Notes under the pieces: generated by a model
The model's database searches: none
What the model was told of the DNA's origin: nothing
The model's input: the letters and a program-made list of their open reading frames with translations, nothing else
NCBI GenBank assembly: GCA_001512965.1
Contig: LFRW01000029.1
Location: 1 to 45,618, forward strand
Reading direction: 5' to 3'
Length of the DNA: 45,618 nt
Source of the DNA: Methanomicrobia archaeon DTU008
GTDB lineage: Archaea > Thermoplasmatota > Thermoplasmata > Methanomassiliicoccales > Methanomassiliicoccaceae
Translations under genes and position numbers: made by a program
In this document: in pieces, positions 1-45,618 of the stretch
How positions within the stretch are numbered: the first letter of the stretch is position 1
How the letters are laid out: the number at the start of each line of letters is the position of its first letter

Positions 1-76
1 TTGATAGGACAGGGGTGTAAGTACCAAGGTTCGCCGAGGTATTCAGCCCGCTGTTACTAACGTTCGCGCCGCTAGT
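1..76 (+). rRNA. 23S ribosomal RNA, 3' end (partial)
   Basis: The window opens inside the last helices of a 23S rRNA. The string TTGATAGGACAGGGGTGTAA, the following GAGGTATTCAGCC and the terminal ACTAA match the conserved 3' end of archaeal 23S rRNA, which in haloarchaea reads TTGATAG...GGGGTGTA...GAGG...TTAAGCCC...CACTAAC. The exact mature end is uncertain by about 10 bases. No 5S rRNA or tRNA follows within the next 340 bases, consistent with unlinked rRNA genes as in Thermoplasmata. Confidence 0.85.
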
Positions 77-418
77 GTCGGCTTAGCAGTCAAACGAATT
101 GCGTATGATCGGGATCTTCCAATTTTACATTTTCTATATCTCTCTGGTTCAGTGTCATTTCTCACAGTTCATCAGAGCGATCGTGCCATCCGCCTTTTGC
201 GATAGGACGGTATGGGGTAGTGAAAACTATCAATGCTGTTCTAACGATATCGCTACGGCGATGATGAGCGGTCACGATGCTTGACGATGACGTCGTTCAC
301 TCTCTCTCGATCGTATGCCGTCATCGATGTGATGCAATGGCGCCGGCCTCGATGACATGTTAGCTCTCGGCCGATCGAATAGGTCGATGTGGGCCGCGGA
401 GATGGTGGATCAATATCC
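77..418. other. intergenic region downstream of 23S rRNA
   Basis: I see no gene here. I looked for a 5S rRNA, a tRNA and a small conserved ORF and found none. A T-rich stretch around 117-140 (TTTTACATTTTC) is a plausible termination zone for the rRNA transcript. The ORF that can be drawn through 99-284 has no coding character. Confidence 0.5.
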
Positions 419-1786
419 TCATGGCGCCATGACGGTCATCAACCAGTCTAGCTTGACCTGGTTGCCGAGGATGTAAGCTCCGATCTGGCAATGCATGCCT
501 GCTGCTTCTTCATCGGTGAACAGCCTGTACTCCTTGGGACACGTCAGGTTTTCATACAATGCCATGGCCTGCCCCTTCGGCATGCTGGTATCGTTCTCCG
601 CATCGCACACAAGGGTCGGGCAGACGATGTCGCCGGCCAGGCCCTCCATGCTCATCCTGGCGAGGGCCAGCATGTAGTCGACCGGGGTCGTTTCACCGAA
701 GGCGTACATCCCGTGTTCGAAGGACCATCTCATGTCGGTGCTCTTCCCCATCATGTCATGGAACATCTCGTTGAACCTATCCGGCTCCGCCATCATGCCG
801 TCGATGAACCATGCCTTCGCCTGCTCCATGGTGGAGCCGGGCGGGGCGTTCTGCAAGGCCTGCCCTCCAACGATATCGTAGACCCCGCCGTCGGCGATGA
901 GCGCGGCGATCCGATGCTCGAACGCGGCGGCGCGGGGTGCCAGGTATCCGCCAAGACTGATACCCCACAGGGCGATGCGGTCCTTGTCCACGTCCGTCCT
1001 GGCCTCCAGGTGATCGATCACGGGCGTCACCACGTTCTCCCAGTCGGCGCGGAAGTGCAGTCCCTGGACCCTCAGCACCTCCCCTTGTCCAGGGCCCTCG
1101 AACGTGAGCACGTTGTACCCCCGCTTCATCGCTGCCAGGGCATAGGGGTACAGTTCCTCCTGGGTACCGTCGAAGCCGGTATGCACGATGATGGTCGCCC
1201 TGGGCGTCCCCCCCTCATCGACCTTGTAGAAGTATCCGGGCAGGGTGGTCCCCTCGTACGCTATGCTCACGCGTTCGAAGTCTACCCCCGACAGCTGGAG
1301 GCTCTGCACGAAGAGGTCCCTGCTCTCTCCCCACAGGTACGGTATCCGGGGGTCCTGCGGGTTGCCGTGCAGGTAGAACTCGGCTGCGCGGAAGTATGTG
1401 CTTGCACGCAGATAGGACTCCGCCGCGCTGATGTTGTGCCCCCTCGCCAGGGCTTCATCCCCCATCTTCTTGACGCGCTCGGCGGTGGCGGTCCATTCCC
1501 GGCACCAGCTCTCGAAGTCCCTCTCCACGATCCTTTGAGCGGTCTGCACGCATTCCCCTATATCCGCGCCCCCGTACACCGAACAGCCCATGGTCCGCAT
1601 GAACTGGAAGGAGAACGAGGGGTCCTTGAAGACATAACCATCGGTGTTGACCATGACGACCCTCTCCTTGGGCGGCTGGAGTGCGAACGCGGCGAGGATG
1701 AGTGTTGCGGCGACAAGCACCGTCATGATGCTCATCATCACCTCCTTCGCACCGGGGCTAGGGACTGGAACCCGATCGTCGGACAT
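419..1786 (-). CDS. membrane-anchored alpha/beta hydrolase
   Basis: This is a 455-residue serine hydrolase of the alpha/beta fold. A single hydrophobic segment at about residues 18-36 should anchor it in the membrane, with the enzyme probably outside. An alpha-helical region (about 80-160) precedes the catalytic domain, as in the FrsA/2,6-dihydropseudooxynicotine hydrolase-like group. The nucleophile elbow is G-I-S-L-G-G (Ser277), the probable oxyanion region is HTGFDG (202-207), the acid may be Asp399 and the histidine His432 (AGMH). The substrate cannot be told. A second Met pair at residues 17-18 could be an alternative start, but the AT-rich box at about 1816-1826 fits the start at 1786. 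The gene stands alone, next to the rRNA. Confidence 0.75.
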   Translation of the reverse strand: MSDDRVPVPSPGAKEVMMSIMTVLVAATLILAAFALQPPKERVVMVNTDGYVFKDPSFSFQFMRTMGCSVYGGADIGECVQTAQRIVERDFESWCREWTATAERVKKMGDEALARGHNISAAESYLRASTYFRAAEFYLHGNPQDPRIPYLWGESRDLFVQSLQLSGVDFERVSIAYEGTTLPGYFYKVDEGGTPRATIIVHTGFDGTQEELYPYALAAMKRGYNVLTFEGPGQGEVLRVQGLHFRADWENVVTPVIDHLEARTDVDKDRIALWGISLGGYLAPRAAAFEHRIAALIADGGVYDIVGGQALQNAPPGSTMEQAKAWFIDGMMAEPDRFNEMFHDMMGKSTDMRWSFEHGMYAFGETTPVDYMLALARMSMEGLAGDIVCPTLVCDAENDTSMPKGQAMALYENLTCPKEYRLFTDEEAAGMHCQIGAYILGNQVKLDWLMTVMAP

Positions 1787-2237
1787 CGATCCCCATCGAG
1801 GATCGTTTTTTTCTTATTTTTATCATTTGTTGATCGATGACCGATATGCCTCTAACGAAATGACCATGATGTGCGGTCCATCCATATGCACGGTCGACGG
1901 ACGGACCCCATGGTATTAGGATCAAGGAACGCGTGGTGCCGATCTTTCCCACGTCCGTGCGATGCGAGCATGGGGGCTACTGGCCTCCTATAAGGACCTA
2001 CCGCCCTGGCTTGCCCCTCCGGCATGGGTCCAGCGGTCGTCGGACCCGATCCGTATCACGATGGGCCGACCGGGAACATGACGTCCGGCCCCCGGCGATG
2101 GTGGGAGGTCAGCATCGTCCGACGTTTCGGTCGCTTGCATGCCTCGCAGAACGCATCCGACAAACGTGCCAGATATTTTTATTCGTTCGTCACTTTTCAG
2201 GAAAGACTATATAGGCGCATCATCTACCGAACCAGCG
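1787..2237. other. intergenic region with two divergent promoters
   Basis: The region separates the minus-strand hydrolase from the plus-strand MBL-fold gene. AT-rich boxes sit near each end: about 1816-1826 for the hydrolase, and about 2172-2180 (ATATTTTTA) or 2208-2214 (CTATATA) for the MBL gene. The middle, about 1860-2160, holds no reading frame with coding character and no RNA gene I can recognise. Confidence 0.4.
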
Positions 2238-2876
2238 ATGACCATCCATATGCTCCAGGGAGCGGGGTATGATTCTAATTGCTATCTCGTCACTGGGGAA
2301 AGGCCCATACTGGTAGACACGGGTACTGGCATCAACCATCGCCGCCTGGTGGGGCGGATCGATGAGGTGGTCGGTGACAGGAGGGTGGACATCGTCCTTA
2401 CGCATAGGCACTACGATCATGTCGGAGGAGCGCGCCGCATGGCGGAGGCGCTCGACGCCGAGGTGATGATGCATCCGCTCGACGCTGCCCCGGTCAGGGA
2501 GGGCAGCTCCGAGGGGACCTCGGCCAACATCTTCGGAGAGGTGTTCGAGGCGGTGGAGGTATCCGACATCGAGGATGGCCACGTCATCGACACCGGAGAT
2601 CACGTTTTCACGGTCCTGCATACCCCTGGCCACTCGGTCGGGGGGATATGCCTCTATGAGGGGGAGACAGGCATCCTCATCTCGGGAGACACGGTCTTCG
2701 CGGACGGTGTCGGGAGATGGGACCTGCCCACGGGAGACGTCGCATCCCTAGCGGCGTCCATCAGGAAGCTCGCCGACCTGCATCCGGTGGATCTGTACCC
2801 GGGGCACGGTCCGTGTGTCAGGGGGAGAGCCCATGAACGCATGGGAATTGCCTTGAGGTATCTGGGGGAAATCTAA
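2238..2876 (+). CDS. MBL-fold metallohydrolase (glyoxalase II-like)
   Basis: This is a 212-residue metallo-beta-lactamase-fold hydrolase. The signature T-H-x-H-x-D-H is present as THRHYDH at residues 55-61, followed by the HTPGHSVGG metal-ligand segment, the SGDTVF segment carrying the bridging aspartate, and a terminal PGHGP. The start was placed at ATG 2238 because the protein then begins at the first strand of the fold; the reading frame is open further upstream but that part does not look coding. A CTATATA box at about 2208 would make the message nearly leaderless. The stop TAA overlaps the ATG of the next gene (TAATG), so it is translationally coupled to sua5. The substrate is unknown; thioester or glyoxalase II-type hydrolysis is the usual assignment. 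Confidence 0.8.
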   Translation: MTIHMLQGAGYDSNCYLVTGERPILVDTGTGINHRRLVGRIDEVVGDRRVDIVLTHRHYDHVGGARRMAEALDAEVMMHPLDAAPVREGSSEGTSANIFGEVFEAVEVSDIEDGHVIDTGDHVFTVLHTPGHSVGGICLYEGETGILISGDTVFADGVGRWDLPTGDVASLAASIRKLADLHPVDLYPGHGPCVRGRAHERMGIALRYLGEI

Positions 2877-3514
2877 TGGAGATCATAAGAGCGAAGGAGG
2901 AAGGTGGGGTCCCCACGATCCCCGAATCGGACAAGAAGCGCATACTGGCGGAACTGTCGGCCGGTCGACTTATAGTCTATCCGACCGAGACCGTCTATGG
3001 ACTGGGCTGCGACCCGTTCGACGAGACGGCCGTGAAGAGGGCGTTCATGGCGAAGCGCAGGCCGTTCGACATGGCCATGTCGGTGGTCGTCAGCAACCTT
3101 CCCATGATGGAGGAGCTTGGCATCCTGGACGACAAGGCGCGGAAGCTGGTGAAGAAGTTCATGCCTGGTCCGCTGACCCTCATCGTCAAGAAGCGGCCCT
3201 CTGTCCCGGACATCCTGACCGCGTCGACGAACGAGATAGGGGTGCGAATACCCGACCATCCTCTGGCCCTCAGCCTCATCGATTCGTTCGGGCCGTTGGT
3301 CACCACATCTGCGAACATCCACTCTCACAAGAGCCCGATCACCTGCCAGGACGCCATCGACGATCTCGGCGCCACGGTCAGCATATACATCGATGCCGGG
3401 CCGTCAAGACTTGGTAAGCCGTCGACCATCGTTCAGCTGATCGATGATGAGATGACCATCATTCGGCAGGGAACCATCACGAGGGAACAGATAGAGGCGG
3501 CTCTGAATGAATGA
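2876..3514 (+). CDS. sua5: threonylcarbamoyl-AMP synthase (Sua5/YrdC family)
   Basis: The product makes threonylcarbamoyl-AMP from threonine, bicarbonate and ATP, the first step of t6A formation at position 37 of ANN-decoding tRNAs. The YrdC core is clear: IVYPTETVYGLGCD near residue 35, an AKRRPFDMAMSVVV segment equivalent to the KxR...P motif, MPGPLTLIVK, and VTTSANIHSHKSP. At 212 residues it has only the YrdC domain and lacks the C-terminal Sua5 domain of longer archaeal homologues. The start overlaps the stop of the MBL gene by one base, and its end overlaps map by 8 bases, so the three genes form one operon. Confidence 0.9.
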   Translation: MEIIRAKEEGGVPTIPESDKKRILAELSAGRLIVYPTETVYGLGCDPFDETAVKRAFMAKRRPFDMAMSVVVSNLPMMEELGILDDKARKLVKKFMPGPLTLIVKKRPSVPDILTASTNEIGVRIPDHPLALSLIDSFGPLVTTSANIHSHKSPITCQDAIDDLGATVSIYIDAGPSRLGKPSTIVQLIDDEMTIIRQGTITREQIEAALNE

Positions 3515-4397
3515 GGAAGAACTCGCCGCCCTGAGAAGGGCCGGGGCCATCGCTCGCGAGGCCAGGGACCTTGGGGCGAGCATGATAGGAGAGGGAGTGT
3601 CCCTCCTCGAGGTCGCGGAGGAGGTCGAATCGCGGATCATCTCCCTGGGCGCCAGGCCGGCGTTCCCCTGCAACATCAGCATAAACGAGGTCGCGGCGCA
3701 CTTCACTCCCCGGACGGGGGATAAGATGAAGTTCGCCAACGGCGACCTGGTCAAGCTCGACGTGGGCGCGCACGTCGACGGGTTCATCGGCGACACCGCG
3801 GTGACGGTCGAGGTCGGGACAAGGAACTGGACCAGTCTGATCGAGTCGTCGGCCAAGGGCCTCGCGGTCGCCGTGGAGATGATCGGTGAAGGCGTGCTGC
3901 TCAACACCGTGGGCGGGGCGGTCGACCGTGCGATACGCAGCAACGGCCATGTGCCGGTGGCGAACCTGACGGGCCACTCGATGAAGCGGTACAACCTTCA
4001 TGCCGGGATCAGCGTGCCCAGCTACGATGATGGCAACGTCGTGAAGGTGCCCGGGGACGTGGTGCTCGCGGTCGAGCCGTTCGCCACCAACGGGGCCGGG
4101 CAGGTGAAAAATTCAAAGCCCGGGAACATCTATCGTATCATGCGTGAACGGGAACTGCGCGACAAGGCCGCGGCCGAACACTTCCAGCTCCTCAAGGAGA
4201 ACTTCGGCACCCTGCCGTTCTGCGAGAGATGGGCGACCGCCCTCGATCCCAAGGCATCGGTGCACCTCCGGATGCTGGTCCGACATGGCCTGGTGTTCTC
4301 ATACCCCATGCTCGTGGAGGTCCGGGGCGGGAAGGTATCGCAGAAGGAGCACACCGTGGTGATACACGATTCCAGGGCAGAGGTGACGACTCAATAA
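3507..4397 (+). CDS. map: methionine aminopeptidase, type II
   Basis: This enzyme removes the initiator methionine from new proteins. All five metal ligands of the family are visible: Asp85 and Asp96 (11 residues apart, as in the Pyrococcus enzyme), His157 in NLTGH, Glu190 in VEPFAT and Glu281 in QKEHTVV; the catalytic His65 precedes them. The insertion between about residues 200 and 265 marks it as type II, the archaeal and eukaryotic class. The length of 296 residues is normal. It overlaps the end of sua5 by 8 bases, so it is probably co-transcribed with the two upstream genes. Confidence 0.95.
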   Translation: MNEEELAALRRAGAIAREARDLGASMIGEGVSLLEVAEEVESRIISLGARPAFPCNISINEVAAHFTPRTGDKMKFANGDLVKLDVGAHVDGFIGDTAVTVEVGTRNWTSLIESSAKGLAVAVEMIGEGVLLNTVGGAVDRAIRSNGHVPVANLTGHSMKRYNLHAGISVPSYDDGNVVKVPGDVVLAVEPFATNGAGQVKNSKPGNIYRIMRERELRDKAAAEHFQLLKENFGTLPFCERWATALDPKASVHLRMLVRHGLVFSYPMLVEVRGGKVSQKEHTVVIHDSRAEVTTQ

Positions 4398-4628
4398 GGG
4401 GCAAGAGTAAGGAGGGAGGGTGCCGACCTCTTCAGAATCTGTGGGTGGTTCGAATCTGGAGGAATAGTGAACTTATACGGCACCACTCCCTTGCCTGCAG
4501 GATACAGGCGCTCTAATATAGGGTTTTATATATTAGTAGTTTTCGCGCTTTCGTCATGCTGGCCATTTGATGTTTCGGCAGGCCAGATGCCGACCGGCCT
4601 GCCGTCCGGGGCGAGGATCCGTTCGGGC

Positions 4629-5513
4629 TCACAGCCTGGCCTTCAGGTCCTCGAACATTGCCTGGGTGTCCTCCACGGTCGAGAGGTTGAAGGCGAGTAT
4701 CCCTCCGGAATGGCGCACGACGATGTGCAGCGGGACGTCGTTGTATGATGCCAGGACATAGCGGCCGAACTCGTCGTTATTGAAGTTGCCGCTGCGTATG
4801 TTGGTGCCTCCGAAGCCACCGACGCGGCGGCCGATGTCGAGATCGTCCCTCAGCTCGACCGAATCGATCTGATCGTACGGTATGAGCTTGTTCACCATCG
4901 GGGCATCGACCTTGAGGCCATCGTCCTGGAGGGAGGCGTCCACTCCTCCCGCCGGGGCGACGAGGACGAGCACGATGACGATCACGGCCGTGATTATCGC
5001 TCCAAGCACCAGCAATGCATAGAGGGTCTGCCTCTCGCGCTTCTTGTCCTCCTCGGTGCGGAGCAGCTTGGGATCGGTCGCTCCTTCCTTCAGGAATCGG
5101 CCGCCGGTGTTCATGTACACTATGCCGCCGATGATGATCGCCATGCCGGCGGAGAGAAGCACCCAGAAGGGCCATGCCTCCGTGAGCAGGAATATCGATT
5201 CCATCGCCAGCAGCATCAGGATTACGCTGAAGAAGACGAGCTTCCCGACGAACTTGGCCAGCCTCTCGGTGTCGTACTGCTCTCGAACATGGCGGGGGGA
5301 CGTGTTGTAGCCCGCGATGAACATGGCCCCCTTCCCGGTCAACCACATGTATGCTGACAGGGCGATGATGGGGAACAAGGTGAAGAGCAGTATGGACTGG
5401 AACGTGATATCGATCGCGTCGCCACCGTCAAGTATCATCAGGCCGGTCAACGCGGCGGGGATCAGCAGCCCCGCTGCGATCAGCAGGATGAGGATCCTCT
5501 TGTCTCTATCCAT
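4629..5513 (-). CDS. DUF3784-like membrane protein with C-terminal PH-like domain
   Basis: This 294-residue protein joins two parts. The first (about 1-140) has four hydrophobic segments and the pattern GKGAMFIAGYNT followed by a loop and a second helix pair, which is the signature of the DUF3784 membrane family. A charged linker (TEEDKKRERQ) leads to a fifth membrane helix at about 170-190. The rest is a soluble beta-rich domain with LIPYDQIDSVELRDDL, typical of bacterial-type PH domains. Its function is unknown. It stands alone, with the tRNA-Leu gene starting upstream in the other direction. The family assignment is from pattern recognition and was not searched. Confidence 0.65.
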   Translation of the reverse strand: MDRDKRILILLIAAGLLIPAALTGLMILDGGDAIDITFQSILLFTLFPIIALSAYMWLTGKGAMFIAGYNTSPRHVREQYDTERLAKFVGKLVFFSVILMLLAMESIFLLTEAWPFWVLLSAGMAIIIGGIVYMNTGGRFLKEGATDPKLLRTEEDKKRERQTLYALLVLGAIITAVIVIVLVLVAPAGGVDASLQDDGLKVDAPMVNKLIPYDQIDSVELRDDLDIGRRVGGFGGTNIRSGNFNNDEFGRYVLASYNDVPLHIVVRHSGGILAFNLSTVEDTQAMFEDLKARL

Positions 5514-5611
5514 GCATGCCAGAATCGCATCCCTGTTCTTTACCTTATCTTCATCCGCTCGTCGGAGCTTCCGACCCCAGTGCTCGAAGGCGGGCTGGGC
5601 GATGTGCTAAC

Positions 5612-5620
5612 CTTTAATTA
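5612..5620 (+). promoter_or_regulatory. TATA box of the tRNA-Leu gene
   Basis: CTTTAATTA lies 28-36 bases upstream of the mature tRNA 5' end, the spacing expected for an archaeal box A serving a tRNA with a short leader. The surrounding sequence is GC-rich, so the box stands out. Confidence 0.6.
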
Positions 5621-5647
5621 GGAATGTGGCTTTACGAAACCCGTCAG

Positions 5648-5758
5648 GCGAGGGTAGCCAAGCCAGGTCAATGATGAGACGACTCATCGGCCAAAGGCGA
5701 CAGACTCAAGATCTGTTCCTGAAGAGGTTCGCCGGTTCGAATCCGGCCCCTCGCACCA
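5648..5758 (+). tRNA. tRNA-Leu(CAA) with a D-loop intron and encoded CCA
   Basis: The acceptor stem GCGAGGG (5648-5654) pairs with CCCTCGC (5748-5754), followed by the discriminator A and an encoded CCA. The anticodon stem ACAGA/TCTGT encloses the loop CTCAAGA with anticodon CAA at 5707-5709, which reads UUG. A long variable arm (about 5717-5729) and the T arm (GCCGG-TTCGAAT-CCGGC) are both clear. The D arm is broken by 23 extra bases (5672-5694); removing them gives a standard archaeal class II leucine tRNA. The anticodon loop, the usual site of archaeal tRNA introns, has none. The gene is expected to be transcribed alone, ending in the T-tract at 5793-5798. Confidence 0.95.
5672..5694 (+). 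other. tRNA intron in the D-loop, bulge-helix-bulge fold
   Basis: A standard splicing motif can be folded. The intron stem is GATGAG (5673-5678) with CTCATC (5683-5688) over an ACGA loop. The central 4-bp helix is GGTC (5666-5669) with GGCC (5689-5692), including one G-U pair. The two 3-base bulges are AAT (5670-5672) and AAA (5693-5695). The outer helix is GCC (5662-5664) with GGC (5696-5698), with one unpaired A at 5665. Cutting after the second base of each bulge, as the archaeal splicing endonuclease does, removes exactly 5672-5694 and leaves GGTCAA joined to AGGC, a normal D-loop. The fold is seen in the sequence; splicing is inferred. Confidence 0.85.
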
Positions 5759-5792
5759 TCCTTCCTCGACCTATGGACGTCCCCATCGTTCC

Positions 5793-5798
5793 TTTTTT
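5793..5798 (+). terminator. T-tract behind tRNA-Leu
   Basis: TTTTTT lies 35 bases downstream of the tRNA 3' end. Archaeal transcription often ends at such tracts. No hairpin precedes it. Confidence 0.4.
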
Positions 5799-5820
5799 CA
5801 TGCCGTGAGGTCCATCCCTG

Positions 5821-7512
5821 TTGGACATCATCGGTCCGGAAGGTCCTTCATCATCTGCGAACGGGGCCTTCGCCTTCTGCACCCTGACCACCGTCACCAT
5901 ACCCGACAATGTCGCAACGATAGGCAGCGAGGCCTCCTATTATTGCATCTATCTGGAAACCATCACGATCGGAAATGGTGTCATCAGCATCGGGGACCGT
6001 GACTTCTATTGTTGCTGGGGCCTTGAGTCCGTCACCATTCCCGACAGTGTGACCATGATCGGTGGCGAGGCCTTCGCCTTCTGCGACGGCCTGACATCGG
6101 TCAAGATGGGCAATGGTGTCACCACGATCGGTAACCATGGCTTTGCGAAATGCTATGCTCTCACATCCGTCACCATCCCGGCCAATGTCACATCCGTCGG
6201 GATCGGCGCCTTCTCCGATTGCGATTCACTGGCATCGATCGATGTCGACCCGAACAACCCCAACTACGCCAGCATCGATGGGGCCCTATACAACAAGGAA
6301 TGCACGGTCCTGATACAGTGCCCCGGTGGAAGAGGTGGGGAGTACACGATCCCGGATGACGTGGAAAGGATAGGGGATGAAGCCTTCCTCGGATGTGAAG
6401 GACTTACATCGATCATCATCCCTGGAAGCGTGACCGTCATCGGCGATTACGCCTTCTACTACCGTCCATCCCTGAGGGCCATGGTGTTCCATGGCGACGC
6501 TCCGACGATCGGGTCATATTGGATGGAAGGATACGGCAGCGGGCTGATGGTATATCATTACGAGGGAGCGACCGGTTTCGACGGTCCGGACTGGGAGGAG
6601 TTGCCACTGAGGATGATACCCTCTCCGTCCATCGTCATCACTGGTCCGCAAACCGACGAGTACATTTCTACATCGAGGGTGGTTGTGAAATGGACATCTC
6701 AAAATGCCACGAGAACGGAGATCAGCATAGATGGCATGGGGTGGGAGGAGGCCCATGGCAACGGCCGTGAGGTAACGTTGGCCGATGGACCTCGTCTCAT
6801 AAAGGTCCGCGTCACCGATGGGTTCGGAAGGACGAACGAGACCTCAGTGACCTTCACCATAGACACGATCGCGCCTGAGCTGTCCATAGTATCTACTCGG
6901 GACGGGGCGTACATCGACTCAGGCGATGTTTTGGTCGAGTATAGCGCCACCGATGATGGTTCAGGCGTCGCTTACTACCGTTGCCGCATCGACGGCAGTG
7001 ATTGGTCTGCTAGCACGACGGATCTGTCCCATGTCTTCGATGGCCTCTCCGATGGCATCCACGTGGTCGAGGTCAGAGCATTCGACCGTGCCGGTAACCA
7101 TGCGGAGGTATACGTCACGTTCACCGTCGACACCGTCGCGCCTGAGCTGAACATCATATCGCCAGGGGATGGCGACATCCTCGATTCAAGTGATGCGAAG
7201 GTCGAATGGTCGGCAACCGACGTGACCTCCGGCCTGAAGGAGTTCATGTACCAGCTTGACGACGGTCCGTGGACAAGCACTGACATGGTCAACGGTACCG
7301 AGCTCGTCGGACTCTCGGATGGGACCCACGCCCTCCGTGTAAGGGCCTATGACACGGCTGAAAACGTCGCCGAGACGAACGTCACGTTCACCGTCGCCAC
7401 TCCCTCGCCGCCAGGTAGGGGCCATGATAATGTTCCTCTTGTCATCAGCATAGGGGGAATGATCGGGATCGCGACCGCACTAGGGGCGTTGCTGCCCTCC
7501 AGACGGCCGTGA
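5821..7512 (+). pseudogene. 5'-truncated BspA-like leucine-rich-repeat surface protein
   Basis: The frame encodes about seven to eight LRR_5 (BspA-type) repeats of about 23 residues (consensus LTSVTIPDNVTxIGxxAFxxC), then three Ig-like repeats of about 90 residues with the DTVAPELxIxSPxDG pattern, and a C-terminal membrane helix (VPLVISIGGMIGIATALGAL) with a short basic tail. Such proteins are normally exported and cell-surface bound. Here the N-terminus lacks any signal peptide: the frame begins within the first repeat, an in-frame TGA lies at 5806-5808, and the only early start is a TTG at 5821. The gene therefore looks cut at its 5' end, 62 bases from the tRNA. It could be a remnant or an unusual leaderless form; the rest of the frame is intact. 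Confidence 0.7.
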
Positions 7513-7585
7513 GAAGTTCGGAATGATGAGAGAGTTCGATCGGCCGAGGGGCGACGGTCGGTGCGCCACCTTCGGCGATCGAGCT

Positions 7586-8083
7586 CTAGAACGGTCCGGC
7601 GAAGAGGCCCAGCTTCCTTGCGACGCTCTTGAGGTCCAACCCTTCGTCCGAGGGATCGAGGCCGGTCCATTCGAACGGGTCGGTGAGAACGCACACCCCG
7701 CTGTCGTTCAGGACACCCAGCCCAGCGGTCCTAGAGTCGTCGACGATCTTCTTGTCGGGGAACAGTTCGGTCATGGCGGCCCGGGCCTCCTGGCAGGCAA
7801 GCGGGATGATGACGTCGATCTCGTCATATTCGCCGTCGGCGACCCACTTCTCCTTCCTGACGCGGATGCCGTCATAGTAGCAGGAGGCCGGCATCAACTC
7901 CTCCTTCCTGACGTCGAAGCCGTCGGAGCGCAAGCGCGATGCCAGCTCCTTCATCGACTCCTCCCCTCCGAATCCGTGGCTGGCCTTCGCACATGTGTTG
8001 CAGGACCAGACCGCTATGCGGGCGCCCTTCTCGATCAAGCCCTTCAGTTCATCGTAGGTCATGGTCCTGAGGGAGGCGATCAT
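7586..8083 (-). CDS. MetV-like cysteine protein (second of a tandem pair)
   Basis: This 165-residue protein resembles the zinc/iron-sulfur subunit MetV of methylenetetrahydrofolate reductase (MTHFR C-terminal domain, PF12225). Visible family features are VWSCNTCAK (Cys28, Cys31), a GGEE segment, a single Cys in MPASCYY, IIPLACQEA and a FPDKKIV strand. The order C-x-x-C, GGE, C, A-C matches MetV. Its ATG overlaps the TGA of the upstream paralogue by 4 bases, so the two are co-translated. No metF is in the window. The reaction cannot be assigned; an iron-sulfur electron-transfer subunit is the family-based guess. Confidence 0.6.
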   Translation of the reverse strand: MIASLRTMTYDELKGLIEKGARIAVWSCNTCAKASHGFGGEESMKELASRLRSDGFDVRKEELMPASCYYDGIRVRKEKWVADGEYDEIDVIIPLACQEARAAMTELFPDKKIVDDSRTAGLGVLNDSGVCVLTDPFEWTGLDPSDEGLDLKSVARKLGLFAGPF

Positions 8084-8550
8084 CTGTCACACCTCGAAGC
8101 AGGGGACCCGTCCTCGCGGATCCCGGGGAACGCCTTTCCGACCTCGTCCTGATATCCGGGGTACGGACTCACGAGGACGCTGCCCTTCCTTGACGAATCA
8201 TAATAGCCTATGCCCAGGGTCACGTTGGTCGACAGCACCTTCTTTCCCTGGAAGAGCCTCCTTGCTGCCCTGCAACCGGAGACGCATGCCATCATCAGTA
8301 CGGTGTCCACGCCGTCTGGCAGATCGACGCCTCGGAGGTCGGACAATATGCATGCTTTGGTCACGATATGGGAGGAGACGACGTTGAAGCCGTCGGAGAT
8401 GAGGCTGGTCCTCATGGAGGACATCGCCCTCCGTCCGCCGGTCTGGCAATAGTTGGCGCAGCTGTTGCAGGCCACGATCGCCACCTGTTCGCTCCCATTG
8501 AGCTCCTTGACGATCCTGTCGTACGGGACAGGTCTCGAAACGCTTACCAT
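8080..8550 (-). CDS. MetV-like cysteine protein (first of a tandem pair)
   Basis: This 156-residue paralogue of the following gene has the same plan: IVACNSCANYC (Cys28, Cys31, Cys35), TGGRRAM, a Cys in VTKACIL and MMACVSGC. The third and fifth cysteines are not present in its neighbour, so the two may hold different clusters. I chose ATG 8550 rather than GTG 8556 because GGAG (8558-8561) is a Shine-Dalgarno element at the right distance from the ATG but overlaps the GTG. The pair appears to be a two-gene operon, divergent in sequence and so an old duplication. Family assignment rests on motif order only. Confidence 0.6.
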   Translation of the reverse strand: MVSVSRPVPYDRIVKELNGSEQVAIVACNSCANYCQTGGRRAMSSMRTSLISDGFNVVSSHIVTKACILSDLRGVDLPDGVDTVLMMACVSGCRAARRLFQGKKVLSTNVTLGIGYYDSSRKGSVLVSPYPGYQDEVGKAFPGIREDGSPASRCDR

Positions 8551-8645
8551 CTTCACTCCGCGGCACGATAGAACATCATGCTCGTTAAGCGTTTCCGATT
8601 ATTCAGCTGATATTAGAATTCGACGGCTGACCTCCTCGTCCCCCA

Positions 8646-9329
8646 TCAACGTTCATGGGGTTCCCGGATGTCCCCGCTCGGGAGGATCTGGTCGGCCTCC
8701 CCTCGCTCGTAGGCGAGGTCGAAGAGCACGTCCCGCAGCAGCCACGTCTCGTTCTTGAAGCCTATCTCCTCCGCCAGCCGGAGCGCCTCGTTCTCCATCG
8801 CCGCCGTCGCCTTCTTCAATTCGTACGGATCGTGAGGCCATGCGATGGCGGCCCGGTGGTCGAGCACCACGTGGCACAGCTCGTGCACCACCACTGCACG
8901 CAACACATCGTCGTCCAGCTCCAGGACGCCTCGGAGGAACACCACGTACGTCCTCCTGTCGCCCGGTCCGGACGGGCGCACCTCTGCGAGAGGGGGCGAG
9001 GACCTCGAGAGGACCGGCTGCACGTGGAAGCGAACGTCGCGCTTCCCCGATTCGAGGATGTCGAAGAAGTCGGCGGGCAGCCGTGCGATCGCATCGATGA
9101 GCCTTGGCATCGCCGCATCCCGCGAGTATATCGAGGGGCGGCTCGTCTGGCGGGCGAGGTCGTCCTGGGACTCGAACGTCGTCCTCTTCTTCAGGTATGC
9201 GGCGGCGCGGTCCTTGCCGACCGGGGTGTCATCCCTCTCGGGGGGAGGCCACACCGTCGGCGCCGCCTCCCTCGCCTCTTCGATGCGGGCGTCCAGCGTA
9301 TGCATCCCTCTTCCTGCGCGCGGGCTCAT
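8646..9329 (-). CDS. putative zinc metalloprotease-like HExxH protein
   Basis: This 227-residue protein has a zincin signature VVHELCHVVLDH (His149, Glu150, His153). Further on, ENEALRLAEEIGF (from Glu180) resembles the helix that supplies the third ligand in several minigluzincins. There is no signal peptide or membrane segment, so it is probably cytoplasmic. The start at 9329 is set by the strong Shine-Dalgarno GGAGGT (complement of 9333-9338) and by a TATA-like box (AGTATATGAC, about 9361-9371), which would place transcription downstream of the longer frame opening at 9392. I do not recognise the family. Its promoter is back to back with the aminotransferase gene. Confidence 0.6.
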   Translation of the reverse strand: MSPRAGRGMHTLDARIEEAREAAPTVWPPPERDDTPVGKDRAAAYLKKRTTFESQDDLARQTSRPSIYSRDAAMPRLIDAIARLPADFFDILESGKRDVRFHVQPVLSRSSPPLAEVRPSGPGDRRTYVVFLRGVLELDDDVLRAVVVHELCHVVLDHRAAIAWPHDPYELKKATAAMENEALRLAEEIGFKNETWLLRDVLFDLAYERGEADQILPSGDIREPHER

Positions 9330-9475
9330 GGGACCTCCGATCAACATTGCCCCTACCGGGTCATATACTTTCAGCCCACGTCGATGCGACATTCGCAGAC
9401 GGTCCGCCGGTCCGCGTCATCGCAGGGACGGGGTACCAAAAACACCTTATCAGTGCTCAAGCTCATCACCCGGCC

Positions 9476-10609
9476 ATGATATCACAGCGTGTCAGGTCCA
9501 TCAAACCTTCCGGAATAAGGGCGATGTTCGAGATGGCTACCAAGGACTCCATCAACCTGGGCCTTGGCGAGCTCGACCTGGAGCCCCCGAAGGAGGTGAC
9601 CGATGCGCTCAAGCGGGCGGTCGATGAAGGGCGGAATCGTTATGGCCCGACGAAGGGGATCGACGAGCTGCGCTCTGCCGTTGCGGGCAAGGTCTCCAGG
9701 TACCGCGGCGATCTGACGATGGAGAACGTGATGATCACCTGTTCAGGGACGCAGGGCACGATGGCCGCCTACCAGACGTTGTTCGATCCGGGCGACGAGA
9801 TACTCGTCCCCGAGCCCGGTTTCGTCCTCTACGAGCCGGATGCCACGCTGGTCGGGGCAAGGCCGGTGCCGTATGGCATGACCGAGGGGACCTTCATGCC
9901 CGACATCGAAGACATCATGGCCTCGATCGGGCCGAAGACCCGCGGGCTCGTCGTCAACTCTCCGTCCAATCCTACTGGAGGCGTCATGGACAGGGAGACG
10001 TTCGACGCATTGTGCGACATCGCCGAGGACCATGACCTGTGGATCATCTCCGACGAGGTGTACGAGGACTTCCTGTACGATGGGGCGGTGCATCACTCGT
10101 TCAACGAGAGGATCGAGAGGGCGGTCGTGCTGAACTCCTTCTCCAAGTCGCTCGCGGTGCCCGGCTGGCGCCTGGGGTACCTGACCGCGTCGGCCGAGCT
10201 GGTGAACGAGATCGCGAAGATGCAGTATCACCTCGTCGCCGCCCCCCCGACCCCGCAGCAGTACGCCCTGGCGGCCTCCTTCCATGTCCAGCAGCGCTTC
10301 CTCGACGAGGTCGTTCCGCTGTTCGACCGGCGGAGGGCGCTCATGGCCAAGCTGCTGAACGAGATCGACGGCTTCCAGTGTCCTACGCCCAGGGGCGCCT
10401 TCTATGCCTTCCCTTCGTATGACATGCCCATACCGTCACATGAACTGGCCATGCGGATCGTCAAGGCAGGTGTCATCGCTGCCCCGGGGACCGCGTTCGG
10501 GGCCAAGGGGGAGGGGCATCTCCGATTCTCCTATGCCGCTTCGGAGGAGAGCATCGTGAAGGGGCTGGAAATCGTGAAGAAAGTCGTGGAAGGCCAAGGT
10601 CGAGGATGA
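9476..10609 (+). CDS. PLP-dependent aminotransferase, class I/II
   Basis: This 377-residue enzyme has the full fold type I signature: NPTGG (165-169), DEVYEDFLYDG (193-203, with the pyridine-contacting Asp193) and SFSKSLAVPGWRLGY, with the Schiff-base lysine at Lys224. The C-terminal HLRFSYA supplies the carboxylate-binding arginine. The length fits aspartate or aromatic aminotransferases of the I-gamma group common in archaea. Substrate preference cannot be read from the sequence. The start at 9476 removes a long non-coding N-terminal frame and gives the usual N-terminus (ISQRVRSIKPSGIRAMFEMA). Confidence 0.85.
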   Translation: MISQRVRSIKPSGIRAMFEMATKDSINLGLGELDLEPPKEVTDALKRAVDEGRNRYGPTKGIDELRSAVAGKVSRYRGDLTMENVMITCSGTQGTMAAYQTLFDPGDEILVPEPGFVLYEPDATLVGARPVPYGMTEGTFMPDIEDIMASIGPKTRGLVVNSPSNPTGGVMDRETFDALCDIAEDHDLWIISDEVYEDFLYDGAVHHSFNERIERAVVLNSFSKSLAVPGWRLGYLTASAELVNEIAKMQYHLVAAPPTPQQYALAASFHVQQRFLDEVVPLFDRRRALMAKLLNEIDGFQCPTPRGAFYAFPSYDMPIPSHELAMRIVKAGVIAAPGTAFGAKGEGHLRFSYAASEESIVKGLEIVKKVVEGQGRG

Positions 10610-10718
10610 GGCGCGCGGCGGCGGACGGATTGAAGTTAAATACGGGCTTATACATCATTCGTCTTGGCTCCGGAGAGGCCAGCGCGGCCACGCGGGGTAA
10701 TGAGCTCGAGGTGAACGC

Positions 10719-11285
10719 ATGAAGGGCGCGACAAAGAGGACCAAGCCCGCTGCCAAGAAGGAGCGGAACGAACCGGAGAAGAAAGAGGTCGTGACCGAGG
10801 ACCTTCCCTCTCCGGAAGAGATAGTGGAGGACCTCGACAGCATAGCCGAGCAGGTGATCTTCGGCAAGAACAAGGCTCGCACATACGCGTTGCGAGAGGT
10901 GTGGTATCCAAGTCTCAAGGACATCATCGCCGATCCCACCGTGCCGGAGGATGCCAGGGAGGAGGTCATGTTCCTCACGTTGACCAACGCTCTGCTGGAC
11001 ATGCTGATGGACGTCGTCCCGAAGGAGATGGCCCTCACGTTCGCGCGAAATCTGGACGATTATCTCGCGGTGACCCTGGTGAACAAGGAGTATGGTGTAG
11101 ACCTGCTCAAGTCCTTCCAGAAGGAGTTCACGGAAGCCATGGGGAACAACTTCCATTCAGAGGAGAAGCTCATGGCCGCCCTCCAGTCCTTCGAGGACGA
11201 ATGGTGGGACGCGCCAAGGGATGAGATCGGGGGCAAGAGCCCCAACGAGGCCCTGGACGAGATGGCGCAGAAGTATGATCTTTGA
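10719..11285 (+). CDS. conserved-looking hypothetical protein, lysine-rich N-terminus
   Basis: I do not recognise this 188-residue protein. The first 30 residues are low-complexity and very basic (KRTKPAAKKERNEPEKKE), suggesting a disordered tail or nucleic-acid contact. The remainder is mainly helical and acidic, ending with EWWDAPRDEIGGKSPNEALDEM, a W...P...GGxSPxEA pattern seen near the C-terminus of several unrelated helical families. GAGGTGA ahead of ATG 10719 is a good ribosome binding site. An AT-rich box at about 10632-10640 may be its promoter. It is followed by the MFS gene after 34 bases, so co-transcription is possible. Confidence 0.6.
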   Translation: MKGATKRTKPAAKKERNEPEKKEVVTEDLPSPEEIVEDLDSIAEQVIFGKNKARTYALREVWYPSLKDIIADPTVPEDAREEVMFLTLTNALLDMLMDVVPKEMALTFARNLDDYLAVTLVNKEYGVDLLKSFQKEFTEAMGNNFHSEEKLMAALQSFEDEWWDAPRDEIGGKSPNEALDEMAQKYDL

Positions 11286-11319
11286 GCGCCTGACAGGCGC
11301 TGGTCTGGCAGTGTGACGG

Positions 11320-12522
11320 ATGAGGGCACCTCAACGCTCGATACTGGTACTGTCAGCCGCATCCTTCTTCTCCATGATGGGGATGAGCATCGTCTCCCCC
11401 GTCCTACCAGATTACGCGCTGAGCTTCGGCGTCCCGTTCGCGCTCGCCGGTCTGCTCATTTCCGGGTTTGGTCTGGCGCGCCTCTTCATCGACATCCCGG
11501 CGGGGATGCTGTCGGAGCGCTTCGGCGCGAAGCGCTTCATGCTTCTCGGCCTGGCCATAATAGCGGTGTCATCGCTCATCGCGGGGTTCGCCGGCAACTA
11601 CGCCGTCCTGCTGGCCGCCCGTGTGCTAGAGGGTGCGGGGTCGGCCATATACACAACGACCTCCCTCACCGCGGTGTCCCGCCTGTCCCCGAAGGAGAAG
11701 CGGGGGATCAATCTCAGCCTGTACACGAGCATGTTCCTGATCGGGACGATGATCGGTCCGGTGGTGGGCGGCCTGGCCGCGGAACACTTCGGCCTGGGGG
11801 CGCCCTTTACCGTGTATGGACTGTTCGCATCCTTCTCCTTCGTGCTGGTGTGGAAGACCATCGGGAAGGAGGAGGTGGTCGATCCCTCCTCCGCCATTCG
11901 TCCGAGGGAGCTGCTAAGCATCCTTCGCAAGCGCGACATCCTGACGATAAACCTTGCCAACGTCGGCGTGTTCGTGGCCCGTCAGGGCGTTCTCAACACC
12001 ATCGTCCCCCTGTACGCCCGACTTAACCTTGGACTGGCGCTCAGCGAGCTGGGCGTGGTCCTGTCGGTAGGCGCCCTGGCGAACCTTCTAACGATATTGA
12101 TGTCCGGATCGTTGAGCGACCGCCATGGGAGGAGACCGTTCTTCCTCGCAGGGCTAGGCCTGACCGCCTTGTTCATCGCGCTAGTACCGTTCACCACTGA
12201 CCTGGTGCAACTGTCGGCCGTCGTCGTCGGCCTGACGCTCTCGATGGGCCTTGCCGGCCCCATGGCCGCCTGGCTCACCGACGTGGTGGGCCCCGGCGAA
12301 CTGGGCGGGGCCATGGGAGTGTTCAGGACGATGGGGGACTTCGGCTACGTGGTAGGGCCGGTCGCACTGGCCGCGCTGGCGGGCACGGGTGGCTCCGTGG
12401 CCTCCACGCCGTTCTTCCTGGCCGCCGCGGTCATATTGCTATTGACCCTGCCGTTGATAAGGACCAGCGACCCCGCCGCCGCGCGGGCCCGTCGTAGGCG
12501 GAAGGACGAGAGCTGTTCATGA
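11320..12522 (+). CDS. MFS transporter, 12 membrane segments
   Basis: This 400-residue major facilitator protein has twelve predicted membrane helices in two halves. The family loop motif is present as GLARLFIDIPAGMLSERFGAKR between helices 2 and 3, and its copy GSLSDRHGRRP between helices 8 and 9. The general build is that of a drug or metabolite:proton antiporter. It begins 34 bases after the preceding unknown gene and may share its transcript. The substrate is not known. Confidence 0.85.
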   Translation: MRAPQRSILVLSAASFFSMMGMSIVSPVLPDYALSFGVPFALAGLLISGFGLARLFIDIPAGMLSERFGAKRFMLLGLAIIAVSSLIAGFAGNYAVLLAARVLEGAGSAIYTTTSLTAVSRLSPKEKRGINLSLYTSMFLIGTMIGPVVGGLAAEHFGLGAPFTVYGLFASFSFVLVWKTIGKEEVVDPSSAIRPRELLSILRKRDILTINLANVGVFVARQGVLNTIVPLYARLNLGLALSELGVVLSVGALANLLTILMSGSLSDRHGRRPFFLAGLGLTALFIALVPFTTDLVQLSAVVVGLTLSMGLAGPMAAWLTDVVGPGELGGAMGVFRTMGDFGYVVGPVALAALAGTGGSVASTPFFLAAAVILLLTLPLIRTSDPAAARARRRRKDESCS

Positions 12523-12549
12523 AATGCGAAAAATGTGTGCATAAGACGT

Positions 12550-12936
12550 TTAGAGGGTCCTGATCGGTTCCTCCTCCCTGCGGTTCCTCTTACGAGGCCG
12601 ATCACCGGTATGGTTCCACATGTGGAGGCTCCATTGCGGCTTCAGGTCCTTCATACGCCTAGCATGGTTCACCACGGCATTCTTGGACCGACTGTACCAG
12701 TCGGCATCCTCGGCCGTACATCTCTTCTCGTCCCGGGGTTTGGACAGGGCATATTGGCGCACGTCGCAGAGCATTATCTCCCATGCATCCTCCTCTGAGG
12801 AGTTCTGCAGGAAGTCCCTCAGCCTGCTGACCTCCTTGGCATAATGGTCCATGGCGTGGGAGGGATCATCGAAGACCTTCCAATCCACTATCTGACCGTT
12901 CAAGGTGGTCACTACCGCGCTTCTATCATCTGTCAT
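12550..12936 (-). CDS. hypothetical protein
   Basis: This 128-residue protein is of unknown family. It has a beta-type start (AVVTTLNGQIVDWKVFDD), a helical middle rich in charged residues, and a basic C-terminal tail (RPRKRNRREEE) that could contact nucleic acid. It has no signal peptide or membrane segment. The start is supported by a TTTAAA box at about 12957-12964 and a GGGGTG element upstream. It converges with the MFS gene, whose stop lies 28 bases away. Confidence 0.5.
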   Translation of the reverse strand: MTDDRSAVVTTLNGQIVDWKVFDDPSHAMDHYAKEVSRLRDFLQNSSEEDAWEIMLCDVRQYALSKPRDEKRCTAEDADWYSRSKNAVVNHARRMKDLKPQWSLHMWNHTGDRPRKRNRREEEPIRTL

Positions 12937-13076
12937 TTCAACACCCCTTCACTAAACGGTTTAAAGTCATTTGCGAACGGTTCCTATATCAATGTTATCT
13001 CAAATGGTAAAAAGTTCACATATGATATCCGGAACCCTTGCAAATCGTTTAATGAAAGAACGATGATGGCCCGGCG

Positions 13077-14006
13077 ATGCCTGTAGTCTCCGCCCCTGGC
13101 AAGATCATCCTGCTGGGTGAACATGCCGTCGTGTTCGGCAAACCGGCCATAGCCATGGGCATCGATATGCGCCTGACATGCAAGGTGGCGGAGGGGAGGA
13201 GCAACATGGTGAACGGGCAGCCGCTGAGCGATCGCTACCATTCCTACATTGCGGTTGCGATACGAGACCACTGGGACGGCGGGCCGCTGAACGTCACGGT
13301 CGATTCCGAGATCCCTACCGGTTCCGGCCTCGGCTCCTCCGCCGCGCTGTCCGTGGCCCTGCTAGGCGCCATGTCCGCGATGAGGGGCGGGATCGATGAG
13401 GAGGGCGTCGCCAGGGCAGCGTTCGACGTCGAATCGAAGGTACAGGGAAGGGCAAGTCCCCTTGACACGTCGGTCAGCTGCCATGGCCATGGCGTCTACA
13501 TCGATTCCATCGAGGGGGAGGGATTGCTGTGGCATATCGAACGGGATGTCCGGCAGTGGTACGTCCATCACTGCCAGGTCCCCGACCTCACCTTCGTCAT
13601 CGGCTTCACCGGCGTCCGGGCGCCCACCGGCCCCCTGGTGGCGAAGGTGAAGAGGTATGTCGACAGGACACGCTTCGCTATGGAGGTGGTCGATGAGATC
13701 GGGACCATCACTGAGGAGGGGGCAAGGCGGCTGAGGGACCGCGACGTCGTCGCTCTCGGCGGACTGATGACAAGGGACCACAACCTGTTGACCATCCTCG
13801 GGGTGTCATCGCCGGAGCTGCAGAGGCTGGTGGACGCGGCTCTCCCCTATTCATACGGCGCCAAGCTCACGGGGGCGGGCGGAGGGGGCAGCATGATAGC
13901 GCTGACCGACCGTCCGGAGAAGGTCGTCGAGGCCATCCAGAGGAGGGGCGGGACACCATACGTCGTAAGGACGGGCGTCGACGGCGTGAGGGTGGAGGGC
14001 GATTGA
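13077..14006 (+). CDS. mvk: mevalonate kinase
   Basis: This GHMP kinase phosphorylates mevalonate in the isoprenoid route that feeds archaeal lipids. The signatures are SAPGKIILLGEHAVVFGKPAIA at the N-terminus, the ATP loop PTGSGLGSSAALSVA near residues 80-95, the catalytic-region PLDTSVSCHG and the C-terminal KLTGAGGGGSMIAL. The length of 309 residues is typical. A TTTAATG box at about 13047-13054 suggests a nearly leaderless message. It lies directly before the tes-ferredoxin-ggr operon, which runs the other way, so lipid genes are grouped although not in one transcript. Confidence 0.92.
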   Translation: MPVVSAPGKIILLGEHAVVFGKPAIAMGIDMRLTCKVAEGRSNMVNGQPLSDRYHSYIAVAIRDHWDGGPLNVTVDSEIPTGSGLGSSAALSVALLGAMSAMRGGIDEEGVARAAFDVESKVQGRASPLDTSVSCHGHGVYIDSIEGEGLLWHIERDVRQWYVHHCQVPDLTFVIGFTGVRAPTGPLVAKVKRYVDRTRFAMEVVDEIGTITEEGARRLRDRDVVALGGLMTRDHNLLTILGVSSPELQRLVDAALPYSYGAKLTGAGGGGSMIALTDRPEKVVEAIQRRGGTPYVVRTGVDGVRVEGD

Positions 14007-14361
14007 AGGAGAGATGGATCGCCCCATCGGTCCATTATCTGGATCCAGTTCTCCTGAGGATAATGATATATAGTGATCATACCATCCATAGTTGGATGAT
14101 ACATCCAACATATCTGGTTGGATGGCACCATCTGCAAGGTCCGTAAGGCCCGTTCGCCCGCGCCATGACAATGGGACGATCTCCGTCCCGCATGCTCGCA
14201 CCTCCTACTTCCTCTTTCCAAGCCGGCGCGGCGGGCGGGCACGGACATCATTTTGCCGCGCGCCGCGACATATGATCGGCCTCTGCGATGTCGATGAACT
14301 CGGTATGAACGTGAAAAAAGAAGGAAAAGGAAGTGGAAGGGATTTAGGCGACCTTTTCTGC
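14007..14361. other. intergenic region with hairpins between mvk and ggr
   Basis: Both flanking genes end here, so no protein gene promoter is needed, yet the region holds an AT-rich box (GATATATAG, about 14065-14073) followed by a perfect 8-bp hairpin at 14091-14109. The second half (about 14130-14361) shows no feature I recognise apart from pyrimidine-rich stretches near 14200-14220. A small non-coding RNA is possible but unproven. Confidence 0.4.
14082..14125. repeat. nested inverted repeats (hairpin cluster)
   Basis: GTTGGATG (14091-14098) and CATCCAAC (14102-14109) form a perfect 8-bp stem with a 3-base loop. CCATCC (14082-14087) can pair with GGATGG (14120-14125) around it, and GTTGGATG recurs at 14117-14124, giving an alternative pairing with the same CATCCAAC. 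Mutually exclusive pairings of this type are typical of terminators, attenuators or protein-binding sites. It lies downstream of two convergent genes. Confidence 0.6.
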
Positions 14362-15555
14362 TCAGATCAGGTCCTCGAACTCCTTGACCAGTTCGGGGTA
14401 GGTCTCCTTGACCGCGGCAAGTAGGGTTTGCACGGTGATCCTTTCAAGGTCGACCTTGCTCACCGCCTCCACCAGCATCTCCAACGTCTCGTCGGGGAGG
14501 GTGATGAGCTTCTCCTTGGCCATCCAGTCGCGCCACAGGCCGTTCTCCATCTTCGCCCTCCAGTCATCCTCGTATTCCTGGAGCATGCTCTGGGAGAAGT
14601 CCTTGGCCTTGGCCGCCTTCGCGAGCACCTTTCCGGCGAACATGCCGGCGTAGCAGCTGTTCGCGATGCCTCCGCCGGTGATGGGGTTGATCATGCGGGC
14701 GGCATCACCCACGAGGAGGAGGTTGTCCATGGTGACGGAGTCGAGGGGTGCGCACACCGACACCGCCCCGGAGACCGCTTCCAGGGGCTGGCCGTTCTTC
14801 AGGCGGGGGTCGTTGGCGATCCACCTGTCAAGGTACTCCTTGACCTCGCCCGGCTTCTTCAGCCTGGTCAGGAGGACGCCGAGGCCGACGTTGGCCGTGT
14901 TCTCATCCTTGGGGAAGATCCATGCATAGCCGCCGGGGGCGATGGAGCCGAGGAGGAACTCGGTGAAGTCGGGATCATAGTCGATGTTCGTCATCCTGTA
15001 CTGGTAGCAGGTGATGATGTCGGTAGGCTTGAGGCTGGTGTCGATTCCGGCCCATCGGCCGACCTGCGACTCGAAGCCGTCCGCGCCGACTACGCAGCCT
15101 GCCCTTATCTCCACAGGCTCACCGTGGCTGACAGCCCTGACGCCTGCGATCTTTCCGTCCTCCATGATTAGGGAGGTGGCCGCGGTCTTGAGCATGATCC
15201 TGGCCCCGGCCACCGCCGCGTCGCGTGCAAGGGCCTTGTCGAAGAACACGCGGTCCACGACGAAGCCCACCTCGTTGCCCGCCTTGCTCTCGTCGAGCAT
15301 GACATGATACTTTCTCGACGGCGAGACTATCTTGGCGCCCTTGACCTTCCTGGCCACCCACTTGGGGTCGACGGTGATGCCCACCCTGTCAAGCCAGGAG
15401 CGGGAGATACCCTCGCCGCATCGGATGGGGGAGCCGATCTCCGGCCTCTTCTCTATCATCATGACGTCCGCTCCGCCAAGGGCGGCCCATTTGGCGGTCA
15501 TGGAGCCGGCGGGCCCGGCGCCGACCACGACGACATCACACTCTATGGTCCTCAT
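14362..15555 (-). CDS. ggr: geranylgeranyl reductase (archaeal lipid saturation)
   Basis: This FAD enzyme reduces the double bonds of the geranylgeranyl chains of archaeal ether lipids. The N-terminal FAD fold (G12-x-G14-x-x-G17), the PIRCGEGI segment with Cys46, the motif GYAWIFPKDE...NVGLG (the family's YxWxFPx7-8GxG) and LLVGDAARMINPITGGGI are all present. The length of 397 residues is standard. It is the last gene of a three-gene operon: one base separates the ferredoxin stop from this ATG. In Methanosarcina acetivorans the homologous reductase needs a ferredoxin encoded next to it, so the small upstream ferredoxin is the likely electron donor. Confidence 0.93.
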   Translation of the reverse strand: MRTIECDVVVVGAGPAGSMTAKWAALGGADVMMIEKRPEIGSPIRCGEGISRSWLDRVGITVDPKWVARKVKGAKIVSPSRKYHVMLDESKAGNEVGFVVDRVFFDKALARDAAVAGARIMLKTAATSLIMEDGKIAGVRAVSHGEPVEIRAGCVVGADGFESQVGRWAGIDTSLKPTDIITCYQYRMTNIDYDPDFTEFLLGSIAPGGYAWIFPKDENTANVGLGVLLTRLKKPGEVKEYLDRWIANDPRLKNGQPLEAVSGAVSVCAPLDSVTMDNLLLVGDAARMINPITGGGIANSCYAGMFAGKVLAKAAKAKDFSQSMLQEYEDDWRAKMENGLWRDWMAKEKLITLPDETLEMLVEAVSKVDLERITVQTLLAAVKETYPELVKEFEDLI

Positions 15556-15556
15556 C

Positions 15557-15724
15557 TCATTCCTCCCTGGTGATGGCGCCGACGGGGCAGACCTTTATGC
15601 AGCGTCCGCACTTGTTGCAGGCCTCTCCGAAATCAAGTATGAAATCGTTCATGAATATCGCGTTCTGGGGGCAGGAGCCGACACAGGCTCCGCAATGGTG
15701 GCATCTCTCTGCGGATACTTTCAC
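15557..15724 (-). CDS. two-cluster [4Fe-4S] ferredoxin, 55 residues
   Basis: This small gene starts with GTG at 15724 behind a clear Shine-Dalgarno (GAGGTGAT) and ends with TGA at 15557. The product has two complete cluster motifs, CHHCGACVGSCP and CNKCGRCIKVCP, spaced as in bacterial-type 2[4Fe-4S] ferredoxins. It lies 9 bases after the radical-SAM gene and 1 base before ggr. The context suggests that it passes electrons to geranylgeranyl reductase and perhaps to the radical-SAM enzyme, which must be reduced to cleave S-adenosylmethionine. Because of its size and GTG start it is easily missed. Confidence 0.93.
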   Translation of the reverse strand: MKVSAERCHHCGACVGSCPQNAIFMNDFILDFGEACNKCGRCIKVCPVGAITREE

Positions 15725-15733
15725 TAGATCACC

Positions 15734-17287
15734 TCAGGTATACTCGTCCCCCTTGGTCTTCCTCCATTCCTCCAGGGGGACGGAGAACTTCTTCTCTATC
15801 TCCGTGCGGTACGTGGGACCGCCGTTGTAGGCGCAGAAGGGAATGATCCTCCCATCCGGAACGACATAGTGGATGGCGCAGCGCTTGACCCTCTCGATGT
15901 CATAGTTGTAGTCGTCCTGGAAGTGCATTGAGCTGATGAGCATCATGTTCCAGGAGAACTTCGCCAGACCGTCCTTGGTCTTGTTGTTGACCACGTTGCC
16001 CAATGTCTCTATGAACTGGTTGACGGTGAGGCCGTCGGGGATCTTGCTCTCGTCCATGCGGTCCTTAAGGATCTTCCGGGCCTTCAGAAGGGACAGCTTG
16101 GGGAAGGTGGATGACGACGTCTTCTTGGCCAGATCGTATATGTCGGACATCAGGCCGTCCACGTCGACGAACTGGGTGAGGGGCACGACATCCTCCTTTT
16201 CATTGATGAACCAGTAGGTCGCCATGCCGCAGTGGGGGTGGGTGGTGAACGCCACCTTGTACTGGTGCAGGATGGTGGAGGCGTAGGCGGAGATGGGCAC
16301 CACGGACGGTACGGGGAACCAATCCTCCTTGCTCGCATATCCCGTCTGCTTCCCCACGTCCTCGATGAGGTCAGGTATGGTGTACCTCCCTTCCTCCCTC
16401 TCCTTCTGATCTATGCGTCCGGTGAAAGCGACCGGCTGGAAGTTCACTCCCCTGACCACGTCGCGGTTCTTGACGGCGAACTTGACGATCTCGCCGACCT
16501 GGTGGTCGTTCAATCCCCTGACGATGGTCGGGACCAGCACGATGGAGGGCCGCTTCTCGGTAAGCTTCCTGACGTTCTCGATGGCCTTCATCTTGACGTC
16601 GAGCAGCTTCCTGCCGCGGGTCTTCATGTATATGTCATCGGTCATCCCGTCGAACTGCAAGTATATCGTGTTGAGACCAGCCTCGGCGCAATTCCTGGCG
16701 AAATCTGGGTCCTCGGCCAGCTTGATGCCGTTGGTGGCGGCCTGTATCTGGGCGAAGCCGAGCTCCTTGGCCTTCCGGATGACGTCGAAGAAGCGGGGGT
16801 AGATCGTCGGCTCCCCTCCAGAGAACTGGATGGCAGGGGTGGGCACGGGGCGCTCCTCCCTCAGCTTCTCCATCATGAACACGACCTCGTCATAGGTCGG
16901 TTCATACACGTAGCCGGCCTGGTTCGCGTTGGCGAAGCAGATCGGGCAGCGCAGGTTGCAACGGTTGGTCAGGTCGAGGTTTGCCAGGGATGTGTGGGAG
17001 GTGTGCAGGTTGCACAGTCCGCAATTGTCCGGGCATGTCTTGGCGTCCTTGATGAGGGGATTGCTCACCCCTATGCCATCATACGCGTACTTCTCGGCCT
17101 TGAGGAACAGTTCGACGTCAGACCAGTATATGTCAGTGATGCTGCCGTGCTCTGGACAATCCTTGTCCATCAACACCTTGCCGTCCTTCTCGTATATCCG
17201 AGCAGGCACGACCTTCTTGCATTCGGGGCAGAGGGACTGCGTGTCCTTGGGCAGCCCCTTTTGGAGAACACTATCCTTAGCTATCAT
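15734..17287 (-). CDS. tes: radical-SAM tetraether lipid synthase (Tes)
   Basis: This 517-residue protein matches the Tes/MJ0619 family, which joins two diether lipids tail to tail to make membrane-spanning tetraethers. A rubredoxin-like iron site is suggested by CPEC (Cys20, Cys23) and CPEHG (Cys44). CPDNCGLC (Cys85, Cys89, Cys92) should hold an auxiliary cluster. The radical-SAM cluster motif is C110-NLR-C114-PI-C117, followed by FSGGEP (155-160). Further cysteines (HPHC, KRC, IPFC) near the C-terminus could bind a third cluster. It heads an operon with ferredoxin and ggr, the gene order also known for the MA_1486-MA_1484 genes of Methanosarcina acetivorans. Other radical-SAM functions cannot be excluded by sequence alone, but lipid context and metal sites agree. 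Confidence 0.87.
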   Translation of the reverse strand: MIAKDSVLQKGLPKDTQSLCPECKKVVPARIYEKDGKVLMDKDCPEHGSITDIYWSDVELFLKAEKYAYDGIGVSNPLIKDAKTCPDNCGLCNLHTSHTSLANLDLTNRCNLRCPICFANANQAGYVYEPTYDEVVFMMEKLREERPVPTPAIQFSGGEPTIYPRFFDVIRKAKELGFAQIQAATNGIKLAEDPDFARNCAEAGLNTIYLQFDGMTDDIYMKTRGRKLLDVKMKAIENVRKLTEKRPSIVLVPTIVRGLNDHQVGEIVKFAVKNRDVVRGVNFQPVAFTGRIDQKEREEGRYTIPDLIEDVGKQTGYASKEDWFPVPSVVPISAYASTILHQYKVAFTTHPHCGMATYWFINEKEDVVPLTQFVDVDGLMSDIYDLAKKTSSSTFPKLSLLKARKILKDRMDESKIPDGLTVNQFIETLGNVVNNKTKDGLAKFSWNMMLISSMHFQDDYNYDIERVKRCAIHYVVPDGRIIPFCAYNGGPTYRTEIEKKFSVPLEEWRKTKGDEYT

Positions 17288-17321
17288 GAAGAGCCATCCC
17301 TTTGAAGGCGGTACAGTGTGG

Positions 17322-17334
17322 AATAATTTAATAC
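17322..17334. promoter_or_regulatory. AT-rich box shared by the divergent tes and trmB promoters
   Basis: ATAATTTAATACT sits 35 bases before the tes start (minus strand, read as GTATTAAATTAT) and about 32-44 bases before the regulator start (plus strand, read as TAATTTAATA). The intergenic space is only 78 bases and has no second AT-rich box of this quality, so the two promoters must overlap. Confidence 0.55.
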
Positions 17335-17336
17335 TA

Positions 17337-17357
17337 TTGTAGCTTATTTAGCTACAA
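17337..17357. promoter_or_regulatory. inverted repeat, likely operator of the TrmB-type regulator
   Basis: TTGTAGCT-N5-AGCTACAA is a perfect 8-bp inverted repeat with a 5-base spacer, the size expected for a dimeric winged-helix protein. On the regulator side it lies between the AT-rich box and the start codon, where binding would block transcription (autorepression). On the tes side it lies upstream of the box, where binding could activate. That TrmB itself binds here is inferred from position. Confidence 0.65.
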
Positions 17358-17365
17358 GGTATGCC

Positions 17366-18124
17366 ATGGAAGTCGTCGACCTCTTGATGCTGGATGAAGC
17401 CGAGATCAAAGTTGAGAAGGAGGAAATTCTGTCTCTTTTGAAGCGCATCGGGTTCACGGATTACGAGTCCCGTGCATACCTTGCCCTGGTGATGCGTTCC
17501 CATGGAACGGCGGAGGACGTTGCGGACGTCGCCGACATACCGCGCACCTCGGCATACAAGGTTCTGGAGTCCCTCCGCCGCCGGAACATGATCATATTGC
17601 AGGAAGGGCGCCCCGCCGTGTATTATCCGGTGCCTCCGAGGGAGCTGAGGGACAGGATGATGGCCGAGATGGACAGGGCGATGCACAAGCTCGAGCGGCT
17701 GGAGGGCATTCTCTCCGAGAGGGGCGTCCCACAGCTGGTGTACACCATCGTGGGGAAGGAGCGCATTCTTTCCAAGATAGGCACCATGATCGATACGGCA
17801 AAGAGCTCCCTCCTCATCTCGGGCCCTTCGCTCCGAGACATTCTCCAGGACAGTTCTGGGCGGATCTCCAATGCTGTCAAGAGAGGGGTAGTGGTCAAGA
17901 TAGTCGCCGAGCCGAACGTCAAGGTCCCCGACAACGTCGAGGTGCTGAGGAAGCAGGACATGGTGGCCATCGATGTCATCGTGGACAGCGAGCAGGCCCT
18001 CCTCTCATCTCCGGACCTCAGCATCTGCGGCTATACCGACAACGCCTTCCTGGTGGCGCACTTCGAGTACTTCCTGCTGCAGCCGAACAACGTCCTCTCG
18101 GATCCCGCATCGAACGCGAGATGA
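17366..18124 (+). CDS. TrmB-family transcriptional regulator
   Basis: This 252-residue protein has an N-terminal winged helix of the TrmB type (about 20-90: LLKRIGFTDYESRAYLAL, then the recognition part IPRTSAYKVLESLRRRNMI and the wing GRPAVYYPVPP). A helical linker follows (about 95-115). The C-terminal sensor part (about 120-245) has the phospholipase-D-like fold of TrmB effector domains, lacks the maltose-binding residues I would expect, and may sense another ligand. It is divergent from tes, with 78 bases between the two starts and a perfect inverted repeat among them, so it probably controls the lipid operon and itself. Control of the downstream mtaCB genes is also possible. Confidence 0.8.
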   Translation: MEVVDLLMLDEAEIKVEKEEILSLLKRIGFTDYESRAYLALVMRSHGTAEDVADVADIPRTSAYKVLESLRRRNMIILQEGRPAVYYPVPPRELRDRMMAEMDRAMHKLERLEGILSERGVPQLVYTIVGKERILSKIGTMIDTAKSSLLISGPSLRDILQDSSGRISNAVKRGVVVKIVAEPNVKVPDNVEVLRKQDMVAIDVIVDSEQALLSSPDLSICGYTDNAFLVAHFEYFLLQPNNVLSDPASNAR

Positions 18125-18145
18125 GCGGGCCGGGTGCGACGTCGT

Positions 18146-18155
18146 CCCCCCCCCC
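18146..18155 (+). repeat. homopolymeric run of ten C
   Basis: Ten consecutive C residues lie 21 bases after the stop of the TrmB-type gene, in the 248-base gap before mtaC. No gene crosses it, so a length change would not shift a known reading frame. It could be a sequencing problem spot. Confidence 0.8.
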
Positions 18156-18372
18156 GCGAGCGTGGAACGAAGGTCAAGACATCGGGGGCCACGCATCGAT
18201 GGCGGTGTTCGGCCGTGGCGCGAGGCGACCGCCAAACCTAGGACTTCTCGTTTTTGTGGCGAAGAAGAGCTCTGCCCAAGAATCATCGGGTTATAGAATG
18301 AAATACCGTGACCTCCCAACGCCGGTGGGCGCCCATGCCAGAGACGGCGTGGACATGGAGGTGAAGTGAACG

Positions 18373-19167
18373 ATGGCAGATCTTGACAGCATAAATGTCG
18401 AGCCGTTCTTGAAGCGGTACGACATCGTCATGGAGAGCAAGGAGTCGCCTCAGGACATCGCATCAAGGATGTATCCCGCGGAGCCTGCTCTTAGGAAGGT
18501 CGCGGAGGACATCGTTTTCCTCAAGAACAAGAACATCGAGGCCGACGTACAGGCCGCCCTGTCGGAGTTCAGTCCGAACGAGGTCATAGACGGCGGGCTG
18601 CTGAGGGGCATAGAGATCGTGAGCGAGATCTACGACCGTGGGATCTACTACCTGCCCCATGTCATGGTCGCGGCCGACGGCTTCGACAAGGGGATTAAGG
18701 TGGCGGAGAAGGCCCTTGCCGGAGAGAGGCAGGTGAAGGGAACGGTCGTCATGCACGCCGCCGAGGGTGACCCGCATGATATTGGAAAGAACATCGCGGC
18801 CGTGCTGCTGAAGTCCAATGGGTACGGCGTCATCGACTTGGGCAGGGATGTGGCCGTCGACGATGTCGTGAAGACGGTTCTGGACAAGAGACCTGATGTG
18901 CTCACTGGCACCGCGCTCATGACCACCACCATGTCGGCCTTCCCCCGCGTCGCGGAGAAGCTGCAGGAGAACGGCATGGAGCTTCCGTTCATCTGCGCCG
19001 GCGGGGCGGTCAACCGGGGATACGTGGAGTCGTTCCCGATGGGGATCTATGCCGACAAGGCCGCTGAAGGCCCACGCCTGGTCGCCAAGTCCATGGAGGG
19101 ATGGGACTGGAGGAAGATCAGGGAGAACTGGGACAAGCTCATTAGAGGAGAGAAGGGCGAGGAGTGA
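18373..19167 (+). CDS. mtaC: methanol-specific corrinoid protein MtaC
   Basis: MtaC carries the methyl group of methanol on a cobamide between MtaB and the coenzyme M methyltransferase MtaA. The 264-residue protein has the helical cap domain (about 1-120) and the B12-binding Rossmann domain (about 123-245) with EGDPHDIGKN; His135 is the lower cobalt ligand, equivalent to His136 of Methanosarcina barkeri MtaC. A GGAGGTGAAGTGA element precedes ATG 18373. The 248-base gap upstream may hold a long leader, since a weak TATA-like box (TTATAG) lies at about 18291. The stop overlaps the first possible start of mtaB. No mtaA is in the window. Confidence 0.95.
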   Translation: MADLDSINVEPFLKRYDIVMESKESPQDIASRMYPAEPALRKVAEDIVFLKNKNIEADVQAALSEFSPNEVIDGGLLRGIEIVSEIYDRGIYYLPHVMVAADGFDKGIKVAEKALAGERQVKGTVVMHAAEGDPHDIGKNIAAVLLKSNGYGVIDLGRDVAVDDVVKTVLDKRPDVLTGTALMTTTMSAFPRVAEKLQENGMELPFICAGGAVNRGYVESFPMGIYADKAAEGPRLVAKSMEGWDWRKIRENWDKLIRGEKGEE

Positions 19168-19172
19168 TGAAC

Positions 19173-20576
19173 ATGGCCACCAAGAAGTTCAAGAAGATGG
19201 AATATGGCTCGGCGGACGAGATGGTGTTCGGGGAATCGAAATACCCACTGTCGTATGGACTTGGCCTAAAGGTAGGTTCCGGCGCCGTCATCCCGGAGAT
19301 CAACTTCGCCCCCCGCCCTGGCTCCGAGAAGACCGTGGAGAGCCTCAGGCGGGAATATGTCGACTACATAACCAAGGACGTTCTCGACCGCGCGGTGACG
19401 CTGGGCTTCTCGTCCGTGCAACTGGAGAACGAATGGATCTCCCAGATGGGATACAACTCGGAGACGCTTGCCAAGCCCATCGTGGCGGGCCAGAAGGAGA
19501 TGATGCGGAAGTACCACGACGAGTATGGCATAGCATGCGCCATCCGTCATACGATCGCGGACCAGAGGGAAGGCGATGGCGGGTTGAGACCAGGAATGGA
19601 CAGCAGGCACAACTATCCAGAGAAGTTGCTGGAATCGCTCGAGGTGGCATGCAAGAACGGCGCCGACGTCGTTTCGATCGAGTCCGTCGGAGGCAAGGAG
19701 ATCGCCGACTACGCCGTCGTCCGCCAGGACATCAAGGGCTGGCTGTTCGGCATCGGCTACCTCGGCAGCCTGGACATGGAATGGCTATGGACCCAGATGG
19801 TCGATGTGGCGAAGAGGAACAACGTCGTCCCCGGCGGTGACACCAACTGTGCGGGCGCCAACACCGCCATGTTCATGGCCGGCGGTTACCTGGACAAGGA
19901 CATCCCGCGTACCTTCTCCGCCGTTACCCGCGCGATCGCCGCAGCGAGGACGCTGGTGGCGATCGAATGCGGCGCCACCGGTCCCGACAAGGACTGCGGC
20001 TACGAGGGAGTGATAGTCAAGGCCATATCTGGACGGCCAAGCGCTCAAGAGGGCAAGGGCGCCCAATGCGCTCACGCCGACCTCATGGGCAACCTGATAG
20101 CTCAGGCATGCGACCTGTGGTCCAACGAGTCGGTGGAGTACCACCCCGAGTTCGGCGGGTCCTCCGTGCAGTGCTGGCTGGGAGTGATAGGATACGAGGC
20201 GGCCCTCATGACGGCCTCCAAGCAGATGAAGACGGACAAGATTCTGCGCGACACGTACGTGGTATCCGACCGCTTCCGTTCGCCGGAAGCCTTCATCCTG
20301 GCGTATGACAACGCGTACAAGATCGGCCAGGCCATCGTAGAACATGGAGAGAGCTATTACCTGCGCGCGAAGGCCGCCGGCCTGAAGGCCGCGGAACTGA
20401 TCCAGGAATCTAACGACAAGGGCAAGCTGAAGCTGACCAAGGAGGAGAAGGACGCCCTGAGCCGCGTATCCGCTGACCTCAGGTCGCTGCCTGACGACGA
20501 GGGCAAGTTCGTGGACTGGGCGCTCAAGGAGTACGCCAACGTCCCGGCCTTCAACCCGAAGAACTACGAGCTGTGA
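19173..20576 (+). CDS. mtaB: methanol:corrinoid methyltransferase MtaB
   Basis: MtaB is the zinc enzyme that activates methanol and methylates the cobalt of MtaC, the first step of methanol-fed methanogenesis. Zinc ligands Glu170, Cys226 and Cys275 correspond one to one, with a constant offset of six, to Glu164, Cys220 and Cys269 of the Methanosarcina barkeri enzyme. The 467-residue length is right for the family. Three in-frame ATGs lie within ten bases (19164, 19167, 19173); 19173 was chosen because GGAG lies 8 bases before it and the product then begins MATKKFKKM. It overlaps or abuts mtaC, so the two are one operon. No in-frame TAG is present. Confidence 0.96.
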   Translation: MATKKFKKMEYGSADEMVFGESKYPLSYGLGLKVGSGAVIPEINFAPRPGSEKTVESLRREYVDYITKDVLDRAVTLGFSSVQLENEWISQMGYNSETLAKPIVAGQKEMMRKYHDEYGIACAIRHTIADQREGDGGLRPGMDSRHNYPEKLLESLEVACKNGADVVSIESVGGKEIADYAVVRQDIKGWLFGIGYLGSLDMEWLWTQMVDVAKRNNVVPGGDTNCAGANTAMFMAGGYLDKDIPRTFSAVTRAIAAARTLVAIECGATGPDKDCGYEGVIVKAISGRPSAQEGKGAQCAHADLMGNLIAQACDLWSNESVEYHPEFGGSSVQCWLGVIGYEAALMTASKQMKTDKILRDTYVVSDRFRSPEAFILAYDNAYKIGQAIVEHGESYYLRAKAAGLKAAELIQESNDKGKLKLTKEEKDALSRVSADLRSLPDDEGKFVDWALKEYANVPAFNPKNYEL

Positions 20577-20608
20577 AGCGCCGCTCCCGCAAACCGCTTC
20601 CCATTTTT

Positions 20609-21877
20609 CTAACTTCGGTCGATGACCTCCTGCCCTTTCATGTAGGGACGCAGGACCTCGGGGACCGTGACCGTGCCATCCTTGTTCTGATAGTTCTCCA
20701 GGACGGCGACCATCGTTCTTGGAAGGGCCAGCCCGGAACCGTTCAGGGTGTGGACGAACTCGCTCTTGAGGTGAGGCTCGGGGCGGAACTTCACCCTGGC
20801 CCTTCTGGCCTGGAAGTCGGTGAAGCATGAGCACGAGGAGACCTCCAGCCACTGGTCGGCGCCGGGAGAGTGGGCCTCCAGGTCGTAGGTCTTGGCGCTG
20901 GCGAAGCCCATGTCGCCGGTGCACAGCAGCATGACGCGGTAAGGCAGTTCCAGTCCTTGCAGGATCGCCTCGGCATCGGAGCGGAGGACCTCCAGTTCCT
21001 GGAACGAGTTGTCCGGATGGACGAACTTGACCAGCTCCACCTTGTTGAACTGGTGCACCCGGATGATGCCCCTGGTATCAGCGCTTCTGCCGGCCTCCCG
21101 GCGGAACGAGGGCAGATATGCCGCGTACGATATCGGCAATTGCTCCCTCTCGAAGATCTCATCCTGATGCATGTTGGTGACCGGAACCTCGGCAGTGGGG
21201 TTCAGCCAGAGGTCGTCCCTTTCACACCAGTACATGTCATCCTTCATCTTGGGATATTGTCCAGTGCCGATGACAGCGCCGGTGTTGACGATGGCGGGGG
21301 TGAACACCTCCTTGTATCCCTGATCGTGGTGCACGTCCAGCATGTACTGTATCAGCGCCCTCTCCAGACGGGCCCCGTCCCCCTTGAGGATGTAGAACCC
21401 GCTGCCGGTGATCTTCGCCCCCCTCTCGAAGTCGATGATGTCGAGGTCCTCGCCGATCTCATAGTGCTTCTTCGGGGTGAAATCGAACTTGCGCACCTCC
21501 CCGTACGATGCGACGATCCGATTGCCTTCATAGTCGCAGCCGACGGGCACCGACCGGTCCGGGACGTTCGGTATGTTGAGAACGACCTCGTCCCTCTTCG
21601 CCTCCAGGTCGGCGATCGCGGCGTCGATCTGTTTTATCCTTTCCGCCACCGCCTTCATCTCGGATATGGCGTCCTTCTTCTCGTCACCCTTGAGCTTGGG
21701 GATCCGCTCCGACGCGACGTTCCTTTGATGCTTGAGGCGGTTGGACTCATCGATCAGGCGGCGCCATTCCTTGTCGATCGAGAGAAACTCGTCGAGCAGG
21801 TCTTCTGAGTAGTTGCGATTCCTAAGCATGGCGCGGATCAATTCTGGGTCGCGCCTGATCAGATCGACATCCAACAA
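20609..21877 (-). CDS. serS: seryl-tRNA synthetase
   Basis: This is the common bacterial-type class IIa enzyme, not the rare methanogen-type SerRS. The N-terminal coiled-coil arm that grips the long variable arm of tRNA-Ser spans about residues 25-110. Class II motif 2 is present as PSFRREAG and motif 3 as GSGLALPRTMVAVLEN near the C-terminus. The length of 422 residues is typical. A GGTTAATG box near 21893 may be its promoter, although rnp4 and yhbY lie 135 bases upstream on the same strand. It converges with mtaB with only 32 bases between, including a TTTTT tract. Confidence 0.96.
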   Translation of the reverse strand: MLDVDLIRRDPELIRAMLRNRNYSEDLLDEFLSIDKEWRRLIDESNRLKHQRNVASERIPKLKGDEKKDAISEMKAVAERIKQIDAAIADLEAKRDEVVLNIPNVPDRSVPVGCDYEGNRIVASYGEVRKFDFTPKKHYEIGEDLDIIDFERGAKITGSGFYILKGDGARLERALIQYMLDVHHDQGYKEVFTPAIVNTGAVIGTGQYPKMKDDMYWCERDDLWLNPTAEVPVTNMHQDEIFEREQLPISYAAYLPSFRREAGRSADTRGIIRVHQFNKVELVKFVHPDNSFQELEVLRSDAEAILQGLELPYRVMLLCTGDMGFASAKTYDLEAHSPGADQWLEVSSCSCFTDFQARRARVKFRPEPHLKSEFVHTLNGSGLALPRTMVAVLENYQNKDGTVTVPEVLRPYMKGQEVIDRS

Positions 21878-22012
21878 TGCCAGTCACCTGCACGCATTAA
21901 CCGCATCTTCCCACAAAAAGGCTTTGCATGCTATCGAGGCAGGTGAGAGCCGTGCCGCATGGAGAGGGGCGTCGCTGGGATGCGAGCCGTCGAACGAGGG
22001 GCGTGTCCCTTT

Positions 22013-22282
22013 TCAGCGCGCCGATCGCGGGTCGCACAGCAGTACGGTGAACCCCCTGACGTCGACCACGACGGTCCCCGAGCGCTCCGCCAGCTCCGAC
22101 CCGACCTCGTCCGTCGTCAGGTCGGCGTTGGGAAGCACCCTCACCTTCACCAGACGGGACCTCTTCACCTGAGCCCGGACCTCTTCCACCACTCCCTCGC
22201 TCAGGCCTTCCTTCCCGATGTGAACGGTGGGCTCAAGCTCGCTTCCCTTCGCTATCAGTTCCTTTCTCTTTCCCTTGTTCAT
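22013..22282 (-). CDS. YhbY/CRS1-type RNA-binding protein
   Basis: This 89-residue protein is a single CRM (CRS1-YhbY) domain: LIAKGSELEPTVHIGKEGLSEGVVEEV, then a basic KRSRLVKVRV strand and a C-terminal VVDVRGFTVLL strand. The family binds RNA, and bacterial YhbY associates with pre-50S ribosomes. In the archaeon a role in ribosome assembly is a family-based inference. The start at 22282 lies within the end of rnp4 (50-base overlap), so it is translated from the same message as the RNase P subunit. Confidence 0.88.
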   Translation of the reverse strand: MNKGKRKELIAKGSELEPTVHIGKEGLSEGVVEEVRAQVKRSRLVKVRVLPNADLTTDEVGSELAERSGTVVVDVRGFTVLLCDPRSAR

Positions 22283-22604
22283 CTCGCTCCCTCTTCTCTC
22301 TGAGGTATGGCACCCTTCGCACCGCCCCGCAGGACAGGCAATGCATGACCACGCGGTCGGAGCGCAGGCGGACCTGGCAGTTCGTTCCTGGATGCAACGG
22401 TGCCATGCATTCCTTGCAGTACGGGCGGTCCCTGGGCATGGGAGTGTTGGTGCGCATGCCGATCCTGCGGGCCAGGGTGACATAGCGTCGGCTCCGATCG
22501 ATGCGGCCTTCCCGGGCCTCGACGAGCGCGAGGTCGAACAATCGCCCCATGCGCTCCTGGGCGATCCTCCTCGCCTCCCGGTTGGATATGCGCTTCTTCG
22601 CCAT
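22233..22604 (-). CDS. rnp4: RNase P protein subunit Rnp4 (Rpp21 homologue)
   Basis: This is the archaeal Rpp21 subunit that helps RNase P trim the 5' leaders of tRNAs. The N-terminal helices (residues 5-50) are basic, and a zinc ribbon is formed by Cys63, Cys66, Cys89 and Cys92 (YCKEC...HCLSC), with the typical APLHPGTNCQVR between the pairs and VRRVPY after. The 123-residue length is normal. It is the first gene of an rnp4-yhbY pair with serS downstream, all concerned with translation and RNA. Confidence 0.92.
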   Translation of the reverse strand: MAKKRISNREARRIAQERMGRLFDLALVEAREGRIDRSRRYVTLARRIGMRTNTPMPRDRPYCKECMAPLHPGTNCQVRLRSDRVVMHCLSCGAVRRVPYLREKRERDEQGKEKGTDSEGKRA

Positions 22605-22662
22605 TTTGCCTACCAGTGCTGCGATGGCAGGAAGTGCAATCGGATGAAATAGGTTTGCATGT

Positions 22663-23016
22663 TCAGACGGTGATGAGGTCCTCTATCCCGATATCGTCAT
22701 AGGTGAACACGGTGACGGGGTACTCCCCCATGCTGAATATCAGTTCATTGACGTCATCAAGGACCGACGATGGGACGATGATCCCTACGTAGAACCCATC
22801 GTTCGCCGCCTCGATGTATTGCAGCAGGGCATCAGGACGGCTCCAGCTATCCTCGCTCTCAAGGAACTCGAAGCCTACCAGCTTGCCGCCGTCGGTCAGC
22901 GTGAGCAACGCCCAGTCGCCCTCCTCCATCGAACGGTCGATCTCCAGGCCTGGCCTGTTCTTGAGAAGCATCTCGATGCGCAGCTCGATCGCATCTTCCA
23001 GATCTATCTGAGCCAT
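22663..23016 (-). CDS. hypothetical protein, acidic
   Basis: I do not recognise this 117-residue acidic protein. It begins with a helix (DLEDAIELRIEMLLKNRPG) followed by alternating strands (WALLTLTDGGKLVGFEFL, FYVGIIVPSSVLDDV, PVTVFTYDDIGI), suggesting a small alpha/beta domain. There is no signal peptide or membrane segment. It lies 58 bases upstream of rnp4 on the same strand and 38 bases downstream of the CMD-family gene, so all of these may share a transcript. Confidence 0.55.
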   Translation of the reverse strand: MAQIDLEDAIELRIEMLLKNRPGLEIDRSMEEGDWALLTLTDGGKLVGFEFLESEDSWSRPDALLQYIEAANDGFYVGIIVPSSVLDDVNELIFSMGEYPVTVFTYDDIGIEDLITV

Positions 23017-23054
23017 CGCTCATTTCTCTGCTCTGCGAGTATAACAACGTTGCT

Positions 23055-23462
23055 TCATTCCAGCTCGGAAAGTTTGCGGAAAGCTATCGATTGACCCTTC
23101 GTCATGGCCATGAGGCACCCGACCATCACCGCCTCCACTATCTCCTCCTTGCTCGCCCCCACCTTGCGGGCCTGCGGGATGTGGACGTTGAGGCAATGCT
23201 CGCTTCCCAATGCCGCGCTGGCGGCCACGGATGCCAGCTCCATCTCCTTGAGGCTAAGGTGCCTTGGCTCAAGAAGGAGGCGCCCCGAGAGTTCGGTGTA
23301 GGGCAGGAACAGGTCGGGGTATTCGGACAGGAACTGGGCCAGGAACGGCTGGAATCCGTAGAATCCTTCCTGCTTGTGCAATCGCCTTTCGATCTCCTGA
23401 CGCATCTCCTCCGCTCCAACCATGGATGGAGTATCGGAATGGTGATAATTGGTCTTTCCCAT
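23055..23462 (-). CDS. carboxymuconolactone decarboxylase/AhpD-like protein
   Basis: This 135-residue helical protein matches the CMD/AhpD family: LSLKEMELASVAASAALGSEHCLNVHIPQARKVGASKEEIVEAV is the usual helix-turn pattern. Redox-active members have C-x-x-C before the H; here the first Cys is Ser (S-E-H-C), leaving one cysteine (Cys90) and His94. A disulfide-type peroxidase cycle therefore looks unlikely. The start at 23462 was chosen because the sequence further upstream in this frame has no family character. Its function is unknown. Confidence 0.75.
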   Translation of the reverse strand: MGKTNYHHSDTPSMVGAEEMRQEIERRLHKQEGFYGFQPFLAQFLSEYPDLFLPYTELSGRLLLEPRHLSLKEMELASVAASAALGSEHCLNVHIPQARKVGASKEEIVEAVMVGCLMAMTKGQSIAFRKLSELE

Positions 23463-23913
23463 ACGTTCGGGATGACGGAACGGCACGCCTCCGCATGCGG
23501 CATCTCTCATGATCCATGCATGATCTGCGTCGAGGTCCTGTCGGAAGGGACGGAGGTTCGTCGGGGATGACGATGGTGTACCATGCACCTCATGGCGAGA
23601 GGACGGTCCTTGCCCGTGCGACCGAATGCATAATATGGGAGGGGCACATCTCGGGAAATGCCCGCTCCGCCTCCGTGCGGTCCATCGAGACCGGTCGATC
23701 GGCGGTCGCAATGGTAATATCCATGTGGCGCCAAGCGGTTCTGGCGAGCATAGGGTCGACATGGCGGGGAACGCATCCTCGCCGGCGGGGTCTATGCTAT
23801 GAAAAAGGCCCCCGTCATGCCATCTGGCCATATGGTCGGCCTGACCAGAGCGCTTAAATACAAAAACACTAATGTAAGCAGACCTTCACATTTAATTCAA
23901 TAGGTGATTCAGC
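23463..23913. other. intergenic region upstream of rpl10e
   Basis: Apart from the rpl10e promoter near its right end, I see no gene in these 451 bases. Frames are open on both strands, but the translations are rich in Arg, Ser and Pro and look like GC-driven shadows. No tRNA, C/D-box or RNase P/SRP RNA core motif was found by eye. Confidence 0.4.
23853..23861 (+). promoter_or_regulatory. TATA box of rpl10e
   Basis: CTTAAATAC is a near-ideal archaeal TATA box, preceded by GCG, which may act as the BRE. It lies about 55 bases before the rpl10e start, allowing a leader of about 25-30 bases that contains the GGTGAT ribosome binding site. Confidence 0.65.
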
Positions 23914-24432
23914 ATGGCACGTAAACCCGGACGCATGTACAGGGAGATCAGAGGTCAGGCGTACACCCGCAGGGAGTATATGGGTGGTGTTCCGGCCTCC
24001 CGTATCATCACTTTCGATCTTGGAACCATCAATGGGGACTTCCCCGTTGTCATGACCCTCAAGGTCAAGGAGTCGTGCCAGATACGGCACACCGCCCTGG
24101 AGGCCGCCCGTATAGCCGCCAACAGGACCCTGACGAAGGGCACCAACGTGGCCAACTACCACCTCAGGATCAGGCCGTATCCGCACAACGTCCTGAGAGA
24201 GCACAAGATGGCCACTGGCGCCGGTGCTGACCGTGTGTCCGGTGGCATGAGGGCAGCCTTCGGCAAGAACGTGGGGACCGCTGCCAGGGTGCAGAGCGGC
24301 GACGTCGTGATGACGATCCGTGTCAACCCACAGGCGTTCTCCGTGGCCAAGCAGGCGCTGTGGAAGGCTTCGATGAAGCTCCCCTCCCCTTGCTACATGG
24401 AGATCGAGAAGGGCGCCGAGCTCGTCTCGTGA
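23914..24432 (+). CDS. rpl10e: large subunit ribosomal protein uL16 (archaeal L10e)
   Basis: The 172-residue product is the archaeal/eukaryotic form of L16, bound near the peptidyl transferase and A site. The start MARKPGRMYREIRGQAYTRREYM and the segments IRPYPHNVLREHK, GADRVSGGMRAAFGK and KQALWKASMKLP are characteristic. A strong TATA box and a GGTGAT Shine-Dalgarno precede it. A pyrimidine-rich tract (CTTCCTTCTTTCTC, about 24445-24458) follows and may terminate it before dph2. Confidence 0.97.
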   Translation: MARKPGRMYREIRGQAYTRREYMGGVPASRIITFDLGTINGDFPVVMTLKVKESCQIRHTALEAARIAANRTLTKGTNVANYHLRIRPYPHNVLREHKMATGAGADRVSGGMRAAFGKNVGTAARVQSGDVVMTIRVNPQAFSVAKQALWKASMKLPSPCYMEIEKGAELVS

Positions 24433-24478
24433 AACCCCAACTACTTCCTTCTTTCTCATTTCCCCGTGGTGAGCGACG

Positions 24479-25468
24479 GTGTATGATTTTCGCATCGATC
24501 TTGTCGCCGAATGGATAACCGGTAAGGGTGCGAACACCGTTGCTTTGCAGATGCCCGAGGGCTTGAAGGTCCACGCTCAATCGATAGCAGGCGAGATCGA
24601 GGAGCGAACGGGCGTGAGGTGTGTCATCGTCGCCGACCCCTGCTACGGCGCATGCGACGTGGACCGCCGCTTCACCGACTATGCGGACGTCCTCGTTCAG
24701 TTCGGTCATGCCGACATACCTTCCATGCATGCCGGCCCCAACGTCCTGTTCGTGGAGGTCTTCATGGACATGGACATATCGGCGCTGCTGCCTAAGGCGC
24801 TCCCGCTCCTCAAGGGCACGGTCGGCGTTCTCACGACCGTGCAGCATGTGAGGATGCTCCCATCGATCACGAGATGGCTGGAGGACAATGGCCATCCTGC
24901 TCTGGTCGGGAAGGGCGACGACCGCATCGCATTCGAGGGGCAGGTGCTGGGATGCAACATCACCGCCGTGGAGCCGCTCAAGGGCCGTGCGGACAGCTTC
25001 CTCTATGTCGGCAGCGGCAACTTCCACCCGCTGAGCGTGGCCATCGAGACCTCCTTGCCGGTGGTCGTGATCGATCCCCTGATGCAGGAGGTGAGGGAGC
25101 TCAGCGAGCTCCGGGATAGGATATTGAGGCAGAGGCACGGCGCCATCGTCCGTGCATCCGACGCAAGACGCTTCGTCGTCCTGGTCTCGACCAAGGTTGG
25201 GCAGAACCGGATGGACCTGGCCTGGAGCATCCGCCGCATGCTGGAGGAGAACGGCCGCAAGGCGGACGTGGTAGTCCTGGAGGAGTTCCATCCAGACCGC
25301 CTGCTCCCCTTCGACGCTGACGCATATGTCTCCACGGCGTGCCCCCGCATCGCCATCGACGATCATCTCCGGTATCCGAAGCCTCTCCTCACCCCGGTGG
25401 AGGTGGAGATAGTGCTCGGACTGAGGAGCTGGGACGATTACCGGCTGGACAGCATAACGAGCGATTAG
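24479..25468 (+). CDS. dph2: diphthamide synthase subunit Dph2
   Basis: Archaeal Dph2 transfers the 3-amino-3-carboxypropyl group of S-adenosylmethionine to a histidine of elongation factor 2, using a non-classical radical-SAM [4Fe-4S] cluster. The three cluster cysteines are visible as Cys59 (YGACD), Cys159 (LGCN) and Cys288 (TACPRIAIDD), close to Cys59, Cys163 and Cys287 of the Pyrococcus protein. The start is GTG 24479, preceded by GGTGA; the length of 329 residues is normal. It ends in TAG, and its last 4 bases overlap the 3' end of the convergent HTH_42 gene. Confidence 0.93.
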   Translation: MYDFRIDLVAEWITGKGANTVALQMPEGLKVHAQSIAGEIEERTGVRCVIVADPCYGACDVDRRFTDYADVLVQFGHADIPSMHAGPNVLFVEVFMDMDISALLPKALPLLKGTVGVLTTVQHVRMLPSITRWLEDNGHPALVGKGDDRIAFEGQVLGCNITAVEPLKGRADSFLYVGSGNFHPLSVAIETSLPVVVIDPLMQEVRELSELRDRILRQRHGAIVRASDARRFVVLVSTKVGQNRMDLAWSIRRMLEENGRKADVVVLEEFHPDRLLPFDADAYVSTACPRIAIDDHLRYPKPLLTPVEVEIVLGLRSWDDYRLDSITSD

Positions 25469-26637
25469 GCAAGGATGACCTCGACCCTCCTCACGTCCCT
25501 TAAGGGCGCCATGAGGTCCGCCTCCCTTACAACGTCCTCCATCCTGTCTCCGGGCAATTCCTGGTGAAGTCGCACTTCTAGGTCGAGGTTCACTCCTTTC
25601 TTCCTCGATTGCCATGTCCCGACGATCTCGCCGTCGCAGGGCACTGCGCCAGGTGAGCCGACCGCCCTCCACATTTCACGCCGCCGCTCCGGCTCACGTA
25701 CCAATATGGAGCGATCGCGTTGCTGGAGGCAAGGGTCGTGGGGTGGAAGGAGCCGCACGCCCTGAGGGAGGTCCGCATTCTCGAACAGCTCCATCTGCTC
25801 GTCCAGATGCCACATCGTCCTGCCTCCGATCCCGATATCGTTCATGTCCTTCTCCATCGTGGACCATGGCTTTGAAGCATGCTCGACACCCAAGCCGCTC
25901 CTTTCGGCGAACAGCTTCTCGGTCGAGGGGCCGTAGCATCGAAGGTAGCGTCGGACCAGCTCCCGGCAGTCCCCGCCCTCGACCCCGTGGCCGAGCCACC
26001 GTTCGGTGAGAGCGAGGGGTGAGCTGTGGCCGAGATGTTCGGAGAAGCATACCGCCCCGTTCATGCCAAGGACGTACGACATGAGCCGTACCACCGCCTC
26101 CCCCTTGCTGATGTCGGTGTTCACGAACGGCTGCGCCCAGACCTCTCGTCGCACATCGTCCAGCTGGCGGGCGATGCGGCGCGCCGAACGAACCGCCAGC
26201 TCGGTCTTGGTCATCCCCTTCCCGTCCAGTTCGTTCCTGACGGCCTCTTCCACCATGTGACGGGTCCGACGCATCTTGGGGTCCATCTCCATCAAGAGAG
26301 GGGTGACGCCGATCACCACGTCGCCAAGGGAATCGAGGTCAGGAACCAGGCATCGGCCGAGGATGCCCGCCTGTGAGCTGGGGAAGACTGGGGGGCGGGG
26401 CGCATGCTCCACCTCCATCAGCGAGCGGTCCTGCAATGCGGACCGCAACATGCCCGGGGTCAACCCGTCAACCCTGGCAAGGAGGGAGAGGGCGTCGGAG
26501 CCGGGAGGGGTGTTCCGCACGCCGCAGGCACCCGCGGCCTCGAGCATCCGCGCGGCGGGCAGCCTCTGGGACAGGTCGTATCCTGAAAGACGATACCCTA
26601 GCACCTTCGACCGTTCAGCATCGGCGGCCGCGCTCAC
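25465..26637 (-). CDS. winged-helix DNA-binding protein, HTH_42 (YcaQ/AlkZ-like) family
   Basis: This 390-residue protein matches the HTH_42 family. The N-terminal half has paired winged helices, with LDGKGMTKTELAVRSARRIA as one helix-turn segment. The C-terminal half has the family markers LLPPHDPCLQQRDRS, RREMWRAVGSPGAVPCDGEIVGTWQ. Some family members are DNA glycosylases that unhook interstrand crosslinks using a Q-x-D or Q-x-Q motif; I could not place that motif with confidence, so activity is open. The start appears to be GTG 26637, since the next Met is at residue 31. Upstream are two copies of a palindromic 9-mer shared with the divergent mtxX. Confidence 0.75.
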   Translation of the reverse strand: MSAAADAERSKVLGYRLSGYDLSQRLPAARMLEAAGACGVRNTPPGSDALSLLARVDGLTPGMLRSALQDRSLMEVEHAPRPPVFPSSQAGILGRCLVPDLDSLGDVVIGVTPLLMEMDPKMRRTRHMVEEAVRNELDGKGMTKTELAVRSARRIARQLDDVRREVWAQPFVNTDISKGEAVVRLMSYVLGMNGAVCFSEHLGHSSPLALTERWLGHGVEGGDCRELVRRYLRCYGPSTEKLFAERSGLGVEHASKPWSTMEKDMNDIGIGGRTMWHLDEQMELFENADLPQGVRLLPPHDPCLQQRDRSILVREPERRREMWRAVGSPGAVPCDGEIVGTWQSRKKGVNLDLEVRLHQELPGDRMEDVVREADLMAPLRDVRRVEVILA

Positions 26638-26663
26638 CCTTCAGACATGGCCCTGGACGGTAT

Positions 26664-26692
26664 CATCATGATCGCGTCGACAACATCATGAT
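26664..26692. repeat. two CATCATGAT sites 20 bases apart between divergent genes
   Basis: CATCATGAT occurs at 26664-26672 and 26684-26692. Each contains the self-complementary ATCATGAT, and the start-to-start distance of 20 bases is about two helical turns. A partial third element (ATGATGATG) follows at about 26693-26701. The position between the HTH_42 gene and mtxX suggests a protein-binding site. Confidence 0.45.
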
Positions 26693-26751
26693 ATGATGAT
26701 GCGAACGCGGCTAGGGCAACTGTAATATTCGGCCTGGCCAATCACTGATGG

Positions 26752-27510
26752 ATGCTCACCGCCGAGTCCATCCATCTTCGTGCACAGCGTTCTGGCCTCC
26801 ACATAGGGCTGGGGGTGGGAGCGGATGTGGAAAAGGCCAAGCGGGCCAAGGAGGAGGCGGAGGACCGTGGCTTCGCCGACATAACGCTCTACGACGACGC
26901 GAGGAAGTTGGCGGAGGACCTTCTCAACGAACGGATCGATGCCGCCGTGCGCGGCGATATCGACTCCAACCGAGCCATGGGCGCGGTGAGGAAGGCGTTC
27001 CAGGTGCCGAAGGTCCTGAGGTCGGCGTTCATGCAGCCCCGCGATGGCAGGATGTTCCTCCTTGCCCCGGTAGGCATCGACGAAGGGTGGACCATCGCCG
27101 AGAAGGTGGAGATCGCCAGGCTGTCGGTCAGGCTGATGCGCCGATTGGACATGGAGCCCAAGGTGGGATTCATGTCTGGAGGGCGGGCGTCGGACAAGGG
27201 GCGCATGGCGGAGATCGACCGCAGCATCGAGACGGCCGAGGCGGCCACGGAGATCGCGCTCTCCGAAGGGATCCTGGCCAGGAACATGCAGATCCTGATC
27301 GAGGACGCGGCCAGGGAATGTGATGTCATCATCGCGCCCGATGGCATATCTGGCAACCTGATATTCCGGACCCTGCACTTCCTGGGAGGCGCGGTCGCGA
27401 TGGGCGCGCCGATACTGAACATCGACCGGGTGTTCGTCGACACTTCGCGGGCGAAGGCCTCGTACAGCGACTCGATCGCCCTGGCGTCCGCCCTGGTGTC
27501 CATGAGCTGA
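26752..27510 (+). CDS. mtxX: methanogen marker protein 4 (MtxX family)
   Basis: This 252-residue protein matches MtxX, counted among the methanogenesis marker proteins and distantly related to phosphate acetyltransferases. Segments supporting this are GLGVGADVEKAKRAKEEA, AAVRGDIDSNRAMGAVRKAF, FLLAPVGIDEGWTIAEKVEIARLS, FMSGGRASDKGR and CDVIIAPDGISGNLIFRTLHFLGGA. Its biochemical role is unknown; it is found almost only in methanogens, which supports the methanogen assignment. A GTAATATTC box at about 26719-26728 suggests a leaderless transcript. It lies 48 bases before queD but queD has its own TATA box. Confidence 0.85.
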   Translation: MLTAESIHLRAQRSGLHIGLGVGADVEKAKRAKEEAEDRGFADITLYDDARKLAEDLLNERIDAAVRGDIDSNRAMGAVRKAFQVPKVLRSAFMQPRDGRMFLLAPVGIDEGWTIAEKVEIARLSVRLMRRLDMEPKVGFMSGGRASDKGRMAEIDRSIETAEAATEIALSEGILARNMQILIEDAARECDVIIAPDGISGNLIFRTLHFLGGAVAMGAPILNIDRVFVDTSRAKASYSDSIALASALVSMS

Positions 27511-27528
27511 CACGCCGTTCAGAAAGGC

Positions 27529-27536
27529 AAATATAA
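27529..27536 (+). promoter_or_regulatory. TATA box of the queDCE operon
   Basis: AAATATAA ends 22 bases before the queD ATG, the spacing of a leaderless archaeal transcript. It separates queD from mtxX, whose stop lies 48 bases before queD. Confidence 0.6.
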
Positions 27537-27558
27537 TGATAACGGCGTCTTTGGCCAC

Positions 27559-28035
27559 ATGAGGATCGCCATCGATGGCAACTATTCTGGAATACGGTTC
27601 TCGGCCTCTCATTTCATCCCGGGCCATGACAAGTGCGGACGACTGCATGGCCACTCCTACGTACTGCACCTGGCACTGCATGGCGACATGGGCGACAACG
27701 GCATGATCATGGACTTCGTGGACCTGAAGAAGGCCCTGAAGGACCTTGTGGAGGAGCTCGACCATAGGGTCCTGCTCCCGGGGCGCTCACCCCTGGTGCA
27801 GATAAGGCAGGGCAGCGAGGTCGAGGTCCTGGCAAGCGGAAAGCGCTACGTGTTCCCCCGGGAGGACGTCGTCATCATGGATGTGGCGCAGTGCAGCGCG
27901 GAGGCGATGGCAGGCCTGATCCTGGAGCGTTTGATAGATGTCATCGAGTTCACGCCAAACGTCCACATGATAGAGGTCGGTCTGGACGAGGAGCGCGGGC
28001 AGACGGCATGGGCCAGCAAGGAGTTGCGTCCATGA
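27559..28035 (+). CDS. queD: 6-carboxytetrahydropterin synthase-like QueD
   Basis: QueD turns dihydroneopterin triphosphate into 6-carboxytetrahydropterin on the way to preQ0. The zinc histidines His18, His30 and His32 (SASHF, RLHGHSY) and the catalytic Cys26 are in place, as is the ELDHRVL segment. The length of 158 residues is slightly above the usual 120-140, owing to an insertion around LPGRSPLVQIRQGSEVEVLASG, as in the archaeal 6-pyruvoyltetrahydropterin-synthase-like group. Its stop overlaps the queC start by 4 bases (ATGA). In archaea the operon serves archaeosine at tRNA position 15. Confidence 0.9.
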   Translation: MRIAIDGNYSGIRFSASHFIPGHDKCGRLHGHSYVLHLALHGDMGDNGMIMDFVDLKKALKDLVEELDHRVLLPGRSPLVQIRQGSEVEVLASGKRYVFPREDVVIMDVAQCSAEAMAGLILERLIDVIEFTPNVHMIEVGLDEERGQTAWASKELRP

Positions 28036-28715
28036 AGGCGGTCGTATTGCTGTCCGGCGGCCTGGACAGCACCACCACGCTCGCCTATGCGATCTCCCAG
28101 GGCTACGAGGTCGTGGCGCTCAGCGTTCAATATGGGCAGAGGCATTCCAGGGAGCTTGACTCGGCCAAGGCGGTGGCGAGGCACTATGGCATCGAGCGAC
28201 ACGTCATCCTAGACCTCGACCTCTCCTATCTCCGGACCAGCGCTCTCACCTCGAGCGATGTGGAGGTGCCGGTGCGCGAATCGGCGGAGGGGATCGGGGA
28301 CGAGATACCGGTGACGTACGTTCCGGCAAGGAACATCCTCATGTTGAGCCTGGCCGCTGGCCTGTGCGAGACGGAGGGCGGTGAGGCGATCTTCATCGGG
28401 GCCAATGCCGTGGACTTCTCCGGGTATCCCGACTGCAGGCCGGGGTTCTTCCGCGCCTTCGAGGAGGTGCTCAGGGTGGGCACCAAGGCCGGCGTCGAGG
28501 GGCGCCCGATCAGGGTGGAGACGCCCATATTGCACATGTCGAAGGCCGACATCATCCGTCTGGCAAAGAAGCTGGACGCGCCTCTCGAACTGACCTGGTC
28601 CTGCTATAACGGCGGGGAGCGGGCGTGCGGTCATTGCGAGTCCTGCCTTCTCCGTCTGAAAGGGTTCGAGGAGGCCGGGGAGAGGGACCCGGTGCCATAT
28701 GAGGTGTCGCAATGA
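28032..28715 (+). CDS. queC: 7-cyano-7-deazaguanine synthase QueC
   Basis: QueC converts 7-carboxy-7-deazaguanine to preQ0 with ammonia and ATP. The PP-loop SGGLDSTTTL (residues 8-17), VQYGQRHSRE, YVPARN and GANAVDFSGYPDCRP are diagnostic. A zinc site at the C-terminus is given by SCYNGGERACGHCESCLLR. The length of 227 residues is standard. It overlaps queD and queE by 4 bases each, so the three enzymes are made from one message. Confidence 0.95.
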   Translation: MKAVVLLSGGLDSTTTLAYAISQGYEVVALSVQYGQRHSRELDSAKAVARHYGIERHVILDLDLSYLRTSALTSSDVEVPVRESAEGIGDEIPVTYVPARNILMLSLAAGLCETEGGEAIFIGANAVDFSGYPDCRPGFFRAFEEVLRVGTKAGVEGRPIRVETPILHMSKADIIRLAKKLDAPLELTWSCYNGGERACGHCESCLLRLKGFEEAGERDPVPYEVSQ

Positions 28716-29341
28716 AGGTGATCGAGATATTCACGTCCCTGCAGGGGGAGGGTGTGCTGATGGGCACCCCGACCACCTTCGTGCGCTTCGAAGGGTGCAA
28801 CCTTGACTGCCAGTGGTGCGACACCAAGTATGCGAGGGAGGGCGGCAGGGAGATGACGCCGCACCAGGTGCTCGACGAGGTGGAGGAGAGGAACGTTCCG
28901 TTCGTGTGCCTGACCGGCGGGGAGCCCATGCTTCAGGAGGGAATCCTCGAGGTGATCGAGGAACTTCTCGATTCGGACCATCATGTGACCATAGAGACCA
29001 ATGGATCGGTGCCGCTAGACCCGCTCCCAACCTCCGATGACATCCTCATCTCCATGGACGTCAAGTGCCCTTCGTCGGGCATGAGCCATCGTCTGTACCG
29101 CGACAACCTGACGTTCCTTGGTCCCCAGGACCAGCTCAAGTTCATCATCGCCGATAGGGTCGACTATCTCTACGCGAAGAAGGTGCTGAGGGAGAACGAG
29201 GTCAACTGCCCCATCATCATGACGCCGGTGGGCGGCACCGAGCTTCGAGACCTGGCGACATGGGTGTTAGAGGACCGGCTGTGGGTTCGTGTGCTGCCGC
29301 AGCTGCACAAGCTCATATGGGGAGAGAAACGAGGCGTATGA
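28712..29341 (+). CDS. queE: 7-carboxy-7-deazaguanine synthase QueE (radical SAM)
   Basis: QueE contracts 6-carboxytetrahydropterin to 7-carboxy-7-deazaguanine. The radical-SAM motif C29-NLD-C33-QW-C36 has the usual CxxxCxxC spacing. FTSLQGEG at the N-terminus, LTGGEPMLQ, IETNGS and the substrate-binding MDVKCPSSG are all present. The length of 209 residues is normal. It closes the queDCE operon, overlapping queC by 4 bases. Confidence 0.95.
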   Translation: MKVIEIFTSLQGEGVLMGTPTTFVRFEGCNLDCQWCDTKYAREGGREMTPHQVLDEVEERNVPFVCLTGGEPMLQEGILEVIEELLDSDHHVTIETNGSVPLDPLPTSDDILISMDVKCPSSGMSHRLYRDNLTFLGPQDQLKFIIADRVDYLYAKKVLRENEVNCPIIMTPVGGTELRDLATWVLEDRLWVRVLPQLHKLIWGEKRGV

Positions 29342-29679
29342 TGGCGCGACAGGCCTGGACCTGTTGGAAACCCATATCTTTGCTCGTCAGGCAAGCGTTC
29401 GAAAGGAGCGCTTGACCATCGCTTCATGTCGAGCCGGCAGCCAGGTTCACAGCATAGTAGTGACTGGCCAGAGCGATCAGTCAAGGATTGGTGGGCGTTT
29501 GGGGCAGAGAACGGTGAACGTGGCGGGTGATGCCCTCCGACCAGCTGCGCCTCGTTCATGTCGCTCATGACCACCATCACGCTCCGGTATGATGACATGA
29601 TGCGCTCATGATTCTGAACGTCCTTCTTATTGTTCAATTAACGGGCCTGACGGTCACTTTGCAAGGTTCCTTCACGCGT
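29342..29679. other. intergenic region between queE and a convergent MFS gene
   Basis: I find no certain gene. A minus-strand frame from TTG 29637 starts with a protein-like stretch (NNKKDVQNHERIMSSYRSVMVVM) whose third codon positions are GC-rich like real genes, but it then runs antisense into queE and loses any such character. It might be a fragment of a lost gene. No tRNA was found. Confidence 0.35.
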
Positions 29680-31125
29680 TCATCGTGTCGAAGGCGCGTT
29701 CAGGGATGAGCGCCCTTCCTCCGCTCCACGCCTCTCGCCCGATCTTGATATGATCGCGCCTATGAGCGATATGGCGCCGCCGATGGTGGTCGCGATGGCC
29801 ACCGATCTTGCCAGCTCTCCGGCCAGGGGGCCTCCCGCGATGGCGCCGTAGTCCATCGAACCCATCATCAACGTCATGAGGATGGTTGCGACGGATATCC
29901 CCATGGCCATGCTCAGGTTCCTGGTCGTCGCTTGTATGCTGGACGCCAGGGCGTTCTTCTCCCTTGGGAGTGCGAGCATCATCTCGCTGTTGTTAGGGGT
30001 CTGGAACAGGCAGCTGCCAACTCCCATGAGGAAGAAGGCCGCCACGGTCATGGGGACGTTTATGGTGAGGAAGCCGAACGCCATGAGGAAGAAGCCCGCG
30101 GCGCGTATCAGGTGCCCGAACGTGGTATAGGGGCGGAACCGATTGGAATCGTACATCCTGCCCACCAGCGGAGAGCCGAACATGGTGACCGCCGGCAGCA
30201 CCATGAAGATGAAGCCGACGGTCGTGGGCTCGTAGTTCAGGACCCCTTCGTAGTAGAACGGGCCAAGGATGGTGATCATGCTCATTGAGAGGAAGAACAT
30301 GATCATGCTGAGCCCGGTCAGGGTGAAGCGTCTGACCCTGAACACCGAGATGTCCATCAGGGGATGCGGCGTCGACCTCTCGCGCCGTATGAACAGGAAC
30401 ATCGCCGCGGCGAACACGGCGAACGCCAGGACCATCCCCGGGGTGACCGCCCCGTCCTGGCCCAGCCATCCGAGCATGAGCATCAGCGCGGCCATCGACA
30501 GCACCCAGAGGGCTACCCCTGGATAGTCCATGTGCAGGCGGTCCACCAGGGTCTCATCGATCCTCATGACCCTCATCGCGACGATGGTCGTCACCAGGCC
30601 GATGGGGACGTTTATCAGGAAGATCGACTGCCATCCCATGGTGCCCACGAGGAAGCCGCCGATCACCGGGCCGAGCATCCCTCCCACCGCCACGGTGGAG
30701 CCGAGGAAGCCCATGGCCTTCCCGCGGTCCCGGACGCCGAACGTCCGGAACACGATGGAGGTCGAGACGCTGAACAGCATGGAGGCCGCGATCCCCTGAA
30801 CAACGCGGAAGAAGACCAGCTGCCCGAGGTCTGCGGAGATGGCGCATAGGAGGGACGATGCCGTGAACGTGGCAAGGCCTACCGTGAACATCTTGGCCTG
30901 TCCGGTCCGCTCGGACACCTTGCCGGCGACGATGAGGAAGCAGGTCTGCGCCAGAAGGTAGCTGGTCACCACCCATTGGGTGTCGGCCACCGTGACCTGG
31001 AAGTCGGTGGTGATGGCTGGCAGGGCGATGTTGAGCGCCACGGCGTCCATGACCGACATGAACACCCCTGCCATCACTATGGCCAAGGCCAAGTACTTGC
31101 CCCTGACCGAGTTGGAACCGCCCAT
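29680..31125 (-). CDS. MFS multidrug efflux transporter, DHA2 (EmrB/QacA) type
   Basis: This 481-residue protein has about fourteen membrane helices, the number typical of DHA2 drug:proton antiporters. Visible motifs are MDAVALNIALPAI in helix 1 (the DHA2 pattern DxTIVNVALP with variation), GKVSERTGQAKMF in the helix 2-3 loop, and GMLGPVIGGFLVG in helix 5 (the antiporter motif GxxxGPxxGG). A TATA-like box (ACTATATTTAG, 31156-31166) lies about 30 bases upstream. Possible substrates are lipophilic drugs or bile-type compounds; none can be inferred directly. Confidence 0.88.
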   Translation of the reverse strand: MGGSNSVRGKYLALAIVMAGVFMSVMDAVALNIALPAITTDFQVTVADTQWVVTSYLLAQTCFLIVAGKVSERTGQAKMFTVGLATFTASSLLCAISADLGQLVFFRVVQGIAASMLFSVSTSIVFRTFGVRDRGKAMGFLGSTVAVGGMLGPVIGGFLVGTMGWQSIFLINVPIGLVTTIVAMRVMRIDETLVDRLHMDYPGVALWVLSMAALMLMLGWLGQDGAVTPGMVLAFAVFAAAMFLFIRRERSTPHPLMDISVFRVRRFTLTGLSMIMFFLSMSMITILGPFYYEGVLNYEPTTVGFIFMVLPAVTMFGSPLVGRMYDSNRFRPYTTFGHLIRAAGFFLMAFGFLTINVPMTVAAFFLMGVGSCLFQTPNNSEMMLALPREKNALASSIQATTRNLSMAMGISVATILMTLMMGSMDYGAIAGGPLAGELARSVAIATTIGGAISLIGAIISRSGERRGAEEGRSSLNAPSTR

Positions 31126-31207
31126 GCTATCCTGCCGGGTGAGGATGGCATGGGCTAAATATAGTATCGTTCCGCCCGGGTTCGAGGGCGAGCGCTATCA
31201 TGCAAGG

Positions 31208-31216
31208 TTAATATAC
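31208..31216 (+). promoter_or_regulatory. TATA box likely serving leuA
   Basis: TTAATATAC is a good archaeal TATA box, but lies about 125 bases before the leuA start codon, so the leader would be about 100 bases. Such a leader leaves room for attenuation, although I see no clear leucine-rich leader peptide. Confidence 0.45.
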
Positions 31217-31338
31217 ATATGCATCGTTCATAGGGGACGATCTAGTCCATGTACTGCGATCTAGGACGAGGGCCATTGTTGCTTTTGCGCGAGCTCTAGT
31301 CCCATCGCTGCACCCCTGGGCTATCTGAGGCGATTTCT

Positions 31339-32931
31339 ATGGTCGGCAAAGATATGCTAGAGAGAACATCATCCCGCGATTCCCATCTCGATCGAAAGAA
31401 GATATACACCAGTCCATACAACGACAGGGTCCTCACCGACGATATGCCGTCCACCGTCAGGGTCTTCGACACCACCCTCCGGGATGGAGAGCAATCGCCC
31501 GGCATCGCCCTGTCCTGCGAGGACAAGGTGAAGATAGCCCAGGCCCTCAGCGAGCTTGGGGTGGACGTGATCGAGGCCGGATTCCCCGTATCCTCCCCAG
31601 GTGATCAGAGGGCGGTGAGGCGCATAGTCGATGAAGGACTGGGTTCCAGGATCTGCGGGCTCGCCAGATGCAACAAGAAGGACATCGATGCCGCCATCGA
31701 CTGTGGCCTGGACTACGTCCACATGTTCATCGCCACCTCGGACATACATCTTCAGCACAAGCTCAAGATCACCAGGGAGGATGCCAAGGAGAAGGCCGTC
31801 AATGCCATAGAGTATGCCCGGAGCCACGGCCTGGCCGTGGAGTTCAGCTGCGAGGACGCCACCCGCACCGAGCTCGACTTCCTCAAGGAGATGCATCGAA
31901 CCGTGCAGGATGCGGGGGTGGAGGTGATCAACGTCCCCGACACCGTGGGGACCATCGGCCCGCCGGCGATGGAGCATCTGATCCGCGAGCTGATGACGGT
32001 CACCAAGGTCCCCATCTCCGTCCACTGCCACAACGACTTCGGTCTTGCCGTCGCCAATTCCCATGCGGCCGTGCGCGCCGGCGCCAGGCAGGTCCACGTC
32101 ACCATCAACGGCCTGGGAGAGAGGGCCGGGAACGCCGCTCTCGACGAGACGGTGCTGGGGCTGATGGCCTTCTACAACGTGGGCACCAGCATCGACACCC
32201 ACCGCATCGGTCCGACCTCCAAGCTGGTATCCCGCCTCACTGGCTATGCCATACCTCCGACCAAGGCGATAGTCGGGGCCAATGCGTTCGCGCATGAATC
32301 GGGGATCCATGTCCATGGCGTGATGGGCTCTCCGGCGACCTATGAGGCGTTCGGGCCGGAGCTGGTAGGCGTGCAGCGCAACATCGTCATGGGGAAGCAC
32401 AGCGGGGCACACAGCGTACGCTCCAAGCTATCTGATTACGGCATCGAGCTCGATGATGGCCAGATCGACCAGGTGGTCGACAAGGTGAAGAGACTGGCCG
32501 ATTCCGGCAAGGAGGTGGACGATGCAGAGCTCGTGGCCCTGGCGTCGCATATAATCGGCGACAGGAAGTCCAAGATGGTAAAGCTAAAAGAGTTCGCCGT
32601 ATTCACAGGTATGAACACGACCCCCACCGCCATGGTTTCCATAGACGTTAACGGGGAGACGAGGACCGGCTCATCCATAGGGATCGGGCCGGTCGATGCC
32701 GCCCTAAACGCCATCAAATCCGTGATGGGAGGCGACATCCAACTGGTGGAGTACCGTCTCAACGCCATCACTGGGGGAAGCGACTCGCTCTGTGAGGTGA
32801 GCGTGAGGGTGTCGAGAGATGGGAGCAAGACTCTCATGTCGGTAGGGAAGGCCATCGGCTCGGACATAGTCCAGACGTCGGTAGACTCGACCATGGAGGC
32901 CCTCGACCGCCTCTACAGCAGGAAGGAATGA
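31339..32931 (+). CDS. leuA: 2-isopropylmalate synthase family (LeuA)
   Basis: This 530-residue enzyme condenses acetyl-CoA with a 2-oxoacid, in leucine synthesis 2-oxoisovalerate. The TIM-barrel signatures are FDTTLRDGEQSPG (43-55), HCHNDFGLAVANS and GLGERAGNAALDE; the C-terminal LeuA dimer/regulatory domain (about 400-530) is present, suggesting leucine feedback. The N-terminus is about 35 residues longer than usual; ATG 31444 gives the usual length, but GAGGCGAT before ATG 31339 favours the longer form. Citramalate or homocitrate (coenzyme B) synthesis by the same enzyme cannot be excluded, since methanogens use close relatives for all three. It heads leuA-leuC-leuD-leuB. Confidence 0.85.
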   Translation: MVGKDMLERTSSRDSHLDRKKIYTSPYNDRVLTDDMPSTVRVFDTTLRDGEQSPGIALSCEDKVKIAQALSELGVDVIEAGFPVSSPGDQRAVRRIVDEGLGSRICGLARCNKKDIDAAIDCGLDYVHMFIATSDIHLQHKLKITREDAKEKAVNAIEYARSHGLAVEFSCEDATRTELDFLKEMHRTVQDAGVEVINVPDTVGTIGPPAMEHLIRELMTVTKVPISVHCHNDFGLAVANSHAAVRAGARQVHVTINGLGERAGNAALDETVLGLMAFYNVGTSIDTHRIGPTSKLVSRLTGYAIPPTKAIVGANAFAHESGIHVHGVMGSPATYEAFGPELVGVQRNIVMGKHSGAHSVRSKLSDYGIELDDGQIDQVVDKVKRLADSGKEVDDAELVALASHIIGDRKSKMVKLKEFAVFTGMNTTPTAMVSIDVNGETRTGSSIGIGPVDAALNAIKSVMGGDIQLVEYRLNAITGGSDSLCEVSVRVSRDGSKTLMSVGKAIGSDIVQTSVDSTMEALDRLYSRKE

Positions 32932-32937
32932 TGACAA

Positions 32938-34185
32938 ATGGCAAAAACAATCTCTGAGAAGATCCTTTCCGCCAAATCCGGCGTGGATGCCTATGCCGGG
33001 CAGATAGTCGAGGCGGAGATAGATTATGTCATGGCCAATGACGTGACCGCGCCACTGGCCTTCCAGGAGTTCGAGGCTCTGGGCTGCGATCCAGTACGCG
33101 AAAAGATCGTGCTCGTGCCTGACCATTTCGTCCCCAACAAGGACATCGCATCGGCCGAGCAGGCCGCCCTCATGAGACGGTTCGTGCAGAAATGGGGCCT
33201 GCCCAACTACTTCGAGGTGGGGCGCGGGGGCGTATGCCATCAGGTCATGGTGGATGAAGGCTTCGCCGCTCCCGGCCGCCTGATCGTGGGTGCCGACTCC
33301 CACACATGCACCTACGGCGGGATCAACGCGTTCTCGACCGGCATAGGCTCGACCGAGGCCGCGGCATGCTTCGCCGAGGGTCGGTTGTGGTTCAAGGTGC
33401 CCGAGGCGATGAACGTCCACCTTACTGGAAAGTTCAACAAGCAGGTCTCGGGAAAGGACCTCATCCTGAAGATAATCAGCGACATCGGTGTCGACGGGGC
33501 GAACTACAAGGCGTTCGAGTTCTCCGGCCCCGGCGTCGCCAGCGTGCCGGTGCACGACCGCCTCACCATCAGCAACATGGCCATCGAGGCAGGCGGCAAG
33601 GCGGGCATATTCCCCTGCGACCAGGCGACCGAGGCCCACCTGAAGGGTAGGGTCAGGGGCGAATACACGCCGGTCTCCGCGGACGAGGAGGCGCAGTACG
33701 CGAGCACGCTGGAGTATGACCTGGGCGAGCTGGACTACATGGTGGCCTTCCCTCACCTGCCAAGCAACGGCAGGTTGGTCAGCGAGGTGGACGTGCCCAT
33801 CGACCAGGCGTTCCTCGGTTCATGCACCAACGGGAGGATAGAGGACATGCGGGTCGCGGCCGCCATCCTCAAGGGCCGCAAGGTCCACAGGGACGTGCGC
33901 ATGATCGTCGTGCCCGCCTCGACCGAGGTGTACCAGCAGGCCATGGACGAAGGGCTGCTATCGATCTTCACGAAGGCGGGGGCGTTCGTCTCCGGGCCCA
34001 CCTGCGCAGCCTGCCTGGGAGGCCACATGGGCGTCCTCGCCAAGGGGGAGAAGTGCGTGTCCAGCACCAACCGCAACTTCATAGGCCGCATGGGCCACCG
34101 CGATTCGGAGGTCTACCTGGCCGGCCCGGCGGTGGTGGCTGCAAGCGCCGTCGCCGGCAAGATAGTCTCGCCGGAGGTGTTATGA
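32938..34185 (+). CDS. leuC: 3-isopropylmalate dehydratase large subunit (LeuC)
   Basis: This aconitase-family subunit isomerises 2- to 3-isopropylmalate. The 415-residue archaeal short form has the [4Fe-4S] cysteines in GADSHTCTYGG, GSCTNGR and CAACLGGHMG, and the terminal CVSSTNRNFIGRMGH. In methanogens, paralogues (HACN, AksD) act on homocitrate for coenzyme B; sequence alone does not settle the substrate. It starts 6 bases after leuA, and its stop overlaps the leuD start region. Confidence 0.9.
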   Translation: MAKTISEKILSAKSGVDAYAGQIVEAEIDYVMANDVTAPLAFQEFEALGCDPVREKIVLVPDHFVPNKDIASAEQAALMRRFVQKWGLPNYFEVGRGGVCHQVMVDEGFAAPGRLIVGADSHTCTYGGINAFSTGIGSTEAAACFAEGRLWFKVPEAMNVHLTGKFNKQVSGKDLILKIISDIGVDGANYKAFEFSGPGVASVPVHDRLTISNMAIEAGGKAGIFPCDQATEAHLKGRVRGEYTPVSADEEAQYASTLEYDLGELDYMVAFPHLPSNGRLVSEVDVPIDQAFLGSCTNGRIEDMRVAAAILKGRKVHRDVRMIVVPASTEVYQQAMDEGLLSIFTKAGAFVSGPTCAACLGGHMGVLAKGEKCVSSTNRNFIGRMGHRDSEVYLAGPAVVAASAVAGKIVSPEVL

Positions 34186-34685
34186 TGGAAAGACTCAGCG
34201 GAAGGGTGTGGTCGTTCGGCGACCACGTGGATACCGATCAGATCATACCGGCGGAGAGGCTGGTCAGCGACAACAACGATCGGCTGGGCGAGTTCATGTT
34301 CGAGAAGGTCCGGCCGGGGATGGCCGCCCAGGTCGCCAAGGGCGACATGATAGTGGCCGGAAAGAACTTCGGATGCGGCTCCTCAAGGGAGCACGCTCCC
34401 AGGGCGCTCATGCAGGCCGGGATCATCGCGGTGGTCGCAGAATCGTTCGCACGGATCTTCTACCGCAACTCGATCAACATCGGCCTGGTCCTCGTGGAGG
34501 CCAAGATCGAGGCCAAGGAGGGCGACGCCCTGACAATCGATGTCGAGAAGGGAGTGGTCAGGAACGAGACCACCGGCAAGGAGTGGACGTTCCCCCAGTA
34601 TCCCCAGTATATCAGGGACCTCATCAGCTCGGGAGGGTTGATGAACCGCATAAAGGAGGCGAAGGGATGTACAGGATCGCGGTAG
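34185..34685 (+). CDS. leuD: 3-isopropylmalate dehydratase small subunit (LeuD)
   Basis: This is the swivelling subunit that completes the isomerase with LeuC. The 166-residue archaeal form has FGDHVDTDQIIPAERL, the active-site loop NFGCGSSREHAPRAL and the IIAVVAESFARIFYRNSINIG segment. GGAGGTG lies 5 bases before ATG 34185; an ATG at 34182 is a less well spaced alternative. It ends in TAG at 34683-34685, overlapping the start of leuB by 19 bases. Confidence 0.93.
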   Translation: MERLSGRVWSFGDHVDTDQIIPAERLVSDNNDRLGEFMFEKVRPGMAAQVAKGDMIVAGKNFGCGSSREHAPRALMQAGIIAVVAESFARIFYRNSINIGLVLVEAKIEAKEGDALTIDVEKGVVRNETTGKEWTFPQYPQYIRDLISSGGLMNRIKEAKGCTGSR

Positions 34686-35782
34686 TCCCGGGGGACGGCA
34701 TAGGCAAGGAGGTCATCGCCGAGGGAGTGAAGGTCCTCCAGGCCGCCGCCGACGTGGAGAACATAACCCTCCAGCTGGACTACATGGACATCGGCTCCGA
34801 CCGGTACCTTAGCACCGGGGAGCTGCTGACCGATGACGACATCAAGTTCATGCGCGACCGCCAGGCGGTCTATTTCGGCGCCATCGGCGACCCGCGCGTC
34901 GCCCCTGGCGTGCTGGAGAAGGGCATCCTGATCAAGATGCGCACGACCTTCGACCAGTACATCAATCTCCGCCCGTCCAAGGCGTGGCATCCCTACACCC
35001 CTCTCAAGGAGGAGAAGAACTTCGACATCCTGTTCATAAGGGAGAACACCGAGGACCTGTACATGGGCGCAGGCGGCTACCTGACCGGAAAGGAGGCAGT
35101 GGCCAGCATGTCGCTGAAGCGTGGATTGTACGATGTCGACCTGACCCTGTCGTCCAAGGCATCGTCGGAGCAGGAGTTCGCGTTCGAGATCGGGATGATG
35201 TCGCGCAAGGGCATCGAGCGCTTCGCCGACTACTGCTTCGAGACGGCCAAGCGGATGGGGAAGGAGAAGGTGACGGCGGTCGACAAGGCCAATGTGTGCA
35301 CCTCCCTTTACGGGCTCTGGAGAAAGGTGTTCGACGAGCGTTCCGCCGAGCATGGGATCGATGTCGAATACATGTACGTCGACGCCATGGCGATGGCCAT
35401 CGTCCGTTCGCCCGAACGCTTCGGCGTGGTGGCCTGCCCTAACATGTTCGGCGACATACTTACCGACCTGGGCGCGGAGATCATGGGCGGCCTGGGCGTA
35501 GCCGCATCGGGCAACATCTGTCCAGGCGGCGTCTCCATGTTCGAACCCGTTCACGGCTCCGCCCCTGACATCGCCGGGCAGGGGAAGGCCAACCCGATAG
35601 CGACCATCCTGGCAGGAAAGATCATGATGGACCAGCTGGGACGGCCCGACATCGGGAAGATGATCGAGTTCGCGGTCAAGATGGCCATGAAGGAGAAGCT
35701 GGTCACGCCCGATATGGGCGGGACGCTCAACACCAAGCAGGCGGGCGACGCCATCGCGAACATCGTCCGCCGCTCCGGCTAA
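34667..35782 (+). CDS. leuB: 3-isopropylmalate dehydrogenase-like enzyme (LeuB)
   Basis: This beta-decarboxylating dehydrogenase should oxidise 3-isopropylmalate with NAD, the last step encoded by the operon. VVPGDGIGKEV, the substrate segment MRTTFDQYINLRPSK, FIRENTEDLYMG, YMYVDAMAMAIVRSP and GLGVAASGNICPGGVSMFEPVHGSAPDIAGQGKANP are characteristic. The MRTTFDQYINLRP segment departs from the LRxxLxxYANLRP usual in classical LeuB, so homoisocitrate (AksF) or tartrate-type dehydrogenase activity is possible. The start at 34667, with GGAGG upstream, lies within the end of leuD. Length is 371 residues. Confidence 0.85.
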   Translation: MYRIAVVPGDGIGKEVIAEGVKVLQAAADVENITLQLDYMDIGSDRYLSTGELLTDDDIKFMRDRQAVYFGAIGDPRVAPGVLEKGILIKMRTTFDQYINLRPSKAWHPYTPLKEEKNFDILFIRENTEDLYMGAGGYLTGKEAVASMSLKRGLYDVDLTLSSKASSEQEFAFEIGMMSRKGIERFADYCFETAKRMGKEKVTAVDKANVCTSLYGLWRKVFDERSAEHGIDVEYMYVDAMAMAIVRSPERFGVVACPNMFGDILTDLGAEIMGGLGVAASGNICPGGVSMFEPVHGSAPDIAGQGKANPIATILAGKIMMDQLGRPDIGKMIEFAVKMAMKEKLVTPDMGGTLNTKQAGDAIANIVRRSG

Positions 35783-35835
35783 ACCCTTTCAACCTCCCAT
35801 CAATGATATATTGGCCTGACGGCCATGACGAACCT

Positions 35836-36375
35836 ATGAAGGATCGATGGTCCGTCGCCGCCCTGGCCATATTGGTGGGAGGGATCGCCCTCATCGCCTA
35901 TTCCCTGCTTACGCCCGCGGGGGTGGGCACCCATGGAGGGATGGGGGGCGGTCATCGGACCGGATATGATGTTCTCAACATAGTGCTCGCAGTGATAGGC
36001 GCGGGCATGGCGTCGGGGAGCGGGGTCTTCTTTCTCCTAAGGAACGTGCCGACGGAGCCCCCATCGATAAGAAGGGCGGAACCGCCGTTGACGGTTCCGC
36101 CGGAGCTGCCATCGACCGTCGGCCCTGTCGAGCCTGCGACGGGCGGCGACAACGCCCTGATCCTCCGTCTCCTCAACGGTGACGAGAGGACGGTGTTCCG
36201 TTCGCTCGTGGACGCGGGCGGGGAGCAACTGCAAAGGGACATCGTGGCCGGCACCAAGATGTCCGATGCCAAGGTCTCACGCGTCCTTGACAGGTTGGAG
36301 GAGAAGGGACTGGTGGTCCGGGAGAGGAAGGGCATGGGCAACGTGGTCCGCATCTCCGTCGATCGGTCCAGCTGA
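35836..36375 (+). CDS. membrane-bound winged-helix regulator
   Basis: This 179-residue protein has two membrane helices (about residues 6-27 and 44-66), separated by a Gly/His-rich loop (GTHGGMGGGHRTGYD). A proline-rich linker (about 70-100) leads to a winged-helix DNA-binding domain (about 105-175: LLNGDERTVFRSLVDAGGEQLQRDIVAGTKMSDAKVSRVLDRLEEKGLVVRER). This plan of two helices plus cytoplasmic HTH is common in archaeal membrane regulators. The start at 35836 was chosen because a TATA box (TGATATATT, 35804-35812) overlaps the longer frame opening at 35803. The loop with two histidines could sense a metal or redox state. The next gene, a secreted Cys/His-rich protein, may be its target. Confidence 0.75.
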   Translation: MKDRWSVAALAILVGGIALIAYSLLTPAGVGTHGGMGGGHRTGYDVLNIVLAVIGAGMASGSGVFFLLRNVPTEPPSIRRAEPPLTVPPELPSTVGPVEPATGGDNALILRLLNGDERTVFRSLVDAGGEQLQRDIVAGTKMSDAKVSRVLDRLEEKGLVVRERKGMGNVVRISVDRSS

Positions 36376-36470
36376 CCGCTTTTTCACCTTTTGCAACCTC
36401 TTTCAACGCAAACTCGAAGTGCTTTTTCACACACTGGAGAAATGACCCGGACGATCCGGGAGGAGTGAAG

Positions 36471-36785
36471 ATGAACACCACCAAGATATTCTTGATCGGC
36501 GCGGTGGGCCTCGCCGCCGCCCTCCTCATTGCGGGAGCGGCCGTGGCAAGCGGCGCTTTCGCTGCCGATGGGAACGGTCATTACATGAACGATGCCGGCC
36601 ACCGCGAACGTGACAGGCTGTGCGACGGTTCATGCGACGGCCGCGCGGCATGTGATGGAGAATGCATGCAGAGCTGCCAGGACGGCAACGGCATGCTCCG
36701 GTCGCGGACCTGCTCACAGGACGGCGGCTGCGACGGCGATCACCTGCGCCACATGGACGGGGCAGGCGATCATCACGCGCGCTGA
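36471..36785 (+). CDS. small secreted Cys/His-rich protein
   Basis: This 104-residue precursor starts with a signal peptide or anchor (TKIFLIGAVGLAAALLIAGAAVASGAFA, residues 4-31). The mature part has seven cysteines and six histidines in about 70 residues (LCDGSCDGRAACDGECMQSC, then RTCSQDGGC and several His in the tail), with many Asp and Gly. A metal-binding role outside the membrane is likely, or disulfide-linked surface binding. ATG 36471 was chosen over GTG 36465 because GGAGGAGTGAAG ends directly before it. A hairpin terminator follows 13 bases after the stop. I know no family. Confidence 0.7.
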   Translation: MNTTKIFLIGAVGLAAALLIAGAAVASGAFAADGNGHYMNDAGHRERDRLCDGSCDGRAACDGECMQSCQDGNGMLRSRTCSQDGGCDGDHLRHMDGAGDHHAR

Positions 36786-36798
36786 AACCATTTGCATC

Positions 36799-36818
36799 AA
36801 GGCCTCCGGGCCTTTTTT
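36799..36818 (+). terminator. hairpin terminator of the Cys/His-rich gene
   Basis: AAGGCC-TCCG-GGCCTT forms a perfect 6-bp stem with a 4-base loop, and the T-run continues for four more bases (TTTTTT in total). It has the form of a bacterial intrinsic terminator. It reaches the end of the convergent glycosyltransferase gene. Confidence 0.65.
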
Positions 36819-37996
36819 CATACCTTACCGGCCACTTCCCTGTATACCTTGTCCCAGTCCTTGGCTATGACGCTCCAATCGAACATGGTCTCCGCCCGGG
36901 ACCTGGCGCACCTTCCCATGGAGAGGCGCAGGTTCGCATCGCCCAGCAATTCCATCAAGGCCTCCGCCAGTGCCTCAGTGTCACGCGGCGGGACGATACG
37001 TCCGCTTTCCGGGGAGACTATCTCGGGATTCCCGCCTGCGGAGGTGGCCACGATGGGCTTCCCGCAACCCAGGGCCTCATACAGCACCACCGCGCTCGGC
37101 TCATAATACGATGGGAGGGTGAAGACCTCGGCCATGTTGTAGTAGAGGGGCATCATGTTCTCCGGTATCCCGCTCACGAACCGCAATGCATCCCTCATCC
37201 CCAGGCTGGCGGCTTTCCTTTCCAGATCGTCCCTCAATGGACCTCTTCCTATGATCACCAGCTGGGCGTCCCTTATGGCCTCCCGCACGGTCCTCATCGC
37301 GTCAAGGAGGGTGGTGAACCCCTTCTGCTCCACCAGCCTGCCGTTGGACAATATGACCGGTCCAGGTCCCAGGCCCAGGCGCTCCCTGAGCTCGGAAGGG
37401 TCCAGGCCGGGCCGGTATAGCGAGGTGTCGACGCCGTTGTATATTACCCCCGCCTTGTCCCGATACTCCTCCGGTATGGTGCTCTCCATCGTGGCACGGC
37501 TCACGCAATTGATGTGGTCGCAGAGGCCGAACACCTTGTGTCCGATGACGTCGTCGAACAAACCTCCCCATCGGTCCACCTGTTTCGAGATGCCCTGAGG
37601 CCGGGCGTTGTGAATGGTGAGGAAGAGCTTCCCCCCGGCCTTTTTGGCCTCTCGATATGTCGAGAACGGGTACCAGAACCTGTTGTGGACGTGATAGATG
37701 TCGGCATCGCCGCACCTCTTCCGCAACTCCCGGTTGAGCGTCGGGGTCAGTGTGAAGGGCGGCGGGAGGAACGCCGGGAGCCGCTCGAAGTAGATGGACG
37801 GGGTCCGAACGACCTCCATGCCCTCCACGACCTCGACATCCCTCCCCTTGGCCTGGGGGATCATCGAGGTGAGCACTTGAACCTCATAGCCATGATCGCG
37901 AACCAGCCGGCTGCCGACCTCCATTACGACCTTCTCTGTTCCTCCGAAGTAAGGGTAGAACAAGGGGTCGAGCATGCATACTTTCAATCCACCCAT
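36818..37996 (-). CDS. GT4-family glycosyltransferase
   Basis: This 392-residue retaining glycosyltransferase has the GT-B build. The N-terminal acceptor domain begins VCMLDPLFYPYFGGTEKVVMEVG, with the glycine-rich loop. The C-terminal donor domain has GVDTSLYRPG, SNGRLVEQKGFTTLLDAM and the E-x7-E motif EPSAVVLYEALGCGKPIVATSAGGNPE. An AT-rich box (TTTTATATTTTA, about 38016-38027) lies 20-30 bases upstream, so it has its own promoter. Donor and acceptor are unknown; lipid head groups or surface glycans are the usual targets. Two more GT4 genes lie at 40999 and 42688. Confidence 0.88.
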   Translation of the reverse strand: MGGLKVCMLDPLFYPYFGGTEKVVMEVGSRLVRDHGYEVQVLTSMIPQAKGRDVEVVEGMEVVRTPSIYFERLPAFLPPPFTLTPTLNRELRKRCGDADIYHVHNRFWYPFSTYREAKKAGGKLFLTIHNARPQGISKQVDRWGGLFDDVIGHKVFGLCDHINCVSRATMESTIPEEYRDKAGVIYNGVDTSLYRPGLDPSELRERLGLGPGPVILSNGRLVEQKGFTTLLDAMRTVREAIRDAQLVIIGRGPLRDDLERKAASLGMRDALRFVSGIPENMMPLYYNMAEVFTLPSYYEPSAVVLYEALGCGKPIVATSAGGNPEIVSPESGRIVPPRDTEALAEALMELLGDANLRLSMGRCARSRAETMFDWSVIAKDWDKVYREVAGKV

Positions 37997-38227
37997 CTCC
38001 TCAAGGTCCAGCCATCATCGTTAAAATATAAAACCATGGACGGTCAAGGTACAGGCGATGAGACCTTGGGGCATTGCATCGACCGCCTCGCCCCATGCAT
38101 GATCCTCATCACGACCGGCAAGGTCATCGGTGCAAGATAGGGCCGATGCCGACGCTCTCGCTCAACACATGGCGGCGCGGCATGCGGACCCGATAGGGGA
38201 AGGGAGGCTCTGTTTCCCCGGGAACGA
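37997..38227. other. intergenic region, glycosyltransferase promoter only
   Basis: The 231 bases between thrS (ending at 38228) and the glycosyltransferase start hold the TTTTATATTTTA promoter element and nothing else I can identify. Confidence 0.4.
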
Positions 38228-39934
38228 TCAGAGGCCCGCGCCTATCTCGGACTCCTTCCTAAGCATGTCCACGAAGTCATCGAATTCGACGCCGTACCGG
38301 GGCCTCTTCTCGCCGTGACGCCTCACCGCGACGGTTCCGCTCTCTTCCTCCTTGGACCCGATGACAAGGATGAACGGGATCTTCTGCAGCTCGGCGTCGC
38401 GTATCTTGCCTTCCACGGTGCCATGGCTGAGGTCCAGCTCCACCCGGAACCCGAGATCGAACAGGCGGTCATGGACCCTGGTGGCGGCCTCGGCATTCTC
38501 GACCCGGAACGATATGACGCGGACCTGCACCGGGGCCAGCCAGGCGGGCAGGTTTCCGTTGAGGTGCTCAAGCAGGATGCCGATGAACCTTTCCAGCGAG
38601 CCGAACACGGTACGGTGGATCATGATGGGAACGTGCTCCTTGCCGTCCTCCCCTATGTATCTGATGCGGAATCTCTCCGGCATCTGGAAGTCCAGCTGGA
38701 TCGTGGCGGTCTGCCATTCCCTTCCAAGCGAGTCCTTGATCTTGAAGTCGATCTTGGGCCCGTAGAATGCTCCATCCCCTTCGTTGAGCTCGTAATCGAC
38801 GCCACGGTCGTTCAGCACCTTCTTGAGGGTGCTCTCGGCCTTCTCCCACAGCGCAGGATCGCCCATCGCCTTCTCCGGCTTGGTGGACAGCTCCATGCGG
38901 TACTCGAAGCCGAAGGTCCGATAGACGCGGTCCACGAGATCGATGACCCCGCCGATCTCCTTCTCCATCTGCTCCTCGGTGCAGTAGATATGGGCATCGT
39001 CCTGCGTGAACTGTATCACCCTGAACAGCCCGGACAGGACGCCGGACAGCTCCACGCGGTGGACCTCTCCGAACTCCAGCATCCGCAGCGGCAGCTCACG
39101 GTAGCTCCTCTCCCGGCCGTTGAACACCAGTATGCCGCCTGGGCAGTTCATCGGCTTGACGGCGAACTGCCGGTCGTCGTACTTGGTCAGGAAGATGTTG
39201 TCCTTGTAATGCGCCCAATGGCCCGAGGCCTTCCAGAGGATGTCGCTCATCACCTGGGGGGTCTTGATCTCCTGGTATCCGGCCTTTCGATGCTCCCTCC
39301 TCGACAGCTCGATGAGAGCGTTCCTCACCACCTGCCCCTTGGGATGCCAGAACACCATGCCCGGCGCGACGTCGTAGAATGAGAACAGGTCGAGCTTCTG
39401 CCCCAGGATCCGATGGTCGTTGTCCTTGAGCTTCTCCTTGCTCAGACGTGATTTGGCGATCTTCTTGAGCAGCGTCGAGGGGTCCACGTCCTCTGATTCA
39501 ACCTTCTCCCCCTCCACCCTTATCTCCCGGGAAAGCTCCGATAGCGGGTGCCCCTTGCAGCTTATCTTGAACGCCTTGTACCAGCCGAACGGCACGCGGT
39601 GGACCTCATAGTCCCTCTGGACAAGCTCCGCCTCCATGGCTCGGAGGATCTTCTTGCCGGTATCGGGAGATCCCAGGGATGAGGACAGGTGCGCGTAGGG
39701 ATAGAGGGCCACGCGCCTGGTCTTGACCTTCTTGGAAACGTCCTCAAGGTCTTCGACCGCTTTCTTCACTACCGCGTCAGGGTTGGACTCGTCCTGCTTC
39801 TCTACGCTGATGAACGCGACGAGGATCTCATCAAAGCGCCCCTCCCTCTGCTCGTCGGTTATCTCCTCGGCGACGGGGGTGGACTTCTTGACGGTGAACT
39901 CGAGATAATCAGAATGAATGTAAAGGGTCTTCAT
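38228..39934 (-). CDS. thrS: threonyl-tRNA synthetase, archaeal type
   Basis: The product charges tRNA-Thr. The N-terminal 140 residues (KTLYIHSDYLEFTVKKSTP) are the archaeal editing domain, which resembles D-aminoacyl-tRNA deacylase and removes mischarged serine. The class II core follows (FSFYDVAPGMVFWHPKG, MNCPGGILVFNGRERSYRELPLRMLEFGEVHR), with zinc-binding cysteine and histidines, and then the anticodon domain (VRVISFRVENAEAA). The start at 39934 gives 568 residues and the usual MKTLYIHSD beginning; an AAATATAAG box at about 39957-39965 would place transcription only a few bases before it, ruling out the longer frame. Confidence 0.95.
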   Translation of the reverse strand: MKTLYIHSDYLEFTVKKSTPVAEEITDEQREGRFDEILVAFISVEKQDESNPDAVVKKAVEDLEDVSKKVKTRRVALYPYAHLSSSLGSPDTGKKILRAMEAELVQRDYEVHRVPFGWYKAFKISCKGHPLSELSREIRVEGEKVESEDVDPSTLLKKIAKSRLSKEKLKDNDHRILGQKLDLFSFYDVAPGMVFWHPKGQVVRNALIELSRREHRKAGYQEIKTPQVMSDILWKASGHWAHYKDNIFLTKYDDRQFAVKPMNCPGGILVFNGRERSYRELPLRMLEFGEVHRVELSGVLSGLFRVIQFTQDDAHIYCTEEQMEKEIGGVIDLVDRVYRTFGFEYRMELSTKPEKAMGDPALWEKAESTLKKVLNDRGVDYELNEGDGAFYGPKIDFKIKDSLGREWQTATIQLDFQMPERFRIRYIGEDGKEHVPIMIHRTVFGSLERFIGILLEHLNGNLPAWLAPVQVRVISFRVENAEAATRVHDRLFDLGFRVELDLSHGTVEGKIRDAELQKIPFILVIGSKEEESGTVAVRRHGEKRPRYGVEFDDFVDMLRKESEIGAGL

Positions 39935-40065
39935 CAGGGGGTCAAGTAACATCTGACTTATATTTGTTGGTTTTCGGAAAACGCAATCGGGGCACGCGGA
40001 TGTTCGCTGGCGAACTCATCTGACAAATTTTAAATCACCCCATCGGGTTCCCTGCCAGGAATCAG

Positions 40066-40967
40066 ATGCGACCTTCAAGATCCAGAGATCGTCTTTTCTC
40101 AGCCTCTAGGCCGATGTTCACAATCTTCATAGTCGCGCTCCTGGTGTTATCGACCGTGGGCGCCTATGCCGTGCTGTTCGCTCTCCCGGAGGGGAAGGTG
40201 GCAGGCGTGGGCGACAAGGTCAGGGTGGACTACATCGGGAAGTTCGACGACGGAAGAGTGTTCGACACGTCACTGTGGAGCGTCGCCTCGGATGAGGGCG
40301 AGCCCAAATCGCTGTTCTTCTCCATGAGGGGCGGCGAGGACAGTACAAGCCCTTCGAGTTCACGGTCGGTAGGTACGGCGCTATAACCGGCTTCGACCTT
40401 GGAGTTCGCGGAATGAAGGTGGGAGAGACCAAGACGTTCACCGTACCGGTCGACCCGGGCTATGGCGAGATGGATCAGGCACTGATGAGGACGATGCAAT
40501 TGGAGGAGACGCTCCCCCTGGACATGACCATGACCAAGGAGGAGTTCCGCAGCACGTTCGGCGTCGACCCTAGCTCGTTAAGGAACTTCGCTCATCCCCT
40601 GCTCGGGATCAAGGCGTACGTCACGTCATACGACGCGACGAAGGACGAGGTCAAGCTCACCTATGCCCATAACGGTGACGGCGATGTCTTCAGGGTATGT
40701 GCGGACGACAGGGGTGCCGAAGGATGGGAGGTGAAGGTCATTGGGAAGACGTCCACAAACATCACGGTGCAGCACCAGCTGAGCAGTGATGACAACTTCA
40801 AGGTCCGCGGTCATGACAAGATAGGAGTGACGGTCGACAAGTTGGTCAAGAGGGATTTCTACATAGACGATGTGGACGCGGACAAGGGCACCTTCGTCAT
40901 GAACTACAATCCCGAGACGGTCGGCCGCGTCCTGACCTTCACCGTGACCCTGCGTTCGATCAACTGA
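40066..40967 (+). pseudogene. FKBP-type prolyl isomerase gene with a frameshift
   Basis: The first part (from 40066) encodes a membrane anchor (FTIFIVALLVLSTVGAYAVLF) and the start of an FKBP domain (GDKVRVDYIGKFDDGRVFDTSLW). The second part, in another frame, continues it (YKPFEFTVGRYGAITGFDLGVRGMKVGE, TFTVPVDPGYGEMD) and a C-terminal beta domain ending at 40967. The frames meet at 40340-40344, where one base appears to be missing. With the frame restored the protein would have about 300 residues, anchored outside the membrane. Both halves are otherwise undamaged, so a sequencing error or a recent mutation are equally possible. Confidence 0.8.
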
Positions 40968-40998
40968 AGCATGCGAGATCGTCAGGGAGGGGCGTAGG

Positions 40999-42069
40999 TC
41001 AGCGTTTGGCCTCTTCCAGGTAGATGCGCTCGATCTTCGCTGCGATATTGTCCCAGCTGAACGGCCGAATGTGGTCTCGGGCTCGCCGTCCCAGCTCATG
41101 GCGTAGCCCATCGTCCTTGAGCAGCCGGTCAAGCGCCGCCGCCAGCTCCTGCGGGGAGGCCGGAGGTACGAGAATGCCGCCGTCGCCGACCACCTCTGGC
41201 AGCCCTCCGACGTTGGACGCCACAACTGGCTTGCCATAGGCCATGGCCTCTGCCGCCGCAAGTCCAAAGCTTTCGAACATCGACGGGAAGGCGAAGACCT
41301 TGCACGACGCCATGAGCCGGCGCTTCTCCTCCTCGCTCACGTGGCCTGTGAACACCACCTTGTCGGCCACCCCGAGTCGCTTCGCCAGGGACCTGAGGGA
41401 TCCTTCCTCGGGCCCCCTCCCCATGATCATCAAGGTGTGGTCGACCGTTCGCATCGCTTCGATCAGATGCTTCAGACCCTTGGTGGCCACCAGCCTGCCG
41501 GTGAAGAGTATGAAATCCTCCTCGCTAGTGGGTCCATCGTACACATCAACGCCAAGCGAGACCACATCGGTAAGCTCCCTGCGAAAGCCGCGAGCCAGAA
41601 GATCGTTGCGGACGAACTCGCTGACGCACACCGTGCGGCGGTCGCGGATCATGTTGCTGAACAGCATATCATTGATCAGGCTCAACGCCCGGCCGATCCC
41701 CTCACCTTCACCGTAGGTGTTGTGGAAAGTGAACATCCAGTTTCCCTCGTACCTTCTCATCGCCCGGGAGTACGATGGCGCCCATCGGTAGTGGAAGTCA
41801 ACGATGTCAGCGTCAAGGGAGTTCAGCGCATCAAGCACCCCGGGCGTGGTGACGTATGGCGGGTTGTACCTCCCGATGAAGCGGGAGGGCAGGCGGACGA
41901 CCCGGTAGCCATCCATCACCTCTTCCTCCGCCGTGCCGGGGAGGCGCGAGGTCAGGACTATGACCTCATGCCGGGTGGACAGACGGCGGGATATCTCATG
42001 GGTTCGATGTTCTATCCCTCCCATGTATGGATAGTGGAACGGGTTAAGCTGTACTATCCGCATCCTCAC
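40999..42069 (-). CDS. GT4-family glycosyltransferase
   Basis: This 356-residue GT-B enzyme has the usual N-terminal NPFHYPYMGGIEHRTHEISRRL, the donor-domain segments LFTGRLVATKGLKHLIEAM and MGRGPEEGSL, and the E-x7-E motif ESFGLAAAEAMAYGKPVVASNVGGLPE. It overlaps by 26 bases the upstream gene for a VTT-domain membrane protein and is probably translated from the same message. Substrates are unknown; the coupling with membrane proteins and other GT4 genes points to polar lipid or surface glycan synthesis. Confidence 0.88.
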   Translation of the reverse strand: MRMRIVQLNPFHYPYMGGIEHRTHEISRRLSTRHEVIVLTSRLPGTAEEEVMDGYRVVRLPSRFIGRYNPPYVTTPGVLDALNSLDADIVDFHYRWAPSYSRAMRRYEGNWMFTFHNTYGEGEGIGRALSLINDMLFSNMIRDRRTVCVSEFVRNDLLARGFRRELTDVVSLGVDVYDGPTSEEDFILFTGRLVATKGLKHLIEAMRTVDHTLMIMGRGPEEGSLRSLAKRLGVADKVVFTGHVSEEEKRRLMASCKVFAFPSMFESFGLAAAEAMAYGKPVVASNVGGLPEVVGDGGILVPPASPQELAAALDRLLKDDGLRHELGRRARDHIRPFSWDNIAAKIERIYLEEAKR

Positions 42070-42664
42070 ACGCCCCCTTCTTGAGCCGACGTTTCCGTAT
42101 CACTGTCGCGACGAAGCTCAGTGCGATGACCACCAGCACCATGATGATGGTGACCGTTGTAGCCGTCCCTTTCTCCATATATGCCAGGAAGAAGCCGCTG
42201 AGGAGGAGTATCAGGCCGTACTTGGTGATGCCTCCGATGAGAAGGTAGATGATGGAGCGTCTGAGGTCCCAGTGGCATAGCGCGACGAAGGCTCCCATGA
42301 ACGGCAGCACCGGCGCTATGCGGTTCACCAGGATCATCTTCTCGTCCTGGCACACCAGGAAGTCGCGATAGCTTGTAATGACCTTCTGCAGGCGAGCGGG
42401 CACGCGTAGACGCCTCACCACGCCATACAGGGTCAGCAGTCCGGCGACCTCCCCCACCACTATGGCCGACAGAAGCAAGGCGCCCAGAACGATGGGTTCC
42501 AGGCCATAGCCCTGCACGAACACGAGCACCGTGAACAGCTCGGGCAGCGTTGGGAACATCACGGCATCGATGAAGAAGAGCAGGAATATGCATAGGACGC
42601 CACCGACGGCTCCCAAGGGGCCGAAGAGTTCCGCTATAAGGTATCCGATGCCGAGGTCGCTCAT
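42044..42664 (-). CDS. VTT/DedA-like membrane protein
   Basis: This 206-residue protein has about five membrane segments and the general pattern of the VTT (SNARE-associated/DedA) family: VMFPTLPELFTVLVFVQGYGLEP, the GEVAGLLTLYGVVRRL helix, and RIAPVLPFMGAFVAL, which resembles the re-entrant R-x-x-P-xx-G loop. DedA-like proteins act in lipid carrier or phospholipid flipping. It sits between two GT4 genes and overlaps the downstream one, which suggests a shared role in glycolipid or glycan assembly. The family call is moderately sure. Confidence 0.7.
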   Translation of the reverse strand: MSDLGIGYLIAELFGPLGAVGGVLCIFLLFFIDAVMFPTLPELFTVLVFVQGYGLEPIVLGALLLSAIVVGEVAGLLTLYGVVRRLRVPARLQKVITSYRDFLVCQDEKMILVNRIAPVLPFMGAFVALCHWDLRRSIIYLLIGGITKYGLILLLSGFFLAYMEKGTATTVTIIMVLVVIALSFVATVIRKRRLKKGACEDADSTA

Positions 42665-42687
42665 TCCAGTCGGTACAAGGCTCTACT

Positions 42688-43857
42688 TTAAAAAATCCTT
42701 CCGTTACCATGTTTCTTCTTGTGTTCGATGGCGATCTCATACAGGTCGAGCAGTCTGGCCACGCTCTCGTCCACCGAATATCGCTCGGCGGTGGAGCGGG
42801 CGCCTTGTCGAACCTGCGGCGAACAGTTCAGCGCGTCCCTCATGGCCTCTGCGCATGAGACGGGGTCCTCCTCGAACAGGAAGCCGTTCTCGTTCGGACG
42901 TATCAGTTCGGCCACCGCTCGATAGTTGATGCCCGCCACCGGCTTTCCGCTGGCCATGGCCTCGAGGGCCGCCAGGCCCTGGGTCTCGAACTTGGACGCG
43001 ATGGTGAACGCGTCGCAGGCGGCATAGAACTGGGGCAGTTCACCATCGGGCACGAAGCCGGTGAATATGACCTTGTCCGCCACCCCCGCCTCCCTGGCGC
43101 TCTGCATGTAATGCTTCTTCGCCGGCCCCTCTCCCACGATGAGCAGCCTGGCGTCAGGCTCGTCCTCCACCAGGCAGGCGAAGCCATCGAGTAGGAGGTC
43201 GATGTTCTTCTCCATGGCGACCCTGCCGACATGCATCAGGACCTTCTCGTCGGTCAGGCCGTACCGCTGCCTGATCTGGGACCCGTCATTGCTCGGGGAG
43301 AAGCGCTCGCAGTCCACCCCGGTCGGTATCACCTCCACGTGGTTCATGCCGGGCGCATATCTCAGCAGCTCCTGCCGGATCGCCTCCGTGGGAGCCACCA
43401 CCGCGTTGGCACGCTCGAGAAGCTGACGGAGGTAGATCCAGAACAGACGGTCGGTCATCCATTCCGGGATGGGCAGCCGGGCGTAGTAGCGGGCCGCCTC
43501 CGTGACCATCGTATGGAAGGTGACGACCACCGGCTTCACCAGGGTGCGGGCGGCGAACATGGAGCGGACCCCCATGAACAGCAGGCCGTGCGTATGGATC
43601 AGGTCGACGTCCAGCTTGGACAATATCTCGCACTTGTTGGTAGGATAGAGCGGGACCGTGTACCCAGGATAGCTCCTGAACGCGGTGGAGCGGAAGTAGA
43701 AGACATCTCCCTCCCGGTCTGCCTTGTCCCAGGGGTCCGGGGCGAAGATGAACACCTCATGTCCCTTGCGTTCCAAGCCTCGCTTGGTCAGCAAGATGGA
43801 GTTTACCACCCCGTCCTTGGCTGGATGGTACGAGTCCGTGAACATCGCGATCTTCAT
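42688..43857 (-). CDS. GT4-family glycosyltransferase, glycolipid-synthase-like
   Basis: This 389-residue protein resembles the GT4 enzymes that make monoglucosyl-diacylglycerol or phosphatidylinositol mannosides: FTDSYHPAKDGVVNSI at the start, HTHGLLFMGVRSMFAA, FHTMVTEAARYYARLP and the donor motif ETQGLAALEAMASGKPVAGINYRAVAELI. In an archaeon the acceptor could be an ether lipid, but this is inference. Its start overlaps the end of thiD-thiN by 4 bases, and the VTT protein follows after 23 bases, so thiDN, this gene, the VTT gene and the next GT4 may form one transcript. Confidence 0.88.
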   Translation of the reverse strand: MKIAMFTDSYHPAKDGVVNSILLTKRGLERKGHEVFIFAPDPWDKADREGDVFYFRSTAFRSYPGYTVPLYPTNKCEILSKLDVDLIHTHGLLFMGVRSMFAARTLVKPVVVTFHTMVTEAARYYARLPIPEWMTDRLFWIYLRQLLERANAVVAPTEAIRQELLRYAPGMNHVEVIPTGVDCERFSPSNDGSQIRQRYGLTDEKVLMHVGRVAMEKNIDLLLDGFACLVEDEPDARLLIVGEGPAKKHYMQSAREAGVADKVIFTGFVPDGELPQFYAACDAFTIASKFETQGLAALEAMASGKPVAGINYRAVAELIRPNENGFLFEEDPVSCAEAMRDALNCSPQVRQGARSTAERYSVDESVARLLDLYEIAIEHKKKHGNGRIF

Positions 43858-45149
43858 TTGATCAGTTTCCTAAGCTTGTTCATGATGTCCTCCGGGTCGC
43901 GGCCGAGGATGTACATAACCCCTCCTGCCTTCGACCCTTGAGGACCGAACACCGCATCCGGTACGAAGTCCCCCGGCTTTAAACCGGTATCCGTTGAGTT
44001 CTCCCCTTCGATAACGATTGCCTTACCGGCAGGGAGCACGCGCAGGCCCTCGTCACTCGCCAGCCTGACCACCTCTGGACGGTGGCGCAGGCCCATGGCG
44101 GATCGGATGCCATGGCGGACCATGGCATCGAGGACGATGTCGGTGATGTCGCGAGAGGCGCCGAACATCACTCCGGCCGGCAGAAGGGCCTTGCCGCTCC
44201 GGCAGATGAGGGGAGCTTCCAGCGTGCACACGTCCTCCGGCGTGCGGGCGGACGGCAGGGCATAGGCCATGTCGGTTCCGCCTTCGGCCACCCATTCCCC
44301 GGGGATGAGGCATGCGGCCTTTCTTGCCGCGCAGAGGAGCCTTTCCGAGGCATCGTATCTGGCCGCATCGCCGTACAATCGGGACAGCGGGTTGACGACC
44401 GGGACCCCACGCCCTATGGGATAATTGTCCAGGACCGCCCTTCTCACCGCATCATGGCTCCTCATCGCCGCATCGAGAAGCGAGTGCCCCTTCGCCAGGT
44501 TGGCCGCGAGCAAGGCGGCGAGCGTGCAGCCTCCTCCATGGCCCCGGATGGGCACCCTAGGGTGCTCCATCACCGTGAACCGTCCATCATGGTAGAGGAC
44601 GTCGCGGCAGACCGCTCCCTCGGCGTGGCCGCCTTTCAGCAGCACCGCCTCGCTTCCCAGCGCGGAGAGCTCCCGGCACGCCTCCATGATATCATCCTCT
44701 CCGGAGATGGGTCGGCCAAGCAGGACCTCGGCCTCTGGCAGGTTGGGGGTCAGGATGGTGGCGACCGGGGCGAGGTCGTTCCGGATCGCCTCCGCCAGGT
44801 CGTTCTGGCTGAGGGCGTCTCCGACCCCTGCGACCATCACCGGGTCGACCACCAGGGGTATGTTCTCCTCCTGGAACCGTCCGGCCACCGCGCGGGCGAT
44901 CGCTCCAGAATACAGCATCCCGGTCTTGGCCGAGGACACATGGACGTCCTCGAGCACCGCATCTATCTGGGCAAGCACCTGTTCTGGAGGCAGGGGATGG
45001 ATCCCGGCGACCCTCTGGGTGTTCTGTGCGGTGATGGCGGTGATCGCCACCGCTCCATGCACCCCTTCCGAGGCGAACGCTTTCAGGTCTGCCTGCAGTC
45101 CGGCCCCGCCCGATGAGTCGGAACCGGCGACGGTCAAGGCCACAAGCAT
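43854..45149 (-). CDS. thiD: ThiD-ThiN fusion (HMP-P kinase/thiamine-phosphate synthase)
   Basis: This 431-residue bifunctional enzyme makes thiamine phosphate. The ThiD part (about 1-245) has LTVAGSDSSGGAGLQADLKAF, VVDPVMVAGVGDAL, LTPNLPEAEVLLG and HGGGCTLAALLAANLAKG, close to the usual GTGCT catalytic loop although G-G-G-C replaces G-T-G-C. The ThiN part (about 260-431), with PEDVCTLEAPLI, ASRDITDIVLDAM and MGLRHRPEVVRLA, joins the pyrimidine and thiazole units in archaea that lack ThiE. A TTTTATTA box (45171-45178) gives a nearly leaderless start. I see no TPP riboswitch upstream. Confidence 0.9.
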   Translation of the reverse strand: MLVALTVAGSDSSGGAGLQADLKAFASEGVHGAVAITAITAQNTQRVAGIHPLPPEQVLAQIDAVLEDVHVSSAKTGMLYSGAIARAVAGRFQEENIPLVVDPVMVAGVGDALSQNDLAEAIRNDLAPVATILTPNLPEAEVLLGRPISGEDDIMEACRELSALGSEAVLLKGGHAEGAVCRDVLYHDGRFTVMEHPRVPIRGHGGGCTLAALLAANLAKGHSLLDAAMRSHDAVRRAVLDNYPIGRGVPVVNPLSRLYGDAARYDASERLLCAARKAACLIPGEWVAEGGTDMAYALPSARTPEDVCTLEAPLICRSGKALLPAGVMFGASRDITDIVLDAMVRHGIRSAMGLRHRPEVVRLASDEGLRVLPAGKAIVIEGENSTDTGLKPGDFVPDAVFGPQGSKAGGVMYILGRDPEDIMNKLRKLIK

Positions 45150-45227
45150 GACTGGGCAATCTCCTCACGTTAATAAAACACCGCCTACCCGCCTCGCCCT
45201 TCTGAACGTCCGGCGCGTTCGACAACA

Positions 45228-45237
45228 TTTATATATC
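45228..45237 (+). promoter_or_regulatory. TATA box of the gene at the right edge
   Basis: TTTATATATC ends 21 bases before ATG 45259, the spacing of a leaderless archaeal gene. It is among the strongest TATA boxes in the window. Confidence 0.6.
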
Positions 45238-45258
45238 TTTTCCCCGTTCGAATCAACA

Positions 45259-45618
45259 ATGAAGGCAACCAGTGGGCATTTCCTGCTCGACGAGAAGGTC
45301 GAGTACAGAGACCTAGCGGATGTCTTCCCGGAGCTGCTCACCGTTTTCCTGGAAGAAACGAATCAGATGCCCGACGACGAAGAGGTCCTCCAGATGTTCA
45401 TCTATCTCAACGTGAAGGCACTGGAGAGGAACGAGAAGCCTGAGGGCTATAACCGGAAGGGCCGCATGCGACTGATCTTCCCCATCGACAGCAAGCAGTT
45501 CTACATCAAGTCCATCTCCGCTTCCGTAGAGGTCGGCCGGATGGGTGAGAAGCTGTCAAAGATCCTGACCAAGGCGGGCATCAAGCACACCTTGGACTGG
45601 AACATGCTGGGCGATTAT
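45259..45618 (+). CDS. hypothetical protein, 3' end outside the window
   Basis: An open frame runs from ATG 45259 to the window edge (120 codons, no stop). It begins KATSGHFLLDEKVEYRDLADVF and continues with FLEETNQMPDDEEVLQMFIYLNVKALERNEKPEGYNRKG and LIFPIDSKQFYIKSISASVEV. The mix of acidic helix and strand looks like a genuine soluble protein, and the codon third positions are GC-rich. A strong TATA box precedes it. I do not recognise the family. Confidence 0.7.
   Translation, partial: MKATSGHFLLDEKVEYRDLADVFPELLTVFLEETNQMPDDEEVLQMFIYLNVKALERNEKPEGYNRKGRMRLIFPIDSKQFYIKSISASVEVGRMGEKLSKILTKAGIKHTLDWNMLGDY

Follow-up and report, generated by a model that had tools for sequence, protein, structure and literature searches.

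A 23-nucleotide D-loop intron at position 21/22 of tRNA-Leu(CAA) in a Methanomassiliicoccales archaeon

Results

The interrupted tRNA-Leu(CAA) gene

The window, the whole 45,618-nucleotide stretch of DNA analysed, is contig 19 of the draft assembly of Methanomicrobia archaeon DTU008 (1.76 Mb, 59 contigs, 99% complete), a member of the Methanomassiliicoccales. It carries an interrupted tRNA-Leu(CAA) gene (Table 1), which reads GCGAGGG TA GCCAAGCCAGGTCAA, then a 23-base insert, then AGGC G ACAGA CTCAAGA TCTGT, followed by the variable arm, the T-arm, the acceptor strand and CCA. Cloverleaf counting (G18 G19 U20 C20a A20b A21 / A22) places the insertion at 21/22. The usual site at 37/38 is empty, as the preliminary description had stated, and the anticodon loop CTCAAGA is intact; the intron thus lies outside 37/38. 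Deletion of 5672-5694 yields a sequence that ARAGORN calls tRNA-Leu(caa) and that intronless orthologues match, in agreement with the claim that removal of these bases gives a canonical leucine tRNA. Run on the unspliced gene, ARAGORN finds no tRNA, or a false tRNA-Glu when introns are allowed. No tRNA is called in the window by ARAGORN, or by Rfam at the gathering score, because the insert blinds both programs to the gene; a whole-genome search recovers it only as a partial sub-threshold match (22 bits, model positions 9-63). The T/A-rich box TTTAATTA upstream, conserved in orthologues, is read as a putative TATA box.

Table 1. Features of the tRNA-Leu(CAA) locus (window coordinates) and other non-canonical tRNA introns of the genome
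Feature	Position	Strand	Observation
tRNA-Leu(CAA) gene, interrupted, CCA end encoded	5648..5758	+	ARAGORN call on spliced sequence; similar genes in relatives
Exon 1, tRNA positions 1-21	5648..5671	+	exact match to intronless orthologues at query 1-24
D-loop intron, 23 nt, at 21/22	5672..5694	+	missing from orthologues in several genera of the order
Exon 2, tRNA positions 22-76, anticodon CAA	5695..5758	+	
TATA-like box TTTAATTA	5613..5620	+	∼28-35 nt upstream; T/A-rich box similarly placed at orthologues
BHB central helix, exon strand GGTC	5666..5669	+	pairs with 5689-5692; paired in all sequences
BHB central helix, intron strand GGCC	5689..5692	+	
5' bulge AAT	5670..5672	+	predicted cut 5671/5672
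3' bulge AAA	5693..5695	+	predicted cut 5694/5695; A5665 unpaired opposite
Intron hairpin GATGAG-ACGA-CTCATC	5673..5688	+	all four scored pairs show compensatory changes
Outer helix GCC	5662..5664	+	partner GGC 5696-5698
tRNA-Thr(CGT), 30-nt D-loop intron at 20/21	G000:C29:8119-8223 (L092:57-161)		
tRNA-Arg(TCT), two introns, 37/38 and T-loop 59/60	G000:C2:68542-68669 (L146:93-220)		

Fold of the exon-intron junctions

Minimum-free-energy and centroid folds of 5648-5758 agree on an outer GCC/GGC helix, a central GGTC/GGCC helix, AAT and AAA as the two bulges, and, within the intron, a hairpin of 6 bp (5673-5678/5683-5688, loop ACGA), reproducing the fold first proposed. The fold energy corresponds to z = -3.7 and was as low in 0 of 200 shuffles; when only the 23 intron bases were shuffled, a helix plus hairpin arose in 298 of 1,000,000 sequences. 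Cutting after the second base of both bulges removes exactly 5672-5694, so that the predicted cuts coincide with the intron borders, as had been claimed. The arm displays the 4-bp helix between two 3-nt bulges at the exon-intron borders that marks a bulge-helix-bulge (BHB), plus one extra unpaired base: A5665 lies opposite the AAA bulge (minimum fold, isolated arm) and creates a 1x3 internal loop on the exon side. The BHB described as complete is therefore confirmed in its helix, both bulges and hairpin, but is not quite complete opposite the 3' bulge. An extra base at the position of A5665 is present in all 23 distinct homologues (as A, T or C), and in the sequences with T this base could pair with the first A of the 3' bulge.

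Distribution and covariation in relatives

Orthologues were sought in 61 genomes; families are labelled f1 to f6 below, and one genus within f3 is labelled g6. Similar tRNA-Leu(CAA) genes were found in 61 of 61, at full length in the nearest ones. Homologous introns (23 distinct sequences from relatives, 22-28 nt) occupy the same position, and every one keeps the complement of GGTC, and with it the 4-bp central helix, as well as a hairpin of at least 4 bp. All f1 genomes with a completely recovered gene have the intron, as do f4, f6 and genus g6. The intron is absent from the other f3 genera examined, from f5 and from the single f2 gene read out, and the f2 genomes contain no match to the intron pattern. 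The intron is thus no isolated oddity and is conserved in one family and in parts of three more. Named records that share gene and intron belong mostly to the Methanomassiliicoccales, among them RumEn M1 and several Methanomassiliicoccus sp.

The exons are nearly identical to those of intronless orthologues. In an alignment of 12 distinct rows, with hairpin loops trimmed by hand, all 132 pair cells are standard, and double-sided changes occur in 4 of 4 scored hairpin pairs (shuffles reaching these values, 0 of 500); sliding the partners out of register lowers pairing to 13-51%. Comparison of the tRNA-Leu(CAA) genes of related genomes, proposed at the outset as a check, has thus yielded orthologues with and without the intron and compensatory changes between them. 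Exon 2 begins with U instead of A in most f6 sequences; this U can form a pair with A13 of the D-stem, consistent with the assignment of position 22 to the exon.

Two other genes were encountered. In Euryarchaeota archaeon SpSt-1159 (DSAX01000111.1, L138) the D-loop of Leu(CAA) is interrupted at this position by an intron whose hairpin, CCGT/ACGG, is entirely different, and a Leu(CAA)-like gene in a Thermoplasmatota genome of another class (L187, G261:C105) has its D-loop intron at that position too, together with an apparent intron at 37/38. Matches to the intron pattern in G152 (= L188) and in the named record L137 were set aside as chance, the first part of the pattern lying upstream of an intronless gene.

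The tRNA gene set of the genome

Besides the interrupted CAA gene, the leucine tRNA genes detected in the genome have the anticodons TAA, GAG and CAG. Rfam, ARAGORN and a T-arm pattern search revealed no second tRNA-Leu(CAA) in the assembly, which is 99% complete; a second copy could lie on unassembled DNA, the assembly being a draft in 59 contigs with an incomplete tRNA set. Genome scans found no tRNA genes for Cys, Lys(TTT), Leu(TAG) or Pyl, which may be unassembled, or interrupted in such a way that scans miss them. Matches to the T-arm pattern outside known tRNAs were rejected as hidden tRNA genes, as they fall in coding-like sequence.

Canonical introns at 37/38 also occur in this genome. 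A weak match at G000:C2:68974 was not a further disrupted tRNA and belongs to tRNA-Trp(CCA) (G000:C2 ∼68860-69016; L146:411-567), a gene missed by Rfam whose long 37/38 intron resembles the C/D guide RNAs sR3 and sR40. A tRNA-Trp intron that resembles a C/D guide RNA is known in archaea. The ARAGORN 'Trp' call at G000:C23:3027-3123 (L091) was likewise rejected: its anticodon stem-loop reads CCG, and the gene is a tRNA-Arg(CCG) with a 37/38 intron.

Other non-canonical introns in the same genome

Two further tRNA genes are interrupted away from the canonical site (Table 1). The D-loop intron of tRNA-Thr(CGT) has a regular BHB, with an AGCG/CGCT helix, bulges GTC and AAG, and the D-stem immediately outside. 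Families f1, f3, f4, f5 and f6 have homologous introns of 16-31 nt, the shortest, at 16 nt, in f6; the f2 genes read out lack the intron. The T-loop intron of tRNA-Arg(TCT) forms a TTCG/CGAA helix with bulges AAA and ATT, and removal of both introns restores the tRNA. Of the genes read out, those of f1, f4 and f6 also have this T-loop intron, as do several f3 genera, but the T-loop of genus g6 is intact. The Leu, Thr and Arg introns thus each have a separate presence pattern.

Splicing enzymes of the host

The single EndA of the genome is encoded by a 363-codon open frame and has two PF01974 domains in tandem, the architecture of the alpha'2 type. Its best match is the M. kandleri EndA chain, and it aligns to the A. 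fulgidus alpha'2 EndA over residues 62-344 (E 2e-31), including aligned Tyr, His and Lys residues that we take to be the catalytic triad. Against the PDB chain 3p1y, presumably A. fulgidus EndA with the crenarchaeal specificity loop (∼10 residues) added, the host protein shows, in its catalytic domain, a 10-residue gap ahead of the LSLIE motif. An insertion before LSLIE, the mark of a broad-specificity loop, was found in 0 of 46 EndAs of the order. Nor do these enzymes have the three-unit chain of ∼390 residues of the epsilon2 (ARMAN) type, being 351-363 residues long with two domains; the ARMAN-2 EndA chain aligns over the C-terminal domain only. A single RtcB gene is present.

Discussion

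Nature and processing of the intron

The insert is a genuine non-canonical archaeal tRNA intron, with splicing itself predicted. The proposal that a 23-base D-loop intron splits tRNA-Leu(CAA) is borne out by orthologues with and without it, by compensatory changes, by the lack of a second Leu(CAA) in the assembly and by the presence of EndA and RtcB. With a probability of about 0.93, the locus encodes a functional Methanomassiliicoccales tRNA-Leu(CAA) whose non-canonical 21/22 intron is cut by an alpha'2-type EndA and whose exons are joined by RtcB; the sequence, the fold, the compensatory changes, the intron-minus orthologues and the EndA and RtcB genes are observed, and transcription, cutting and joining are predicted. 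The suggestion that the intron is near the smallest possible size does not hold: 23 nt is ordinary beside the published range of 11 to 129 nt for archaeal introns (PMC4090602) and beside the 16-nt Thr D-loop intron of f6.

The precursor would fold into a BHB to which exon 1 contributes GGTC-AA and exon 2 A-GGC. A homodimeric alpha'2-type EndA would cut at the two predicted sites, 5671/5672 and 5694/5695, and RtcB would ligate the exons. EndA would read the BHB and not the tRNA body, so that BHB introns off the anticodon loop would be removable without a broad-specificity loop. The archaeal splicing enzyme recognises the BHB whether or not the mature domain of the tRNA is present (PMC8707768), and a misplaced but regular BHB would accordingly need no special enzyme. 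Such recognition would explain the Thr and Arg introns directly, whereas the Leu intron requires tolerance of one extra base. Since alpha'2 enzymes are reported to be restricted to the canonical BHB (PMC12397907), A5665, which makes the Leu motif slightly relaxed, counts against the alpha'2 explanation.

Were the 23 bases instead a retained extension of the D-arm in an unusual mature tRNA, the hairpin might form an additional stacked arm. Conservation, however, extends beyond the hairpin to the exon-intron central helix and the bulges needed for cutting; sister genera have the same tRNA without the insert, two other tRNA genes of the genome carry BHB inserts elsewhere, and keeping the insert would split G18-G19 from the D-stem, all of which makes retention highly improbable. 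Less probable still is a disrupted pseudogene, with a different tRNA reading leucine UUG codons, such as Leu(UAA) through wobble. The genome does hold a Leu(TAA) gene, but an insertion that one family and parts of three more have kept, with compensatory changes, within exons almost identical to those of intronless orthologues, is not the decay expected of a pseudogene.

A further alternative concerns the history of the intron rather than its function. The Leu introns of f1, f4, f6, g6 and the distant Thermoplasmatota genome may be independent insertions at a hot spot and not one inherited intron, a tentative reading to which we give somewhat less than even odds. On the EndA tree f1, f3, f4 and f6 group together, with weakly supported key nodes, and g6 nests inside f3, whose other genera examined are without the intron. 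Hairpin sequences differ strongly, the genome of another class combines an intron at the same site with an apparent one at 37/38, and the exon sequence GGTCAA/AGGC already provides half of a BHB. Against this, a single gain with several losses explains the distribution equally well, and the deep EndA branches are weak (0.11 at one key node).

Relation to known tRNA introns

Like canonical 37/38 archaeal introns, the Leu(CAA) intron has a BHB and the EndA and RtcB pathway, and it differs from them in its position in the tRNA. Its closest counterparts are the non-canonical introns of Thermoproteales and other Crenarchaeota (20/21, 22/23, 25/26, 59/60 and others), which are also short, carry the BHB at their borders and lie in the D- or T-loop. 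Crenarchaeota, however, have an (alpha-beta)2 enzyme with the crenarchaeal loop, whereas the host is a Thermoplasmatota methanogen with a fused alpha'2-type enzyme. In Euryarchaeota, with mostly alpha4 or alpha2 enzymes, intron-containing tRNA genes are described as having one BHB intron only, at the canonical position (PMC4090602). Methanopyrus kandleri and Methanothermobacter thermautotrophicus are listed as euryarchaea with multiple-intron tRNAs (PMC4033280); these methanogens belong to other lineages than the host, and the M. kandleri enzyme is (alpha-beta)2. Korarchaeum cryptofilum shares the alpha2-type endonuclease and non-canonical introns, and has been called the only archaeon that combines the two (PMC4033280); its enzyme reportedly carries a specific loop, unlike the Methanomassiliicoccales enzymes compared.

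Because reviews assign the introns of Euryarchaeota to 37/38 and give Korarchaeum as the sole alpha2-type archaeon with non-canonical ones, the host lineage stands as an exception. The literature found contains nothing on such introns in Methanomassiliicoccales, and the literature consulted agrees with the initial statement that frequent D-loop introns are not known from methanogens. tRNAscan-SE 2.0 detected 673 non-canonical introns across 217 archaeal genomes (PMC8450103), so some introns of this order may already sit unremarked in a database. The element is of a known kind, in a lineage that is new so far as the literature found shows.

Significance

Methanomassiliicoccales outside f2 seem rather more apt than not to possess a standing set of non-canonical introns (Leu-CAA at 21/22, Thr-CGT at 20/21, Arg-UCU at 59/60 next to one at 37/38) removed by a loop-less alpha'2 enzyme, with one motif slightly relaxed. 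If so, the published tie between non-canonical introns and broad-specificity endonucleases would be broken, and intron position would be decoupled from endonuclease class. The case separates a non-canonical position from a non-canonical splicing motif, two things usually confused, and makes it possible to test directly whether an alpha'2 endonuclease of narrow specificity is enough for introns at any place in a tRNA. Since standard gene finders overlook such genes, the tRNA sets of this methanogen order can seem incomplete. Close genera with and without each intron should make gain and loss traceable.
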